From an uncultured Bacteroidota bacterium (GTDB lineage Bacteria > Bacteroidota > Bacteroidia > B-17B0 > Aurantibacillaceae): a DNA stretch of 64,000 nt. A program made the position numbers and the translations under genes. Location of the stretch: positions 1-64,000 of the forward strand of contig CALMVZ010000025.1 of NCBI GenBank assembly GCA_937873155.1. The letters are read 5' to 3'. A model generated the notes under the pieces. The model did no database searches. It was not told the DNA's origin and saw nothing but the letters and a program-made list of their open reading frames with translations. Shown piece by piece: positions 1 through 64,000 of the stretch. The stretch's first letter is position 1, and each line of letters begins with the position of its first letter.

Positions 1-86
1 TTCCCACATTCCAACAGGACATTAAATATCAATGGAAATCTTTAATTTTGAATGCTACTAATTAGGGGAAGCTTTCAGCTGTAAGC

Positions 87-878
87 ATGCACCCTATTTT
101 AAATCTTGATAAAGAGATCCTGGGTTTAAGTATAGCGGCCAAGGATATTACAGAGCGTAAAAACATGGAACTTGAACGAATTAAAATAACAAATGACCTG
201 ATACAACGTAATAAAGACCTTGAGCAGTTTACCTATATAATTTCGCACAATTTACGCGCCCCTGTTGCAAATATACTGGGGTTATCGGCGCTTATGAAAA
301 GTACTAATATAACGCAACAAATTAAAAAAGAGTATATGGCAGCTCTTGAAAAGTCGGTAAAGCGATTAGATGATGTTGTTGTAGATCTGAATAATGTTAT
401 ACAGGTTCGGCGCAATATAAGTGAGAAAAAGGAAATCACCAGGTTTTCAACCACAGTAAACAATATAGTTGATAGCATTAAGGGCCTCATAGAAAAAGAG
501 AAAGTTACCATTAACAGTAATTTTTCCGATATTGATGAAATGGTTACAATAAAAAGTTATTTATACAGTGTTTTTTATAACCTTATATCTAATAGTATTA
601 AATACAGGAAAGCGGACGAATCTCCGGTTATTGATATAACCAGTATTAAGGCCGGCAAAAAGATCATATTAATTTTTAAAGATAATTGTACCGGAATTGA
701 CCTGAAAGTTAATAAGGACAAAGTATTTGGTCTTTACAAAAGATTTCACGCCAACATTGAAGGTAAAGGGATGGGCTTGTACATGGTAAAAACCCAGGTT
801 GAGACTTTGGGCGGAAAAGTTGACATTAAAAGTGAGGTAAATAAAGGAACAGAAATTTCCATCGAATTTGAAAACTAA
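87..878 (+). CDS. sensor histidine kinase with truncated PAS end
   Basis: Cytoplasmic histidine kinase of the PAS-HisKA-HATPase type common in Bacteroidota. The product begins with the last strands of a PAS domain and its DITERK exit motif (residues 20-25). A helix follows, then the phospho-acceptor box SHNLRAP (about residues 53-59), and then an ATPase domain with an N box (NLISNSIKY), a G1-like box reading DNCTGID instead of DNGxGID, and a G2-like stretch (GKGMGLYM). There is no membrane segment. The same frame stays PAS-like upstream of this ATG but is cut by TAG at 63-65, so the gene may be a 5' truncated or nonsense-mutated copy. A one-domain response regulator follows after 9 bases and is the likely partner. 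Kinase identity is firm; whether the protein is functional is uncertain. Confidence 0.75.
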   Translation: MHPILNLDKEILGLSIAAKDITERKNMELERIKITNDLIQRNKDLEQFTYIISHNLRAPVANILGLSALMKSTNITQQIKKEYMAALEKSVKRLDDVVVDLNNVIQVRRNISEKKEITRFSTTVNNIVDSIKGLIEKEKVTINSNFSDIDEMVTIKSYLYSVFYNLISNSIKYRKADESPVIDITSIKAGKKIILIFKDNCTGIDLKVNKDKVFGLYKRFHANIEGKGMGLYMVKTQVETLGGKVDIKSEVNKGTEISIEFEN

Positions 879-887
879 ATTGACGGT

Positions 888-1319
888 ATGGATTCAAGAA
901 AAAATAAAATTTGCAAAATTATCATCATAGATGACGATCCTATAAATAATTTTATTTGCCGGGAGGTTATAAAAATGGTAACTGATAAAAATGAAATACT
1001 TGATTTTACCAGCCCTGAGACGGGGTTAAAATATATTTTTGAAAATCAAAAAAACTTTGCTGAGAATGAAGAGATCATTTTGTTTTTGGATCTGAACATG
1101 CCAACAATGACCGGCTGGGAAGTTTTGGAAGAGTTAAAAAAAATTGAAGAAAACATCCGCAATTCATTTAGTATTTATGTACTGTCCTCTTCAGTTGATG
1201 AAAAAGATAAGGACCGGGCAAAAGAAGAACCAAATGTAAAAGAGCTCCTGGTAAAACCCCTTAACTTAAATGTTATTAAAGCAATTTTAAATTGCAATCA
1301 CAAACTTATTGTGGATTAG
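888..1319 (+). CDS. single-domain response regulator (CheY-like)
   Basis: A 143-residue receiver domain with no output domain. The acidic pocket is IIIDDDP near residue 15. The phospho-acceptor is Asp68 in FLDLNMP, the switch Ser lies in YVLSSS, and the conserved Lys is in LLVKPLN near the C-terminus. It starts 9 bases after the histidine kinase and is most likely co-transcribed with it. In Bacteroidota such kinase plus stand-alone receiver pairs pass phosphate to other regulators; the target cannot be told from here. The stop is followed at once by the convergent HTH gene ending at 1328, with no clear terminator between. Confidence 0.88.
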   Translation: MDSRKNKICKIIIIDDDPINNFICREVIKMVTDKNEILDFTSPETGLKYIFENQKNFAENEEIILFLDLNMPTMTGWEVLEELKKIEENIRNSFSIYVLSSSVDEKDKDRAKEEPNVKELLVKPLNLNVIKAILNCNHKLIVD

Positions 1320-1327
1320 TATAGTGC

Positions 1328-2326
1328 TTAAAACTCTGTTTTATTCAAATGGTCCTTAAAGTCGTTGATCTGTTTGTTCACCAGGTTAAAATACTTCTGG
1401 CGTTCGATAATGCCTGCGCCGCTTAAGAGGGAAGATTTGGATTGCATGTTCTGGATCCAGGCAAAATTCTCATCACAAAAATCAGGCTGCGATGTGTTCA
1501 TGAAATTAATGGAATTGAAAGGCTGCAGAACTATTCTTTGTCCGTCCATTTCTGCAAGAATACTCGTAGTATTAATATTAACCGCCATTTTGTAGAACTG
1601 GAACGGCACATGTATTTTTTTATCGAAATCGAAGGTTTTATTATTCTCTTCTGCCATTTGTTTGATGCGTTGCACCATATTATTGACTTCATCCAGAACT
1701 AAAAGCACTTCGTTCTTATTCGAGAAATCGCCTGTTTCAATACAGAATTGAATTTGTGAGAGAACAGTTTGAATAGTTTGAGGCGTCCAGATCTCAACAC
1801 TCGGCACTAAACAATATTGTTCGTAGGCTTTAGCAGCGTGTTCAATTACTTGCGAATTTATTTGTGCTTCGCCTAAAATACGCTTTATATAGTACGCATC
1901 ATTCAATAAATATTTTCCCCAATAGAATAATTTAAAATTCAATAAGCGCGGGTAATTGTAATAATGATATACCGGAACTTCGGGCGCGATGTGATACAAT
2001 TGTTTATGTTCGTGTGTATTTAATTTGTAGAGTAAGGTAGATATCGTTTGAAAAAAATGTTTCGAGTCTTCAATGGTTTTACTTTTAAAAGGCGTGTAAC
2101 CAAACACCACATTGGAATGTTGCTCCGATTGTGCCGGCAATAAATTAACGCCATATGATTTTGATAGCACACAAACTTCATCGTAAGTGAACGGAGTTTT
2201 TCCATTAATGCGCCGGCTCGCCGCATCTTTATTTATTTTTAGTTCCTTTATTAAAGCCTGGTTCAATGTTATTCCTGAAGGCAGGGCAGATTCGAGGTTT
2301 TCCAATAAAATCTTTAAATTTTTCAT
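1328..2326 (-). CDS. HTH transcriptional regulator, Bacteroidota type
   Basis: A 332-residue protein with an N-terminal helix-turn-helix segment (about residues 15-65, with the stretch KDAASRRINGKTPF and then a second amphipathic helix) and a long alpha-helical remainder of unknown fold. This layout is common in Bacteroidota proteins annotated only as HTH regulators; the C-terminal part may sense a ligand or form dimers. It diverges from the envelope gene run starting at 2514. The shared 187-base intergenic region holds two identical 16-bp TATC-GATA sites, so it is a good candidate to bind there and control both itself and that run. This is inferred from position. No signal peptide is visible. 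Confidence 0.7.
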   Translation of the reverse strand: MKNLKILLENLESALPSGITLNQALIKELKINKDAASRRINGKTPFTYDEVCVLSKSYGVNLLPAQSEQHSNVVFGYTPFKSKTIEDSKHFFQTISTLLYKLNTHEHKQLYHIAPEVPVYHYYNYPRLLNFKLFYWGKYLLNDAYYIKRILGEAQINSQVIEHAAKAYEQYCLVPSVEIWTPQTIQTVLSQIQFCIETGDFSNKNEVLLVLDEVNNMVQRIKQMAEENNKTFDFDKKIHVPFQFYKMAVNINTTSILAEMDGQRIVLQPFNSINFMNTSQPDFCDENFAWIQNMQSKSSLLSGAGIIERQKYFNLVNKQINDFKDHLNKTEF

Positions 2327-2366
2327 TATTATAAATATTAATTAAAGCTAATGATTTAATTTAAGG

Positions 2367-2463
2367 TATCAAAATATGATATAAGTTTAATAAAAGTATC
2401 ACAAAAATATATAAATATTGATAAATGAGATAGTTATCACATTAATATATCAAAATATGATAT
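2367..2463. promoter_or_regulatory. operator-like TATC/GATA repeat region
   Basis: The 16-mer TATCAAAATATGATAT occurs exactly at 2367-2382 and again at 2448-2463, with start points 81 bases apart. Each copy is an inverted repeat TATC-N7-GATA. Between them lie further half sites: TATC at 2397 with GATA at 2420, and GATA at 2429 facing TATC at 2435. The second copy lies where the -33 region of the promoter at 2483-2490 should be. This looks like a cooperative binding site for the divergent HTH protein. The repeat is seen directly; its role is inferred. Confidence 0.55.
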
Positions 2464-2482
2464 GAAATGAGGCTTCATGGAA

Positions 2483-2490
2483 TAGGTTTG
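2483..2490 (+). promoter_or_regulatory. candidate -7 promoter element for the 2514 gene
   Basis: TAGGTTTG matches the Bacteroidota -7 consensus TAnnTTTG and lies 23 bases before the ATG at 2514. No TTTG -33 box is seen 17-23 bases upstream; the operator-like 16-mer occupies that place instead, which would fit a regulated promoter. Confidence 0.45.
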
Positions 2491-2513
2491 TATCAACATT
2501 AAAACCTAAACAT

Positions 2514-3065
2514 ATGAAGACAATTTTTTATCTAGCCGCTTTTTGTTTCTGCTTCCAGTTCAGCATTAAAGCGCAAAACAATTCTTATGAGATCGATGAG
2601 TTTGTAACAGGAACTACTGTTATGAAAAACGACCGCAATAAATTAAAGCCGGTCTATTACAATTTCACACGCCGCCGCTTATTCACCAGCAACAAAGTGC
2701 CTTTAAACGGACAACTTTTTTTGCAGCAATGCCGCGGTATTAATGATGACCGCATCCAACTTCAGATCAACAGGTACGACCAATTAACTTCTAATAAGAA
2801 AAAAATATTGGGCGCTATGTTCGTTTGCGGCATTGGAGGTTTTATCGGCATGGTGGCCTCCTCGTCCATGATCGGATCTTCTACTTACGGTTATGAAGCG
2901 CAAAACGGATACGCTCTTTTAGGTGTTAGCGCAGCTTCATTATTTCTTGCAACACCAATTCTCGCTATCTCAACAGGCATCCCTCATCAAAAGAGAAAAG
3001 AGATCTTATTCCACGACTTACCTGAAGCTTATAACTTTTATGTGACCTCACAACCTAATCAATAA
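2514..3065 (+). CDS. exported protein with two membrane-like helices
   Basis: Function not recognised. The 183-residue product has a signal peptide (residues 1-20, ending IKAQ). A polar N-terminal half of about 90 residues follows, then two hydrophobic stretches (about 97-120, rich in Gly and Ser, and 132-152), and a short polar tail. The overall plan and the tail resemble the C-terminal half of the protein at 29320-29997. It is the first gene of the run up to 5713 and sits directly behind the operator-like repeats and the candidate -7 element. It is probably an envelope protein anchored in a membrane. Confidence 0.7.
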   Translation: MKTIFYLAAFCFCFQFSIKAQNNSYEIDEFVTGTTVMKNDRNKLKPVYYNFTRRRLFTSNKVPLNGQLFLQQCRGINDDRIQLQINRYDQLTSNKKKILGAMFVCGIGGFIGMVASSSMIGSSTYGYEAQNGYALLGVSAASLFLATPILAISTGIPHQKRKEILFHDLPEAYNFYVTSQPNQ

Positions 3066-3087
3066 TCATAAACCAAAAATTAAAACC

Positions 3088-4065
3088 ATGAAAAAAACAA
3101 AATTATTTTTGATCATCGCCGGCATCGCTTTAATTAAAGCTGTTAAATCGCAAGACGTTTTAGTTGCCATCGACAGCACGCGTATTCAAACACTAATACA
3201 GGAAGTGCAACAGCAAAACATTAAATACAAATTAGCAAAGAATCCTGATGGACCAACCTACTTAATTTCCAAAGCCCATGTGGCATATATTAATTACAGT
3301 AACGGAACCTCTGATCGTTTCACGAACCGTGCCACTGAAAATTTAAGTAAATACGATCTCGATTCACAACCAACTGATTTCAACGTTTACCATAGCGTTC
3401 CTGCTAATATCCGCAGTCCACGTATTCCACGCAGACCTGAGAACCCGGAACATTTGTATAAGCGCAAAAATTACATAGGGATAAATCACCTGACATTTTT
3501 GAATTCTAATATCAGCTTGACATACATGCGTGATATCGTTAAAGAAAAGATCATTCTTCATGTACCTGTAAGTTTTGGTATTGATAAACCGGATATTACA
3601 AATAATGTTTACAACGGCGGTTATTTGAATTATGGCAGTAAGAACACATACAACTTAATGAACTACCAGGTAGGAGCGGGAATTTTGTTCACACCAAACT
3701 TCGGACAAAGAGTAAATTTCCTGATAGGGCCTTCATTTAGTTTTTCCCAATTCTCAATGTCAACCAAAACATCTTACATGATCACGCCTCCTACAATGAG
3801 TACAAGCGCAACGTTCGGGGAATTTAAGAACGACTTTGATATGTTCCGTCAATTCTACGGAGCAACGATCGGTTTCATGTTCCGTATGTCAGAAAAACTG
3901 AACATGACCTTAACTGCTAATGTAGGTTGTAAAAAAGATTCGTACAGTGAAAAGGACCCGTTCGGCATTCAATATTTAAACGGACAAACAAACTGGCAAC
4001 GGGAAGCACCTGCAAATGTTCTGCCTTATGCGAATTTCAGTTGGACAATAGGATATCGCTTTTAA
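3088..4065 (+). CDS. predicted outer-membrane beta-barrel protein
   Basis: Function not recognised. The 325-residue product has a signal peptide (1-21). A small domain of about 50 residues follows, with the pattern IKYK-x5-DGPTYLISK-x5-YINYSNG. The C-terminal 180 residues are rich in alternating aromatic and polar strands and end in YRF, as outer-membrane barrels do. The small N-terminal domain recurs in the protein at 29320-29997, and such domains are often seen in Bacteroidota envelope proteins. It begins 22 bases after the preceding gene and is likely in the same operon. Barrel topology is inferred from composition and the aromatic C-terminus. Confidence 0.7.
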   Translation: MKKTKLFLIIAGIALIKAVKSQDVLVAIDSTRIQTLIQEVQQQNIKYKLAKNPDGPTYLISKAHVAYINYSNGTSDRFTNRATENLSKYDLDSQPTDFNVYHSVPANIRSPRIPRRPENPEHLYKRKNYIGINHLTFLNSNISLTYMRDIVKEKIILHVPVSFGIDKPDITNNVYNGGYLNYGSKNTYNLMNYQVGAGILFTPNFGQRVNFLIGPSFSFSQFSMSTKTSYMITPPTMSTSATFGEFKNDFDMFRQFYGATIGFMFRMSEKLNMTLTANVGCKKDSYSEKDPFGIQYLNGQTNWQREAPANVLPYANFSWTIGYRF

Positions 4066-4077
4066 AATTTTAAGATC

Positions 4078-4704
4078 ATGGAAAATAAAAGATCATACCA
4101 CGATTATGTGATTAAGGACGGAAAATTCATAGGAAAATTCGAAGAGATGTATAAAGCACATGATGACCCTTGGATGCAATCACAGCAACCTAACCGATAC
4201 AGCCGTCAAATGGCGATCATGAATATCAAGCGTTACGGCATAAAGAGTATTGTTGAGTATGGCTGCGGACTTGGCTATTATGCGAATTGGATCTACAAGG
4301 AAACAGGTATTGTTTGTAAGTCGATAGATATTTCCGAGACGGCTGTCAGGCGTGCACAAAGAAAATTTCCTTTACTGGATTTTAATGTAGGAGACATCAA
4401 GGACCTTGGGCGTCTTGGAAATAAGCAGAACATCGATTGCATTTTATTAGCAGACATCACCTGGATGATCCTGCAGGATCTTGATCATATAAATGAACAA
4501 TTGCTCGAATATTTCAGAGGGAAATACCTCATCAATAATTTTGTTACTTACAAAGGTACTCAGAAATATGGTCTCGATTTTTTCACTACTACGAAAGAAT
4601 ACATCGATTACATGCCTTTCAAATTGATCGGATACGGTGAAGCAACAACAATTGATGATCATAATATTGATTCAACAACTATTTTTAAAATTGAGGAAAA
4701 ATGA
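4078..4704 (+). CDS. class I SAM-dependent methyltransferase
   Basis: A 208-residue Rossmann-fold methyltransferase with no signal peptide. An N-terminal DDPW segment (residues 29-32) precedes motif I EYGCGLG (60-66), the acidic residue that binds the SAM ribose (Asp84 in SIDIS), and a motif II/III-like GDIKDL. The length and the DPW lead-in resemble the NodS/trans-aconitate methyltransferase-like group, but the substrate cannot be told. It is a cytoplasmic enzyme placed among exported proteins, 12 bases after the barrel gene, and its stop overlaps the next start (ATGA). It may modify a small molecule or glycan linked to the envelope genes; that link is inference. Confidence 0.82.
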   Translation: MENKRSYHDYVIKDGKFIGKFEEMYKAHDDPWMQSQQPNRYSRQMAIMNIKRYGIKSIVEYGCGLGYYANWIYKETGIVCKSIDISETAVRRAQRKFPLLDFNVGDIKDLGRLGNKQNIDCILLADITWMILQDLDHINEQLLEYFRGKYLINNFVTYKGTQKYGLDFFTTTKEYIDYMPFKLIGYGEATTIDDHNIDSTTIFKIEEK

Positions 4705-5390
4705 GAACAACATTACTTATGCTTTTAGTTGTTGCCATGCTGACAACGAATGCGCAAAAAGATTCAACACGGTTCATGAAAAGAAAAGTGGTCTGGAGTA
4801 CACCACACGAACAACTGCCGGTTCAGATCATGCCGCGTATTATCATTAAAGCGGCTCCGTTCAGTTTGCTGAATCCATATGACGGACCCTCAGCAAGATT
4901 AGGAATTGAATACAAGGTTAAAAGGGATGTGAATTTATATAATGAGGTCGGCTATTTTTTTATAAATACCGGCGCTATCACAAAAGTGGAGCTTAGAAAG
5001 TACCTGAACAACCTCGAAGTTGAAAGTTGTGTAATGTCTTCACGTGAATATCTTTCATTCGAGTTTGCATTTAAACGCCAGGAGTATAAAGCAGGAGATA
5101 GTGTTTATGTAAATCCCGGAATATACTATTATAAAGACTTCAGCGTCCGTAAAAGTGTGGAGTGTTTTACAGTTAAATACGGAACGCTGTTCGTTTACAA
5201 AAGCGGACTCACTATTGATCTTTTTATCGGAGCCGGTATACGGATGCGTCAAGGCTGCAATAGTTTGAATAAAGAAGAGAATATTAAATCCTCTTCTGAT
5301 TATGGCCCTAATGTCGCGGTGAACTATGCGGGCAGGATGATATTTCCAAATGTGGATATTGGTTTAAAAATCGGATTTGGTGTAAAATGA
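4701..5390 (+). CDS. predicted outer-membrane beta-barrel protein
   Basis: Function not recognised. The 229-residue product has a signal peptide (1-18, ending TNAQ). It then has strands of alternating hydrophobic and polar residues from the ARLGIEYKV stretch to the C-terminus GLKIGFGVK, the pattern of a small eight-strand outer-membrane barrel. The start overlaps the methyltransferase stop by 4 bases, and the stop overlaps the lipoprotein start by 4 bases, so translation of the three genes is probably coupled. Confidence 0.7.
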   Translation: MRTTLLMLLVVAMLTTNAQKDSTRFMKRKVVWSTPHEQLPVQIMPRIIIKAAPFSLLNPYDGPSARLGIEYKVKRDVNLYNEVGYFFINTGAITKVELRKYLNNLEVESCVMSSREYLSFEFAFKRQEYKAGDSVYVNPGIYYYKDFSVRKSVECFTVKYGTLFVYKSGLTIDLFIGAGIRMRQGCNSLNKEENIKSSSDYGPNVAVNYAGRMIFPNVDIGLKIGFGVK

Positions 5391-5713
5391 GAAAATTAAT
5401 TCTTGGTGTGATGATCATAGGATTATGGTCATGCACAAAACGGGTGACATGTGAAGGGACGGTATATTCCCGCTATGGTTTTCCTGTTAAATATGCAAAG
5501 GTATATTTTAATGTTTATGGATCCGCTTCAAGTTACCCGACGGGCAGCTCTGGAAGTAGTACGGATAAGGATGGAAAGTTCAATTTTTCTGAAATGGTGA
5601 ATAAAAAACATCCTATTGAATTGGATGTGCGTAGCGATAGCGGATCTGTAAGAAAATGGTTGGGAAGACCAAAAGACCGAACCGATTTTCATTTGGTTGT
5701 GATACTAAAGTAG
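5387..5713 (+). CDS. small lipoprotein with a CarboxypepD_reg-like fold
   Basis: A 108-residue product with a lipoprotein signal (lipobox WSC, Cys16). The rest is a single beta-sandwich-like domain with the pattern GTVYSRYGFPVKYAKVYF, then TDKDGKFNF, typical of carboxypeptidase-regulatory or transthyretin-like domains found in Bacteroidota surface proteins. It is likely anchored in the inner leaflet of the outer membrane and may work with the barrel protein whose stop it overlaps. It is the last gene of the tightly spaced set; the next gene starts 28 bases on. Confidence 0.75.
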   Translation: MRKLILGVMIIGLWSCTKRVTCEGTVYSRYGFPVKYAKVYFNVYGSASSYPTGSSGSSTDKDGKFNFSEMVNKKHPIELDVRSDSGSVRKWLGRPKDRTDFHLVVILK

Positions 5714-5741
5714 TGATAAATAAAAATGCGTATTTTTAAAT

Positions 5742-6383
5742 GTGATAGAAAAGGCCTTTAAAACAAACTGGAAGCAAAGCTGGAGTGATAGTAAATTTAA
5801 AACGCAATTTGTTATAACGTTTACACTTCTCAGCATTCTGCTTTTCTCTTTAAGTTATTTCTTCGCTTTCATTGAAGCACGGCCTTCATTCGCAGTGAAC
5901 GATGTAGTTCTTAATTTAGTTCAACCGCTTGATGTTTCACTTTTTACATTTTTAATTATTTATTCGGTGGCTATCTATACCATCATTGTGGTGATCCGTC
6001 AGCCGGAATTATTTTTAACAGCAGTACAGGCTTATGCGATCATGCTTTTTATCCGTTTGTTCACTTTATATCTGGTTCCGCTGGAGGCACCACAAGGGAT
6101 CATTCCTTTACACGATCCTTTTATAGAACACTTCTTTTACGGGCAAACCCGCATTACAAAGGATCTTTTTTTCTCAGGTCATGTTGCAACTGTAACCCTT
6201 TTATATTTAGTAACCCCAAATGAAAAGCTAAAATGGTTCTATGGAATTGTTGTGATTTCTGTAAGCCTACTCATCATGTGGCAGCGTGTACATTACAGCT
6301 TTGATGTTTTAGCTGCACCATTTTTTACATGGGGTGCATGGAAACTCGCAAACCTCATTCAAAGGAAGAGTCTTTCCTCCTAG
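5742..6383 (+). CDS. PAP2-like membrane phosphatase
   Basis: A 213-residue integral membrane protein with about six hydrophobic segments. The late segments carry SGHVAT (about residues 146-151) and HYSFDV (about 189-194), which match the second and third catalytic motifs of PAP2/sphingomyelin-synthase-like phosphatases; the His residues are the expected nucleophile and acid/base. The likely substrates are lipid phosphates such as phosphatidate or undecaprenyl pyrophosphate. The start is GTG; the nearby ATG at 5740 runs straight into TGA. The gene is followed by a terminator at 6455-6493. Confidence 0.78.
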   Translation: MIEKAFKTNWKQSWSDSKFKTQFVITFTLLSILLFSLSYFFAFIEARPSFAVNDVVLNLVQPLDVSLFTFLIIYSVAIYTIIVVIRQPELFLTAVQAYAIMLFIRLFTLYLVPLEAPQGIIPLHDPFIEHFFYGQTRITKDLFFSGHVATVTLLYLVTPNEKLKWFYGIVVISVSLLIMWQRVHYSFDVLAAPFFTWGAWKLANLIQRKSLSS

Positions 6384-6772
6384 AGGAGGACTGTCATCTT
6401 CAGGTGACAAGGAGGTCGATGGCAGGAAGATCAAAGAATATTCAACAAAAAAACAAAGCCGAAAATACTATCTCCGGCTTTAGTTTTTTTTCCCGTATCC
6501 CGGCATCGCTTAAGCTTAGCCGTCGGTTTGTGGTTATTAATATTTAATTCAAATGTAGTGCCACTTTATTACTTGTACGTTAATATTCGGTAAAGGGTAT
6601 GTTTCTATAGCCGGAAAATGCGATGTAAATATTAACACGTAATAAACATTTAACACTTCTCCTGCGCTCAGTGCAAGCACTTTTATTTTTTCTTTGAGGG
6701 AAGTGTCACAATGGCTGAGCGAACCATATTCCGATTACTAAGTGAATCACTGGTGGCTGAGCGTAGCCGGAT
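6384..6772. other. non-coding region between convergent genes
   Basis: A 389-base stretch with no credible gene. It holds the terminator at 6455-6493 and three copies of a CTGAGCG core: inverted at 6662-6671, direct at 6712-6721 and direct at 6754-6771. The last reads TGGCTGAGCGTAGCCGGA, resembling a dispersed repeat seen in many Bacteroidota genomes. A short dyad AGTGCAAGCACT followed by T-rich sequence lies near 6670-6690 but is too small to call a terminator. Confidence 0.5.
6455..6493. terminator. bidirectional rho-independent terminator
   Basis: The stem AAAGCCG (6455-6461) pairs with CGGCTTT (6475-6481) around a 13-base loop. A run of eight T follows on the plus strand, and the minus strand has its own T-rich tail (complement of the A run at 6446-6454). 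It sits between the convergent genes ending at 6383 and 6773. Confidence 0.8.
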
Positions 6773-9700
6773 CTACAACTTAAACCCAATAACCATTACA
6801 TCATCGATCTGTTCTAAATTATCCCTCCACTTTTCGAATGCATCGTAAAGGAATTGTTTTTGCTCTTCCACAGGTTTGTTGCAAATCTGAACTAAGATCT
6901 CATTCAATTGACGGTACTTGAATTTTTTTCCTTTCGGACCGCCGAACTGATCGGCATAACCATCAGAATAAAAATAAATGGAATCTCCTTTTTGAATTTG
7001 TACAGTTTGTAAAGTGAAAGGATCGCTGCGTTCACCTTTACCAATCGGCATTTTATCAGCCGGCAATTCCTGCATCACGCCGTTTCTTATGAGGACAGGT
7101 TTGTTATGTGCTGAAGCGTAGGTAAATGATTTCGCTTTCTTATTAAAGCATACTAAAGTTCCATCCATGCCGTCACTACCTTTATCCGCAGAGAGATTAG
7201 AAATTAATTTCGCTCTTACATAATCAAGAACTTTGTTTGGTTCTAAAATATTTTGCTGCGAGATAGCCTCATTTAAAAAACTAATGTTCAGTAAACTCAT
7301 GAACGCCCCCGGAACACCGTGACCAGTGCAATCTCCCACCATTAAATAGAAGAGTTCACTGTTGCTTCCTCCTGAAACCTTCGTCGCCCAATAGAAATCG
7401 CCACTCACAATTGCTTTTGGTTTAAAGAAAACAAAATGCGGAGGTAAATGTTCTTTCATGAATTCAGCATTCGCTAATAAAGCGGTTTGAATTCGTTTAG
7501 CGTACTTGATGGAGTCTGTAAGTTCCTTGTTCTTTTCAAAAATGATCTCATTCTGCATTTCGATCTCTTTGGCTTTTTCTACAACTTCTTTAGTCCGCTC
7601 TGTAACTGTTCTTTCTAATTTTTCTTTATCAGCTAAATGTTTTCTTTCGCGCTGCTTAATATATCCCCAGATAAGCAGAGCTATTAAAATAATTTCTGCT
7701 GCGATGAACCACCAGCGTTTCCAGATGGGCGGTTGGATCACGAAAGTAAATGTTGTTACTGCACTGTTCACGCCGTACACATTCAAACATTTTAATTCGA
7801 GGATATATGATCCCGGCGATAATGAAGAATAAGAAACATAATTCCTGTCTTCATTATTGTACCAGGCCGAATCCAATCCTAATAAACGGTACTCATATTT
7901 TTTTGGTCCGGGTGTGTATAATTGATAAGTAGCATATTCGATCGTCAAATGATTTTGATCATGATCCAATGAGTGTTCTGAATCCATGAATGAGGAAAAT
8001 GCTTTAGTATTCAATGTATCCTTATTGATAATAATACCTGAAATAAAAATATCCGGTTTTTTACGGGTGAAATTCAGTTTATGAGGATCAAAATGTAAGA
8101 GGCCGTAAGAACTCATCATGTAGATCTCTTTGCGTTCATTAAAATAAGTTGCCACTTTCGAGAAGCCACCTACATTCAATCCTAGCCTGTGAGTGAAACG
8201 GAACGACTCGCCTGTTTTCATATTGTATCTTATCAGATCCTGTTTCAATGCGAGCCATGCATAACCTTCAGTATCGAATGTCAGGCTCATGATCAATTCT
8301 TTACCAATGGCCAATTTGAATCTGTCGGTATAGTTCTCTGTTTTACCGGTCCTGTAATCAAATTTATGTATGCCATTGTTGCCTAACATCCAGAGATTAT
8401 CATCCATGTCTTTTGTCAGCGGTGTCAGCATCGAATCAGGAAAGTTGTTATTGCATTCTTTCCGCGCACAATACATTTTAAATTCTGAATTCTCTTCGTT
8501 ATAGATATAAAAAGCTCTTTGGTTCAAATTGATATACCAGTGATGTTCCCCCAAAGGTTGAACAAACCCGCCATTAATGTGGCCCTGCATATCCGGAAAG
8601 GGCCATTCAGGATAATGTAATTCTTTTACGAACTTAAAATTGGTATCGAAATGCACTAAACGTATGTTATAATCCTTAGCGGCCTTATTCCTGGCAAAAG
8701 CGACAAAACCATATTTGTTCCTTTCGATATCTATTACCTGGTAATCTTTAAAAAGGGAAAAATCAAAGGTCTTTTTTACTTTATCGTAAATTATGGGACC
8801 ATGACCATTGGCAATGCATACTTTGTTACCATATTCATGTACCGAGAACACATGATTTGAATTCTGATGAAGATCTTTTAAACCTGTTTTACCTACATTC
8901 TTTTTCAACACTTCACGGCAATCAATGCGCCATGAAGAATCTGTTACCGGGTTGTAGACCGTTAGTCCGTTACCATGACTTAAATAAATATCAGCTGAGT
9001 TTTTACTGAAGGTAAGATGATGAAGAGCAGTTTGTCCTTGTGCGCGGTTCGTCTTTTCAGCTTCAAGGCTTTCATTGTCTTCAAACTTGAATTGTTGTAA
9101 TAAAGGCGTATAAATATCAACGCCGCCGCCTGAAGTTGTGATCCAGATATTATCATCCTCATCCTTGAACATCGAGAAGATATTATCGCCGCGGATAGTG
9201 GTTGAATTTTTATACTGATGATTGATGTATGCACATTTTTTAGACACAGGATCAATTGTCATAATTCCCGCTACTTCTGTCGAGATCCACAACTGGCCGT
9301 TATTATCGACCAGGTAATCCATTGCGTTCTCATATTTTCCGCTCCCATCAAATTTTCCGCCGACACCTGAGATGCGTTGAATGGTCATTGCTTCTTCATC
9401 AACACAGATCAGGCCGATGAAAGAACCGATCCATATTTTTTTATCCGGTGCGGGATAGATAAAATGCACAATGCGAAAAGCTGAGCGCATCACATCCTTC
9501 TCGGAGTTGTTAACATATTTATATTTTCCAAGATCGAAGCGGCTGAACTTTTCTGTTACCGGATCAAAATGCTGAACTGTGCTATTCTTGAATCCTTCCC
9601 CTTCCCAGGTTCCTACCATGAATTTTCCATCGGGCATCTCAACAACATAAGTACAATTGTGAGTACTGATACGTGTAGGATCAGCCGCGGCTTCTTCTTT

Positions 9701-10207
9701 TGTAGAAGTGTAAGTTTTGAATTTCTTTGTTTGTCTGTTGAAATGTGCTAATCCGCCGCCCCAGACAGCGATCCACAATTCGCCTTTTTTATCTTCCATA
9801 AAATGTACAGCACCGCCGGGAGGATAAGAGGTTGGATCTTTTTCGTTATTGAAATAATGTGTGAATTTTTCTGTTTTCGGATCAAAACTGGTAAGGGCGA
9901 TCTCGAGATAACCGATCCAGATGACACCTTGTTTATCGATGTATAAAGAATAGAGTGGTAAATGGAGTAAGCCGCTTGAATCTTTAGTAGCGGGGTAGAA
10001 TTTTGCGGAGTGGCCATTATACTTCATCAACCCCTTATCTGTGAGCATCCACATCAGGCCGTTATTATCCTTTTTGATTTTCCTTACCAATTTAGCAGGA
10101 AAACCGGTAGACGGATCGAGGTGATTGAATACGTAGTCGAGTTTTTGTTGCGCAGATAACCGCAGAAGCACAAAGAGGCAGAATATGAGTAAACGGGCGC
10201 GGGTCAT
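6773..10207 (-). CDS. propeller-sensor SpoIIE-type serine phosphatase
   Basis: A large membrane signalling protein. From the start at 10207 it has a signal peptide (MTRARLLIF... ending SAQQ). Two-component-regulator propeller repeats then fill about 700 residues (many copies like GLMWMLTDKGLMKY and LWISTEVAGI). A Y_Y_Y domain comes next, then one membrane helix, a charged coiled coil ending HYAKRIQTALL, and a C-terminal PP2C-like SpoIIE domain (SGDFYW, GDCTGHGVPGAFMS, FYSDGYADQFGG). The metal-binding Asp residues lie in GDFYW and GDCTGHG. It senses a periplasmic signal and would dephosphorylate a cytoplasmic partner, often an anti-sigma or STAS system; none is seen nearby. A longer reading from 10243 is possible but puts 12 polar residues before the signal peptide. 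Confidence 0.88.
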   Translation of the reverse strand: MTRARLLIFCLFVLLRLSAQQKLDYVFNHLDPSTGFPAKLVRKIKKDNNGLMWMLTDKGLMKYNGHSAKFYPATKDSSGLLHLPLYSLYIDKQGVIWIGYLEIALTSFDPKTEKFTHYFNNEKDPTSYPPGGAVHFMEDKKGELWIAVWGGGLAHFNRQTKKFKTYTSTKEEAAADPTRISTHNCTYVVEMPDGKFMVGTWEGEGFKNSTVQHFDPVTEKFSRFDLGKYKYVNNSEKDVMRSAFRIVHFIYPAPDKKIWIGSFIGLICVDEEAMTIQRISGVGGKFDGSGKYENAMDYLVDNNGQLWISTEVAGIMTIDPVSKKCAYINHQYKNSTTIRGDNIFSMFKDEDDNIWITTSGGGVDIYTPLLQQFKFEDNESLEAEKTNRAQGQTALHHLTFSKNSADIYLSHGNGLTVYNPVTDSSWRIDCREVLKKNVGKTGLKDLHQNSNHVFSVHEYGNKVCIANGHGPIIYDKVKKTFDFSLFKDYQVIDIERNKYGFVAFARNKAAKDYNIRLVHFDTNFKFVKELHYPEWPFPDMQGHINGGFVQPLGEHHWYINLNQRAFYIYNEENSEFKMYCARKECNNNFPDSMLTPLTKDMDDNLWMLGNNGIHKFDYRTGKTENYTDRFKLAIGKELIMSLTFDTEGYAWLALKQDLIRYNMKTGESFRFTHRLGLNVGGFSKVATYFNERKEIYMMSSYGLLHFDPHKLNFTRKKPDIFISGIIINKDTLNTKAFSSFMDSEHSLDHDQNHLTIEYATYQLYTPGPKKYEYRLLGLDSAWYNNEDRNYVSYSSLSPGSYILELKCLNVYGVNSAVTTFTFVIQPPIWKRWWFIAAEIILIALLIWGYIKQRERKHLADKEKLERTVTERTKEVVEKAKEIEMQNEIIFEKNKELTDSIKYAKRIQTALLANAEFMKEHLPPHFVFFKPKAIVSGDFYWATKVSGGSNSELFYLMVGDCTGHGVPGAFMSLLNISFLNEAISQQNILEPNKVLDYVRAKLISNLSADKGSDGMDGTLVCFNKKAKSFTYASAHNKPVLIRNGVMQELPADKMPIGKGERSDPFTLQTVQIQKGDSIYFYSDGYADQFGGPKGKKFKYRQLNEILVQICNKPVEEQKQFLYDAFEKWRDNLEQIDDVMVIGFKL

Positions 10208-10274
10208 GCGGGTATGAAAATACGAAAATATTTCCTGGGGCACCGCGGTAAAAAATAAAAACAGAAATTTTCTT

Positions 10275-10312
10275 CCCCTTTTTTCAAAGGGGAGTACCGT
10301 CTGGACGGGGAT
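10275..10312. repeat. short hairpin-bearing intergenic repeat candidate
   Basis: CCCCTTT (10275-10281) pairs with AAAGGGG (10286-10292) over a 4-base loop, followed by GGGGAGTACCGTCTGGACGG. This wording resembles dispersed intergenic elements of Bacteroidota genomes. Only one copy was noticed in this window, so repeat status is a guess. Confidence 0.3.
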
Positions 10313-10336
10313 TTTTACGCAAAGCTGCTCTGAAAA

Positions 10337-10600
10337 TTAAATCACCTTTCCCAAATAAAAACTCAGCAAGTTATACGTCTTCTGAAATTCGTCTTTATAG
10401 CTTGGGGTATTAAATTCAACTGCGCTTGAATATGCCAGCTTCTCAAAAGTATTTAAGATCTGCCTGAATGTATCCGCATCCATACAAGGCTCAAATAAAT
10501 TTTTATTATTCTCTAAGATATTATAGATATCAAACGCAGCCTTACGCGGTGTGTTTGTACTTAGTCCTTTTATTTCATTTATCAGATCGTGGAGGCGCAT
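10337..10600 (-). CDS. small hypothetical protein
   Basis: Function not recognised. Starting at the ATG at 10600, the product is about 87 residues, soluble and mostly helical (LHDLINEIKGL, then AAFDIYNILENN, then FRQILNTFEKLAY). A longer reading from 10678 adds 26 basic residues that run into the opposite gene. Its ATG overlaps the ATG of the opposite gene in the shared tetramer CATG (10598-10601), so at least one of the two starts may be wrong. It lies at the outer edge of the restriction-modification region. Confidence 0.5.
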   Translation of the reverse strand: MRLHDLINEIKGLSTNTPRKAAFDIYNILENNKNLFEPCMDADTFRQILNTFEKLAYSSAVEFNTPSYKDEFQKTYNLLSFYLGKVI

Positions 10601-10862
10601 GGGGGTAAAGATACTGTTTCTTTTATTACACCGAATTTTTATCTCCTTGTTTAGGGGCAAAAAATGGGAACCGTACACCGATCATGAAATTGCGCTTGAG
10701 AAATATGCTATCCGCTTTATGGAACTCCGTAAAGGAAGTGAAACAGAAACGAAACCTTTCCTGGAGGATTATCTGATTTTGAGAGATTATATCCTTGACT
10801 ATTGTAGATTAAATCATCTGGATTACAAATCAGCGCGTACAGGATTAGTCTCTATTAAATAA
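10599..10862 (+). CDS. small hypothetical protein
   Basis: Function not recognised. The C-terminal 65 residues look like a real soluble helical domain (EIALEKYAIRFMELRKG and then FLEDYLILRDYILDYCRL). The first 16 residues are hydrophobic but may only mirror the opposite strand; a TTG start at 10647 would avoid overlap with the divergent gene. The 3' end overlaps the convergent HpaII-like gene by 8 bases. It has no clear partner. Confidence 0.5.
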   Translation: MGVKILFLLLHRIFISLFRGKKWEPYTDHEIALEKYAIRFMELRKGSETETKPFLEDYLILRDYILDYCRLNHLDYKSARTGLVSIK

Positions 10863-11928
10863 ATCTAATTTGTAAATTCAAATTAAAGTAATTTGTACCC
10901 TCTTTATTGTATATTTTTCCAAAATTATGTCTTGTACTACTAGCAGTTTCTAATTTTGTATTGTTAAACAAATAGTCTTCAAATTGATTCCGATTATATA
11001 TATGATAACATAAAACCTCACCACTTTCTTTGACTAACAAATACCCGCCAGTTGTATCATATAAACCACTCCATACCTTAGAAGGCATCATCCCTAGAGC
11101 GACATCAGTTAAAAAACGTTTTATTTTATACTCATAAAATGAATGTGAAAACTGAGTGTCGTACTTTAACGGGTTCTTTTTGCTTATTTCGTCCGAAAGG
11201 TTTTTAATTGTTGTATTTTTTGTTGTATAAAAGGAAAGAACAATCTCCCCTAAAATATTAGGCAAAAGACTGTCAATTAAAATCAAATTATTTTTAAATA
11301 TATCTTGTTCAAGAGTTAAATATTTTAACTTACCACCCGATTTGTTTATTGCTTCTAATCTATCTTTTATTTTGCTTTTGGTATCAATGCCATTTATTTT
11401 ATCAATAATAAATTTTGAGGGATTAAAGTTAAGAATTTGGTAAATAAAATTTGTTGTTTTTCCTGCATTTAAAAGAGTAGAATCGCCTCCCAAATGAGAT
11501 TTGATACTAAAACCTAATTCTATTTGTTGGTTAATTCTTAGATCGTGAATAACAATGCGAATATCGGTTTTGCTTGTTGATTTTGCCTTTAATGTTTTGC
11601 AGTTTATGGTCCTCATAAAAGATTCAATTTCGGGGACGCTAAACGCACCTTTTGAATCTTTTATTTTTTGCAATAAAACAGATGCTTGACTTTTGAATTT
11701 TGTGACTGGAATTCGTAGTATTTCTTTATTTGAAGAAATGATTACCAAATCACCGTTAATTTCGTATTCATAATTACCACCACTTTCAATTCTGAGAACT
11801 TTAATAATCGGGTAAAACAATTCTTCTACTTTATTTAAATCAGTATCGCCAGAAAATAATTTGGTATCACCAAGCACCTTAAATAAGGTATATATTTCAC
11901 TCCAATCTCCTTTATTCCCTTTTATCAT
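10855..11928 (-). CDS. HpaII-family type II restriction endonuclease
   Basis: Predicted endonuclease of the HpaII family (known recognition site CCGG). The 357-residue length matches the family. The N-terminus MIKGNKGDWSEIYTLFKVL and the core segment IELGFSIKSHLGG (about residues 136-148), followed by TLLNAG and TNF, are the family's signature. The PD-(D/E)XK-type residues are probably Asp122 and the SIK at 141-143. The start overlaps the stop of the upstream EVE-like gene by 4 bases (ATGA), so it is the last gene of the vsr-C-M-X-R run. Recognition of CCGG is assumed from the family and from its neighbour methyltransferase. Two sequence lines counted by eye gave 22-30% GC, lower than the SpoIIE gene nearby. 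Confidence 0.85.
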   Translation of the reverse strand: MIKGNKGDWSEIYTLFKVLGDTKLFSGDTDLNKVEELFYPIIKVLRIESGGNYEYEINGDLVIISSNKEILRIPVTKFKSQASVLLQKIKDSKGAFSVPEIESFMRTINCKTLKAKSTSKTDIRIVIHDLRINQQIELGFSIKSHLGGDSTLLNAGKTTNFIYQILNFNPSKFIIDKINGIDTKSKIKDRLEAINKSGGKLKYLTLEQDIFKNNLILIDSLLPNILGEIVLSFYTTKNTTIKNLSDEISKKNPLKYDTQFSHSFYEYKIKRFLTDVALGMMPSKVWSGLYDTTGGYLLVKESGEVLCYHIYNRNQFEDYLFNNTKLETASSTRHNFGKIYNKEGTNYFNLNLQIRFI

Positions 11929-12983
11929 ACCTCTTTTGTTAATATAACTTCCCCTAATTCATTTACAGAATAAGATATTAAACTCACAATATTTTCCTTT
12001 TCTACTGTTTGTCTTTTAATCAAGTAATCCATTAATTCAAAGGAAAATCTCGTTGAAATATATACGCCTTCATAACTGTTAACAGGAAGAGATTTACTGG
12101 CTGCAAATGATTTAAGATACCCTATTAATTGAGAAATTTCTTCAATACCTATAGTAGCATCTTTTTTTAATTCAAAAAAACTATAAAAATAAATTTTATC
12201 GGCTTGCTTAAAGGTTGCTAGAATATCACTTCGGAATTGCATGGATTTAAACACTGGGGCTTCAAGAATGAGTTCGTTGAAATTAATCAGCCCTAATGAT
12301 TCTCTAACTTGGTTCGTATTATGTAAAACATTATAAACTATGTATGCATGTAAAACATCTTCAAGAATCGCTTTTCCGCCTATAGCGGGGATTCTGTTAA
12401 ATATAATTGCGGTTGGTCTCGTAACTCTATCAATATCTTCAGCAATAAATTCACTCGCTTCAATTTTTATAAGTTTTCTATTTACATTATTAATTTGCTT
12501 AAAGCTATCCGGTTTAGTTTTTGCGTTGTATTTAAAAAAAAGATGAAGTATTTCTTCAAATTCAGATTCAAATAATTGTCTTATTCCTCTATAAGATGAA
12601 TTGATATCTCTGGAAAGACTTATTAGCGAATCTATTTTACCTGATTCTACAAGGCTATAAAACTCGAATGATGGAACAGGATTTGGAAAATTATATTTTA
12701 TTTTGAAGTCAAATCTAAAAGGATAATATTCGTTCTCGTCATTAAACAAGTTGTCATAACATATATAAGGCGTAGAGGTTACTTCGTAAACCCCTTTAAA
12801 TTGAGAAATTGGATTTTTAACATAAAGTAAAATTAAGTCGCCTGGCCTGACAGCATAAAGGTCCTTAATTTTCCCCCAAATGGTTTGCCTGCTTTCACTA
12901 GGATTTCCAACGTTACCGTAAACTCCTTTTTTGTCCGAAATACTCACAGCATTTTCATTTGTAATGCAAATATGAAATCCCAT
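11925..12983 (-). CDS. EVE-like domain fused to NucS-like PD-(D/E)XK nuclease
   Basis: A 352-residue protein between the methyltransferase and the endonuclease. Residues 1-95 look like an EVE/PUA-type reader domain: a conserved Trp36 in IWGKIK, VRPGDLILLYV (45-55), GVYEVTS (64-70) and YYPFRFDF (86-93). Domains of this type bind modified bases in DNA or RNA. After a helical linker, residues 200-350 have a nuclease pattern: Glu208 in a leading helix, Asp253 in SDILATF, Glu271-Leu-Lys273 in FELKKD and Gln285 in EISQLIGYL. This arrangement resembles NucS/EndoMS and related PD-(D/E)XK enzymes. It may be a modified-base-dependent nuclease, a mismatch nuclease or an accessory of the restriction system. 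Gap to the methyltransferase is 7 bases. Domain calls are by eye. Confidence 0.65.
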   Translation of the reverse strand: MGFHICITNENAVSISDKKGVYGNVGNPSESRQTIWGKIKDLYAVRPGDLILLYVKNPISQFKGVYEVTSTPYICYDNLFNDENEYYPFRFDFKIKYNFPNPVPSFEFYSLVESGKIDSLISLSRDINSSYRGIRQLFESEFEEILHLFFKYNAKTKPDSFKQINNVNRKLIKIEASEFIAEDIDRVTRPTAIIFNRIPAIGGKAILEDVLHAYIVYNVLHNTNQVRESLGLINFNELILEAPVFKSMQFRSDILATFKQADKIYFYSFFELKKDATIGIEEISQLIGYLKSFAASKSLPVNSYEGVYISTRFSFELMDYLIKRQTVEKENIVSLISYSVNELGEVILTKEV

Positions 12984-12990
12984 ATTCTTT

Positions 12991-14223
12991 CTATTTAAGA
13001 AGGCTTAATATTTTTGATGCAGTTGCTTGTATTGCAGGAACAGCAACAGAATTCCCAAATTGTTTATAGGCAGAGGCATCAGCAACAACAATTTTAAAAT
13101 CGTCAGGAAACCCCTGAAGCCTTGCCCATTCACGAGGCGTCATTTTTCGAACCCCTTCTCTATTTACCATTCCTTTGATTTTCGTTTCAGGAGTAAAATT
13201 TGTTATACGATGATCGAAAACCAAATTTCTTTCTCTACCCATTCCTCCACATACAACTGCATTCGCTGTGCCATCATCAGGAATCATTTCATAACCAAAA
13301 CCATTACCTTTATTAGCGTGTCTTGCTTTGTGATCTTTTAAAGTTTTAAGATATTGAGTCGATAAATAATATCTGGTTGCAACAGGATCCTTTTCTCGTA
13401 TATCAAGAAATATCTTTTTTTCCTTTATTGGTTTAGGATAAGTAAAACCAGTAATTTTTAAATCCTTTCTGAATCCAACAATAAAAATACGCTCTCTGTT
13501 TTGCGGTACACCAAAATCTTTAGCATTTAATATTTGGGGTTCAGGTACAAAATAACCTAAGTCATTTCGCAGGACGCTCAAAATTGTTTTAAGTGTATTC
13601 CCTTTATCATGATTCCGTAAACCTTTGACGTTTTCTAAAAAAATTGCCTTAGGCTTATGTTTCTTAATTATTTCAGCAACATCGAAAAATAAAGTCCCTC
13701 TTGTATCTTTAAAACCAGCACGTTTTCCGGCTATTGAAAATGCCTGACACGGAAAGCCTGCACATAAAACATCAAACCCTTTTGGAATAGAATCTTTCGT
13801 TTCCTTTTGGGTTATATCTCCAAATGGAACTTCTCCAAAATTAGCTCGGTAAGTTTTTTGCGCTTCTCTGTCCCACTCACTAGTGAAGACACATTTGCCG
13901 CCAAGTTTTTGCATAGCCAGCCTAAAACCGCCTATCCCGGCAAATAAGTCTATAAACTCAAATTTTGGACTTAAGGGTGGAGGAAAAGGAATGTCCCATT
14001 TAATATCAAGATCATATTGATAATAATCTTCTGCAGCGATTGTTTCTGTTAAACCATTTAAGTAATTCTTAAGTGGTTTCTTACTAAAATTTTTTTCTTC
14101 AGTATCAGATTGAAGAAAGTGAGTGATTTCAGCAAGGTGATTATCACCTTTGTTTGCTTTAGGATCGAAAAGCTTTTCGCTTATCTTACTAAATTTAATT
14201 TTTTTTGTTTTTAATTTTTTCAT
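12991..14223 (-). CDS. DNA cytosine-5 methyltransferase
   Basis: A 410-residue C5-cytosine methyltransferase, the protective half of the type II system. In order: an extra N-terminal region of about 88 residues; motif I DLFAGIGGFR (92-101); motif IV with the catalytic Cys159 in GFPCQAFS; motif VI ENV (197-199); motif VIII QNRERIFIVG (241-250); a target recognition region of about 100 residues containing GNGFGY and GGMGRERNLV; and motif X QFGNSVAVP. With the HpaII-like enzyme beside it, the target is probably CCGG with methylation of the inner or outer C. Its start overlaps the C-protein stop by 4 bases. Confidence 0.93.
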   Translation of the reverse strand: MKKLKTKKIKFSKISEKLFDPKANKGDNHLAEITHFLQSDTEEKNFSKKPLKNYLNGLTETIAAEDYYQYDLDIKWDIPFPPPLSPKFEFIDLFAGIGGFRLAMQKLGGKCVFTSEWDREAQKTYRANFGEVPFGDITQKETKDSIPKGFDVLCAGFPCQAFSIAGKRAGFKDTRGTLFFDVAEIIKKHKPKAIFLENVKGLRNHDKGNTLKTILSVLRNDLGYFVPEPQILNAKDFGVPQNRERIFIVGFRKDLKITGFTYPKPIKEKKIFLDIREKDPVATRYYLSTQYLKTLKDHKARHANKGNGFGYEMIPDDGTANAVVCGGMGRERNLVFDHRITNFTPETKIKGMVNREGVRKMTPREWARLQGFPDDFKIVVADASAYKQFGNSVAVPAIQATASKILSLLK

Positions 14224-14444
14224 ACTTTTTTATTTTTAAAGTCCCTAAAAAAGGTTGAAAAATCGGTGTTAAGCGCCTTAATGATTTTTTCTAAACTTTT
14301 AATCGAAATATTTTTTCGACCGTTCTCTACATGGTTCATGTATGTTCTGTCTACATCAGCTTCCCATGCAAGTTGCTCTTGAGTTAAACTTTTTTGAATT
14401 CGAATCTCTTTGATTCTAAGTCCGATTTTTTTCTCCATAGACAT
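14220..14444 (-). CDS. controller (C) protein, XRE-type HTH
   Basis: A 74-residue XRE helix-turn-helix protein (GLRIKEIRIQKSLTQEQLA, then DRTYMNHVENGRKNIS), of the size and sequence of controller proteins of type II restriction-modification systems. These bind an operator before their own gene and time expression of methyltransferase and endonuclease. I chose the ATG at 14444; a reading from 14477 would begin inside the 36-bp dyad at 14461-14496, which is better read as its operator. The stop overlaps the methyltransferase start (ATGA), so C, M, X and R appear to form one operon. Confidence 0.82.
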   Translation of the reverse strand: MSMEKKIGLRIKEIRIQKSLTQEQLAWEADVDRTYMNHVENGRKNISIKSLEKIIKALNTDFSTFFRDFKNKKV

Positions 14445-14460
14445 AATGTAAAATTGGAAA

Positions 14461-14496
14461 ACGTGACCTATAAGCACATTTGCTTTTAAGTCACGT
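14461..14496 (-). promoter_or_regulatory. C-protein operator (C-box) candidate
   Basis: A 36-bp inverted repeat with perfect 7-base outer arms ACGTGAC/GTCACGT; 15 of 18 base pairs match overall. Read on each strand, the arms give GTGACCTATAAG and GTGACTTAAAAG, close to known C-box half sites (GAC-TAT-like). It ends 17 bases before the chosen C-gene ATG. The dyad is seen directly; binding by the C protein is inferred. Confidence 0.7.
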
Positions 14497-14500
14497 ATTG

Positions 14501-14513
14501 CTACAAATTGTAG
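14501..14513. repeat. perfect 13-bp palindrome between vsr and C gene
   Basis: CTACAAATTGTAG has perfect 6-base arms around a central A. It lies 4 bases from the C-box dyad and 8 bases from the vsr stop. There is no T tract, so it is not a usual terminator; it may be a second regulatory site. Confidence 0.4.
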
Positions 14514-14521
14514 TAAAGTTC

Positions 14522-14935
14522 TTAACGAAGGGAGTTAAGAAGAGAGGATAAGGTTTTTTCAACCTTTTTAGGTTTAAGCTGGCAGGTCCAAATATTAATT
14601 ACTCTCCAGCCTTCTTTTTTAAGGTTTGAACTTTTCTTTTTATCGTTGGCAACATTGCCAATTATTTTTTTCAGCCACCATTCCGTCTTTGTTTTGGGAA
14701 TAGTCGCGTATTTACAGTTTTTATGTCCGTGCCAAAAACAACCATGAACAAAAATTACAGTTTTATATTTGGGTAAAATAATATCCGGTTTACCCGGGAG
14801 TTTCGCATCATGCAAACGAAACCGAAATCCTTTTGAATGTAAAAATTTACGTACTAAAATCTCAGGCTTTGTGTTTTTGCCTTTGATCTGACTCATATTA
14901 TAACTCCTTATTTCTTTAGAGTGAACATCTGCCAT
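14522..14935 (-). CDS. vsr: very short patch repair endonuclease (Vsr)
   Basis: A 137-residue Vsr-family endonuclease. It nicks beside T:G mismatches that arise when 5-methylcytosine deaminates at a methyltransferase target, so it is the natural companion of the C5 methyltransferase. Visible residues: Asp51 in GKPDII (the metal-binding catalytic Asp), His64, Cys66, His69, His71 and Cys74 in the FVHGCFWHGHKNC zinc-binding stretch, and WW near 86-87. Length is normal. It is upstream of the C gene on the same strand, separated by 77 bases holding the C-box, so it probably has its own promoter. Confidence 0.93.
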   Translation of the reverse strand: MADVHSKEIRSYNMSQIKGKNTKPEILVRKFLHSKGFRFRLHDAKLPGKPDIILPKYKTVIFVHGCFWHGHKNCKYATIPKTKTEWWLKKIIGNVANDKKKSSNLKKEGWRVINIWTCQLKPKKVEKTLSSLLNSLR

Positions 14936-15047
14936 CCTGCAAATATAATGGAATTCCAGAAGCGTATAAATTAAAATTTACTGAATTACAATAAGTTACA
15001 ACTAAAATATTTAAATAAATTAACAAAAATGTTTACATAAAATTGTT

Positions 15048-15055
15048 TATATTTG
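15048..15055 (+). promoter_or_regulatory. candidate -7 element for the antitoxin-toxin pair
   Basis: TATATTTG matches the TAnnTTTG consensus and ends 11 bases before the ATG at 15067. No exact TTTG -33 box was found. It argues against a start at 15043, which would lie upstream of the element. Confidence 0.4.
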
Positions 15056-15066
15056 AGTATAAATAC

Positions 15067-15528
15067 ATGAAAACCAATATATCCATAATTAAAGGCGTCC
15101 ACCCGGGTTTTATACTAGCGCGTGAATTAAAGAAGAAGAAAATTGCTAAAAGCAGATTTGCTATCGCGCTTAATGAGTATCCGCAAACACTGGTTTCAAT
15201 TACAAAAGGCAAACGCAATATGAATGCAGCGCTTTCCCTTAAGATTGAAAAAGCATTGGATATGGAAGAAGGTTTTTTTATGGTGTTACAGGCGTATTAC
15301 GAAATAGAACGCGAAAAAAAGAAACAGAACACAGCGCATCCCGATCTTTCTAAAATAAGGAAGATACTTTTCTGGGATACGTCGTTTGATAAGATAGATT
15401 GGAAAAAACATAAACGCAGCATCATTAAACGCGTTTTTGAAAGAGGGAATGAAGAAGAAAAAAATGAAATAAAAAAATTCTACGGAGAAGAGCTCATAAA
15501 TTCTGTATTGAAAAAAGATGACAGATAA
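15067..15528 (+). CDS. HTH antitoxin (HigA-like, DUF6922-like tail)
   Basis: A 153-residue DNA-binding protein predicted to be the antitoxin of the toxin gene it overlaps. The N-terminal half is a HigA-like XRE fold (HPGFILARELKKK, then ALNEYPQTLVSITKGKR). The C-terminal third has the conserved run FWDTSFDKIDW followed by a helix with RRVFERGNEEE-like text, as in the DUF6922 family that often accompanies AbiEii nucleotidyltransferases. The first possible ATG is at 15043, but the start at 15067 fits the HTH alignment and the -7 element. The last 11 bases overlap the toxin start. Confidence 0.75.
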   Translation: MKTNISIIKGVHPGFILARELKKKKIAKSRFAIALNEYPQTLVSITKGKRNMNAALSLKIEKALDMEEGFFMVLQAYYEIEREKKKQNTAHPDLSKIRKILFWDTSFDKIDWKKHKRSIIKRVFERGNEEEKNEIKKFYGEELINSVLKKDDR

Positions 15529-16162
15529 TTTATATTACAATACAGTCACTCCTTATTTACTAAAGGTGCTTAAACAATTAATAGCCGCAAAGGAATTTGA
15601 AAAATTCAGATTAGTAGGCGGAACATCTTTAAGTTTACAAATAGGTCACCGTTTGTCGGTAGATATAGATCTGTTTACGGCTGCGCCTCACGGCACAATT
15701 GATTTTAAAACGATAGATAACTATTTATCTGCCAATTTTCCTTATATACAAACAAGTAAAGTAGAAGAAATAGGTTTCGGCAGATCTTATTTCGTTGGTG
15801 AAAGTGCAGAGCAAAGCGTGAAGCTCGATGTTTTTTACACGGAAGATTATATTACTCCTGTTATAGAAACAGATGGCATAAGATTAGCAAGCGCAGAAGA
15901 TATTATTGCCATGAAACTGGATGTGATCAACCGCGGTGGCCGAAAAAAAGATTTTTGGGACATACATGAATTAATACCTGACTATTCTTTTAAGACCATG
16001 TTAAGTCTTCACGGAAAGAAATATCCTTGTGGTCATGACGCCAAACATATAAAAAAGCAATTTTCAAATTTTGAAGTTGCAGATGAAGAAGCAGATCCTG
16101 AATGTCTGCGCGGAAAGATCTGGGAAATAATTAAATTGGATATGATCGATTTCGCAAAATAA
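15518..16162 (+). CDS. AbiEii/AbiGii-family nucleotidyltransferase toxin
   Basis: A 214-residue nucleotidyltransferase of the AbiEii/AbiGii toxin family. The core is LVGGTSLSLQIGHRLSVDIDLFT (about residues 27-49 in two pieces: GGTS and DIDLF), the GS-x-DxD motif of the polymerase-beta fold. A later Lys-containing helix IIAMKLDVINRGGRKKDFWD also matches. Family members add nucleotides to tRNA or other targets and cause abortive infection or growth arrest, held back by the antitoxin. It overlaps the antitoxin gene by 11 bases. It ends 12 bases from the convergent truncated TPR gene. Confidence 0.82.
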   Translation: MTDNLYYNTVTPYLLKVLKQLIAAKEFEKFRLVGGTSLSLQIGHRLSVDIDLFTAAPHGTIDFKTIDNYLSANFPYIQTSKVEEIGFGRSYFVGESAEQSVKLDVFYTEDYITPVIETDGIRLASAEDIIAMKLDVINRGGRKKDFWDIHELIPDYSFKTMLSLHGKKYPCGHDAKHIKKQFSNFEVADEEADPECLRGKIWEIIKLDMIDFAK

Positions 16163-16174
16163 AACAATAAAGGC

Positions 16175-17512
16175 TCAATTCAACTCCTTCATTTTCCTGT
16201 CAATATACTTCTCACTTGGCAAGTGCGCACTTTGGATGCGTTTGGCGTAATGGATGCTGGAGAGCATTTCATGGCGTTGTTCTTCCACCTGTTTCTTTTG
16301 CAGTTCAATAATTGTTTTCTGGCTGCGGGTAATTCTGAGCTGACGGAAAATAAATGCGGCAAACACAGCTACAATAAGTAAAACGGCAATCACAAAATAA
16401 ATGATCATCTTTTGCTGCCGTGCTTTTGCTTCCGCCTCGGCTTCTTTTTTTTCCTGTGCCGCTTTCACTGCTGTCATTTTTTTATTGAACTCAAAATTCA
16501 TCTCATGTTTGGTGAGCTCCTGGTTCTTTTCGGCGGTGAACATCGAATCTTTTTCCCTTGTGAATTTCCGGTAATGATCAATAGAACGTTTATAATCTCC
16601 CATTGCATAATACAATTCACTGATCCCGCCCTGGAACTGGATCTTCTCCTGCGGCAAATTAAAACTGTCGGCTAAATTCACTGCGCGTGTTAAAGCTTTC
16701 TCTGCTTCTTTATAATTTTTCATTTCAGAATACTTAATTCCCATATTCCCAAGCCAGTTGATGATCAATGTAGGCGTATGCATCCGCTCTGCAAGATCCA
16801 AAGCTTTTTTATAATAGAGAATAGATACCGTATTGAACGAATCTTTTTTTGCAGGTTCTTCCTTAGCTAACTCTGCCGACACCATCGCAATATACCCGAG
16901 CGAATACTGTAAGTTCACGTTGTTGTTAAGCTCTTCATCGGTCTTTATAGCTTCCTTGTAAAGTTCAAGCGCCTTCCTGAATTGTTTCTTACCGTAATAC
17001 ACATTCCCGATATTCCCGGTCACCATCGAGATATGGGGTTTATTCTGTAATTGTTTATAAGCAGCAAGCGCTGTGAAATAATTTTTCAGGGCTTTATCAA
17101 AATCCTGTTGTTCATCGTACAAAGCACCGATGCGCACATAATTATCAGCCACACTTTTTTTGTCACCGATCTCTTCTGAGATCTTTATCGCTTTATAATA
17201 TAATTCAAGTGCTTTCGGCTGTTTGCCTTTATCTACATACACTTGTCCGACCGTACCATAGATATTGGCAAGATCTTTTTTCGAATTTAACTTGGTAGCG
17301 AGTGCAATGCCGAGGTCGGCAAAATAAATAGAAGAGTCAAGATTCGATAGCATGCTGTGGTAATAACACATCAACCGGAATTGCTTCAGTTTTACGTATT
17401 CATCTTTAGTAGTATTCATCAATACCCGCACCGAATCCATTATGCGCGATTGCGATTGAACTAAGCTTGCGCTGAAGAGAAAAAGAAGAAGTAAAAGAGG
17501 TCTGATGCGCAT
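16175..17512 (-). CDS. TPR signalling protein, apparently missing its SpoIIE output
   Basis: A 445-residue protein with a signal peptide (1-20), about seven tetratricopeptide repeats (residues 35-320), a charged helix, one membrane segment (about 370-388) and a coiled coil ending HYAKRIQSAHLP. That coiled-coil end is the usual entry to a SpoIIE phosphatase domain, as in the intact protein at 6773-10207 (HYAKRIQTALL then SGDFYW). Here it stops 14 residues later at ...KELN, with no catalytic domain, and the neighbouring toxin gene ends 12 bases away. It is probably a 3' truncated gene; the protein may lack activity. TPR and linker calls are firm; truncation is inferred by comparison. Confidence 0.75.
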   Translation of the reverse strand: MRIRPLLLLLFLFSASLVQSQSRIMDSVRVLMNTTKDEYVKLKQFRLMCYYHSMLSNLDSSIYFADLGIALATKLNSKKDLANIYGTVGQVYVDKGKQPKALELYYKAIKISEEIGDKKSVADNYVRIGALYDEQQDFDKALKNYFTALAAYKQLQNKPHISMVTGNIGNVYYGKKQFRKALELYKEAIKTDEELNNNVNLQYSLGYIAMVSAELAKEEPAKKDSFNTVSILYYKKALDLAERMHTPTLIINWLGNMGIKYSEMKNYKEAEKALTRAVNLADSFNLPQEKIQFQGGISELYYAMGDYKRSIDHYRKFTREKDSMFTAEKNQELTKHEMNFEFNKKMTAVKAAQEKKEAEAEAKARQQKMIIYFVIAVLLIVAVFAAFIFRQLRITRSQKTIIELQKKQVEEQRHEMLSSIHYAKRIQSAHLPSEKYIDRKMKELN

Positions 17513-17660
17513 TGCTTTAAAAGTAATAAATTTTCCCTGTGGATTACCTAAGGGTGATCCGCATTGTGAAGCCTAAAGTCAAAATCAATAAAACAAATAT
17601 TGGCCTTTGGCCATTTTTATTTTTCCCATCACGCCTTCAAGCAAGTTTGAGTCGCGCTGT

Positions 17661-17691
17661 GAAAAACAAAAAAGTCCCCGGAAAGGGGACT
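17661..17691 (-). terminator. terminator after tRNA-Cys
   Basis: On the minus strand AGTCCCC (17691-17685) pairs with GGGGACT (17679-17673) around a 5-base loop and is followed by a T-rich tract (complement of the A run 17661-17672). It lies 24 bases past the tRNA 3' end. Confidence 0.82.
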
Positions 17692-17714
17692 ATATTTGTT
17701 TTATTGATTTATTG

Positions 17715-17785
17715 AGGTCCCGAGCGGATTCGAACCGCTGTAGGAGCTTTTGCAGAGCTCAGCCTAGCCACTCGGCCACAGGACC
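17715..17785 (-). tRNA. tRNA-Cys (GCA)
   Basis: A full 71-base cloverleaf on the minus strand. The acceptor is GGTCCTG/CGGGACC with one G-U pair. The D arm is GGCCGAGTGGCTAGGC-like, and the anticodon stem GAGCT/AGCTC holds the loop CTGCAAA (anticodon GCA, plus-strand bases 17751-17753). The T arm is CAGCGGTTCGAATCCGCT. The CCA end is not encoded. A terminator follows. Confidence 0.95.
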
Positions 17786-18249
17786 ATTTGTTTGTAAGAA
17801 CGGACAGCAAAAATACTCTTTTTTTGGGATAGTAGACCAAACAAAACGGGCCTATTCCTTAGAATAAAAGCCCGTTTCTCCCTTTTAAAGGCATAGTGAT
17901 ATTATTGACAGGTTACACGCTTGTCATTATCCTAAAACAACGTAAAACACCATTTTTTAACAAATTATTCAATCATTTTCAACTAAAATTCATAAAAATA
18001 TGATATTTTAATAGAGTTCTGACTTCCGGCAACCCTCTAGTCATTTAACTATTTACTGCTGTAATAACTGCCTCCTATCAAAGCAGGTAAAAACCCGCAT
18101 TTCTGTTGAATTTCCGAATAAAACATATCAATTTTAACAATAAACCACGATATTTTTGAATATTAGCTTCAAAAATCTCTTCGTTTAAAAGCCAAATTGT
18201 TGTGTCTTTCCTTAAGGGAGAGAAATATTCAGGTTTCAAAAATGAAATG
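17786..18249. other. non-coding region upstream of tRNA-Cys
   Basis: A 464-base AT-rich stretch with no credible gene. It holds the hairpin at 17844-17877 and must contain the tRNA promoter on the minus strand. Nothing else was recognised; the plus-strand reading from 18202 is antisense to the gene at 18250-18549. Confidence 0.5.
17844..17877. terminator. long hairpin, possible terminator
   Basis: AAACGGGC (17844-17851) pairs with GCCCGTTT (17870-17877), and an inner stem TATTC/GAATA extends it. The minus strand continues into TGTTTGG and the plus strand into CTCCCTTTT, so tails are only fairly T-rich. It may end transcription from the gene at 18250. Confidence 0.5.
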
Positions 18250-18549
18250 TTAGTGAGGACGGTGAGTACCTGTAGAATCCGTTTTTGTCTTTTTCTGGTT
18301 CGAATTCGGTTTGCTTTTTGGATTTGTTCCGTCCGTATTGGTTTTATTCGGGTGGTTAGTGTTGTTTTTGTTGGCTTTGTTCACGCTGTCTTTATTATGA
18401 TGCGTAGGTTGTTGTTGTCCGTGATTGCCTTGCATGTCTTGTCCGCTTGTGTTATTTGTGTTGGTAGGACTTGTTGTTGTATTCGTGTTCTGCGCTTTCA
18501 CGACATAAAATGATCCGGTCATTAATAGTGTTACAAATAATTTTTTCAT
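18250..18549 (-). CDS. small secreted low-complexity protein
   Basis: A 99-residue product with a signal peptide (1-20, ending VVKAQ) and a mature part made almost wholly of Asn, Thr, Lys, Gln, His and Ser with no hydrophobic core. It is likely disordered in the periplasm or outside the cell. Function not recognised; it might bind metal through scattered His or act as a spacer. It stands alone. Confidence 0.6.
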   Translation of the reverse strand: MKKLFVTLLMTGSFYVVKAQNTNTTTSPTNTNNTSGQDMQGNHGQQQPTHHNKDSVNKANKNNTNHPNKTNTDGTNPKSKPNSNQKKTKTDSTGTHRPH

Positions 18550-18635
18550 GTTGGTTCTTGATTTGGTTTATGAATGCAAAGGTGCAATGAACAATAAGAA
18601 AATGCTTTACATTCTTTTGCAAAAGGATTACAAGA

Positions 18636-19370
18636 TTATTTATTATAAAGCTTCTGGCATTTAGTACAAAAGCTTGATAACCGATCCGTTTTTCCGAGAT
18701 AAGTTCTTTCGGCTTTTATTTTGCAGCGCGGACAAATTGGTTTTTTGTAAATAAGCCAGTTTTTTTTCAGAACGAATGCTTTTTTCCAGGTGTAGAATTG
18801 TAAACTGTAATCCCTTGCATCTTCGATCATCTCTTTTAATTTTTTAGCAGGGAGTTTATTTACAAGTGATAAAGGATGGATCTTTATCCTGAACAAAACT
18901 TCATTTTTTATAATGTTCCCAACACCCGCGAAAATATCCTGGTTCAACAAAGCATCACATACAAATGTTTTTTTCAGTTTCTTTAATTTTTTCGCGGCCT
19001 TCTTCGGATTCCAGTCATTATTCATGGTATCAGCTTCCCAATCGTAATGATCATCCGGGTGGCCCTCAATTAATTTTATACTGCAGGTGTAAAAACTGAA
19101 TTCACTTCCGCGGAATTTAAAAAGCAAACGCGGCGCAGTTTCTTTTCTCTCATTGATGCGATAAGTACCGAACATGAGTAAATGTATTCTTAAGAAAAAT
19201 CCGTCAAAACAAATTAAAAAATGCTTCCCCCAACTTTTAAAGTCCGCGATCTTTAAACCTTTACAACGCGCAATATCAATTTTTGCATTGCCTTCTGCTT
19301 TCAAGATCTTTTTGCCAGTGAAAGACTGAAGTTCTTCTTTAATGATAACTATGGAAGGACCTTCAGGCAT
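18636..19370 (-). CDS. Fpg/Nei-family DNA glycosylase (endonuclease VIII-like)
   Basis: A 244-residue base-excision glycosylase/AP lyase. It begins MPEGPS, with the catalytic Pro2 and Glu3, and has the expected Lys in WGKHF (Lys49). The central H2TH region contains DALLNQDIFAGVGNIIKNE. The C-terminal zinc finger has the pattern CPRC-x~17-CTKC, with RLSSF in the turn. It removes oxidised bases from DNA. It is closest to Nei-like bacterial enzymes rather than MutM by length and lead-in. The start overlaps the stop of the DUF72 gene (TAATG). Confidence 0.88.
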   Translation of the reverse strand: MPEGPSIVIIKEELQSFTGKKILKAEGNAKIDIARCKGLKIADFKSWGKHFLICFDGFFLRIHLLMFGTYRINERKETAPRLLFKFRGSEFSFYTCSIKLIEGHPDDHYDWEADTMNNDWNPKKAAKKLKKLKKTFVCDALLNQDIFAGVGNIIKNEVLFRIKIHPLSLVNKLPAKKLKEMIEDARDYSLQFYTWKKAFVLKKNWLIYKKPICPRCKIKAERTYLGKTDRLSSFCTKCQKLYNK

Positions 19371-20092
19371 TATTTCTTTATCAGTTTTTGTAAGGCCTGC
19401 GCATTCTTGTAACCCGCTTCGTAATAGGTATTATTGAAATAAATGCTTTGCTCTTTGCAGTCCTTTGGAAATTCCTTTTTCAGTTTTTTTAATTCTGCAT
19501 CAGTATAAGAGGATTTGAACAATTCCGGATTGCCATGCAGGCGCAAATAAAAATGATCAGATGTGTGGATGAAATAAGTTTTCAGTCCCGGAAAATCCAC
19601 ATTGCAAAAGGTAAGCTTTGCTTTTTTAAATGCTTTCTCCACCTCTTTATTCCACCACGAAGTATGACGGAGTTCAACGACATTCTCAGGTTTGTGCGGA
19701 ATGTTCCTGATGATCTTTTCTAAGTTCTCTTCTGTGTAATGATAAGATGGCGGCAATTGAAATAAGTAATGATTCAGTTTTTTACCTAACCCTTCCTGCA
19801 ACAATTCCTGGAAGTCTTTTATATTCTGTTTGCTGTCTTTTAGTCTCGTGATGTGCGTAATATATTTACTCATCTTCACTGCGAATTTAAAATCCTTTGG
19901 TGTGGCTTCTGCGTATCTTTTTAAAGCAAATAGTTTGGGAGTCCTGTAAAAGGTGCCGTTGAGTTCAACAGTATTAAAAACAGTAGAATAATAAGTGAGC
20001 CAATTCTTTGGCGCCATTCCTTCGGGATAAAACCTGTTTTTCCAGTAAGAGTAATAATAACCTGAACAACCTATGTGATATTTTTTCTTCAC
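19370..20092 (-). CDS. DUF72 (YecE-like) protein
   Basis: A 240-residue DUF72-family protein, a TIM-barrel-like fold of unknown function. The N-terminus IGCSGYYYSYWKNRFYPEG is the family signature, followed by FNTVELNGTFYRTP and, near the C-terminus, the FYLRLHGNPEL-type stretch. It lies in a tight run: its start overlaps the cupin stop by 4 bases, and its stop overlaps the glycosylase start. The run suggests a shared role in dealing with damage or a modified metabolite, but that is inference. Confidence 0.88.
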   Translation of the reverse strand: MKKKYHIGCSGYYYSYWKNRFYPEGMAPKNWLTYYSTVFNTVELNGTFYRTPKLFALKRYAEATPKDFKFAVKMSKYITHITRLKDSKQNIKDFQELLQEGLGKKLNHYLFQLPPSYHYTEENLEKIIRNIPHKPENVVELRHTSWWNKEVEKAFKKAKLTFCNVDFPGLKTYFIHTSDHFYLRLHGNPELFKSSYTDAELKKLKKEFPKDCKEQSIYFNNTYYEAGYKNAQALQKLIKK

Positions 20093-20631
20093 CGGGTTTT
20101 CCGTGTTTCCTTCCAGAATTTTTTGATGCCGCCTTCTTTACCGAATAGGGGATCTCTCTTAGGTAATTTTACCTTTTTGATCATTTTATCAGCCTTCGGA
20201 CGCTCATCTGCCTTTCCGTAATTCATGTCCCATTTTTTTCCATTAGGATAAGCTCCTACACAAGTTACATCATTTTCTTTTTTCAGATTTTTATGGGCCA
20301 CTCCGGCAGGAATTATAAGAACATCTCCTTTTTCGATCGTGATCTTTTTTCCTTTCGGCCCGCCGATCTGTAAGATTGTTTTTCCTTTTATTACTGCCAT
20401 TACTTCATGAGTGTTGCTGTGATAATGATGATAAGTATAAACACCGGCCTTCCAAAAATTGCGATAGTTATTCTTTCTGAAAAGTTGCCGGACCACGGAA
20501 GCTGAAAATAAGAATGGAAGATGCAATATCCCTTTATACAAGATCACTTGCAGTGTACTGTTTGGGAACCTGTCGTCACCTTTTACATTGAAATGTTGTA
20601 TATCTGATGATCTTATCTCTTCGATCTGCAT
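20089..20631 (-). CDS. cupin-domain protein
   Basis: A 180-residue cupin. The two metal-binding motifs are visible: YHYHSNTHEVMAVIKG (motif 1, His and Glu ligands) and GDVLIIPAGVAHKNL (motif 2). The start at 20631 (MQIEEI) is chosen; a reading from 20655 adds eight hydrophobic residues. Cupins bind a metal and act as dioxygenases, isomerases or sensors; the substrate is unknown. It is the first gene of the cupin-DUF72-Nei run. Confidence 0.8.
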   Translation of the reverse strand: MQIEEIRSSDIQHFNVKGDDRFPNSTLQVILYKGILHLPFLFSASVVRQLFRKNNYRNFWKAGVYTYHHYHSNTHEVMAVIKGKTILQIGGPKGKKITIEKGDVLIIPAGVAHKNLKKENDVTCVGAYPNGKKWDMNYGKADERPKADKMIKKVKLPKRDPLFGKEGGIKKFWKETRKTR

Positions 20632-20697
20632 CAGAACAAATATGACGCAGATCATTTATAAAGATGTTACATTTTTATGGAATAGATTTGTAAGTTT

Positions 20698-21507
20698 TTA
20701 GTACTCAACATCCACAAACAGCCCAACACCAACCGCAGCAATATGGCTCCATTTATCCTGGCTGGCCTGGCGGTACCAGGTGCCGCCGAATAATTGACAG
20801 GAAAAGAAAAGTCCTTTTGTATCACCAAGGTCTTTGATCCATTCTATAGAAACAAAAACATCTTCATCAACGAACAAATATAATTTAGAAAGATCAACTT
20901 CCACTAAACCTGTTTTGCTTGTTGGTTGTACAAATAAACTTTTAGTGAGGATGTTTTCCCCGGGCTTTCCGTCTTTAGTTGTTTTATAAATATTCACACG
21001 AAAGATCAAACTATCGTAAATATTCCTCACAATGTTGAATGATAGTTTTTTCAGTTGCGTCTCTTTGTGTTTGATGTTTAATTTCACGCCCATTTCACAA
21101 CCGAGTGTGTTCGAAGTAAAGCCACAGGTCGACACTTTTGTTGTAGTTTCATTACCAAGGACTTTGTGTTTTGTTTTTTTAGGCTTTACAGCGACTTCCG
21201 ATAGGTTATATGCCGCTTCAGAAAGATACAGAACAGGCGTGTTCATCAGTTTTTTTAAATAAATGTCTTTGCTTTTATATCCAAGAATTGAGATCCTTAT
21301 TTTTTCATTCATTAAACTGTCCGGTACATTCAAAGTAAATTCACCTTTTTCATCTGTAACTGTTCCAAAAGCTTTAGAAACAATACCTGCATTGGCAAAC
21401 ATCACAGGCGCTTTGCTTGCACTATCAAGTACTTTACATTTTATAATGGTTTGAGAATTTACTGTACCAAAAAAGATCAGGAAAAAGTAAGTTAAAAAAA
21501 TGCGCAT
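20698..21507 (-). CDS. exported protein with CarboxypepD_reg-like domain
   Basis: A 269-residue product with a signal peptide (1-18). A carboxypeptidase-regulatory-like beta domain spans about residues 20-105 (CKVLDSASKAPVMFANAGI, TDEKGEFTLNVP, ISILGYKSKDI). A C-terminal domain of about 150 residues with many beta strands follows (VNIYKTTKDGKPGENIL, then DEDVFVSIEWI); its fold is not recognised. Such proteins are usual on the Bacteroidota surface. No TonB plug or barrel follows, so it is not a SusC-type receptor. Confidence 0.75.
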   Translation of the reverse strand: MRIFLTYFFLIFFGTVNSQTIIKCKVLDSASKAPVMFANAGIVSKAFGTVTDEKGEFTLNVPDSLMNEKIRISILGYKSKDIYLKKLMNTPVLYLSEAAYNLSEVAVKPKKTKHKVLGNETTTKVSTCGFTSNTLGCEMGVKLNIKHKETQLKKLSFNIVRNIYDSLIFRVNIYKTTKDGKPGENILTKSLFVQPTSKTGLVEVDLSKLYLFVDEDVFVSIEWIKDLGDTKGLFFSCQLFGGTWYRQASQDKWSHIAAVGVGLFVDVEY

Positions 21508-21613
21508 AGTCGTAATTTAGGGTAAGACGCACTAAGGTATGAAAAAGTTACAGCCCCCGCTTTAATTAAAAGCAGGATTCGTATTCGTTCTCATTGGCGT
21601 TTACCCAAGCCAA

Positions 21614-22939
21614 TTAGCCAGAGACTTTATTGAACTCTTTTCCATAGGTGAGCCTTTTCCATACCCATTCGAGCGGCCCCATGTTAAAGTAGTGCATCCA
21701 AATGTTGGAGTAGGTAATTTGTAATAACCAGATACAGCAAACAAAAATAAACATACCCGTTGCATCGTATTCGCCATAATGCCCCAGGCCAAAACCAAAA
21801 AAATAAAGTGAACACAGAACAGTTTGCATGATGTAATTTGTAAAAGCCATTCTGCCTGTATTGGAAAATAAATTCAAAAACGGTTTCATAAAGTTCACTT
21901 TGCAGAATAGCATGAATGTGGCTGCATAGCTAACGGTGAGCAATACTCTGGCAGGCATTTCGAAGCACAAAGCGCTGCAGGGCCGCCAACTGTAGGTGTA
22001 CCATAATTCTTCAACTGTTTTTGCCTGAACTTTCATCGAGAAGATCATTAACGCCCAACCAAGCGGAATTCCAATAAAGGTTAAGAAACGGTATGTGTTC
22101 AATTTTAAACGGTACTCAAAGAATCCCAGCTTAAATAAAGCCATGCCTAGTAATATCATCGCAAACGACTCATAAAAACCCTTGTAAAATCCTTTCGACT
22201 GTCCTTTATAAATATCGCCGAAATGATCTTCAAAGATGGTGCTATAACCCGATCGGTGAATGTTGTTTTCTTCGGTAATGTCTTTCACTAATTCATCTAT
22301 CGTCTTCTTTGGAAAAGGAATATGATGATCCAAAATATCCTGAAATTCTTCACGTGTCTTTTTTTGTTCTTCAGTTAATTTTTTTCCTTCTTTTAATAAT
22401 TTGGTGGTTTGTGTATACACAACAGATTTTTCTTTGTTAGCTGAGTAGTGCATGCTGCTTTTAAAAGTGAAAATGGCAAGGAAGAGAAACGAGATACATA
22501 GCATATACCGCACGCGCATATTGCGGAATGCAAATAGTAACAATCCGCATAAAGCGTATTCATATAAGATATCTCCGGTCCATAATAGCAAATAGGCATC
22601 GATCAATCCAAACAATAACATCCAAATCATGCGCCGGAAATAAGCATCTGCAACTTTTATACTGTTGTCGTGCTTGTTCCGGATGAATAATATTAATCCG
22701 GCTCCGAATAGAAGCGTAAACAATCCACGCATTTTTCCGTTCAGCACCACGTTGGCTGAGTTGAAAATAAAACCATTGAGGGTAAATTGATGGCGGATAG
22801 CATCGTTCCAGGTAATAAGGAATTCATTGCCTGCAAAAGCGGTGATATTCATTAATAAGATGCCTAGCACAGCGATACCGCGCATCACATCCATGGCATA
22901 ATTACGGTTGTTGGGCTGAACAGAAGCAATGGCTTGCAT
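21614..22939 (-). CDS. DUF418 integral membrane protein
   Basis: A 441-residue membrane protein with about nine hydrophobic segments. The lead-in DVMRGIAVLGILLMNI (about residues 18-33) and the C-terminal block FTNYIMQTVLCSLYFFGFGLG, broken here for length, match DUF418 proteins related to acyltransferase-like membrane families. A soluble loop of about 80 residues lies near 165-240. Function unknown in the family; roles in envelope modification are often proposed. It stands alone on the minus strand and diverges from the adhesin gene at 23019. Confidence 0.8.
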   Translation of the reverse strand: MQAIASVQPNNRNYAMDVMRGIAVLGILLMNITAFAGNEFLITWNDAIRHQFTLNGFIFNSANVVLNGKMRGLFTLLFGAGLILFIRNKHDNSIKVADAYFRRMIWMLLFGLIDAYLLLWTGDILYEYALCGLLLFAFRNMRVRYMLCISFLFLAIFTFKSSMHYSANKEKSVVYTQTTKLLKEGKKLTEEQKKTREEFQDILDHHIPFPKKTIDELVKDITEENNIHRSGYSTIFEDHFGDIYKGQSKGFYKGFYESFAMILLGMALFKLGFFEYRLKLNTYRFLTFIGIPLGWALMIFSMKVQAKTVEELWYTYSWRPCSALCFEMPARVLLTVSYAATFMLFCKVNFMKPFLNLFSNTGRMAFTNYIMQTVLCSLYFFGFGLGHYGEYDATGMFIFVCCIWLLQITYSNIWMHYFNMGPLEWVWKRLTYGKEFNKVSG

Positions 22940-23006
22940 AAAAGGCTTTAACTGATATACGCCGCTTTTGTGATTGGTTGCATGAAGGAGATCTTATTAT
23001 TTTTAG

Positions 23007-23014
23007 TAGATTTG
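23007..23014 (+). promoter_or_regulatory. candidate -7 element abutting the 23019 start
   Basis: TAGATTTG fits TAnnTTTG and ends 4 bases before the ATG at 23019. If used, the transcript would be almost leaderless. No -33 TTTG is found at the right spacing, so this is weak. Confidence 0.3.
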
Positions 23015-23018
23015 TTAG

Positions 23019-26000
23019 ATGAGCAGGAAGATCCATTTTGTTGTAATTCTTTTATGTTTTGTGTTGAATACTAAAGCACAGATCGTTCCGCCCTATATTC
23101 AATATTTTGATTCGGTGAATTGTACAGGATGGACACATGGCGCTTTAGCTGGTAATGATGACTGGCAGCGCGGTGCCCCTTCAGGTGTATTTCTTAATAA
23201 TGCTTCTTCAGCTCCGAAAGTATGGGGAACAAATCTTGCAGGGTATGTTACCTCTTCAGGGTCTGTAATGTTTCTTGCTACTCCAGGCTTTGACCTTTCC
23301 AATCTTTCGAAGGTATATTTACTTACGTTTTCACACAAATATCATAATTTCGGCTCTTCAGCTTTCGGAGGAAATATAGAATATTCGACCGACGGTGGCG
23401 TCACCTGGAATGTATTGAATGGAACTTCTACTCAAAAGGTAGGTTGGTATAACACAACCTCATGTGCAGGATTAAGCGGACAGCCTGCCTGGTCTTTCGA
23501 TTCGTATTCCGTTTATAGTAATCCTGCACATAGTTTGATCTCCTTGCAAGGACAATCTGACGTTAGGTTCAGATTTAAATACGGAGGTACTTCATTAAGC
23601 TTGCCTGATGGATGGATGATAGATGATTTTAGTGTGATAGAAAATGTTCCTGACATTGTAGCAACACCGGGTATTCAATATAATGGTACCAAGAACTTCT
23701 CTCAATTTGATGTGGTTACAAATATTAATTATAACGGACTCCCCACAACTACTTTTAGCAACACAACCAATTATTATTTTTCTTATGATTCAATTTATGA
23801 TGCAAGTGATGCTTTGCTTGGAACAAAAGGTCAGAATGTAAGTTCAAGTATAGCGGCGTATACCAGAACTTTTACCATGCTTCCCAATTTACATGCCCGT
23901 GATTATTGGGTATTCTATAAACATGATGCATTGAATAACCTGAGTGAATTTGATGAGACCAATAACCTGGGAGTTATGAAGCTGCATCTCGATACTGTTT
24001 TTTCTGTTCCTGAATTAGTGGAAGATTTTGAAGGGCCAAAAGATTATTGGAAAGCTTCAACGCCATCCCCGCCTTTGGTATGGCAAAAAGGATATAGTAA
24101 TGTTCACCAGATAGAAGGACCGCACTCAGGCAATAACAGTTGGTTTATACAGAATCCGAAATATACAGGTTTCACGGTTTATGATCAATACTTAGAGAGT
24201 CCTTATATGGATCTGACACCTGCTAACAACAATTATATTTGTTTTTGGTATCGTTCAAAAATGTCATATACAACAAGTCCGTCAAAATTAAAGATGGAAC
24301 TTTCAACTACCAGTACTTTCCCGTCTTATACATCAACTCTTACCATACCAATGCCGAGATTCAATGATTGGGATTGTAATTGTCAGTCATTAACTTTTAT
24401 GAATGGACAAAATAATGCCAAATTAAGATTTACACACCAGGATGGATTGACCTATGCCTTATTCAACCAGAATATGAATGTTGATGATATATTTATAGGC
24501 CAACCGAAACCTGACCTTTCTATAGAGCATAAAAATATTTTACACACACCCACAACATTGTCATCAGATACATTATATTATGAGTTTTTTAATTCAGGCC
24601 CTACAACTGCACCTCTTTCAACCACTGAATTCTATTGGTCGGCTGATAGTTTATTAGATGCAGGGGATCTTTTATTAGGTTCAGTTTCTGAAGCTACAGT
24701 TGGAGCATTAGGTTATAGAAAGGCAAAATATGTTTATACAAAACCAACAACCGGACAGGGCATTTATTTTATTTTGTATAAAGTGGATGCAACTGCTTCG
24801 ATCGCCGAGATGCGTGAAACAAATAATGTCGGTTATTATAAATTAAAACAGGACCCTATTATCCCCTTGCCATATTACAATGATTTTGAAACACAATCTA
24901 CAGGCTGGTGGCACAATGCCTCGATCGGAACAGATAACTGGCAACTCAGTACGCCTTCAGGAACTTTTCTGACAAGCGCCTTCTCAGGAAGCAAAGCCTT
25001 CAATACTACCAAAACAATTCCTATGCCAAAAATGTCGAGGATGCACTTGTATACTCCTGTTTTTGATTTTACTACCCTCTCAAGTCCTGTTATAGAATTT
25101 GATATGAAGCTTCATAAAGGAGGAGGTTGTCATTGCTTCGACGGTACGATGAATTTGAGTTATTCAACTGATGGGGGCGCGACATGGAAAGTAGCAGATA
25201 CATTAAATCGTTCATATAATCGTTGGTATAATGCTTTCGATTATTCGGATTGGGGAGGCGTAGATCAGGTAATGTTCTCGAATTATTCACAGTTATTTTA
25301 TAAGGGAACGGAAAATGTTTTCGTAAATATAGATCAGTATAATAGCAGGGATGCAGACCGTAATACCCGGTACATATTAGATGTAGCCCAATTGGCCGGA
25401 TTCCCTCATGTACAGTTTCGGTTCAATATAGCAAATGCTGCAAATGATACAACAACCGCCTGGACTCCAATTCCGGGTGAAGGCGTTACTATAGATAATT
25501 TCAGTATACGTCAAAAATTCATAGATCTTGTAGTGCCTTACAAGAAGGCGATGATGATCAGTAGCCTCAGTCCGAAAATAAAATTCAACATGTCCATCCG
25601 TAACGTAGGCAATTATATCAGTTCAACAGCAATAAACAAATACTATGTTTCGGCAGATAGTTTATTGGACGCTTCGGATTTTTATTTGGGAGCAGATACG
25701 ATCCCTTATATTATGCCTGATATGAAGCGTTATATCAACCGTGCCTTTAATGCTCCTTCTTCGCTTTTATCTTACAAATATTTCATTTATGAAATTGATG
25801 CTACGAATCTGAACGCAGAGAGTAATGAGATTAATAATACGGGTTTTTGGCCATTGGCAATAGATAGTGTTTCAACCTATCCATATTTTGAGAATTTCAA
25901 TGATTCAACAGTTAACGGCTGGCATGAGTATTTAAGCGATCAATATACGGGAGCCATAAGAATGGATCAATGGCGTTTCAGGAATAAAACAGCACCCGCA

Positions 26001-26759
26001 GAACCTCTTTATCAATCACAAATTGTTTCGAACCAAATGTTCACTGATAGGATCAATTCAGGCATGCCATCAAGCTTTGTCCCGTTCTGGAATTTAGAAA
26101 GCCCTGCTTTTGATTTCACAAATTATAATTCACTTGAATTAAGTTTTAAGGCGTTCGTATGGGGTAATTCATTTTCAGGTACGGGAGGAAATTTTCAATA
26201 TTCTTTGAATGGCGGTAATACATGGACTGTTTTAAATTATACAACGGTCACACAGGCGTACAATTGGTATAATAGCGCAACGCTTTCATCATTGGGTGGT
26301 GCTGGTTGGACAAGTTTGATGGCATTACCTGCATTGCTTGATTCTGTTTGGTTCGATCTTAATTTTTTATCAGGCCAGCCTAACGTTATGTTTAAGTATA
26401 AATTCCGCTCAAATTACGTTGGTGCTGCTGGATTACCACAAGGTATGCGTATCGATGATTTTAGGATCACTGGTAATTCTGTTCCAACAGGAGTTAAAAA
26501 TGAACAGGCAGGCTTCACCTCTATCTATGCGTTTGAAGATAATCTATATGTTAACTACGGAATATTGAACGATCCTACAAATCATTATACCTTAACCATA
26601 ACAAGTTTGCTGGGTCAGAAAGTTTATTCAATACCCGTCGAATTAAATAAAGGCGCTAATGAATTTATATTGCCGGATCAATTAACAGATGGTATGTATC
26701 TTATTGATCTCACGAACGGAAAAAATAATTTACAGCAAAAGATCGTGGTGGTTAAATAA
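23019..26759 (+). CDS. T9SS-exported CARDB/MAM-like repeat adhesin
   Basis: A 1246-residue secreted protein with a signal peptide (1-20). It has about four blocks of similar make-up: a jelly-roll-like part beginning with YFDS/DFE-x-GW and containing NDDWQRG-type, F(E/Q)YSTDGG-type and IDDF-type motifs, alternating with CARDB-like domains (PDIVATPGI, YYFSYDSIYDASDALLG, FDETNNLG). The end is a T9SS type A sorting domain (TITSLLGQKVYSI and then DQLTDGMYLIDL). It is likely attached to or released at the cell surface through T9SS and binds carbohydrate or surfaces. No catalytic site seen. It is followed 6 bases later by the aminotransferase gene. Confidence 0.85.
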   Translation: MSRKIHFVVILLCFVLNTKAQIVPPYIQYFDSVNCTGWTHGALAGNDDWQRGAPSGVFLNNASSAPKVWGTNLAGYVTSSGSVMFLATPGFDLSNLSKVYLLTFSHKYHNFGSSAFGGNIEYSTDGGVTWNVLNGTSTQKVGWYNTTSCAGLSGQPAWSFDSYSVYSNPAHSLISLQGQSDVRFRFKYGGTSLSLPDGWMIDDFSVIENVPDIVATPGIQYNGTKNFSQFDVVTNINYNGLPTTTFSNTTNYYFSYDSIYDASDALLGTKGQNVSSSIAAYTRTFTMLPNLHARDYWVFYKHDALNNLSEFDETNNLGVMKLHLDTVFSVPELVEDFEGPKDYWKASTPSPPLVWQKGYSNVHQIEGPHSGNNSWFIQNPKYTGFTVYDQYLESPYMDLTPANNNYICFWYRSKMSYTTSPSKLKMELSTTSTFPSYTSTLTIPMPRFNDWDCNCQSLTFMNGQNNAKLRFTHQDGLTYALFNQNMNVDDIFIGQPKPDLSIEHKNILHTPTTLSSDTLYYEFFNSGPTTAPLSTTEFYWSADSLLDAGDLLLGSVSEATVGALGYRKAKYVYTKPTTGQGIYFILYKVDATASIAEMRETNNVGYYKLKQDPIIPLPYYNDFETQSTGWWHNASIGTDNWQLSTPSGTFLTSAFSGSKAFNTTKTIPMPKMSRMHLYTPVFDFTTLSSPVIEFDMKLHKGGGCHCFDGTMNLSYSTDGGATWKVADTLNRSYNRWYNAFDYSDWGGVDQVMFSNYSQLFYKGTENVFVNIDQYNSRDADRNTRYILDVAQLAGFPHVQFRFNIANAANDTTTAWTPIPGEGVTIDNFSIRQKFIDLVVPYKKAMMISSLSPKIKFNMSIRNVGNYISSTAINKYYVSADSLLDASDFYLGADTIPYIMPDMKRYINRAFNAPSSLLSYKYFIYEIDATNLNAESNEINNTGFWPLAIDSVSTYPYFENFNDSTVNGWHEYLSDQYTGAIRMDQWRFRNKTAPAEPLYQSQIVSNQMFTDRINSGMPSSFVPFWNLESPAFDFTNYNSLELSFKAFVWGNSFSGTGGNFQYSLNGGNTWTVLNYTTVTQAYNWYNSATLSSLGGAGWTSLMALPALLDSVWFDLNFLSGQPNVMFKYKFRSNYVGAAGLPQGMRIDDFRITGNSVPTGVKNEQAGFTSIYAFEDNLYVNYGILNDPTNHYTLTITSLLGQKVYSIPVELNKGANEFILPDQLTDGMYLIDLTNGKNNLQQKIVVVK

Positions 26760-26765
26760 GTCCTT

Positions 26766-27908
26766 ATGCAAACGCAAAGTAAACTCCCAAATATAGGCAC
26801 TACAATTTTTACAATAATGAGCGGGCTTGCCCGTGAGTACAACGCGATCAATTTGTCGCAAGGCTTTCCTGATTTTGGTTGCGATCCTCATTTGTTGGAC
26901 TTGGTTCAAAAGTATATGAGTGCCGGATTTAATCAATACGCGCCTATGCAGGGCATCATCCAGTTACGTGAACGTATTGCTGAAATAATAAGAAATTGTT
27001 ACAACGCATCTTATAACCCCGATACAGAGATTACAATTACAGCAGGAGCAACTCAAGGAATTTATACTGCGATAGCCGCTTTCATACACAAAGGTGATGA
27101 GGTCATTGTTTTTGAACCGGCGTATGACTGTTATGTACCGGCGATCGAAGTGCATGGAGGAGTAGCAGTGCCTTTGCAACTATGTTATCCTGATTTTAAG
27201 ATCAATTGGGAAGAGGTAAAACAAAAAGTAAATCCACGTACGCGGATGATCATTATCAATACGCCCCATAATCCAAGCGGAACAGTATTGAATGAGAATG
27301 ATCTTAAAGAGTTGCAAAGCATAGTTACCGGTAAAAATATTTTAGTGGTCAGCGATGAGGTGTATGAACATATGGCTTTCGATGGCAAGCCTCATCAAAG
27401 TGTTGCCCGCTATGAGGAATTGAGAAAGCAATCTTTTATTATTTCATCATTCGGAAAAACGGTTCATACCACCGGGTGGAAGATCGGTTACGTGGCAGCA
27501 CCAAAAGAGCTAATGGCGGAATTCAGAAAAGTTCACCAGTTCCTTGTGTTCGCAGTGAATCATCCGTTCCAACTAGCATTAAGTGATTTTTTAGCAGAGC
27601 AAAAGAATTATATGGAACTGAAAAATTTCTACGAGAAGAAAAGAAATTATTTCCGGAACCTGATCTCCGGCTCACGTTTTGGAATAGAACCCTGCACAGG
27701 AACTTATTTCCAATTGCTGAATTATAAAAAGATCTCTGAAGAAAAGGATACTGAATTCGCTATCCGCTTAACGAAAGAGAAAAAATTAGCAAGCGTTCCG
27801 CTTTCTGTTTTTTATTCAAAACAAACAGATAACAAGTTGTTGCGGTTCTGTTTTGCAAAAAAAGACGAAACACTTGAACAGGCAGCAGAGATCATAAACT
27901 CTCTTTAG
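26766..27908 (+). CDS. ybdL: methionine aminotransferase (YbdL-like)
   Basis: A 380-residue fold-type I PLP aminotransferase. Markers: INLSQGFPDFG near residue 35, the NTPHNPSGT block (about 158-166), DEVYEHM, and the PLP Lys in SSFGKTVHTTGWKIG. The last matches methionine aminotransferases of the YbdL/kynurenine aminotransferase group, which transaminate methionine and other hydrophobic amino acids. The lead-in NIGTTIFTIMSGLA is typical. It is cytoplasmic, with no other methionine gene adjacent. The start lies 6 bases after the adhesin stop, which may mean read-through. Confidence 0.85.
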   Translation: MQTQSKLPNIGTTIFTIMSGLAREYNAINLSQGFPDFGCDPHLLDLVQKYMSAGFNQYAPMQGIIQLRERIAEIIRNCYNASYNPDTEITITAGATQGIYTAIAAFIHKGDEVIVFEPAYDCYVPAIEVHGGVAVPLQLCYPDFKINWEEVKQKVNPRTRMIIINTPHNPSGTVLNENDLKELQSIVTGKNILVVSDEVYEHMAFDGKPHQSVARYEELRKQSFIISSFGKTVHTTGWKIGYVAAPKELMAEFRKVHQFLVFAVNHPFQLALSDFLAEQKNYMELKNFYEKKRNYFRNLISGSRFGIEPCTGTYFQLLNYKKISEEKDTEFAIRLTKEKKLASVPLSVFYSKQTDNKLLRFCFAKKDETLEQAAEIINSL

Positions 27909-27940
27909 GATACGGATGTGATCGTTTCGGAAGCATGAGA

Positions 27941-29209
27941 TCATTTGAGTAATTCTTTCTGAGAATAGTATTTCCCATTCAGGATAGTCCCTTCAACTTT
28001 AGAAACATTGTCTATATTTTCCAAAGGATTCGCATTAAGTAATAGCAGATTAGCTTTTTGTCCGACGGCTATACTTCCCCAACTTTTATCTTCTTTAAAA
28101 TAAACAGCAGCATTTAAAGTTGCAGCTTTTAAGATCTGGTAATTCGTTAGCCCTGCCTGTTTATATAATTTCATTTCTTCCACCATTGAAAAGCCGGGAA
28201 CATTAAAAAACCCATCGTCAGGACTTAACAACATCAACACACCGTCATCAGTCATTTTTTTGAAAACGCGGTTGAAATCTGAAAATTGTTTTTGATAAGA
28301 TGCTTTGTATTTGGTCTCAAAATTATCTCCCATTTGTTTTTGTGTGCCTGACACTGCTTCGCTGTATTCTTTCATCCATTCATCACTAACTTTTTTAGAA
28401 ACGTGTTGCATGCCATTCCGTTTTAATAATTCTTCATTAGTGAACCGGAAAGAATAAACATGATAGAATGAAAGTGTAGGGCATAGCGCCGTTTGTTTTT
28501 CTTTAAGCAATGCAATGTTCTTATTAAAACTCAAAGAGTCTTTCATATAAAGACCAAGAACGGGTTGATAATGTTCAACAGATGTAAAACCTGCATCTAC
28601 AGATCTCAATAAACTTCGGTTATAAGCATGCCCCGCAATAGACATCTTATTCTTTTTGCAACTTTCAACCAGGTAGTTCATATTAGTTGCATTGATACCA
28701 CCCAGGTATTTTAAGAAATCATATTTTTTCAATTTTGCGTTGCTGACGATCTTTTCTACACTGTCTTTGGTCCATAAACTATCTTTGTCGCTTAAAACAT
28801 AAGAAACATAAATGTTTGGCGCAACCTTTTTTTGTGATCTGACACTATCACGCAAAGCCAATTGATATTCTTCGCCGCGCATGCTTCTGATCGTTGTTAC
28901 TCCTGCAGCTAAATTCAATTTTAAATATTCCTGTAATTGAATAGGGCTTTTTTCATCAGGAAAATGTGCGTGCATGTCAGCTAAACCGGGCATCACATAT
29001 TTATTTTGACAATCTACAACCGTATAATTCTTCGCATATGGCAGCGATGAGGCGGGAATGATCTTTTCAATCTTTCCGCCTTTAATAAAAACATCACATC
29101 CTTTGATGATCGTATTGGTGTTAACCGGAACAACATTCACACCCTGAAGCACGAGGTTTTGTGAAAAGCTTAGTTGTAAGCTAAAAAGAAAAAGTAAAAT
29201 CAGACGCAT
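27941..29209 (-). CDS. exported amidohydrolase family protein
   Basis: A 422-residue amidohydrolase (imidazolonepropionase-like group) with a signal peptide when started at 29209 (MRLILLFLF ... SFSQ); a reading from 29269 would put 20 polar residues ahead. The metal site is MPGLADMHAHF; later ligands are in IAGHAY and SVEHYQP, and the late acidic site is SPDDGF. The C-terminal beta part is LKAATLNAAVYF, then GSIAVGQKANLLLLNANPL. It is likely a periplasmic hydrolase of cyclic amides or dipeptide-like compounds; the substrate is not known. Confidence 0.85.
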   Translation of the reverse strand: MRLILLFLFSLQLSFSQNLVLQGVNVVPVNTNTIIKGCDVFIKGGKIEKIIPASSLPYAKNYTVVDCQNKYVMPGLADMHAHFPDEKSPIQLQEYLKLNLAAGVTTIRSMRGEEYQLALRDSVRSQKKVAPNIYVSYVLSDKDSLWTKDSVEKIVSNAKLKKYDFLKYLGGINATNMNYLVESCKKNKMSIAGHAYNRSLLRSVDAGFTSVEHYQPVLGLYMKDSLSFNKNIALLKEKQTALCPTLSFYHVYSFRFTNEELLKRNGMQHVSKKVSDEWMKEYSEAVSGTQKQMGDNFETKYKASYQKQFSDFNRVFKKMTDDGVLMLLSPDDGFFNVPGFSMVEEMKLYKQAGLTNYQILKAATLNAAVYFKEDKSWGSIAVGQKANLLLLNANPLENIDNVSKVEGTILNGKYYSQKELLK

Positions 29210-29319
29210 GTTTTTAGTAAAGGTAGAAGAAGAACCCGGGCCGTAAAACGGCTTATGATAAATTAACAACTTTCAGCGCTTATCTGAAAAGACAAAAATT
29301 ATCCGTAAATTTATATGCA

Positions 29320-29997
29320 ATGAAAAAACTGACCCTGATCTTTTTTATGTTTGCTGTTTCACTTTGTGCGCAGGATACGATCCGTTTTACTAATGGGGTC
29401 GCAACACCGGTTAAAGTAAATGAGATCGGTGAGACTGAAATAAAATATAACCGCTGGGATAATATTACCGGTCCGGTTTATGTAGTGGCAAAAAGTGAAG
29501 TGCGTTATATCCGTTATGTGAACGGAATGAAGGATACGTTCGCAATAGCTAAACCAAAGGTGGATACACCTGTTGCTGAAACGCCCACAAAAGAATTTCC
29601 GATTTTTGAATCTCCGGGTTATGTTAATACACCGGTAACACCATCTAATCAGCAAATAGTGATTGTGCGAAAAAAACTATTTTACGATCATCGCGCTTTA
29701 AACGATAAAGCCCTGTTGAGCCTGATCAGGAAACATCCTGATCAAGGCATGCAGAATTTAATGTTGAAAGACTTCAGCAAGATAAGCGGATATAAAAATA
29801 ACAGGACGATCGGTTTATTCTTGTTATATGGAGGCATCGCCACTTCTTTTATCAGTTTAAGCGCAAATTCACCCACTGGTTTTCTGTTAGGAACAGCGGC
29901 CGGAATAAGCGGTTCTATTATCGCCATTGTAAACAAAAACAAACGTTATGCTAAGCGCATACAGGTTGCAAGGACTTACAACAATTCATTTCAATAA
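29320..29997 (+). CDS. exported protein sharing parts with two other envelope genes
   Basis: Function not recognised. The 225-residue product has a signal peptide (1-17). An N-terminal domain of about 50 residues reads TEIKYNRWDNITGPVYVV, then SEVRYIRYVNGMKDTF, the same pattern as in the barrel protein at 3088-4065. A proline-rich linker follows, then a C-terminal half with two hydrophobic helices and a basic end, like the protein at 2514-3065. It is probably anchored in a membrane. Confidence 0.7.
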   Translation: MKKLTLIFFMFAVSLCAQDTIRFTNGVATPVKVNEIGETEIKYNRWDNITGPVYVVAKSEVRYIRYVNGMKDTFAIAKPKVDTPVAETPTKEFPIFESPGYVNTPVTPSNQQIVIVRKKLFYDHRALNDKALLSLIRKHPDQGMQNLMLKDFSKISGYKNNRTIGLFLLYGGIATSFISLSANSPTGFLLGTAAGISGSIIAIVNKNKRYAKRIQVARTYNNSFQ

Positions 29998-30009
29998 TAA
30001 ATAGTATAC

Positions 30010-30156
30010 TTATTTACGGCCGGGACATTTTTTACAGCGGTCGCCTTTCTTGTATTCTTTACAACACTTCTTGTGTTTTTTACAAGTCTCGGCAAATGGA
30101 GTCATAGGATTGTTCAATTGCCATTTTTGGGATGTCTTGCAAAACTCGATGATCAT
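30010..30156 (-). CDS. small cysteine- and lysine-rich protein
   Basis: A 48-residue product from the ATG at 30156. The last 25 residues hold Cys in the pattern C-x5-CC-x7-C-x2-C among many Lys (KKHKKCCKEYKKGDRCKKC), suggesting a small metal-binding or nucleic-acid-binding peptide. Small proteins with similar ends are found in other Bacteroidota by memory. A longer start at 30192 would overlap the palindrome at 30193. It diverges from the DAHP synthase gene. The reading may be a chance ORF, so confidence is moderate. Confidence 0.5.
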   Translation of the reverse strand: MIIEFCKTSQKWQLNNPMTPFAETCKKHKKCCKEYKKGDRCKKCPGRK

Positions 30157-30192
30157 GTTACAAAGGTCAAAAATTAACAGGGAACTTAACAT

Positions 30193-30206
30193 ACCTTAAA
30201 TAAGGT
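30193..30206. promoter_or_regulatory. palindrome before the aro gene start
   Basis: ACCTTAAATAAGGT has perfect 6-base arms around AA and ends 3 bases before the TTG start at 30210. It may be an operator or affect translation; nothing else supports a role. Confidence 0.35.
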
Positions 30207-30209
30207 AAT

Positions 30210-31331
30210 TTGGAGAAAGCCCTAATAAACACGAAATTTGAGTACTTGAAAATACAAGCATTAAATACCTGGATAACAACTGATAATGAACCGCTTATTA
30301 TAGCAGGACCGTGTGGTGCCGAAACCCGTGAACAGGTTTTGGAGACTGCAAAAACCTTATCACAAATTCCGGTTATACAATTATTCCGTGCCGGTATCTG
30401 GAAACCGCGTACCCGTCCGAACTCTTTTGAAGGTGTTGGTGAACAAGGTTTGTGGTGGCTGAAAGAAGTAAAAGAGAAATATAATTTTAAAACTACAGTT
30501 GAAGTTGCGAATGCTCATCATGCAGAATTAGCAATGAAACACGGTGTTGATGTGTTATGGATAGGCGCGCGCACAACTGTAAATCCGTTCAGTGTCCAGG
30601 AAATCGCTGATGCTATAAAAGGTGTTGATATTCCTGTGATGATCAAAAATCCAATTCATGCTGATCTCCAATTATGGATAGGTGCAATTGAACGGATAAA
30701 TAATGCAGGCATCACAAAGCTAGCAGCTGTTCATCGCGGTTTTCATTTTTTCGGTAAAAGTAAATACCGGAATAAGCCGATGTGGGAATTGATGATAGAA
30801 TTAAAAACGTTGTTACCTGAATTGCCTGTTATCTGTGATCCGAGCCACATCAGTGGTAAACGTGAATTAATTCATAACGTAGCACAAAAAGCACTGAATT
30901 TAGGGGTGAACGGATTGATGATCGAATCTCATATTGATCCTTCAAAAGCATTAAGCGATGCAGAACAACAATTACAGCCAAACGATCTGAAAGAATTACT
31001 GGCAATACTGCAATTCCCGAAAACAATTAGTACAAATGCAGAGTTTGCAAATAAACTGAACAGTTTCCGTGCGATGATAGATGAGATCGATGATGAACTG
31101 ATCAATCTTTTGAAGAAACGTATCTCTGTTATTGAAGATATTGGCATCTATAAAAAGGAACACAACATCACCGTATTCCAATTAGAACGCTGGCAGGAAA
31201 TTTTAAGAACACGTTCTCAGTTAGCTGAGAAATTGGGTTTATCACGGCATCATATCGAAAAGTTATGCCAGCTCCTGCATGAAGAATCTATCCGTGTGCA
31301 GAATGAAGTGATGAATAAGAAAACAGTGTGA
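30210..31331 (+). CDS. bifunctional DAHP synthase / chorismate mutase
   Basis: A 373-residue fusion for the entry and branch point of aromatic amino-acid synthesis. Residues 1-270 are a type I beta DAHP synthase (IIAGPCGAET, FRAGIWKPRTRPNSFEG, AAVHRGFHFF, ICDPSHISG, MIESHIDPSKALSDAEQ). Residues 280-373 are an AroQ chorismate mutase (FRAMIDEIDDELINLLKKR and then IYKKEHNI). This fusion is widespread in Bacteroidota, and the mutase domain can carry feedback control. The start is TTG at 30210, the only one that fits. No other aro gene is adjacent. Confidence 0.92.
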   Translation: MEKALINTKFEYLKIQALNTWITTDNEPLIIAGPCGAETREQVLETAKTLSQIPVIQLFRAGIWKPRTRPNSFEGVGEQGLWWLKEVKEKYNFKTTVEVANAHHAELAMKHGVDVLWIGARTTVNPFSVQEIADAIKGVDIPVMIKNPIHADLQLWIGAIERINNAGITKLAAVHRGFHFFGKSKYRNKPMWELMIELKTLLPELPVICDPSHISGKRELIHNVAQKALNLGVNGLMIESHIDPSKALSDAEQQLQPNDLKELLAILQFPKTISTNAEFANKLNSFRAMIDEIDDELINLLKKRISVIEDIGIYKKEHNITVFQLERWQEILRTRSQLAEKLGLSRHHIEKLCQLLHEESIRVQNEVMNKKTV

Positions 31332-31368
31332 CCTCCTCACCCGATTTGATGAATCAAACCAATAAAAA

Positions 31369-32286
31369 TTAATTTAGTTTAAGACTGGTATTGGCAACCA
31401 CAACATTATCACAAACAACTTCTATAATGTAATTGCCTGAAACAAGCGGATCCATGCCTTCAGCATATAAAACGCCGCTGATCTCTACATTAGCATAATT
31501 AAGTGCGGTTTTGCCGGCATAATACCCGCTTGATTTATCGAAATTGAATTTATAATTCTCGTCGTAGTTCTTAGCCATCTCTTTTCCATCAGGAGTGATG
31601 ATGCGTACGTAAACGGTTTTTTCACCCGGCTTCGCGATCTTATTTTCACTTAGTGTGAAAGATACTTTTATCTTGTCAGCACGCTTGGCTTTATCTGTCA
31701 CACTTTCTTTTTTACCACCGCTTTTCAGTTTAACTGCAACAGCTTTAACATTGAAACAGGATAGGATAGAACCTTTTTCGATGGTTGCTTTTAATTCGTC
31801 TTTCTCTTTGTTCAGGCCAGTGATCTTTTCTTTTTCATTATCCAACGCTTTGATCACTTCCGCTTTTTCAACTCTTAAAGTTTGGTTCAATTGCCCCAGT
31901 GAATCAATGGTGTGCACGTAACCGATCATGATCTGTCTTAAGGTCTCGGTCTCTTTTTTCAGTTTCGCGATGATATAAGCATCACCTTTATGCTTTGCGG
32001 CCTCTTTAATTAGCTGTTCAATGTAGGCTTTCTTCTCGTCAATTTCTTTTTGAAGTGCCACATCGCTTGTTTTAAGATTATCGTATTCTTTTTGAAGCTC
32101 TGCAAGGTCGCTTTGGAGGGTATTTTTCTCTACAAGTACTTTTTCAGTCACTACAATTTGCTCGGCCGCTTTATTTTTTTCCTGCCAGTAAAGCCAAACT
32201 GTAACAAGATTACTGCTCATTAACAGAACAATAATGATCCACAGGATCCCACCCTTTTTTTTCTGTTCATTTTCCTGCTCGGCCAT
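31369..32286 (-). CDS. membrane-anchored coiled-coil protein
   Basis: Function not recognised. The 305-residue product has a short cytoplasmic lead, one membrane helix (about residues 14-31), a long coiled coil (about 35-175) and a C-terminal beta domain of about 115 residues (KIKVSFTLSENKIAKPG, then VYVRIITPDGKEM). The layout matches a conserved Bacteroidota family with no assigned role; it may span the periplasm and link membranes. It is convergent with the aro gene (38 bases) and diverges from comF. Confidence 0.7.
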   Translation of the reverse strand: MAEQENEQKKKGGILWIIIVLLMSSNLVTVWLYWQEKNKAAEQIVVTEKVLVEKNTLQSDLAELQKEYDNLKTSDVALQKEIDEKKAYIEQLIKEAAKHKGDAYIIAKLKKETETLRQIMIGYVHTIDSLGQLNQTLRVEKAEVIKALDNEKEKITGLNKEKDELKATIEKGSILSCFNVKAVAVKLKSGGKKESVTDKAKRADKIKVSFTLSENKIAKPGEKTVYVRIITPDGKEMAKNYDENYKFNFDKSSGYYAGKTALNYANVEISGVLYAEGMDPLVSGNYIIEVVCDNVVVANTSLKLN

Positions 32287-32372
32287 AGTGTAAATTTTAC
32301 TACAAAATTATGTATTTTAGGACTGCTTAAAATTTAATAAATCTTAAATTTAAACAAGCCAATGTGAATTGA

Positions 32373-33065
32373 ATGGGCCTTTGGAACGACTTTATAGCGC
32401 TTATTTATCCCAGGAATTGCGTAACCTGCAATAATCCCCTGTTCAAACACGAAAATGTGGTATGTAATCATTGCTATATTTCATTACCGAAGTCCAATTT
32501 TCATAGTGAAGAGAATAATGAACTGGAGCGTGTTTTTGCTGGAAGAGTGCCTCTTGTAAAAGCAGGGAGTTACTATATATTTGAGAAGAGCGGGAAGGTT
32601 CAGAAGCTATTACATAGCATCAAGTATAAGAACAATAAAGCCCTTGCCGAGCAGGTGGGCGGGTGGTATGCCCGGTCGCTGAAAGACTGCAAGGAAATTG
32701 CTGCTTCAGATCTCATTATTCCTGTTCCATTACATCCTAAAAAGCAAAAGCTTCGCGGTTTTAACCAGAGTGAAGAATTTGCAAGAGGGTTAGCGAAGGA
32801 ATTCGGGATGCCTTTGAGTGCAACTAATTTGGTCCGCAACCAGTTCACCGAAACCCAGACCCGGAAAAATAAATTCGCGCGGTGGGAGAATGTTGAAGGT
32901 AAATTTGAATTAAAAGATCCAAAAGCATTAGAAGGAAAAACTGTTTTACTGGTGGATGATGTAATTACCACCGGCGCAACTATTGATGCGTGTTATGAAG
33001 CAATGAAAAATGTACCTGGAATCAAAGTTTCCGTGTTGAGTTTAGCTTACGCAAAGAGAGATTAG
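32373..33065 (+). CDS. comF: ComF family phosphoribosyltransferase-like protein
   Basis: A 230-residue ComF-like protein. It has an N-terminal double zinc finger (CVTCNNPL and CNHC), the DLIIPVPLHPKKQKLRGFNQSEE block broken as IPVPLHPKK and RGFNQSEE, and the PRPP loop VLLVDDVITTGAT. ComF supports DNA uptake and transformation or related DNA metabolism in other bacteria; a role in competence here is assumed from the family. No other competence gene is adjacent. Confidence 0.88.
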   Translation: MGLWNDFIALIYPRNCVTCNNPLFKHENVVCNHCYISLPKSNFHSEENNELERVFAGRVPLVKAGSYYIFEKSGKVQKLLHSIKYKNNKALAEQVGGWYARSLKDCKEIAASDLIIPVPLHPKKQKLRGFNQSEEFARGLAKEFGMPLSATNLVRNQFTETQTRKNKFARWENVEGKFELKDPKALEGKTVLLVDDVITTGATIDACYEAMKNVPGIKVSVLSLAYAKRD

Positions 33066-33095
33066 GCACGAATATTTATTGTATATTTATTGAAT

Positions 33096-34316
33096 ATGAG
33101 ATTTTTTTATTTTTTCGCTTTGTTTACCAGTATATTGTCAGCCCAGGTTCCAACCGCAGGTTTAATAGGTCAATGGCCTTTTAGTGGAAATGCTAATGAT
33201 ATTGTAGGCACAAATAACGGAACGGTTTTTAGCGCTACTTTAACCCCTGACCGGTTTGGAAATCCAAACTGTGCTTATAAATTCAATGGAAGTACCAGTT
33301 ATATCTTAATGGCTAATGCTGGTCTCACCGGAACAGTATCAAGGAGTGTTTCTTTTTGGGCTAAACGTTCTGTAAGCTCAGGTTTGCAATGTGCTTTTGA
33401 TTATGGAACGCCGGGATGGATCAGTTCATATCACATACTCTTTGATTACAGCTGTGCAGGAATAGGTTTTGATAACGGTAGCACTTTCCAGACCCGCGGT
33501 AATACTAATTTAGCGAATAATAACTGGCACCATTTTGTAGTTGTTTATGATGTATCAATCAGTAATATGATGAATGACATGATCTATTATATTGATGGAG
33601 TTCCGATGTCTTCATCAGTTACTTGCGGCGGAAATGATTTTATCAATAGTGGGGCTACTTATCCTATCACCATAGGAAGAACAGCAGATGCGCCATCGAG
33701 ACATTTTAACGGCGATCTTGATGATTTCTTTTTTTATAACCGTGCTTTAACACCAACAGAGGTTTTAGCCCTGTACAATGACATGTCATGTGCTGGTCTT
33801 CCCGCAGCACCGGGTGCTATAAACGGAAATGCTGTAGTGTGTGCCGGCTCAACTGTTGTTTATAGTGTTAGTCCTGTACCCGGCGCAACTTCTTATACCT
33901 GGACATTACCGGGTGGATGGACAGGAGTTTCAACTACTAACTCAATTTCGGTAACCGTGGGTTCTTCGTCGGGACAAATAGGAGTGGCAGCTAAAAATTG
34001 TTGCGGAGGTTCGCAGCCTGTAACATTGGATATAAGTGTTTCTTCGTGTACAGGCATTAACGAAATTAAGAATGGTGATCCTGATATTGGAATTTTTCCC
34101 AATCCTAATCCGGGAATTTTTTATTTGAATGAAAGTCTTAATGGAATAACAGAACTTAAAATAGTCAATGTTTTAGGCCAGGAAGTTTTTTCAAAGACTA
34201 TAGAAGATCCTCACAGAAAAATAGAAACGAAACTTTCTGATGGAACCTATTTTGTGAATTTCTATCACGAAAAGGTGTTGCGATCAATCCAACGGTTAGT
34301 TGTTGTGAACGAATAA
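33096..34316 (+). CDS. LamG-domain T9SS-secreted protein
   Basis: A 406-residue secreted protein. Starting at the ATG at 33096 there is a signal peptide (MRFFYFFALFTSILSAQ). It has a LamG/concanavalin-like jelly roll (residues 20-230; GLIGQWPFSGNANDIVG, WHHFVVVYD, GDLDDFFFYNRALTPTE), a PKD/Ig-like domain (about 235-320) and a T9SS type A sorting domain (IVNVLGQEVFSK, then LSDGTYFVNFY). A TTG at 33090 is also possible. It is probably a surface carbohydrate-binding protein. A strong terminator follows at 34315. Confidence 0.85.
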   Translation: MRFFYFFALFTSILSAQVPTAGLIGQWPFSGNANDIVGTNNGTVFSATLTPDRFGNPNCAYKFNGSTSYILMANAGLTGTVSRSVSFWAKRSVSSGLQCAFDYGTPGWISSYHILFDYSCAGIGFDNGSTFQTRGNTNLANNNWHHFVVVYDVSISNMMNDMIYYIDGVPMSSSVTCGGNDFINSGATYPITIGRTADAPSRHFNGDLDDFFFYNRALTPTEVLALYNDMSCAGLPAAPGAINGNAVVCAGSTVVYSVSPVPGATSYTWTLPGGWTGVSTTNSISVTVGSSSGQIGVAAKNCCGGSQPVTLDISVSSCTGINEIKNGDPDIGIFPNPNPGIFYLNESLNGITELKIVNVLGQEVFSKTIEDPHRKIETKLSDGTYFVNFYHEKVLRSIQRLVVVNE

Positions 34317-34346
34317 AAAAAGCCCTGATAAAGACAGGGCTTTTTT
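34315..34346 (+). terminator. rho-independent terminator
   Basis: AGCCCTG (34321-34327) and CAGGGCT (34335-34341) form the stem, lengthened by flanking A and T runs, with a 7-base loop and six T after. It follows the LamG gene stop by 4 bases. Confidence 0.88.
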
Positions 34347-34362
34347 ATTGATTAAGTTTTTG

Positions 34363-34370
34363 TAAGTTTG
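34363..34370 (+). promoter_or_regulatory. candidate -7 element before the LytS-type kinase
   Basis: TAAGTTTG fits TAnnTTTG and ends 5 bases before the ATG at 34376, between the upstream terminator and the gene. No good -33 box is present. A short or absent leader is implied. Confidence 0.35.
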
Positions 34371-34375
34371 TTTTA

Positions 34376-37324
34376 ATGCCTTTACGGATAAAACACATCC
34401 ATCTTTTTTATTTAATTAACCTGTTTGTTTGTTGCAAAGCTATTTGGGCCCAGGAACCATTTCTCTATCATTATTCCACTAAGGATGGTTTAGGCAGCCG
34501 CGAAGTGCATCATATTTTCCAGGATAGTAAAGGACTTATGTGGTTTTCTACTGATGGAGGTGTCACACGTTACGACGCTAATACTTTTAAAAATTTTACA
34601 GCATACAACGGGCTCCCCGATAATACTGTATTTGAAATCATGGAAGATAAAACCGGCAGGTTATGGTACCGAACTTTTACCGGGGGGATCGGCTATATTT
34701 TTAATGATACAGTTGTTTCTGTAAAAGCAAATAAAAAGATCATTGAATTTCAAGGAAGCGGCATCTTGCAATCATTTGCTATCGACGACAATGGTAGTGT
34801 ATGGCTCGGAAGAGCTGCGACGGACGGATGTTTTTTTATTAAGGTGAACCCACCCTATAATGAACAAAATGTAACTAAAGTTGTCTCAAAAAATGTTGAA
34901 AGGAACGGCATAGATGCTCTTATTATTAATAATAGAGTTGTTTTTGCAGATAATAGAAACTTTGTTGCTACCCCTTCAAATTATATTGTTCCTTATGAAT
35001 TGTATATAACCTACAATAATAAAGTTGTGATCGCTGACACGTTCCCGTCAATAGAAACCAATTCACTGGTAAAAATGTTTTTCAACGACGGAGAAGTGAT
35101 CTATGGTTCAGGAAAGTACCTGAGGAAATATGATCTGCAAACACAAAAGAAGTTAATAAAAATTGTAGATGATCAGATCATAACATGGCTTATTGATGAT
35201 AAAAAGCTCCTTTTAGGCTCGAGGATCAATGGTGTAAAAGAGTATGGATCTTTTTCAGCTCAGGTTGAGTGTAATTACTTAAAACATCATAGCATTACAG
35301 CCGTTAAGAAAGATCTTAATGGTGGCTATTGGTTCGGGACACTTGAAAATGGGGTGTATTACTGTCCGGATAAAAATTATAACCGTATACGGATCTTAAA
35401 GATTGAGAGTGAAAAAACAGAAATAAATGCGTTCACAAAATTAAGTGATACTTCTTTATTAATTGGAACAAAATCAGGAAATGTTTATATGTTAAGACTT
35501 TCCGATGGCAGAACATCAGAGAATCTGGTTTATACAAATGGTGACGATGGTTCTGTTTTAGGATTTATAAAATTGAATGGATCGAAGTTACTTATATGCA
35601 ACAGTTCGGTTCTTTCAAGCAGTTTATTTGATGTCTCCGGTAAATTGAAATTTCTTAATAAGGTAACCCGGTATAAATTCTTTTGCAAAGCAGGTAAATA
35701 TTATGCTGGGCATAACATTAAGAGTGTTTATTTGATCGATACCGGGAGTTTTGAAAAGGTAAAGGTTTTTGAATTCCAGGAGCGGATCAATTCTATAGCA
35801 CATGATCCGCTGCAAAATATATTATATGTAGCCGGAGTTCACGGGTTACATAAATTGAATGTATTAAAAGATAAATTTGAAAAAACCGGACCGGAATGCA
35901 GGATTGATAATTTGCTGTGTGATAAAGAGTATTTATTTATGGCAACAAAGTCAAATGGTTTGATCATCAAAAAGGACGAGACGTATGATACGATATCTGT
36001 AAAGGAAGGCCTTTTAAGCAATATTTGCCGAAAGGTGTTTTTAAATAAAGATGAAATTTGGCTGATAACTTATTCCGGTTTAAGTCGTATAAAGTATAAA
36101 GGGTATAAACATTATACTATAACAAATTACGCATTCGCTGATCATGTTTTTCCTGAAGGGCTGGAAGAAATTGAGTTCATCGGAGATTCCTTGGTTTTTT
36201 TCGACAAGAATGACCTTTGTTTTTTTCCTTTATCAAAAAAAGAAGTTTTGCACCAGCCTTTCAGTATCAAAAGTATTCTGGTAAACGGAATCGAGTTACC
36301 TCGTTCAAAAGATTTAAATCTCGAGTATTATCAAAACAATGTACAAGTAGATTTTGCAGCTTTGTTTTATAGTAACAATAATGTAGTATTATACAGATAT
36401 AAATTCACGGGGGATACAAATTGGGTATATTCAACAAAATCTAATTTAAATTTCCCGTCTCTTTCCTCCGGCACTTATTTATTAAAACTTCAGGCACGTA
36501 ATTATAACGGCGAGTGGATAGATTGCGAATCCGCACTTACAATATCTATTAGCAAACCTTTTTGGGCTAGGTGGTGGTTCATAAGCCTTATAACTTTGCT
36601 GCTAGTATCCTTGATCGCTTTGTCGATCTATAGCAGATATATAAAGGCTATTAGTAAAGAGCGAAAGAAAAACGAAATGCAGAAAAGAATGTACGATCTG
36701 GAGATGCAGGCGGTAAAAGCACAAATGAATCCTCATTTTATTTTTAACGCTTTAAATACTCTTCAGCGTTATATTCTGGAGGAGGATACCGATAACGCAC
36801 ACGATTACTTAACAAAGTTTTCGCGGTTGTTGAGGAAGATGCTGGAGAGCAGCACAGCCGAATCAATAGTATTGGCTGAGGAGGTCGAGATCCTGAGGAA
36901 CTATATCGAAATAGAGAAACTGAGGTTTAAAGGATTGTTTAATTATGAGATAATAAATAGTATTGACAACTTTGAAAATGTAAAGATCCCTTTTATGCTT
37001 ATACAACCTTTTGTTGAAAATGCAATATGGCACGGTTTAATGCCTAAACAGGGTGAGCGATATTTGAAAATAAATTTTTCTGAATTGGATGCTCATCGTA
37101 TCTTGTGTTTTATAGAGGATAACGGAGTTGGCAGAGGTTTTAAAGCTAAAGAAGAAAACACTTTAAAGAAGAAATCATTAGCAACAGAATTTATAAAGCA
37201 GCGTTTAGATTTACTGGAAAAAATAATGGGGATTGAATGTGGGATGCAAATTATAGATAAAAAAGATGACTCAGGTAATAGTTTGGGAACTAAAGTAGAA
37301 ATTGTGATACCAAAAATAAAATGA
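34376..37324 (+). CDS. propeller-sensor LytS-type histidine kinase
   Basis: A 982-residue membrane kinase. It has a signal peptide (ending WAQE), propeller repeats of the two-component-regulator type (about residues 30-620; FQDSKGLMWFSTDGGVTRYD), a Y_Y_Y domain (about 640-725), a membrane helix (about 735-757), and a His_kinase (LytS-like) domain with the site NPHFIFNALNTLQ near residue 785. An ATPase end with PFVENAIWHGLM and EDNGVGRGF completes it. It pairs with the LytTR regulator that starts 1 base after its stop (37326). Confidence 0.93.
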   Translation: MPLRIKHIHLFYLINLFVCCKAIWAQEPFLYHYSTKDGLGSREVHHIFQDSKGLMWFSTDGGVTRYDANTFKNFTAYNGLPDNTVFEIMEDKTGRLWYRTFTGGIGYIFNDTVVSVKANKKIIEFQGSGILQSFAIDDNGSVWLGRAATDGCFFIKVNPPYNEQNVTKVVSKNVERNGIDALIINNRVVFADNRNFVATPSNYIVPYELYITYNNKVVIADTFPSIETNSLVKMFFNDGEVIYGSGKYLRKYDLQTQKKLIKIVDDQIITWLIDDKKLLLGSRINGVKEYGSFSAQVECNYLKHHSITAVKKDLNGGYWFGTLENGVYYCPDKNYNRIRILKIESEKTEINAFTKLSDTSLLIGTKSGNVYMLRLSDGRTSENLVYTNGDDGSVLGFIKLNGSKLLICNSSVLSSSLFDVSGKLKFLNKVTRYKFFCKAGKYYAGHNIKSVYLIDTGSFEKVKVFEFQERINSIAHDPLQNILYVAGVHGLHKLNVLKDKFEKTGPECRIDNLLCDKEYLFMATKSNGLIIKKDETYDTISVKEGLLSNICRKVFLNKDEIWLITYSGLSRIKYKGYKHYTITNYAFADHVFPEGLEEIEFIGDSLVFFDKNDLCFFPLSKKEVLHQPFSIKSILVNGIELPRSKDLNLEYYQNNVQVDFAALFYSNNNVVLYRYKFTGDTNWVYSTKSNLNFPSLSSGTYLLKLQARNYNGEWIDCESALTISISKPFWARWWFISLITLLLVSLIALSIYSRYIKAISKERKKNEMQKRMYDLEMQAVKAQMNPHFIFNALNTLQRYILEEDTDNAHDYLTKFSRLLRKMLESSTAESIVLAEEVEILRNYIEIEKLRFKGLFNYEIINSIDNFENVKIPFMLIQPFVENAIWHGLMPKQGERYLKINFSELDAHRILCFIEDNGVGRGFKAKEENTLKKKSLATEFIKQRLDLLEKIMGIECGMQIIDKKDDSGNSLGTKVEIVIPKIK

Positions 37325-37325
37325 T

Positions 37326-38078
37326 ATGTTACACGCTTTAATTATAGACGACGAAGAGAACGGAATAGTTAGTTTGGGACTTTTACTAAAGAAAGTAGCG
37401 CCTCATATAAAAATTGTTTCCACAACAACCAGTGCAACGAGGGGAGTTATTCTCATCAATGATTTTCGTCCGGATATAGTTTTCCTTGATATTAATATGC
37501 CGAACCTTACCGGTTTCGAATTATTGGAGAAGATCGAATTTAAAAAGTTCCATTTGATCTTTACAACTGCTCATCAGGAGTATGCTTTGAAAGCTATTAA
37601 AAAAAGCGCAGTGGATTATTTATTAAAGCCGGTAGGAAAAGATGATCTGATAAAAGCCATTCAGAAAGTAGAGAAGAAAATAACGGAAAATGAGAAAGTG
37701 CCGGATATTTATATGCTATTGAAAGATCTTGGAGAGCAGCAAAAGCAAAAAGTGGCTATACCTACTAAAACCGGCATTGATCTGGTGTCTGTAGATGATA
37801 TCATGTATATAGAAGCTAATTCGAATAGTGCGGTGGTCACATTTAATAATGGCGAGCAAACCCCGACTTCGAGGTCATTGAAAGAATTTGAAAATCATCT
37901 TTCGGATAATATTGCCTTTATCAGGGTTCAGAATTCGTTCATTATCAATGTTCACAGAGTAAGTAAATATGTGAAAGAAGACGGAGGCTATGCTGTAATG
38001 CAGAACAAAAAATCCATTCCTGTTTCAAAACAAAAGAAAGAAGAGTTTCTAAAACGAATTAATCTGGGAGCGGAATAA
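37326..38078 (+). CDS. LytTR-family response regulator
   Basis: A 250-residue response regulator. The N-terminal receiver has IIDDEE (acidic pocket), FLDINMP (phospho-Asp near residue 58) and LLKPV (Lys). The C-terminal LytTR DNA-binding domain begins about residue 140 (VAIPTKTGIDLVSVDDIMYIEA ... FIRVQNSFIINVHRVSKY ... IPVSKQKKEEF, shown in pieces). The partner kinase ends 1 base upstream. It may control the secreted-protein genes beginning at 38301; a candidate direct-repeat site lies at 38126-38159. Confidence 0.93.
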   Translation: MLHALIIDDEENGIVSLGLLLKKVAPHIKIVSTTTSATRGVILINDFRPDIVFLDINMPNLTGFELLEKIEFKKFHLIFTTAHQEYALKAIKKSAVDYLLKPVGKDDLIKAIQKVEKKITENEKVPDIYMLLKDLGEQQKQKVAIPTKTGIDLVSVDDIMYIEANSNSAVVTFNNGEQTPTSRSLKEFENHLSDNIAFIRVQNSFIINVHRVSKYVKEDGGYAVMQNKKSIPVSKQKKEEFLKRINLGAE

Positions 38079-38125
38079 ATTTATTTTCTGCTTTAACTTC
38101 CTCTTTCCCATTTCATAGCATTAAT

Positions 38126-38159
38126 AAAAGTGAGACTTTACTTTTCAAAAAAAGTGAGA
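38126..38159. promoter_or_regulatory. direct-repeat operator candidate
   Basis: AAAAGTGAGA occurs at 38126-38135 and again at 38150-38159, 24 bases apart. LytTR proteins bind pairs of direct repeats, usually about 21 bases apart, so spacing is somewhat long. The site lies just after the LytTR gene and before the secreted gene at 38301. Confidence 0.35.
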
Positions 38160-38300
38160 AAATACCTATTTAATTTTCCAAAACAGATCCGCACTAAAAT
38201 TCCAACCACTTATTAATTTAAAAGCAAGAACCGCATGGTTTTTGTTTTTTGTTTTTTGGGATGGATATAGTTTTAGGAAAAAATTTAAACTTTATTAATT

Positions 38301-39359
38301 ATGAAAAAGAAAATCATTTTATTTAGCGTATTGGCATTTGCCTCAATAGCACAGGCTCAGATTTATACTCCTTCAGGAGCAGTTCTTAGCAATTCAGGAG
38401 GCAATAGCGTTGGTATTGGTACGAACACCCCGGTTGAAAAACTCGATGTTAACGGTAACGTTATGATAAGAGGAACACATTTAGTCTATAATTCACAACA
38501 TGGTGTTATTGATTGGGGAAGTGGTGGATTTGGTGACCTTTGGTTTAGAAGGATTAATAATGGGGTCATAGGAAGCTATACTGATCTTGCCCATTTTAAG
38601 TATAATGGAAATCTGGCCATCGGTGGGGGACACGATCCTTTAGCAAAGATTCATATTCAAAGTGCTGTGGAAAGAGAAAGCTTCCGAATTTATCTTAATG
38701 GAGTATATGGTAGTTATTTGAATCTATGGCATTCTTCAGGCGGTTCTGCTGTTGATCCGATTGGAAGCGGTACGTTATTTCTGGGATACGATCAGGCTAC
38801 TGCCGTACGTATCGGTGGTAATTATAGCAATGGAACAAATCCATATAGTAAATTAGGTATCGGAGTTCCTGCCGCATCAAATATAGATGCTTTTGCTCAT
38901 ATTCAAACTCCGGATGTTGCATGGCATGGAATTTTATTAGATCATAGATCTACAACAGCATGTACAGCACAAGAAATAAGGGTTAAAAATGCTGCAAGCA
39001 AAGCTTTAGTTGTATCAAATTACGTTTCAACTCCAATTGATGTCTTCAGAGTACTTGGTGATGGAAAGGTTTGGTGTACTGAAGTAAATGTACAGGCAAC
39101 TCCTTTTCCGGATTATGTTTTTGATAAAGAGTATAAGTTAATGAGTCTTGATAAGCTTAGCGAATATATTAAAGAAAATCACCATTTGCCAAATGTTCCT
39201 ACTGCTAAAGACGTTGAATCCAATGGAGCGAATTTAGGTGAATTAAGCAAAATTCAAATGGAAAAAATCGAAGAATTAACACTTTATATACTGGAGCTTA
39301 AAAATGAAATGAAGGCTTTAGAAGAAAAAGTTGAACAGTCGAAGGAGAATAGAAAATAA
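38301..39359 (+). CDS. exported tail-fibre-like (S74-like) protein
   Basis: A 352-residue product with a signal peptide (1-19). The body has beta-rich repeats common in fibre proteins (SVGIGTNTPVEKLDVNGNV). The C-terminal end reads PFPDYVFDKEYKLMSLDKL, then HHLPNVPTAKDVESNG, followed by a helix rich in Glu and Lys. This end is common in Bacteroidota proteins compared with peptidase S74/endosialidase-chaperone-type tail ends, where a coiled-coil trimer forms; the catalytic Ser-Lys pair cannot be confirmed by eye. It may form a trimeric surface fibre. Confidence 0.75.
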   Translation: MKKKIILFSVLAFASIAQAQIYTPSGAVLSNSGGNSVGIGTNTPVEKLDVNGNVMIRGTHLVYNSQHGVIDWGSGGFGDLWFRRINNGVIGSYTDLAHFKYNGNLAIGGGHDPLAKIHIQSAVERESFRIYLNGVYGSYLNLWHSSGGSAVDPIGSGTLFLGYDQATAVRIGGNYSNGTNPYSKLGIGVPAASNIDAFAHIQTPDVAWHGILLDHRSTTACTAQEIRVKNAASKALVVSNYVSTPIDVFRVLGDGKVWCTEVNVQATPFPDYVFDKEYKLMSLDKLSEYIKENHHLPNVPTAKDVESNGANLGELSKIQMEKIEELTLYILELKNEMKALEEKVEQSKENRK

Positions 39360-39407
39360 GGCTAGCCCTTATTTAGATCGAAGTATTCATAATTTAAAAA
39401 AAAAGAA

Positions 39408-41663
39408 ATGAAGAAAATCCTTATATTAATACTACTAATCCCAATTGCGACTTGTTATGGACAGTTGGAAATAAAAGTTCCAAAAGAACGTATAATAAAA
39501 GCTGATGAAGCAAAAAGGATGTACGAGTTTATTCCGGGTAGAGAATTGTCTCATAACGAAATGGTTAATTTCTGGTCTAGTGATTTAGTAAAAACTAATA
39601 GTGATGTAAAACCTGTGTATGAAACAGTCAACACGGATAATTCTGGAAACGAACATTATATTTATAAACAATTCTTTAATGGAACAGAAATAGAAAATGA
39701 GTGCTTGGTTGTTCACAAAAACAAAAAGGAGAGCACTGTGTCTATTACTGGAAAATTATCTACCATTAAAGGTGCTGTTTTATCTCCGGCAATCAACGAA
39801 GAGCAAATTAACTCCAAGATCAGGAACATCTTTAGCGATTCGGAAATTGACTATTCGATGATTAATATTATGAATCAGAATAGGACAAAAAACAATTCAA
39901 AGTTAATTTTTCCAAACTCTTCCTTGGTCTATTTAAAGACAGGTGAAGATTACAAATTGGTTTATAAAACAATTGTAAGTGTTAAGGAACCTTATAACAA
40001 TTGGCAAATTTACGTGGATGCCGTTACTGGAGAAGTAGTAAAGAAAAACAGCCTTGTAAAAAGTTGTTTTGGAAAGCGTGATGAAGTTATTACTGAAAAA
40101 ACTGAATCAAAAGGCCCCTTTGATGTTACTTCATGTAGTGGAAGTTGTTATCCGGGAACAGGGAATGCTTTATATTACGGAAATGTTTCAATCAATACTG
40201 GGAAGTACCAAGCAAACATGTTTGATTGCAAGTATCGTCTTTTTAATAATTGCGCCGGCGCCGATATACACACACGCGATGCTGGAGATGTAGCTGGAGA
40301 AATTTCCGATCAGGATAATGACTGGCAATGGATGGAAACACGACCGGGAGTTACGGCTCACTGGTGCGCGTATATGGCATTTAATTACTTCCTTACTAAT
40401 TTTTCTAGAAATAGTTTTGATGATCAAGGCAGTAAATTAGATGTTTTTGTTAATGGTAACGCATGGGGTGTTAGTAATGCAGCCTGGACAGGAATTAATA
40501 TTCATTGTGGAACGGGGGGTGAAAGTGGAGTATCATATGATGATATTACAACTCTTGATATATTGGGCCATGAGTATACTCATGGAATTGATGAGAGCTC
40601 AGCGAATTTGACCTATCAAAATGAATCTGGAGCATTATCTGAATCTTTTGCAGATATGTTTGGTTCAATGGTTGAAAATTATGCAAAAACAAATTTTTTG
40701 TCTGGCACAGGAAATTATACTCAAGGAGAAGATGCCTATCATCCCAATTGCGGTGCACTAAGAAACATGGCTAATCCTAAACAATATTGTCAGCCGAATA
40801 CACATGGAGGCCAATATTATTATTGGGGGCCTAATGATTTTGGAGGGGTACATACAAATAGTGGGGTAGGTAATTATTGGTTCTATTTGTTGGCAGAAGG
40901 TGGTTCAGGGATAAATGATAATAATTCAAGTTATTGCGTGAAAGGAATTGGAAGACAAAAAGCGGCAGCTATTGCATATTCAACACTCATTAATTATTTG
41001 CCTGCATATAATGGCGTACCTGATTACTATGATGCGAGGGTCGAAAGTATAAATGCCGCTCAAGCTCTTTATGGGAATAATTCTGAAGAAGTTGCATCGG
41101 TTACAGCAGCTTGGTATGCCGTTGGAGTAGGAATGGATTATACCGGATCAATTGACATAAAGAATTTTAATGTCAGTTCCACATACACAAAAAATTACTT
41201 CCATAAAATAGCATTAAGTAACGTTAATGTTAATAGTGGCGGTAACCTTAATGTTTCATCAGCAACTGGTATAAAAGCAACGAATTTTAAGTCTTATGCT
41301 GGAAGTACAAGTAAACTTCATATTGCGTTAGGCTGTACACAAAACGGAAAATTATTTGATACTCAGGTATTGAACCCGATCAAGAATAAAAATGAAGAGA
41401 TTGGTGCAATAATAGAAGAAAACTCACTTTTTAAAGTGTTCCCAAGTCCAAACAATGGAAGCTTTACCGTAAAATTTGATGGCAAAGGGGAAGGTGTCCT
41501 TGAAATAAGAAGTATACTCGGGCAAATTTTGTATTCAGAAAAAACACAAGGCGAATTGTTAAAGGAAATTAATCTGGGACAAGAAGTAAAATCAGGAATG
41601 TACTTTGTAGTTTTTGACGATCAAAAAGGAAATAAATATAGACAAAAATTTATTAAGGAATAA
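39408..41663 (+). CDS. M4 thermolysin-like T9SS-exported metallopeptidase
   Basis: A 751-residue secreted zinc peptidase. It has a signal peptide (1-18), an FTP/PepSY-like propeptide (about 30-220), and a catalytic domain with HEYTH (HExxH zinc site) and the second zinc Glu in ESGALSESFADMFG. GGVHTNSGVGNYWFYLLAEGG matches the M4 active-site region. The C-terminal end has a T9SS type A sorting domain (FPSPNNGSFTV, IRSILGQILYS). It degrades proteins outside the cell and needs propeptide removal. It is in a run with the toroid protein that follows. Confidence 0.93.
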   Translation: MKKILILILLIPIATCYGQLEIKVPKERIIKADEAKRMYEFIPGRELSHNEMVNFWSSDLVKTNSDVKPVYETVNTDNSGNEHYIYKQFFNGTEIENECLVVHKNKKESTVSITGKLSTIKGAVLSPAINEEQINSKIRNIFSDSEIDYSMINIMNQNRTKNNSKLIFPNSSLVYLKTGEDYKLVYKTIVSVKEPYNNWQIYVDAVTGEVVKKNSLVKSCFGKRDEVITEKTESKGPFDVTSCSGSCYPGTGNALYYGNVSINTGKYQANMFDCKYRLFNNCAGADIHTRDAGDVAGEISDQDNDWQWMETRPGVTAHWCAYMAFNYFLTNFSRNSFDDQGSKLDVFVNGNAWGVSNAAWTGINIHCGTGGESGVSYDDITTLDILGHEYTHGIDESSANLTYQNESGALSESFADMFGSMVENYAKTNFLSGTGNYTQGEDAYHPNCGALRNMANPKQYCQPNTHGGQYYYWGPNDFGGVHTNSGVGNYWFYLLAEGGSGINDNNSSYCVKGIGRQKAAAIAYSTLINYLPAYNGVPDYYDARVESINAAQALYGNNSEEVASVTAAWYAVGVGMDYTGSIDIKNFNVSSTYTKNYFHKIALSNVNVNSGGNLNVSSATGIKATNFKSYAGSTSKLHIALGCTQNGKLFDTQVLNPIKNKNEEIGAIIEENSLFKVFPSPNNGSFTVKFDGKGEGVLEIRSILGQILYSEKTQGELLKEINLGQEVKSGMYFVVFDDQKGNKYRQKFIKE

Positions 41664-41754
41664 TATTTTTAAGTACCCCAGTCGTTAAGCAAACTTAGTT
41701 GAACAATAAAAGAAATTGAGATGCTTGTATAGCGCGTAAAATAATAAATTAATT

Positions 41755-44628
41755 ATGAAAAAGATATTTCTGATTCTCATTATAGTTTCTGCATTAATTA
41801 AAAAGAATACCGCTCAAACTTACAGGCAGTTGTTTGATAAAAAAATACAACAAACAGGCTCTTTTCGGCCGGGATATTCCTTTTGGAGCATGGCGGACAC
41901 TAAGCAAGGGATTAATTCAGAGGTGATGGTAGCTTGTCTTACTATGTATAAGGCAACAAAAGACCTTAAGTATTTACATGAATTTGTTATATACGCTAAA
42001 AGAATGATGGATAGACGCGATGACTACATTACCTCTACCACATTTATAGCAGGGTTACCACTTGTCTCTGGCCCTGGCCCTGATGACCCTGATTGTGACG
42101 TTTCTTTTGGAGAGCTTCTAACTCAAGTAGACTATCCAGCATGGAGTAGAGCTATGGATACTCCTGATGAAGGATGTATACTTTACCCTCATTTTATGGA
42201 TACGGGAGGAAATGTTTATCCTCTAGCTCAGTTTGTATTGTTACTTCTGGATGATAATAGTCTAAGATTAATTAATCTACCTACTGAAGCGGCTTCTTCT
42301 AATATTACTACATTCGGAGGATTTGCCGACTGGCTTGAAGCTAATATTTATCAATCTTTAGATTGGCAAATAGCCAATGACTGGAGTAAAAACAGATTTG
42401 GATGCTCTCCTTCCCTGGCATTCGTTTCAAAAATTGATGGTTGGCGTGGTATCAATCAGCAATGTGCGATGGGCAGATCTTTGGTGCTTATGTACGAAGT
42501 TGCAAATCGTAAGTATTCATTAAATCCCTCATACTATTCACAAAAGAAAAATGAATACATTTCAAAAATTGATGCCATTGCTCAAGCGTTGTGGATGGAT
42601 GTACAGTGTAGCAGCACAGGAAATTCATATGTGGGTCCTAGTCCCGGTTTACCCTGGTACACTTGGCGCCACGGGTGGTATGGTGAATCCTTCTGTCAAG
42701 ATGTTTTGATTGAGGATATTGCTCATGCCCCTCTTGATGAAGAATTTGCTGAATTATGTTATAAATATCTTCCAACGCAGATTGATACTCCGTTTGGAGA
42801 ATCCGATATGCAAAAATTTGCTAATGGATTTGCATATAGAATGGTTCCGCAACCACTCATAGTTAAAATGAACGTTTTTGGCAGTAATATCGATTGTGAT
42901 CAAAAGTGTAACACAACCAATGCGAATATTCGGGAAAACTATCATATATGCGGCGGATATTCAATTTTATCGCAATACAACAAACAAATTTACCAGGGGA
43001 TAAGCGACTTTTTTGTACCGGATAATAATAATTATTTTGCTGATCAAGATGCTACAATAACCCTTAAAACCTATGCTGGGCTTGCTTTACATGAAAATCT
43101 GTTTAATCCAATAGCAGCGTGGGGTGGCGGAAATAGAAGCGGTTATCCATATGAATCAGTTGCAACTTGGCGCAATTCTACATCCGGTGATTTTAATAAC
43201 GATGGTTCTGATGAATTCGCTGCCATGAACTCTAATAGTTCGGGTCAATTATGTATTTATTATCTTTCTTCAAATAACGTTATTACTTCTCTTGCCAATA
43301 AAATGCCCGCTGATTATACAGATCTTGCCGGCGGAAATTTTGATGCTAATAATCCCGGCGATGAAGTAGCGGTATTCAGTAGTTCAACAAATACCTTGAC
43401 TTTGCTCAAAGTTAACAATGGAAATATAATTACTCCTAGCTGGTATTTTACACCTCCAGCCCCTATTGTTTCAGTTAGTTCGGGCGATTTTAATAATGAT
43501 GGAATAGATGAACTCGTTCTTTTAAGCAATAGTATGGTTTATATCTATCAAATTCTATCCGGTAATTTTCCTAACTTAATAAATCATTTTCCGGTTGCGG
43601 GTTTCAGTAAAGTTACAGTTGGTAAATTTGAGGGAGGGACTACCTATGAATTTGCGCTTCTCAAAACTACGGGTGAGATCAGAGTCTATAAATCAGTTGG
43701 AGGAAATATTTATAATAATATTTATACAGCTCAAGCTCCAACCGGAACATATCCTAATATGGTTGCAGGTGACTATGACGGAGATGGAATTTCCGAATTA
43801 ATGACCTATCAAAATGAAGATGGTACGTTTAGAATATTTAAAGTAAGAAATGGAGTGCTGTCCTATATTCCAAATGCAAAAAATGAAGAAGTTTTTCCTA
43901 CAAATCAGCAACATGGGGTAATGTGTTCAGTCCGTCTAAGTAACTACTCTGACAAGGACGCGCTTGTTACATTTAGAAACTATGATGGGCAAGTGAATGT
44001 CTTCACCATGGATGGATTCTGTCCAGGTCTTTATCTCAATAATGAAGTCATTAATAGCGATGATTTTTTGAATAATGGAAATGGAGGGAACTCTAATAAT
44101 GGTAGTGGTAATAATTACCCACTCGATTATCATGTAAACAACACTTTATCAGCTAATAATTATACAATAGAGCCATTATATAAAGTTGACTTTACCGCGG
44201 GAAATAAAATTGTACTAAAACCAAACTTTGTTGCAAAGGCCGGTAGTACATTTCATGCGTACATTTCTCCAGATCTTTTTTGTTCAAACAATGGAAATTT
44301 TCGCACTAACAGCGCTAACCAGCCTTCCCGAAAAAGTGAAGAACAAACACAAGTAAAAGAAGTTATAAAAGCTCAAAACTTAATTGACAATAAAATGTTG
44401 GTCAGTGTTTTTCCAAACCCGGGTAATGGTTCTTATACTGTAAGAACGGAATTAGACGGAGAATATAATTTGGAAGTATATAATATATACGGATCTCTGA
44501 TAAAAAATATTTCTTTCAGTGGAACAGAAAAACAAGTTGATATAACAAATTTCAGCGCCGGTATTTATTCTTTTGTAGTAAAAATAAAAGGCGGCCTTTC
44601 GAAAAGTGTTAAGGTTATAAAGGAATAA
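41755..44628 (+). CDS. alpha/alpha-toroid-like and FG-GAP T9SS-secreted protein
   Basis: A 957-residue secreted protein. It has a signal peptide (1-20) and a helical domain of about 450 residues with toroid-like motifs (SEVMVACLTMYKATKDLKYL, then EDIAHAPLDEEFAELCYKY); no family was recognised, though it recalls six-hairpin glycosidases. FG-GAP/VCBS repeats follow (SGDFNNDGSDEFAAM, GDFNNDGIDELVLLS, GDYDGDGISELMTYQ). The repeats have the Asp-rich DxNxDG calcium loop. A short block typical of T9SS cargo (FTAGNKIVLKPNFVAKAG) leads to the sorting domain (FPNPGNGSYTV). It may be a polysaccharide hydrolase or lyase; catalytic residues are not assigned. Confidence 0.8.
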   Translation: MKKIFLILIIVSALIKKNTAQTYRQLFDKKIQQTGSFRPGYSFWSMADTKQGINSEVMVACLTMYKATKDLKYLHEFVIYAKRMMDRRDDYITSTTFIAGLPLVSGPGPDDPDCDVSFGELLTQVDYPAWSRAMDTPDEGCILYPHFMDTGGNVYPLAQFVLLLLDDNSLRLINLPTEAASSNITTFGGFADWLEANIYQSLDWQIANDWSKNRFGCSPSLAFVSKIDGWRGINQQCAMGRSLVLMYEVANRKYSLNPSYYSQKKNEYISKIDAIAQALWMDVQCSSTGNSYVGPSPGLPWYTWRHGWYGESFCQDVLIEDIAHAPLDEEFAELCYKYLPTQIDTPFGESDMQKFANGFAYRMVPQPLIVKMNVFGSNIDCDQKCNTTNANIRENYHICGGYSILSQYNKQIYQGISDFFVPDNNNYFADQDATITLKTYAGLALHENLFNPIAAWGGGNRSGYPYESVATWRNSTSGDFNNDGSDEFAAMNSNSSGQLCIYYLSSNNVITSLANKMPADYTDLAGGNFDANNPGDEVAVFSSSTNTLTLLKVNNGNIITPSWYFTPPAPIVSVSSGDFNNDGIDELVLLSNSMVYIYQILSGNFPNLINHFPVAGFSKVTVGKFEGGTTYEFALLKTTGEIRVYKSVGGNIYNNIYTAQAPTGTYPNMVAGDYDGDGISELMTYQNEDGTFRIFKVRNGVLSYIPNAKNEEVFPTNQQHGVMCSVRLSNYSDKDALVTFRNYDGQVNVFTMDGFCPGLYLNNEVINSDDFLNNGNGGNSNNGSGNNYPLDYHVNNTLSANNYTIEPLYKVDFTAGNKIVLKPNFVAKAGSTFHAYISPDLFCSNNGNFRTNSANQPSRKSEEQTQVKEVIKAQNLIDNKMLVSVFPNPGNGSYTVRTELDGEYNLEVYNIYGSLIKNISFSGTEKQVDITNFSAGIYSFVVKIKGGLSKSVKVIKE

Positions 44629-44644
44629 TTCATTTTACTTAAGG

Positions 44645-44672
44645 AGTCTGATCACAATGATGGGGCTTTTTT
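44645..44672 (+). terminator. probable rho-independent terminator
   Basis: AGTCT pairs with GGGCT (with G-T pairs), a mismatch, then ATCA/TGAT around a 3-base loop, followed by six T (44667-44672). It lies 17 bases after the toroid-protein stop. Confidence 0.55.
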
Positions 44673-44682
44673 ATTTTGAATG

Positions 44683-45090
44683 TTAATCAAACTTAAAAAA
44701 GAAGAACACAACCGCTGCCCATTCTTTGCTGACACCTTTTGCGTAACCAATTGTTGAATAACTGCTGTTCTGAACAGTACCGTCATCTTTTACATAACCA
44801 AGAGTTGAATAACTACTATTCTGTACAGTACCATCTTTCTTAACATAACCAACCGTACTATAACTGCTGTTCTGAATAGTACCATCGCTTTTAATATAGC
44901 CAATAGTGGTGTAACCGGCATTTTGAATAGTACCATCCTTTTTAATGTAACCTTTCGTACTGTAACTACTGTTTTGTATAGTACCGTCATCTTTAATATA
45001 ACCTGTTGTACCATAGCTGCTATTCTGAATAGTTTGAGCATCACATAAAAAAGTAATGCCCAAACATACTATCAAAAGTATTTTTTTCAT
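44683..45090 (-). CDS. secreted 17-residue-repeat protein, QxxxY type
   Basis: A 135-residue product with a signal peptide (1-19, ending CDAQ). Six perfect-length repeats of 17 residues follow, with the consensus T(I/V)QNSSYSTxGY(I/V)KxDG, and a conserved hydrophobic tail EWAAVVFFFFKF. Each repeat likely forms two short strands with the xDG turn between them, giving a flat or curved beta sheet. Repeats in this gene have Gln at position 3 and Tyr at position 7. The paralogue next door has Glu and His there. Family not recognised; the gene is the second of a tandem pair on the minus strand (3-base gap). Confidence 0.75.
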   Translation of the reverse strand: MKKILLIVCLGITFLCDAQTIQNSSYGTTGYIKDDGTIQNSSYSTKGYIKKDGTIQNAGYTTIGYIKSDGTIQNSSYSTVGYVKKDGTVQNSSYSTLGYVKDDGTVQNSSYSTIGYAKGVSKEWAAVVFFFFKFD

Positions 45091-45444
45091 TGATTAAAAT
45101 TTAAAAAAGAAGAAAACCACCGCTGCCCACTCTTTTTTCACACCACTTGCATGACCAATAGTAGAGTGAGAAGAGTTCTCAACAGTGCCATTATCTTTTA
45201 CATAACCAATGGTAGAGTGAGAAGAATTCTCAATTGTCCCGTCTTTTTTAACATAGCCAACAGTTGAATGCGAAGAATTCTCAATAGTTCCGTCATTTTT
45301 AATGTAGCCAATAGTTGAGTGAGATGAATTTTCGATTGTTCCATCACTCTTAATATAACCTTTAGTGCTGTGACTACTGTTCTCAATAGTTCCGTCAGAT
45401 TTTACGTAGCCCGTTGTTGAATGACTTCCGCTTTCGATGGTTTG
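44709..45444 (-). repeat. tandem 51-bp coding repeats in two adjacent genes
   Basis: Two arrays of six 51-base units (17 codons each), one per gene. The signal-peptide and tail segments outside the arrays are also conserved, so the gene pair arose by duplication of the whole gene. These are coding repeats, not a CRISPR array: there are no unique spacers. Confidence 0.8.
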
Positions 45445-45498
45445 TGCATTCATGCCGAATGCTAAACCTAAAAATGCAATTGCTAATATTTTTTTCAT
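45094..45498 (-). CDS. secreted 17-residue-repeat protein, ExxxH type
   Basis: A 134-residue paralogue of the next gene. It has a signal peptide (1-19, ending MNAQ) and six 17-residue repeats with the consensus TIENSSHSTxGY(I/V)KxDG, then the same EWAAVVFFFFKF tail. Every repeat carries Glu or a near variant at position 3 and His at position 7, where the neighbour has Gln and Tyr. DNA-level repeats are 51 bases long. Function not recognised; export to the periplasm or surface is predicted. It diverges from msrC and is likely co-transcribed with the paralogue 3 bases downstream. Confidence 0.75.
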   Translation of the reverse strand: MKKILAIAFLGLAFGMNAQTIESGSHSTTGYVKSDGTIENSSHSTKGYIKSDGTIENSSHSTIGYIKNDGTIENSSHSTVGYVKKDGTIENSSHSTIGYVKDNGTVENSSHSTIGHASGVKKEWAAVVFFFFKF

Positions 45499-45504
45499 TT
45501 GGTA

Positions 45505-45538
45505 TTTGATTTTAGATGATTAAAGGTATATAAATTTG
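45505..45538 (+). promoter_or_regulatory. promoter candidate for msrC
   Basis: TTTG (45505-45508) and TAAATTTG (45531-45538) are separated by 22 bases, matching the Bacteroidota -33/-7 promoter. The msrC ATG is at 45616. Downstream lies an imperfect dyad GTGAC-TAT ... ATA-TCAC that may be regulatory. Confidence 0.55.
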
Positions 45539-45615
45539 TGACTTTCTTATTCAAATATGTGACTATATTGAATATCACCTGTTTAAATAAAAGTAATTTC
45601 ATTAATTTAGCACTG

Positions 45616-46089
45616 ATGGCAGAAGACCTACATATAAAAGCGGATACAAAAGAAGGTAAATACACCGAGCTTTTCCCTCAGATAAAAGCATTAATTGAGG
45701 GCGAAAAAGACCAGATCGCCAATATGGCTAACATATGTTCGGCTTTAAAATACGGTATGAATTTTTTCTGGGTCGGGTTTTATCTTGTTAAAGAACATGA
45801 ATTAGTTCTCGGTCCTTTCCAGGGAACAATTGCCTGCACCCGGATTAAAAAAGGAAAGGGTGTTTGCGGCGCTTCGTGGGAACAAAATAAAGTTCTGATC
45901 GTTGAAGATGTCGATAAATTTCCCGGACATATCGCCTGCAGTTCTTTATCTAAGTCGGAAATAGTTTTGCCGGTTTACAATGCGAATAATGAAATAGTAG
46001 CTGTACTCGATGTTGATAGCGATCAATTAGCTTCGTTTAACACAACAGATGAATACTGGCTGAAGAAAATAGCGGAGCTGCTTAAATAG
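45616..46089 (+). CDS. msrC: free methionine-(R)-sulfoxide reductase, GAF type
   Basis: A 157-residue GAF-domain enzyme that reduces free methionine-R-sulfoxide in the cytoplasm, part of oxidative-stress repair. The start at 45616 (MAEDLH) is chosen; a reading from 45538 adds an unlikely 26-residue lead and overlaps the promoter. The catalytic cysteines are visible: IACTRIKKGKGVCG (two Cys) and GHIACSSLSKSEI (one Cys), in the order expected for fRMsr. The motif FFWVGFYLV and DVDSDQLASF near the end complete the fold. Confidence 0.92.
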   Translation: MAEDLHIKADTKEGKYTELFPQIKALIEGEKDQIANMANICSALKYGMNFFWVGFYLVKEHELVLGPFQGTIACTRIKKGKGVCGASWEQNKVLIVEDVDKFPGHIACSSLSKSEIVLPVYNANNEIVAVLDVDSDQLASFNTTDEYWLKKIAELLK

Positions 46090-46118
46090 ATTTTCTGAAA
46101 AATTTATTAAATACGAAC

Positions 46119-48743
46119 TTGGTCTTTGTCATTTTGTTTTTGACAGGTCCGATGTTTTCTCAAACTGAAAGCGCAAAGGAAATGGCCGCCAAAGCCAACA
46201 AATTTCTTCACGACGGAGAAATGGACTCAACTTTTACTTATACAAAAAAATGTTTTGAGGAAGCAGAAAAAGTTAAGTCGAACCACTTTATAGTTGTTGC
46301 GCATTATATTGAAGCCAACGCCTTTACTAAACAAAACAAGACAAAGGAAGCGGTTGATTCATATTATAAAGCCCTAAAACTTTGTAAGGACACTTCTGAG
46401 AACAGTCAGAAGATGCTTATTTACAACGGACTCGGTCTTTTGAATTATCAGCAAGGCGACAGGAATAAAGCAAAGCAATTCTTTAAAGAAGAAATAAAGA
46501 TCCGTCGCGAGATGAAAGATGTAATTCATTTAGCGAATAACATCATTAATCTTTCGGCAATGCACCGGGCCTTGAAAGAGTATGATAGTTCAATGTATTT
46601 ATTATCTGAATTAAAAGAGATCGTTAACACAACGAAAGATGAAAAACTAACAGGATATTTTTATAATGCCAGGGCGATCCATTATCATTCGCTCTACAAA
46701 AGGGATTCCCTCTCATCACAATTAGATTCGGCTATTAATAATTACGAAAGATCTTTGTCGGTTTGGCTTAAGTTAGATAATAAAGAGGAAGCTTTTCGTC
46801 CTTTGTTTAATTTAGGTCATGCTTATCATGATAAAGGACAATTTGTGAAAGCACTTGGATATTATAAAAGGGTGGAGGAGTTGGCTTCGTTTCTGAAATT
46901 GTACCGCGAGAAGATGATCATTTACGGGAATATTGCCGAAGCATACTATGATCTGAAGGATCATAAACAATCTGCAGATTATTTCAGGAAATATATTGAG
47001 ATAAAAGATAGCCTGAATAAAAGTGAATTAGCAGATTATGCCTTGCGTTTAGACAAACAGTTTGAAACAGAAAAGAACCGCGAAACAATCGCGCAGCAGA
47101 AGTTAGAGATCGCTGAACAGGAAATAGAATTAAATAAACATAGTAAAAGGGTGTATCTTTTTATTTTGAGCATTGTGATAGTTGGCGCCATAGCCGTTTT
47201 TATTTTCGTGTATTTCAATTTCCGGAAGAAAGTGGCGCAAAGGACAGAAGAAGCCAAGAAAAAATTCTTTTCAAACGTAGTTCATGAGATCCGAACACCT
47301 TTAAGTATGATCCAGGCGCCATTAAAAATACTGAAGGATAAACATAATACGGAAGATGACATATACAATATTGAGATTGCAGAGCGTAATATCAAACGTT
47401 TGAACGAATTGATCAATCAAATGCTGGATATTTCTAAAATAGAATCAACGCGTTATAAACTGAACGAATCATATGGAGATCCGGAAGTGTTTTTAAATCA
47501 ATTGTTAAGCAGTTATAGTAAAATTGCGGCAGAGAAAAATATAATCCTTTTACACCGTTTTAATTTATCCGGGAAACCGGTATTCTTTGATAAAGATGTG
47601 CTGGAAAAAATAATTGGTAATCTGTTGAGCAATGCTATTAAATATACACCGGCAAATAACCAGGTTGGTATAGATGTGGATGCTTATGAAACAGAGGAAG
47701 GTATAAAATTAACCATCAATGTATGGGATACAGGAGTGGGTATCGCAGAGAATGAACTTGATAAAATATTCAATCGTTTTTACAGGAGTAGTTCTGTAGC
47801 TACAAGTACGAAAGGAGTCGGAATAGGCCTTTCTTTAGTGCGAGACCTTGTTGATCTTTTAAAAGGAACTGTTGATGTAAAAAGTAAAGAAAAGTCAGGT
47901 TCAACATTTACAGTGAATTTTGTTTTGCGAACAGGAGACGATAAGCTATTGAAAGAACAAATTGTAGCTGATGAAGATGCCGATCTTATTTTATTAGTTG
48001 AAGATGATGAAGAGATCTTGAACTTCAATTCGAATTACCTTTCAAAGAATGGATTTTCTGTTCTGAAAGCAAGAGGAGGCAAAGAAGCGCTTGAATTAAT
48101 GGAAAAAACATTACCCGACCTGATCATTACTGATCTGATGATGCCTGATATGGATGGATTGGCGTTTTTAAAAAAAGTCCGAAGTAAAGAAGTTACAGAT
48201 CATATTCCTGCGATTGTTCTGTCAGCGAAAGCATCTTCGGAGTCAAGAATGGAAGCCTTAAAAACAGGGGCACAAGCTTATCTGTCAAAACCATTTTTAC
48301 CGGACGAATTGCTGACGCTGGTTGTTAATCAACTTGAAATTTTAAGTAAAAAGAAAGCCGAGTTCAAAGAGCAGGTTGCCCAAAAAGAAAAAACCGTTGA
48401 AGAAAAATATATTGGAACAGAACCCTATACTCAAAAATTATTTGCTTTGATATTCCAACAATTAGATAATCCGGATCTTTCTGTGGAAGGTCTTGCAGAT
48501 CTGATGGCAACAAACCGCAGTCACTTTCAACGCAAAGTAAAAGCAATAACAGGCATTACGCCTTCTGATCTTATCCGTATCATACGGTTAGAAAAAGCGA
48601 AAGAATACTTATTAGCTAAAAAAGGGAATATTACAGAAGTTGCCTATCAAAGCGGGTTCTCTTCCCAATCTTATTTCACCAAATGCTTTACGCAACATTT
48701 TGGAGTTTCACCAACACAAATGTTGCAATCACAAAAAATTTGA
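46119..48743 (+). CDS. TPR hybrid histidine kinase with receiver and AraC output
   Basis: An 874-residue one-protein regulator. It has a signal peptide, TPR-like repeats (about 20-320), a helix and membrane segment (about 345-367), a HisKA site in VVHEIRTPLSMI, an ATPase domain (NLLSNAIKYTPANNQ, GVGIGLSLV), a receiver (LLVEDDEEI, ITDLMMPDMDGL) and an AraC/HTH_18 end (RLEKAKEYLL, then EVAYQSGFSSQSYFTKCF). The start is TTG at 46119; the codons before it include a CTG at 46095 and Lys, which would give a better signal peptide. It lies 30 bases after msrC. The periplasmic signal and targets are not known. Confidence 0.85.
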   Translation: MVFVILFLTGPMFSQTESAKEMAAKANKFLHDGEMDSTFTYTKKCFEEAEKVKSNHFIVVAHYIEANAFTKQNKTKEAVDSYYKALKLCKDTSENSQKMLIYNGLGLLNYQQGDRNKAKQFFKEEIKIRREMKDVIHLANNIINLSAMHRALKEYDSSMYLLSELKEIVNTTKDEKLTGYFYNARAIHYHSLYKRDSLSSQLDSAINNYERSLSVWLKLDNKEEAFRPLFNLGHAYHDKGQFVKALGYYKRVEELASFLKLYREKMIIYGNIAEAYYDLKDHKQSADYFRKYIEIKDSLNKSELADYALRLDKQFETEKNRETIAQQKLEIAEQEIELNKHSKRVYLFILSIVIVGAIAVFIFVYFNFRKKVAQRTEEAKKKFFSNVVHEIRTPLSMIQAPLKILKDKHNTEDDIYNIEIAERNIKRLNELINQMLDISKIESTRYKLNESYGDPEVFLNQLLSSYSKIAAEKNIILLHRFNLSGKPVFFDKDVLEKIIGNLLSNAIKYTPANNQVGIDVDAYETEEGIKLTINVWDTGVGIAENELDKIFNRFYRSSSVATSTKGVGIGLSLVRDLVDLLKGTVDVKSKEKSGSTFTVNFVLRTGDDKLLKEQIVADEDADLILLVEDDEEILNFNSNYLSKNGFSVLKARGGKEALELMEKTLPDLIITDLMMPDMDGLAFLKKVRSKEVTDHIPAIVLSAKASSESRMEALKTGAQAYLSKPFLPDELLTLVVNQLEILSKKKAEFKEQVAQKEKTVEEKYIGTEPYTQKLFALIFQQLDNPDLSVEGLADLMATNRSHFQRKVKAITGITPSDLIRIIRLEKAKEYLLAKKGNITEVAYQSGFSSQSYFTKCFTQHFGVSPTQMLQSQKI

Positions 48744-48860
48744 ATGTGATAATCAGTCTTTTGAAACTACATCACCTTATTGCATTAAAAGGCAACTTAA
48801 CAGCACGGAAATAAATTACCGCCGCACTTTCTTTGTAGCATAATATTTAAAACAAAGAAA

Positions 48861-49133
48861 ATGAAAAACAATTTAAAGAAAGTAACATTAGTTGTTGCAG
48901 TATTGGCCGCATTAAGCCTTGTATCATGTAAAAAAAGTTTTAGCTGCAGTTGTAAGACCACGGTTTCAACTACCGGATTCAGCTCAAGCAGTGAGGTAAA
49001 AGAATCGTACAGTGTTAAGATGAAAGAAAAGCATGCGAAAGCAGCCTGTGATAACACAAAAGCGATCACTGAGAAACAAGCGAAAGACCTGAACCCCGGC
49101 TATAGTGTTTCAACTTCGTGTGAATTAAAATAG
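48861..49133 (+). CDS. small lipoprotein
   Basis: Function not recognised. The 90-residue product has a lipoprotein signal (lipobox LVSC, Cys23), then a Cys- and Ser-rich start (KKSFSCSCKTTVST) and a helical Lys/Ala-rich remainder ending TSCELK. Four further Cys could form two disulfides or bind a metal. It stands alone with a terminator after. Location at a membrane surface is inferred from the lipobox. Confidence 0.7.
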   Translation: MKNNLKKVTLVVAVLAALSLVSCKKSFSCSCKTTVSTTGFSSSSEVKESYSVKMKEKHAKAACDNTKAITEKQAKDLNPGYSVSTSCELK

Positions 49134-49156
49134 TTTAAAGGTTTTTAATTCATCAA

Positions 49157-49192
49157 AAGGCCATCTTATCAAAAATAAGGTGGCTTTATTGT
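49157..49192 (+). terminator. rho-independent terminator
   Basis: GCCATCTTAT (49160-49169) pairs with ATAAGGTGGC (49175-49184) around a 5-base loop, extended by AAG/CTT-like flanks and followed by TTTATTGTTT. It follows the small lipoprotein gene by about 24 bases. Confidence 0.75.
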
Positions 49193-49345
49193 TTCCGGGA
49201 ACGGAATAGTTGTTGCAAATAGCTTCAAAAGCTTGCTGGTCATCAGCAACTTATAAGAATGTCACAGGAGTACATACTTCTGCAACATGGGTAAACGTCT
49301 TTTTTTAGTGATGGCATTTCCTTTGTATCACTAACCCAAAAAAAT

Positions 49346-50197
49346 ATGAAAAAAACAACATTAGCACTTTGCTTAAGCTTAATAGTAAGCAGCACAGTAT
49401 TTGCACAGAAAAAAGAAAAAGAGGTAAAATACTCCAAAATGTATTATAAGAACCTCACAAAAGAAACAGATGATATTAACATTACAGTTGATAATGCTGT
49501 TTCAACCGACGGTGAAACGAAATTCAAATTAAAGATCGAGAACAAGACGGCAAATTTTCTTATCTACAAACCGGAGGAAAGTAAGTTCATTGTGAATGGA
49601 AAAGAATTGAAATCAAAAGAAAAGGTTCTGATCATTAAACCCAACTCTTCAGATTTCAGGATCATTAATCTGAAAGGCGAGAATTTTAATAGTATTAAAA
49701 CTTATTCGTTTGTAATGGAAGGTCTGTATTCTGTTTCTCCGGATTCAAAAGGGATCACTGCACCTGATTTTAAATTGCCTCCGTCAAGTAACGATTTCAG
49801 TGCGGGAAGTTTTAAATGTTCAATGACCAAATTGTACAAAGAGAGCGATGCAACGGATATAAAATTCAAATGCGCGTATAATGGATCTAAAATTGGGTTT
49901 ATCGACCCTTCGAAGGTGGCAGTAAAAATGCCTGATGGAAATGAATATTCTGCTGCAAAACAAGGTGGCGGATTATTAGGAGGGCCATCAGGCCCTATCA
50001 TGTTAATGAAAGGTGAAGACGATAGTTTTAGTTTGAAATGGGACCGTATGGAAGGCGGTAAAAAAATGGACATGCAAAAAGTGGAAATGACCATTTTATG
50101 GCGGGAATGCTTTAGCGAAGCAGCACCTGTTAAAATGAACGCGGAAACATTAATAATGGAATTCGATGAATTAGTAAGTAACGAAAAAGGAAAATAA
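49346..50197 (+). CDS. exported protein of unknown function
   Basis: Function not recognised. The 283-residue product has a signal peptide (1-21, ending VFAQ). It then has a beta-rich body with a DUF4352-like look (NAVSTDGETKFKLKIENKTANF) and a Gly-rich loop (KQGGGLLGGPSGP). No lipobox, barrel or T9SS end is seen. It ends before a convergent terminator shared with murF-alr. Confidence 0.65.
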   Translation: MKKTTLALCLSLIVSSTVFAQKKEKEVKYSKMYYKNLTKETDDINITVDNAVSTDGETKFKLKIENKTANFLIYKPEESKFIVNGKELKSKEKVLIIKPNSSDFRIINLKGENFNSIKTYSFVMEGLYSVSPDSKGITAPDFKLPPSSNDFSAGSFKCSMTKLYKESDATDIKFKCAYNGSKIGFIDPSKVAVKMPDGNEYSAAKQGGGLLGGPSGPIMLMKGEDDSFSLKWDRMEGGKKMDMQKVEMTILWRECFSEAAPVKMNAETLIMEFDELVSNEKGK

Positions 50198-50221
50198 GAT
50201 TTGACTACGGGTTAGTCAAAC

Positions 50222-50265
50222 AACGGGCGGTGATAGAGGAAACTTTATTCCGCCTGTTTAATTTT
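50222..50265. terminator. bidirectional-position terminator with GAAA loop
   Basis: AACGGGCGG (50222-50230) pairs with CCGCCTGTT (50250-50258), with an inner stem ATAGAG/CTTTAT capped by GAAA. It lies between the convergent genes ending at 50197 and 50264. The plus-strand tail is TTAATTTTAC; the minus-strand tail is less T-rich. Confidence 0.7.
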
Positions 50266-52723
50266 ACTCCTGGATGTAGATCCGTTTCACCCTTCCCGAA
50301 ATTGAAGTAAGCACTTCATATGGAATAGTATTCATTGCTACTGATAAATTGTGTATTTGTGCATAATTCTCAAACACAACAACTTCATCGCCTTCTTTAC
50401 AATTTGCATTTGTAATGTCGATCATGCACATATCCATACAAATATTACCAATTGTTTTATAAGGTGTCTTATTGATGTAAACAACCCCTTTACCGTTTCC
50501 TAATTCACGTTTGAATCCATCTGCATAACCAATTGGAATAATAGCAATGGTAATATCATTTATCACTTTTCCATTGCGATTATAACCAACAGTATCTCCT
50601 GCTTTTACATTTTTTATTTGAGAGATACGTGTTTTTAAAGTGCTCACGTTCTGTAATTTGTTTTGTTCTTCTGTATTAATACCAACCCCATACATCCCGA
50701 TCCCCAACCGCACCATATCATAATGCGCATTTTTAAAACGTGTTACCCCGCCTGAATTACAAATATGTTTTATAAAAACGTACTCTAATGTACTACTTAA
50801 TAAACCGCAAGCTTTTTCAAAAGCTGAAATTTGTTGTTGGGTAAAATTATCAAGTTCGGGATTATCGCTTCCCGCCAAATGAGAGAAAACACTTTTCACT
50901 TTTAGCTGCGGATATTTTAAAAGAGTAGAAGCAAGATTCTCAAGATCTTTTTCTTCAAAACCTAAACGGTGCATGCCTGTATCAATTTTGATATGTACAG
51001 GATAAGCTTCAGAATAGCCGCTTTTTTGTAATTGTTTGCAGAATAACTCTAAGATACGGAATGAATAGATCTCAGGCTCTAAATTATAATTGATGATATC
51101 TTCCAATGAATCTTCTTCAGGGCTCATCACCATCACCGGCAAATTGATTTGGGCGTTTCGCAATTCAACACCTTCATCGGCATAAGCAACAGCTAAATAG
51201 TTGACGCCAATATGCTGTATGGTTTTTGCGATCTCTGCACTTCCGCTTCCATAACCAGTTGCTTTAACCATACACATAATTTGTGTTTCCGGTTTTAGCA
51301 AGCTGCGGTAATAATTAATATTTTCTGTGAGTTTATTTAAGTTGATCTCTAAAACTGTATCATGACTTTTCTGTTGCAACAGTTGCGAAATATTCTCAAA
51401 ACCAAAACTACGCGCGCCTTTTAATAAAATTGTAGAGTTGTTGAATTGTATATTTTTAGAATTAAATGCCGCTACAAATTCCGCTGTATCTGCAAAAAAA
51501 GTTCTATTGATATTAAATGCTGAAGCATTCGCCGAAATATTTTTCCCAATACCAATTAATGAATTGATCTTATATTGTTTCAGTAATTTCGCGATCTCTT
51601 TATATAAATTCTTTGCCCCTTGTCCGGATTGTTCAATATCAGATAATATTACGGTTCTTGAACTATTGCGTGTTTGCTGGTGTAAATAATTCAAAGCAAT
51701 CTTCAGTGAATCAAGATCGGAATTGTAAAAATCATTTATCAGCACACAGTTATTAATTCCGTTCTTGATTTCTAAACGCAACGCAATAGAAGGTAATTCT
51801 TTGAACGCTGGATAATATTTTTCAGGTTCTAATCCTGTGGCTAATAAAACCCCAAAGCAAGTTATGGCATTAGTAATTGAGGCAGAATCTGTAAATGGGA
51901 TCTCTATTGAATATTTTTTTTTGTCGTAACTTAATATGATCCTGGTGGAGTTTGTTCCAACGTTTGTATTTATAATTTGTATCGACGAATCTTTAGCTTT
52001 GCCGATCAGGATTATTTTTTTGCTTTTGTATTTAGAGGGAATTTGTTTCGTGGTTAAACCATTCACAACGATCACTGTGCAATTATCAAACAACGAAAAC
52101 TTTTCCGCGATCTTTTGTTTTGTTCCTGAAAATCCATCGCTGTGTGCATCTCCTAAATTCGTAAATACCCCAATGTTAGGTTTAATGATCTTTTCAAGTT
52201 TCGGCATTTCTTTGCTGGTGGAAATGCCCGCTTCAAAGATCCCAACCGTGTGCGCACTATTCAAATTCCAAACTGAAAGCGGGACGCCAATTTGTGAATT
52301 ATAGCTTTTCGGACTACGGCAAATATTGAAATTATTCTTTAATAAAGAGTATAGCCACTCTTTCACAATTGTTTTTCCATTACTGCCTGTGATCGCAATA
52401 ACCGGTAAAGAAAACCGATGACGATGATGCGAAGCTAATAGTTGAAGCGCAGCCAGGGAATTCTTTACTTTTATAACAGCACAATCTTTCGGCAACTTCA
52501 CGTTTTCAGAAACCACAAAACAGCGAACGCCGTTCCTGTAAAGATCGTTTACATATTTATGTCCGTTGTTACGCTCACTTACCAAAGCAAAGAAAACACT
52601 TTCATTGTAACTTGTAATAGTACGGCTGTCACTGATCAAATGTTTAATTGCGCTTGATGAAGCGCCGTTTAGCTTGCCTTTTACGATTTCAGATATTTTT
52701 TTAGCGGTATACAAATCAGGCAT
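50264..52723 (-). CDS. MurF-alanine racemase fusion
   Basis: An 819-residue fusion of two peptidoglycan-precursor enzymes: the UDP-MurNAc-tripeptide:D-Ala-D-Ala ligase (MurF, residues 1-450) and PLP-dependent alanine racemase (residues 455-819). The MurF P-loop is GSNGKT (113-118). The racemase PLP Lys lies in [12 protein letters not shown], and later blocks include DTGMHRLGF and GYADGFKR. The order MurF then Alr is a known Bacteroidota fusion that would channel D-alanine. The gene overlaps tdk by 8 bases. Both enzyme parts look complete. Confidence 0.93.
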
Positions 52724-53288
52724 TCATTTTATTGTAACATGAACGGCATAACGGTTCGTAACTATCCGTTTCTCCAAGCAAAACTAATTTATCATTACTG
52801 ATTTTCCTGTAAGACACGTATGCTAAATTACCACATTGCATGCAAATGGCGTGAACTTTCGTCACATATTCCGCCATCGCCATCAATTGAGGCATCGGCC
52901 CGAACGGATTCCCCTGGAAATCGAGATCCAGGCCTGCGATTATGACGCGGATACCTGAGTTCGCCAATTGATTGCAAACATTCGGCAGTTCCATATCAAA
53001 AAACTGCGCTTCATCAATGGCAACAACGTCAACGTCATTGGTCATTAGTAAAATATTCGCGCTGGCCGGAACAGGCGTACTGTGTATCTCTGTTCCCTGG
53101 TGCGATACTACCTTAATTTCATCGTAGCGTGTATCAATCTGTGGTTTGAAGATCTCAACTTTTTGTTTTGCGAACTGTGCTCTTTTTAAACGGCGGATGA
53201 GTTCCTCTGTTTTGCCTGAGAACATACTACCGCAAATCACTTCTATCCAACCTTTGCGCTGGTATGTTGTTGTATTCTCTAAAAACAT
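52716..53288 (-). CDS. tdk: thymidine kinase
   Basis: A 190-residue type II thymidine kinase, the salvage enzyme that phosphorylates thymidine with ATP. The P-loop is GSMFSGKT (20-27); AIDEAQFF holds the catalytic Glu region; zinc Cys pairs are CMQC and CRSC near the C-terminus. The length is usual. Its last 8 bases overlap murF-alr, and it is likely the first gene of that two-gene unit. Confidence 0.95.
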
Positions 53289-53374
53289 TGTTTAAAAACC
53301 GTTAATATATAAAGGATAAATGTAAAAGTAAAAGAAGTATTTTTAGTACTTTAATTATTCACAAATAATAACAA

Positions 53375-53920
53375 ATGACAACAGATAAGGCGTTTGAACA
53401 GTTGAAGTTAGCGGCACTCGAAGTGAAATCTCTGTTAATTGATATTGATGAGAATATTCACCCGTCGGTGGATGAAATTGAAAAACTTGCAAGCAGGATC
53501 GGCATCTTAAGTGAGCAGATCGTGATCTACAAATTCCTTCAAACGCAAAAAGAATTATCACCAAGCTTTAACATCCATTTAAAAGTGATGGAGAAAGCAA
53601 GCACGGTTATCCCGCCTGAAACCATTGCCACTTCAACTATAAAGGAAACTGCAAACACTATCATTCAAGATCATATCGAGGGAACAGTGAATGTTTCGCG
53701 TAAAATTGAAATGGGACTGAATGACAAATTCAGAATGATAAATGAATTGTTCAAACAAAGCACAACCGAATTCAATTTAGCGATCGAACAATTGAACCTG
53801 ATCGAAACACTTGAAAAAAGCCAGGCCTATCTGGATGAATTAAAAAGATTGTATGCCTGGAAAGATGATGGTGAATTAACCGTTCGTCTCTATCAATTAA
53901 ATCAAAAACGTTTTTCTTAA
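53375..53920 (+). CDS. helical hypothetical protein
   Basis: Function not recognised. The 181-residue cytoplasmic protein is almost all helix, with a long central coiled coil (about 70-145, ending MINELFKQSTTEFNLAIEQL). No signal peptide or catalytic motif is seen. Similar proteins occur widely in Bacteroidota. It is 1 base before the M28 peptidase and possibly co-transcribed. Confidence 0.65.
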   Translation: MTTDKAFEQLKLAALEVKSLLIDIDENIHPSVDEIEKLASRIGILSEQIVIYKFLQTQKELSPSFNIHLKVMEKASTVIPPETIATSTIKETANTIIQDHIEGTVNVSRKIEMGLNDKFRMINELFKQSTTEFNLAIEQLNLIETLEKSQAYLDELKRLYAWKDDGELTVRLYQLNQKRFS

Positions 53921-53921
53921 C

Positions 53922-55067
53922 GTGAAGAATCTTTTTCTTGTTCTGTTAGTTATAATTGGGTCCTCAGCAAGATCACAGGATTCACTTTATGCCCGTCTTG
54001 TTATAAAAAAACTTACTTCCAAAGAATGTTTTGGAAGAGGGTATTTGAATAACGGTCTGGACGTAGCTGCTAAATTCATTGCCTCAGAATTAAAGCGCTT
54101 TAAAGCCGAACCACTTTTCGCTACAGGCTATTTCCAGTGGTTCGATTTTGATGTGAATACGTTCCCCGATAAAATGAGCGTAAAGATCAATGGAAAATTA
54201 TTGAAACCCGGCATTGATTTTATCCCGATTCCCGAAAGCGGCAGCGCAAGAGGAAAATTTACACTGACAAAGAAAGATAGTATCACCTTTGTTGCGGATA
54301 ATTCTCCTGTTCCGATAGGTTTAAGTTTAAAAAGAAAACTAACATTCAGCGTGGCGACAAATTCCGTAAATGTTTGCGGAATAGAAGTATTGAACGCGAA
54401 TCAATACAAAGAATTAAAAACTATTGATCTCAACGTCGAAAGTAAGGTCCTCACCAAATACATCAATAAGAATATTTGTGCGTATGTAAAAGGCAAAACC
54501 GAAAATGATTCTGTTATTGTTATGACAGCCCATTACGATCATTTAGGCGGTATTGGCAAGAAAACATATTTCCCGGGCGCAAACGATAATGCAAGCGGGG
54601 TAAGTATGCTGCTCAACATGGTGAAGTATTACGCGCAAAATCCGCCAAAGTATAAAATGATCTTTGTATTCTTCGCGGGTGAAGAGGCCGGACTTATCGG
54701 ATCTAAATATTTCGTGGATAACAACACCCTTGATCTTACCAAAGTTAAATTTTTAATAAATCTGGATCTTCTTGGTACCGGAGATGATGGTATCATGGTT
54801 GTAAATGCCACAGAATATAAACCCCAATTCGAAAAGCTAAAAAAAGTTAATGAAAGCAAGAATTATGTAAAGGAGATCAGACAAAGAGGTAAAGCCCGTA
54901 ATAGTGACCATTACTGGTTCAGCGAGAAGGGGGTACCTTGCTTTTTCATATATACTTTAGGCGGAATTAAGGCCTATCATGATGTTTTTGATACCGAAAA
55001 AACCCTCCCCTTAACCGATTATGGCGATGTTTTCCGCCTCCTGACCGCCTTTATAAAGGAGCTGTAG
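53922..55067 (+). CDS. M28 family metallopeptidase
   Basis: A 381-residue exported aminopeptidase of the M28 type, with a GTG start and a signal peptide (1-19, ending ARSQ). The two-zinc site is visible: TAHYDHLG (His), GANDNASG (bridging Asp), FAGEEAGLIGS (Glu pair), NLDLLG (Asp) and NSDHYWF (His). An N-terminal PA-like insert is possible. It cleaves N-terminal amino acids in the periplasm or outside the cell. It starts 1 base after the helical hypothetical gene. Confidence 0.9.
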   Translation: MKNLFLVLLVIIGSSARSQDSLYARLVIKKLTSKECFGRGYLNNGLDVAAKFIASELKRFKAEPLFATGYFQWFDFDVNTFPDKMSVKINGKLLKPGIDFIPIPESGSARGKFTLTKKDSITFVADNSPVPIGLSLKRKLTFSVATNSVNVCGIEVLNANQYKELKTIDLNVESKVLTKYINKNICAYVKGKTENDSVIVMTAHYDHLGGIGKKTYFPGANDNASGVSMLLNMVKYYAQNPPKYKMIFVFFAGEEAGLIGSKYFVDNNTLDLTKVKFLINLDLLGTGDDGIMVVNATEYKPQFEKLKKVNESKNYVKEIRQRGKARNSDHYWFSEKGVPCFFIYTLGGIKAYHDVFDTEKTLPLTDYGDVFRLLTAFIKEL

Positions 55068-55118
55068 AAAAACACAATATTTTCGTTAAAAATACGTATC
55101 TTTAAAAGCTTATCGCCT

Positions 55119-58100
55119 ATGAGTTTTAAGAGGGGTTTATTTGTTTTTGCAGCAGTACTTATCAGTACGCTTGAACCTTTGTTTGGCCAGTTCTATTATG
55201 GTATGCAAAGTGTTGACTTCGGCAAGAACAGGATCCAATACCAAACTTTCGACTGGACGTATTTTGAATTTGACCGTTTTAAGGTGTACACCTATGCCGG
55301 TGGTAAAGAGATCGCACAGTATGTAGCGGTGTCGATGGATAAGCAACTTCCGGTTCTCGAAAAACGGCTTGGCGAGCAATTGGAAGATAAAGTCCAGGTG
55401 CTCGTATACAATAACCAAAACGATTTTAAGCAAAGTAACATTGGATTAGCTGCAGAAGACATGAATAATGTTGGCGGCGTTACTCACATTGTTGGGGATA
55501 AGATCCATGTATTCTTTAACGGAAGTCATGCAGACCTTGATCGCCAGGTTCGCGCCGGATTAGCAGAATTAATGATCAATAAAATAATGTACGGCGGCCG
55601 TACCCGTGATATGGTCCGCAATTCTTCCTTGTTGGTCTTGCCGGAATGGTATACTCAGGGATTAATAAAATATTTATCAGAAGGTTGGAACACGTATGCG
55701 GATAATCTATTAATGGATGCCATTAAAAACGACCGCTTATATAAATTCAATCAATTAACCGGGGAAGAAGCTTATAATGCAGGGCACGCAGTTTGGTATT
55801 ACGTTGCAGAAACTTATGGCGATGTAGTTATTCAAAACATCTTATTCAATACAAAATTGAACCGTAGTGCTGACCACGGATTCCAGCAATCTGCCGCAGG
55901 AGTTAATATCAGTAACCTGATCTTCGAGTTAACGGAAGCTTTCCAGAAAAGATATTATAATCACAAGGATACCAGCCAGCGGTTACCACAAGGTGTTGAG
56001 GTATTGAAGAAGCAAAAGAAATCAAGGCATTATTATAATTTGAAAGTTAGTCCTGATGGACAAAAAGTGATCTATTCTACCAACGAATTAGGCCAGTTCA
56101 AAGTTTGGTTGAATACGATAGGAGAAGACAAACACAAACGAGTTTTAAAATTCCAGCCAAAAGTCGAGCGCTTAAAAGATTACAATTATCCTTTGCTCGC
56201 ATGGCACCCGAATAATGAGATCGTGGCAATGATCTACGAACGTAAGAACCAGATGATCTTGCATACGTACGATATTTCTACAGGAGAAAAATTCAAACGG
56301 AACATTACGGGATTCGAAAAAATAAATAGTTTTTCATTCAGTCACGATGGAAAAAAACTTGTACTCAGCGGTGTTAAAAAAGGAAAAGGCCAATCAGATA
56401 TTTTCGTTTTCTTAATGAACAGTGGCGGTTTGGAACAGATGACCAACGATATCTGGGACGATAATAATCCTGTATTCGTAAAGAACACAACAGGTATCGT
56501 TTTCGAGAGTAACCGGGTTTCGGATACGATCCGTTGGACCGATGATGCAAAAGTATTTTATAAGATCACACGAAACAACGATATTTTTTATTTATCGTAC
56601 AATCCAAGGTCACAAATTGCGATCCGCGTTACCAATACACCTGATATAAATGAAACCCAGGCACAGGAATATTCGAAAGAAGCCATTGCTTTCTTAAGCG
56701 AAAAGAATGGCGTTTACAATCGTTTCATTGCTAAATTCGATAGTAGCATTTCGTTTGTAGATACAGTAGAGCATTACCGTTTTTTCTTTAATTCGCAAGC
56801 GGTAAGTAATTACAACAGGAATGCCATTGAGCAACATATCAATTCGCGTTTCACCAAATCAGGAGAGATCTTTTATAATAACGGGCGTTATGTGTTAACG
56901 GTTACCGATCTGAAAAAGGAAAAAGACCTTGTGCCTGTTGACCTGAAAAATTCATGGTTCAAAGCTTCAGAGCGTCAAAGCATATTCGACCCTGAAAAAA
57001 TAATTTATCGGAAATCGATGCAAAAAACGATGCAGGAAAAATCAGGCAGCCCTGTTCCTGATACAGTTCCGAAAACGCAGACAGGAGTTGATTTCGAGAA
57101 TTATAATTTATCCGGCGAAAAAAAGAAGCCGCGTGAGGCAACGGAAGGTCCTGTTATAAAAAAACCTGCAGCGGTTGATACAGCGCAAAGAAGTACTGTC
57201 ACACAAAATGAATTCCGATTCCCGATCCAGCAAAATTATTATACAGCTTTTTATACAGATGTTGTAGTAACACAATTAGATAACTCATATTTAGGAACGA
57301 ATTACCAGCGATACACTGGCGGATCGAATCCTATATATTTAAATCCCGGATTGAATGCGTTATTTAAAATCGGGTTGAGTGACCTGATGGAAGACAGAAG
57401 AATTGTTGCCGGATTCAGAATTGCAGGATCGCTTGATAATGAGGAAATGATCAGTTTCGAGAACAGGAAACGGTTGATCGATCACCAGTTGGTATTACAC
57501 CGCCAGGCTTTCCTCAAGGTCAATAATTTTTATGGCGATATCGCAAAAGTGAATACTTACGATGGACGTTATTCTGTTAAATTACCATTCAGTGAAGTAA
57601 GTGCAACCCGTCTTTCTGTTATGTATCGTAACGACAGAGCTGTATACGCTTCTGTTGGTGATTTCTCTTTACCCAAGAAGAATACGTATGATAATTATGC
57701 AGGTGCCAGATTAGAATATATTTTTGATAACACGCGTAAGCGCGGATTGAATTTATTCAACGGTGTCCGTGCAAAAGTGTGGGCGGAATACTGGAGACTG
57801 ATAAAAGAAGACAGGCACGATCTCATCACATTCGGTTTTGATATCCGCGGTTATAAAAAAGTACACCGTGACCTTATCTGGTGTAACCGCCTGGCAGGAG
57901 GTTCTTCTTGGGGAACAGACAAGCTTATTTATTATTTAGGTGGGGTTGATTCATGGTTCAATCCGAAATTCGATAATTCGATCAATGTGGTGAGATCAGA
58001 GGAATATCAATTCCAAACTCTTGCTACAAATATGCGTGGGTTCAAACAGAACATCCGTAACGGAAATAATTTCTTAGTATGGAATTCTGAATTACGTTTC

Positions 58101-58424
58101 CCGATCTTCAGATATTTGTATAACCGTCCGATCCGATCCGACTTTATCAATAATTTCCAGATCATTGCTTTCGGTGATGCAGGTATGGCCTGGTATGGTG
58201 TGAATCCATTGAGCGAAGAGAACACTTTGAACAAGAATATTTATTACGGCAACCCGATCACATTAACGATCTATAATCAAAAAAATCCATTAGTTGGCGG
58301 CATCGGCTTTGGTGTACGCTCACGTTTGTTAGGTTATTTTGTCCGTTTGGATTTTGGTTGGGGAATTGATGCCATGGTAGTTCAAAAATCAATTACGTAT
58401 CTTTCATTCACAACGGATTTCTAA
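55119..58424 (+). CDS. TolB-like propeller outer-membrane protein
   Basis: A 1101-residue exported protein. It has a signal peptide (1-23), then a peptidase-MA-like domain (about 25-270; DKVQVLVYNN, GLAELMINKIMYGG) without a clear HExxH, TolB/PD40 beta-propeller repeats (about 290-560), a low-complexity linker (about 630-690), and a C-terminal region of about 400 residues with barrel-like strands ending YLSFTTDF. Similar proteins in Bacteroidota are labelled TolB-like or biopolymer-transport proteins. A role in envelope integrity or export is inferred. Confidence 0.75.
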   Translation: MSFKRGLFVFAAVLISTLEPLFGQFYYGMQSVDFGKNRIQYQTFDWTYFEFDRFKVYTYAGGKEIAQYVAVSMDKQLPVLEKRLGEQLEDKVQVLVYNNQNDFKQSNIGLAAEDMNNVGGVTHIVGDKIHVFFNGSHADLDRQVRAGLAELMINKIMYGGRTRDMVRNSSLLVLPEWYTQGLIKYLSEGWNTYADNLLMDAIKNDRLYKFNQLTGEEAYNAGHAVWYYVAETYGDVVIQNILFNTKLNRSADHGFQQSAAGVNISNLIFELTEAFQKRYYNHKDTSQRLPQGVEVLKKQKKSRHYYNLKVSPDGQKVIYSTNELGQFKVWLNTIGEDKHKRVLKFQPKVERLKDYNYPLLAWHPNNEIVAMIYERKNQMILHTYDISTGEKFKRNITGFEKINSFSFSHDGKKLVLSGVKKGKGQSDIFVFLMNSGGLEQMTNDIWDDNNPVFVKNTTGIVFESNRVSDTIRWTDDAKVFYKITRNNDIFYLSYNPRSQIAIRVTNTPDINETQAQEYSKEAIAFLSEKNGVYNRFIAKFDSSISFVDTVEHYRFFFNSQAVSNYNRNAIEQHINSRFTKSGEIFYNNGRYVLTVTDLKKEKDLVPVDLKNSWFKASERQSIFDPEKIIYRKSMQKTMQEKSGSPVPDTVPKTQTGVDFENYNLSGEKKKPREATEGPVIKKPAAVDTAQRSTVTQNEFRFPIQQNYYTAFYTDVVVTQLDNSYLGTNYQRYTGGSNPIYLNPGLNALFKIGLSDLMEDRRIVAGFRIAGSLDNEEMISFENRKRLIDHQLVLHRQAFLKVNNFYGDIAKVNTYDGRYSVKLPFSEVSATRLSVMYRNDRAVYASVGDFSLPKKNTYDNYAGARLEYIFDNTRKRGLNLFNGVRAKVWAEYWRLIKEDRHDLITFGFDIRGYKKVHRDLIWCNRLAGGSSWGTDKLIYYLGGVDSWFNPKFDNSINVVRSEEYQFQTLATNMRGFKQNIRNGNNFLVWNSELRFPIFRYLYNRPIRSDFINNFQIIAFGDAGMAWYGVNPLSEENTLNKNIYYGNPITLTIYNQKNPLVGGIGFGVRSRLLGYFVRLDFGWGIDAMVVQKSITYLSFTTDF

Positions 58425-58448
58425 ACCTGAAAAGAGATCATTGCTTAT

Positions 58449-58811
58449 ATGAATAGCATTTACATTTTGCTTTTAGTTGGATTGGTAGCCGGAATGCTCA
58501 GTGGCTTAGTTGGAATTGGCGGCGGTATAATTATTGTACCTGTTCTGGTTTACTTTTTAAACTTCTCCCAGCAACAAGCTCAGGGCACAACTCTTTTTAT
58601 GTTCTTGTTACCAATAGGCATATTAGGTGTGATGAACTATTACAAAGCAGGATATGTGGATCTTAAAACAGCATTTATCATTGCAAGTACATTCATCATT
58701 GGAAGTTATTTTGGAAGTAAACTCGCCATTTCACTCGATCAGAAAACCGTGAAACAGATCTTCGGTGTGATCATTGTAGTATTAGGAATAAAAATGATCT
58801 TCTGGAAATAA
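58449..58811 (+). CDS. half-size TauE/SafE membrane protein
   Basis: A 120-residue membrane protein with four hydrophobic segments. It carries the TauE/SafE signature GLVGIGGGIIIVPVLVYF near residue 20. Full-length members have about 250 residues made of two such halves, so this is one half and would need to act as a homodimer. Family members export sulfite or organosulfonates. Its last base is the first base of the next gene (TAATG). Confidence 0.8.
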   Translation: MNSIYILLLVGLVAGMLSGLVGIGGGIIIVPVLVYFLNFSQQQAQGTTLFMFLLPIGILGVMNYYKAGYVDLKTAFIIASTFIIGSYFGSKLAISLDQKTVKQIFGVIIVVLGIKMIFWK

Positions 58812-60001
58812 TGCCAACCGTTGAGCAAATAAAAGATCACGCCGAAAAAGTTTTCGCTACCGTTTTAGAAGCGCGCCGGCACATTCATGCCAACCCGGAA
58901 TTATCATTCAAGGAAACGGAAACATCAAAGTACATTTGTTCATTATTGGATAAAATGGGAATTGAATACACCACAGGTCATGTAAAAACAGGGATCATTG
59001 CTTTGATTAAAGGAAAAAATCCTGATAAAAAAGTGTTGTTATTGCGCGCGGATATGGATGCATTACCGATTGTTGAACAAAATAAAACGGATTACATTTC
59101 GAAGAACGTAGGTGTGATGCATGCTTGCGGACATGATGTTCACAGTGCTTCTTTGGTCGGCGCCGCACATATTTTAAATAATTTCAGGAATGAATTTGAA
59201 GGTACAGTGAAATTAATTTTTCAACCGGGAGAAGAAGTATTACCGGGTGGCGCTTCTTTAATGATCAAAGATGGCGTTCTAAAAAACCCAAATGTAAATG
59301 TTGCAGTTGCACAGCACGTACATCCAAGCATGGAAATTGGAAAAGTTGGTTTTAAGAGCGGGATGTACATGGCGAGCACCGACGAAATTTATTTAACAGT
59401 AACAGGTAAAGGTGGTCACGCTGCAATGCCGGCTGATTATAATAATCCCTTACTGATCGCCTCAGAAGTATTATTAGAGTTAAAAAAGAAATTCCCGAAC
59501 GACGGAAAATGTCAGATCCCTACTGTATTGGCATTCGGAAAAATTGAAGGAGCAGGGGCAACCAACGTTATACCCGATAAAGTGGATATACAGGGAACTT
59601 TCAGAACAATGGATGAAAAATGGAGAACTGAGGGCCATGATATAATTACTAAAATAGTTCTGGAGGTCTGTAATAAGAATAATGCAAAGGCCGATCTGAA
59701 GATCGTACGTGGTTATCCATTCCTGGTCAACGATGAAAAAGTTACGGAACATTGCAGAAAAGCTGCAATGGATTATTTAGGTAAGGAAAATGTGGAAGAG
59801 TTGCCATTGCGAATGACCGCTGAAGATTTCGCTTATTTTTCGCAGGAATTACCGTGTTGTTTTTACCGTTTAGGAACCGGAAATAAAGCAAAAGGAATTG
59901 TTTCAGGAGTGCATACCCCAACCTTTGATATTGATGAGAATGCCCTGAAGATAGGCTCAGGTTTAATGGCGTGGCTGGCTCTCAATGAACTCAATTGCTA
60001 A
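58811..60001 (+). CDS. M20 family amidohydrolase/peptidase
   Basis: A 396-residue cytoplasmic metallohydrolase of the M20D group. The metal site is ADMDALPI, HACGHDVHSA and PGEEVLPGG (with the catalytic Glu pair), and the dimerisation domain starts near GKGGHAAMP. The substrate is likely an N-acyl amino acid or similar amide. The start overlaps the TauE stop. It is followed 3 bases on by the in-frame-length lead of the PorW-like gene. Confidence 0.9.
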   Translation: MPTVEQIKDHAEKVFATVLEARRHIHANPELSFKETETSKYICSLLDKMGIEYTTGHVKTGIIALIKGKNPDKKVLLLRADMDALPIVEQNKTDYISKNVGVMHACGHDVHSASLVGAAHILNNFRNEFEGTVKLIFQPGEEVLPGGASLMIKDGVLKNPNVNVAVAQHVHPSMEIGKVGFKSGMYMASTDEIYLTVTGKGGHAAMPADYNNPLLIASEVLLELKKKFPNDGKCQIPTVLAFGKIEGAGATNVIPDKVDIQGTFRTMDEKWRTEGHDIITKIVLEVCNKNNAKADLKIVRGYPFLVNDEKVTEHCRKAAMDYLGKENVEELPLRMTAEDFAYFSQELPCCFYRLGTGNKAKGIVSGVHTPTFDIDENALKIGSGLMAWLALNELNC

Positions 60002-60091
60002 ACCTTGCTTAGACCTTTTGAAAAGGGGTATTTTAACATCGTTTATCGCGAAAAATATACTATTTTTACTGGCTTTACGTTAATCAAAACA

Positions 60092-62752
60092 TTGAAACTG
60101 CGTAGTATCACATATTTAGTATTGTTCTTGTCTGCACTATTATTCCAGAACTGCAGCACCAAGAGAAACACCTTCGTTCACAGGGGCTATCATAATATGA
60201 CCGCACGCTTTAATGGATATTACTGGAGTTCTGAAGCCATTAAAGAAGGAGTATTTAAGATCGAAGGCAACAACAAAGATAATTACGATAAATTACTTCC
60301 TGTTTATGTTATTCCGAATAACGAAAATGCAAAAGCCACTTTTCCTGATTTTGATAAAGCTATAAAAAAATCATCGCTGGTCATTCAGCGTCATACGATC
60401 AAGGATAAAAAAGATACTGAAATTCCAGCCGCAGGAAAATGGATCGATAACAACTGGATCAACATCGGCATCTCTCGTTTTTACAAACGAGAATTCTTTT
60501 CAGGTATCGAAGCGTTCGATTATGTTGTACGTACTTACAAAACAAAAGATAAATACAAAGCTTTATTGTGGGAAGCAAAAGCATTATGCGAGATCGGTTC
60601 AGTATCTACTGCCGAACCAATTATTGCGATATTGAATAATGATAAAAAAGTTCCGGGAAAAATTAAAAGCCAGATCGGCGCTATACGTGGCGATTATTTT
60701 ATTAAACGAGGATTATATAAGGAAGCAATCAGTGCCTTAACAGAAGCTGCTAATCAACCGGGGATCTTAAGAAAAGGATTACGGAAAAAAGAACGCGCAC
60801 GTTATGCTTTTATAGTAGCACAACTTTACGAAGCTGAAAATAATACTAAGAAGGCACGCCAGTTTTATGAAAAGGCTTTGAGCCTGAAACCTGCTTACGA
60901 TATGGTATTCTATGCCAATATTAAACTGGCAAGAATGGTAGATACCAAACGTGGCGGCGCGGAAAGAACAAAAGCGAAGTTATTGAAGATGATAAAGGAC
61001 ACAAAGAACGCTGATTACCTGGATGTGATCTATTATACGCTTGGTGAACTTGAGGAAAAAGAAAGACACGAAGATAAAGCGATAGAATATTATGCTAAAT
61101 CAGCGCAAGCAAGTACAAGTAATTTAAATCAAAAAGCATTAGCTTACCTGAAGTTGGGAGATATTTATTTTGAACGGACTAATTATCAATTATCAGAAAA
61201 TTATTACGATAGTACGATAGTTGTGCTGCCAAAAGATCATCCGAATTACACGAATATCGTTAACCGTAAGAACACACTTTCAACTTTAGTTGGATTCATT
61301 AAAACGATCCAGCGTGAAGATAGTTTACAGAGACTTGCAAAACTTTCGGAGCCGGAAAGAAATAAAGTGATCGACAGGATCATACAGAAGATCGAAGACG
61401 ATGAGCAGAAGAAGATCGATGCAATGGAAGCGATCAAATCCCAAAACCTGAATCCATTAACAACGAATACGACGGCGGATAATTTAATTGAGAGCGGTGG
61501 CGGTTGGTATTTCTATAATCAAACTACAATTAGTTTCGGTATTGCTGATTTTGCAAAACGTTGGGGAAACAGGAAACTGGAAGATAATTGGAGAAGAAGC
61601 CAGAAAGGTATGACCATCGAAAACACTGACGGAAATACAGATGTAGCGGCAACGAAAACGACAACAACAAATGGTAAAAACCCAAAAACAAACAAAGATC
61701 CCAGAAAGACGCGCGAATATTATTTAAAGTTCTTGCCTTTAACTGACACCTTGATGAAGATCTCTCATAACAAGATCATTGAAGCAGATTATTTATTGGG
61801 ATCAACTTATAAGGAAGAACTTAATAACAATAAAAGATCGATCGCGGCTTTTGAAGATCTGAATAACCGTTACTCAGATCATAAGTACCGTTTACAATCG
61901 TATTACCAGTTATACCGCATTTATTTGGCAGAAAAGAACCAGGAGCGTTCTGATTTTTATAAAGACAAATTATTGAACAATTATCCGAACAGTGAATACG
62001 CCAAGCTGATCAAAAATCCGAAGTATGCAGAAGAAAGAAATGCACAGCGCGGAGAAGTAGAAAAATTCTACGAAAGCACATTCGATGCTTATTCAGCGGG
62101 AAATTATGCGGTGTCATTGTCGCAAGCAGAAGAAGCACCGAAAAAATTCGGGAAGACTGATTTTTCTGCCAAGTTCGAATTGGTACGCGCACTTAGTGTT
62201 GGACAATTGAAAGGCCCCGATTCATTAGAATGGGCGATCAACGAATTCCTGATCCAATACCCAAATTCTGAAGTAACACCACGTGCGAACGAGATCTTAA
62301 CGGCGATCAAGAAGCAAAAAAATCCTGCTATGTTCCAGGGTGGTGAACAGCCTCAGAAAAAAGATTCAGTTGAATTCAGTAATAAATTGGATACAGAACA
62401 TTTTGTGATTGTATTGGCGGCGGATGATCCGAAAGTTGTGAACCCGTTCAAAACCGCCATCGATGATTTTAACCGCCAGTATTATTCTAACAAAAGTTTT
62501 TCGATCTCAAGCAACCTGTTCGCTACCACATCACAAATGATCATTGTTAAGTCTTTTGTTGATGCTAAAGAGGCTGTAGGATACGTGGAGAACCTGAAAA
62601 GTGACACAAAGATCTACGCCGGAAATCTGAAAAAAGAGCTATTTACCTTCCTGGTCATTTCGGCCCAAAACCTGCCTATGTTCTATAAAAAGGCCGATGT
62701 AAATGCCTACCAAAGCTTCTATAATGAAGCCTATAAAACTGTGGTTCAGTAG
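60092..62752 (+). CDS. PorW/SprE-like T9SS lipoprotein
   Basis: A 886-residue lipoprotein when started at TTG 60092 (MKLRSITYLVLFLSAL ... lipobox FQNC). A reading from TTG 60005 would put 29 extra residues before the signal. The mature start RNTFVHRGYHNMTARFNGYY matches PorW/SprE of Bacteroidota. TPR-like repeats fill the body (ALLWEAKALCEIG, SAFEDLNNRYSDHKY) and a basic linker with Thr/Asn repeats lies near 550-580. SprE/PorW supports gliding and T9SS in the periplasm/outer membrane. It fits the T9SS cargo genes in this window. Confidence 0.85.
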   Translation: MKLRSITYLVLFLSALLFQNCSTKRNTFVHRGYHNMTARFNGYYWSSEAIKEGVFKIEGNNKDNYDKLLPVYVIPNNENAKATFPDFDKAIKKSSLVIQRHTIKDKKDTEIPAAGKWIDNNWINIGISRFYKREFFSGIEAFDYVVRTYKTKDKYKALLWEAKALCEIGSVSTAEPIIAILNNDKKVPGKIKSQIGAIRGDYFIKRGLYKEAISALTEAANQPGILRKGLRKKERARYAFIVAQLYEAENNTKKARQFYEKALSLKPAYDMVFYANIKLARMVDTKRGGAERTKAKLLKMIKDTKNADYLDVIYYTLGELEEKERHEDKAIEYYAKSAQASTSNLNQKALAYLKLGDIYFERTNYQLSENYYDSTIVVLPKDHPNYTNIVNRKNTLSTLVGFIKTIQREDSLQRLAKLSEPERNKVIDRIIQKIEDDEQKKIDAMEAIKSQNLNPLTTNTTADNLIESGGGWYFYNQTTISFGIADFAKRWGNRKLEDNWRRSQKGMTIENTDGNTDVAATKTTTTNGKNPKTNKDPRKTREYYLKFLPLTDTLMKISHNKIIEADYLLGSTYKEELNNNKRSIAAFEDLNNRYSDHKYRLQSYYQLYRIYLAEKNQERSDFYKDKLLNNYPNSEYAKLIKNPKYAEERNAQRGEVEKFYESTFDAYSAGNYAVSLSQAEEAPKKFGKTDFSAKFELVRALSVGQLKGPDSLEWAINEFLIQYPNSEVTPRANEILTAIKKQKNPAMFQGGEQPQKKDSVEFSNKLDTEHFVIVLAADDPKVVNPFKTAIDDFNRQYYSNKSFSISSNLFATTSQMIIVKSFVDAKEAVGYVENLKSDTKIYAGNLKKELFTFLVISAQNLPMFYKKADVNAYQSFYNEAYKTVVQ

Positions 62753-62826
62753 CCTAGGTAATAATTCTTGCTTATTTAACTCAAATCTGTTAACTTGCAC
62801 TAAATTAACTATTTAGCTATTTTTTT

Positions 62827-63234
62827 ATGTTAGGAATAGGAAATAAAAGCGGAAGCGCAGAATCAAGCGCAATTAACCTGATCGGATTAGGTACCAAGAT
62901 CATTGGCGATATCATTTCTGCCGGCGATGTACGTATTGACGGAACTTTAAGAGGTAACCTTAAAATAGATGGCCGTTTAGTAATAGGTCCAAACGGGAAA
63001 GTAGAAGGTGATGTAATGTGTGCGAACGCAGATATTTCCGGTGAGATAAAAGGCACTTTAAATGTTGCAGAAATGTTAGCACTAAAAGCTACAGCAAAGA
63101 TCTTAGGTGATATGGCAATCGGGAAACTTTCAATAGAACCGGGGGCAGTATTTACAGGAAGCTGTAACATGGGTGCGATCGTAAAAAATATAATTTCTTC
63201 AGGTGACAAATCAATCGCCACGAAAACCGCCTAA
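62827..63234 (+). CDS. bactofilin
   Basis: A 135-residue bactofilin, a polymer-forming cytoskeletal protein. The central parallel beta-helix is visible: IIGDIISAGDVRIDGTL, RLVIGPNGKVEGDVM, GEIKGTLNV and AKILGDMAIG. Flexible ends surround it. It can scaffold cell-wall enzymes or other membrane proteins. Its last 32 bases overlap the AtpZ gene in another frame. Confidence 0.92.
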   Translation: MLGIGNKSGSAESSAINLIGLGTKIIGDIISAGDVRIDGTLRGNLKIDGRLVIGPNGKVEGDVMCANADISGEIKGTLNVAEMLALKATAKILGDMAIGKLSIEPGAVFTGSCNMGAIVKNIISSGDKSIATKTA

Positions 63235-63424
63235 TAATTTCACTAAGTATTCTAATTTAGGAATACAAATGGCGGTCACTATTGGTTTAGGGTGCTGGGG
63301 CGGGTGGAAACTCGACCAGATGTATCCTAACAAATTCCGCATCTGGACCATCGTTTTAAGTTTATTTTCTATTTTCGCCGCCTTATATCTTGTATTAAAG
63401 GATTTCATCAAACCAAAAAACTAA
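63203..63424 (+). CDS. AtpZ/AtpI-family protein
   Basis: A 73-residue membrane protein with two hydrophobic segments (GIQMAVTIGLGCWGGWKLD and IWTIVLSLFSIFAALYLVL). The lead KYSNLGIQM and the LGxxWGxxLD pattern match AtpZ/AtpI proteins encoded beside F-type ATP synthase genes, which help the c-ring assemble or take in Mg. The start is GTG inside the bactofilin gene. In many Bacteroidota atpB follows soon; here a small four-helix protein and a peptidase follow, so the synthase genes are not seen. Confidence 0.82.
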   Translation: MTNQSPRKPPNNFTKYSNLGIQMAVTIGLGCWGGWKLDQMYPNKFRIWTIVLSLFSIFAALYLVLKDFIKPKN

Positions 63425-63805
63425 ATGGCTTTCAAAAATTTAAAACCACTTTTATTTGCACTTGTATTATCGTTAGGCGGTTCTTTGTTAATGAACATGT
63501 TCTCATTCGGAACGTATTCTGCATTCTGGTATGTGAGTTTATTATTCCATTGTTTGCTTTCACTAGCGATCCAGTTTGTGATGTTCCGGAAAGGTGGTGA
63601 CCCGAAAGATTATGTATTCAAGATCATGTTCTCCTCAATGGGACGATTATTATGTTGCATGGTGGCATTATTGGTTTACAGAGTGTCGGATAAGGAAAAT
63701 TTCACCCAATTTGCGTTACATTTTGGACTCCATTATATTTTGTTTACTGTATTCGAAATGGCATCTTTACTTAAGTTTATTAAAACCCCTAAAAATGATC
63801 AATAG
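63425..63805 (+). CDS. small four-helix membrane protein
   Basis: Function not recognised. The 126-residue product has about four hydrophobic segments, starts at the base after the AtpZ stop, and is likely translated with it. It resembles the membrane protein often found between AtpZ and atpB in Bacteroidota and may belong to ATP synthase assembly. The last 11 bases overlap the start of the next gene. Confidence 0.65.
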   Translation: MAFKNLKPLLFALVLSLGGSLLMNMFSFGTYSAFWYVSLLFHCLLSLAIQFVMFRKGGDPKDYVFKIMFSSMGRLLCCMVALLVYRVSDKENFTQFALHFGLHYILFTVFEMASLLKFIKTPKNDQ

Positions 63806-64000
63806 AAAGATTTCAGCCATCATGTTCGCAATCGTGAGCGTGATCGCAAGTGCGCAGGATGCGACTAAAGTTCCGCAGTTACAAGGCCCGGAAATGACCA
63901 ATAAAAAAGGCAGCGAATATAAATTCAGCGTGGTAAAGAACCTGGATGCAACTGCTGTTCAGAATCAAAATATGACCGGTACTTGCTGGTCGTTCTCGGC
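63795..64000 (+). CDS. C1 (papain-like) peptidase, 5' part only
   Basis: The reading frame is open from ATG 63795 to the end of the window, 68 codons. It has a signal peptide (MINRKISAIMFAIVSVIASAQ, split here) and then VKNLDATAVQNQNMTGTCWSFS, whose QNQ-x-GTCWSFS end is the C1 cysteine-peptidase active site (Gln and catalytic Cys), as in bleomycin-hydrolase/aminopeptidase C proteins. The rest of the gene lies beyond the window. It overlaps the preceding gene by 11 bases. Confidence 0.8.
   Translation, partial: MINRKISAIMFAIVSVIASAQDATKVPQLQGPEMTNKKGSEYKFSVVKNLDATAVQNQNMTGTCWSFS

Follow-up and report, generated by a model that had tools for sequence, protein, structure and literature searches.

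An EVE-domain gene with a putative nuclease half between the methyltransferase and endonuclease genes of an HpaII-kind restriction-modification cassette

Genes and control elements of the cassette

Positions 10855-14935 of the window (the whole 64,000-nucleotide stretch of DNA analysed here, from an uncultured Bacteroidota bacterium) carry five open reading frames on the minus strand, in the order vsr, C, M, X and R. The C and M genes overlap by the motif ATGA, as do X and R, and a gap of 7 bases separates M from X. A preliminary description of this DNA, made from its letters alone, had proposed a five-gene cassette with these ATGA overlaps, and all of its ORFs are found in place. The features are as follows.

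14522..14935, minus strand: vsr, Vsr-type T:G mismatch nicking endonuclease, 137 aa (TIGR00632, 148 bits; PF03852, 117 bits)
14458..14499, minus strand: C-box-like inverted repeat, 19-nt arms, 84% complementary, 4 nt apart
14220..14477, minus strand: C, helix-turn-helix (HTH) control protein, 85 aa as ORF (PF01381, 47.8 bits; PADLOC Control_protein, E 3e-16)
12991..14223, minus strand: M, C5-cytosine DNA methyltransferase, 410 aa (PF00145, 348 bits; TIGR00675, 323 bits)
11925..12983, minus strand: X, EVE + putative PD-(D/E)XK-type protein, 352 aa
12534..12983, minus strand: EVE domain of X, about residues 1-150 (PF01878, 24.6 bits; profile and VIA-align matches)
11949..12383, minus strand: putative PD-(D/E)XK-type nuclease domain of X, about residues 201-345 (structural matches; invariant E208, D253, E271 and K273)
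10855..11928, minus strand: R, HpaII-family type II restriction endonuclease, 357 aa (PF09561, 468 bits)

Family matches bear out the earlier identification of an HpaII-family R, a C5 methyltransferase, a Vsr protein and a C protein. The match of R to PF09561 (cut-off 25) covers model positions 1-359 of 359. Both matches of M exceed their cut-offs, and R lies on the same strand, one gene away. The TIGR00632 score of Vsr stands against a cut-off of 97.85, and C, recognized through HTH_3 and the PADLOC model, adjoins M. The cassette is made of parts of known kinds; it is an HpaII-kind type II restriction-modification (RM) operon, probably under C-protein control.

C probably starts at an internal ATG, either 14444 or 14438. 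Just before these inner starts stands the imperfect inverted repeat, which we take to resemble known C-boxes and which is a possible candidate for the operator of a C-M-X-R operon. Because of its position before C, the genes C, M, X and R may form one C-controlled operon. A similar element (GTGACTTATAG...CTTATAGTCCAC) precedes C at locus L015, and none was seen before the C gene of L041 or L100.

Across 16 aligned M sequences, from loci with or without X, the presumed target-recognition region hardly varies; therefore X does not go with a changed methylation site, and the possibility that X is tied to a different methylation target was set aside. Avoidance of CCGG was looked for in a 448 kb sample of the genome and was absent (observed/expected 1.13), so that recognition of CCGG gains no support from composition. 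The palindrome outliers in the sample were GATC (observed/expected 1.52) and CTAG (0.30).

The two halves of the X protein

X had been described as EVE/NucS-like. The EVE part of this description stands: the N-terminus exceeds the cut-off of PF01878 (23 bits), though barely. In comparison with structures of known proteins, the PDB entry for PH1033 matches the X profile with E-values of 4e-7 (four-row alignment) and 7e-10 (five-row alignment). VIA-align places the EVE part of X beside THYN1, PH1033 and VcaM4I at Z 5.1-6.3 (VcaM4I at Z 5.1 over residues 5-164); for X, Z scores of 5-7 lie within the range of chance arrangements, and a Z below 8 can reflect a common arrangement. An EVE assignment for this half is supported by these sequence and profile matches.

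The C-terminal half matches no Pfam or NCBIfam family above cut-off. An AlphaFold model of X, built from four sequences, is of low confidence (mean pLDDT 55). Searched with this model, Foldseek gave as its top match NucS of Pyrococcus abyssi (2vld; prob 0.97, E 7e-3, the best E-value obtained for the model), followed by MspJI, with EndoMS at rank 5. In VIA-align, the C-terminal part of the same low-confidence model matched EndoMS/NucS with Z scores of 6.6 (5gkj), 6.0 (2vld) and 5.6, which fall in the range discussed above, and MspJI, AspBHI and PaqCI were also matched. Restriction or repair nucleases make up 12 of the 50 VIA-align rows shown; RNA polymerase subunit E makes up 11 of the 50, ranks 1-3 included. 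When the C-terminal domain was modelled alone, no nuclease family came out on top, and ATP synthase subunits, Argonautes and others were found instead. Residues E208, D253, E271 and K273 are invariant in all five relatives aligned, a pattern that, as we read the motif, fits a PD-(D/E)XK site.

NucS/EndoMS thus stands among the best structural matches of the low-confidence model, and in this respect the earlier description holds. An assignment of X to NucS proper does not: NucS_C (PF01939) has no match in the window's genome, in a search in which 7 of 14 control genomes were positive, and the N-terminus of X is EVE. X as NucS itself was therefore rejected.

Relatives of X and HpaII systems with and without it

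A scan of genome contigs with X, sensitive to close relatives only, revealed three of them, in Algoriphagus formosus, a Saprospiraceae MAG and Robertkochia marina, which represent three Bacteroidota families. The preliminary description had proposed to look for homologues of X beside HpaII-like enzymes, and in all three genomes X is flanked by HpaII-like M and R genes, of which it directly precedes or overlaps R. With the window included, X stands between M and R in four of four close members, and R is kept in each.

The gene is rare. It occurs in 1 of 395 sampled genomes of the phylum and in 1 of 87 of its own family, in both cases its own genome. In the family of the Robertkochia genome it was found in 1 of 397 genomes, again that genome itself, after five matches with E-values of 0.0015-0.008 were dropped as noise (they are short, and all but one have internal stops). 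The family of the Saprospiraceae genome yielded 2 of 378, namely that genome and a second one, G1439. A search of the same genus for a clean empty site of the cassette found none; only pieces of the flanks were recovered, in opposite order in L101.

The relative in G1439, here called X', lies on a contig of 3,274 bases with three genes: a CcrM-like N6_N4 methyltransferase, then X', then an HpyAIV-family R. The methyltransferase matches the CcrM model with 341 bits (E 6e-102), below the equivalog cut-off of 830, and the PDB structure of CcrM with E 2e-79; the R scores 245 bits against the HpyAIV family (cut-off 160). HpyAIV and CcrM act on GANTC. X' shares 25% identity with X over most of its length (BLASTP 3e-16, as a single comparison), and its EVE match, at 20.1 bits, is below the Pfam cut-off of 23. 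The same kind of gene therefore sits between M and R in two systems that differ in the class of M and in the family of R, and X or X' occupies this position in all five loci found. In plasmids, phages and viral contigs, no relatives were found with X, X' or the four-row and five-row alignments, and none of the G1439 R in plasmids.

Pairs of X sequences give pN values of 0.18-0.31 and pS values of 0.72-0.82, with silent sites near saturation; X is under purifying selection. In all 6 pairs X is better conserved than R, and in 4 of the 6 it is less conserved than M. The four X carriers are scattered over the trees of R (18 rows, without L038 and without the fragmentary or truncated R of L042, L043 and L060) and of M (the 16 loci with M). 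To explain their distribution takes at least three changes on the R tree, of which two are forced by starred branches, and four on the M tree.

Since the M-X-R slot recurs in 3 of the 3 genomes that the scan brought up and X is under selection, X, although rare, is no accidental neighbour. The earlier suggestion that it is linked to the RM system is upheld by the three close relatives and by X' in the same slot of G1439. These data also bear on the idea that X is a selfish or neutral passenger without a role in restriction, or that the target of its catalytic domain is RNA or some other substrate. The rare and scattered distribution would agree with a passenger, and PUA-superfamily domains are reported to have been initially linked to RNA; but purifying selection on X and its occurrence in the same slot of five loci, in two kinds of system, speak against this explanation, and we consider it improbable.

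PF09561 was matched in 11 of 395 phylum genomes, one match being below cut-off; the family to which the Algoriphagus genome belongs gave 9 of 295. With the window and Algoriphagus set aside, 18 other genomes have an HpaII-family R, and X was not found in any of them, whether the whole genome (10 of 10) or the flanks of R (8 of 8, one locus being cut by a contig end) were searched. This agrees with the earlier view that the usual HpaII system does not include X. Among these 18 genomes, M stands directly before R in nine, a different gene lies between M and R in three (L055, L058 and L059), and no M is seen in six, which have a lone R, fragments or a contig end. M is also directly before R in plasmids of Acinetobacter and Lactococcus (3 of the 7 plasmid records with an R relative were examined). 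An R relative was in addition seen in six unannotated phage records.

X is thus an optional component of HpaII systems. Other HpaII-type RM systems share the families of R and M and the order of M before R, with Vsr near in several and a C protein in some; the window differs from the 18 X-less loci by its 352-aa gene for EVE + a putative nuclease domain between M and R. It might be supposed that X acts as partner to R or governs it: with its EVE domain sensing the condition of the DNA, X would assist R, direct it or hold it back, for instance by nicking the second strand or by serving as a brake in favour of partly methylated host DNA. The ATGA overlap of X with R and its fixed position directly before R would suit such a role, as would the retention of R by X carriers (four of four close members, and an R of another family in the fifth). 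However, the nine HpaII systems with M directly before R and without X indicate that R seems not to need X, and X' adjoins an R of a different family. We regard this explanation as unlikely.

The distribution of Vsr concerns a further proposal, namely that X is a Vsr-like mismatch endonuclease acting on T:G mismatches from deaminated 5mC in CCGG. It draws on NucS/EndoMS being among the best structural matches of the C-terminus, on M being a C5 methyltransferase and on Vsr adjoining the operon. Yet X has no sequence match to NucS_C, and its N-terminal part is of the EVE type. Of the 14 genomes searched, 13 have a Vsr match regardless of X: all 4 of the close X genomes, and 9 of the 10 HpaII genomes that lack X (in one of these nine the match has an internal stop). 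X thus does not replace Vsr; replacement of Vsr was accordingly rejected as the main reading. In addition, the distant relative X' accompanies a CcrM-like (adenine N6) methyltransferase, where no 5mC-to-T deamination arises. A mismatch endonuclease is to our mind decidedly improbable. The preliminary description had offered two functions for the cassette, restriction of both unmodified and modified DNA, or repair of methylation damage in two ways. The second is weakened by X' beside the CcrM-like M and by the occurrence of Vsr with or without X, and repair of deaminated 5mC by X is less likely than restriction of modified DNA.

A possible second tier of restriction

We propose as the likeliest reading, and give it an even chance, that X is an operon-borne, modification-sensing restriction nuclease that stands between M and R and backs up R. 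M would mark the host's sites and R would cut unmarked DNA. X, which would be co-produced with R through the ATGA overlap, after M, would attack phage DNA whose altered bases block R; its EVE domain may flip out and read the altered base, and its PD-(D/E)XK domain may then cut the DNA. X would have to spare the host's own 5mC sites, because it is M that makes them, and this sparing is the weak point of the modification-sensing reading. Gene order, families, the recurring slot, selection on X and the conserved catalytic-type residues are observed, and base reading, cutting, target and the sparing of host sites are inferred from them. The proposal is favoured by the place of X between M and R in the close members and of its homologue X' in an unrelated system, by the EVE matches of X, by the invariant residues and the 12 nuclease rows of the C-terminus, by purifying selection, and by a target-recognition region of M that is alike with and without X. 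Against it speak the low-confidence model with its weak structural matches, the search with the C-terminal domain alone, the EVE score of X' below cut-off, the rarity of X, and the lack of CCGG avoidance. The recurrence of X in this slot, in distant relatives and in an unrelated system, points to a second layer of defence, carried within the cassette, against phages whose DNA is altered.

Parallels to such an enzyme have been described. EVE-PD(D/E)XK proteins are predicted type IV, modification-dependent enzymes (Bell, Wolf and Koonin 2020, PMC7641849), and X would share their domain make-up. The main text of the paper contains neither 'HpaII' nor 'NucS' nor 'Vsr', and 'type II' appears only in two reference titles. 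VcaM4I, an EVE-HNH enzyme, is reported to act by flipping 5mC or 5hmC into a pocket and restricting DNA with these bases (PMC7897488). X and VcaM4I both begin with an EVE domain; the nuclease part that follows is HNH in VcaM4I (PMC7897488) and a putative PD-(D/E)XK domain in X. The 5mC bound by VcaM4I is the very mark made by M, which counts against the modification-sensing reading. X resembles NucS/EndoMS in that their nuclease domain is among the best structural matches of the low-confidence model, and it differs in lacking NucS_C and in its EVE N-terminus.

Type IV enzyme genes occur inside BREX clusters, and types I and IV are adjacent in defence islands, according to another report (PMC12707154). 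These pairings and the cassette in the window are alike in that a modification-dependent enzyme (in X, a predicted one) travels with a modification-protected system; the reported pairings are between large systems, whereas the window has one gene inside a type II M-R pair. Among the matches listed from the open-licence literature, none was seen to describe a type II M-R pair that encloses an EVE nuclease.

More tentatively, and with some doubt, we suggest that in type II systems the M-R gap serves as a plug-in site, where EVE-nuclease genes of one family enter unrelated systems (HpaII-like, cytosine-methylating, and CcrM/HpyAIV-like, adenine-methylating). This would give two-tier cassettes in which R acts on unmarked DNA and X on phage DNA with altered bases, and other small genes would use the same gap in other HpaII systems. 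The presence of X' in an adenine-methylating system suggests that the pairing of M and R with X may follow a general design rather than being peculiar to a single operon.

Phages that alter their bases evade type II restriction and are countered by free-standing type IV enzymes. A type II operon with its own modified-base nuclease would, if the modification-sensing reading is true, cover both cases in one unit, and it would raise the question of how X spares the methylated sites of the host.

On its other flank, the cassette is neighboured by genes for a DUF6922 protein and an AbiEii-type nucleotidyltransferase, and given these neighbours the locus may be a small defence island.

Genes beside M in other HpaII systems

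Among HpaII-family restriction-modification loci from other genomes, the gap between the C5-cytosine methyltransferase gene (M) and the restriction enzyme gene (R), which X occupies in the window, can hold a different gene, and a second gene may also be placed ahead of M.

L059:5325-6005, second gene without family match, between M and R
L058:8100-8762, second gene without family match, between M and R
L016:4306-4992, second gene without family match, immediately ahead of M in the Robertkochia marina system, where X is also present
L055:5669-5995, 108-aa gene separating M from R in a further HpaII system

The products of the L059, L058 and L016 genes are 220-228 aa long and share 34-46% mutual identity, with no matches in Pfam, NCBIfam or PADLOC. 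The 108-aa gene gave no family matches above the cut-off, and the R of its system (L055) contains one internal stop.

M and R apart from each other

A genome of the window's genus (L100) carries Vsr and M together with other genes.

L100:4849-7448, Vsr, M, HNH protein, C protein

This M is 71% identical to that of the window, no HpaII R lies within the 13-kb stretch, and X is absent from the whole genome. R may have been replaced here.

Solitary HpaII-family R genes, with M not adjoining, occur in L036, L037 and plasmid NZ_OY725969.1 of Bacteroides finegoldii (L089), and share ~30% identity with the R of the window. On the plasmid the annotated order is YigZ-like gene, R, nitroreductase and gcvP; the surroundings in L036 and L037, compared by eye, are similar.

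Flanking genes

L016:8201-9967, 588-aa ATPase (AAA_21/AAA_15), directly after R, system with X
L057:4225-5991, 588-aa ATPase (AAA_21/AAA_15), directly after R, HpaII system without X
Window 15043-16162, adjoining the cassette, DUF6922 protein plus AbiEii-type nucleotidyltransferase

The two ATPases are 52% identical, and the DUF6922/AbiEii region has DNA-level matches in further genomes of the same genus.
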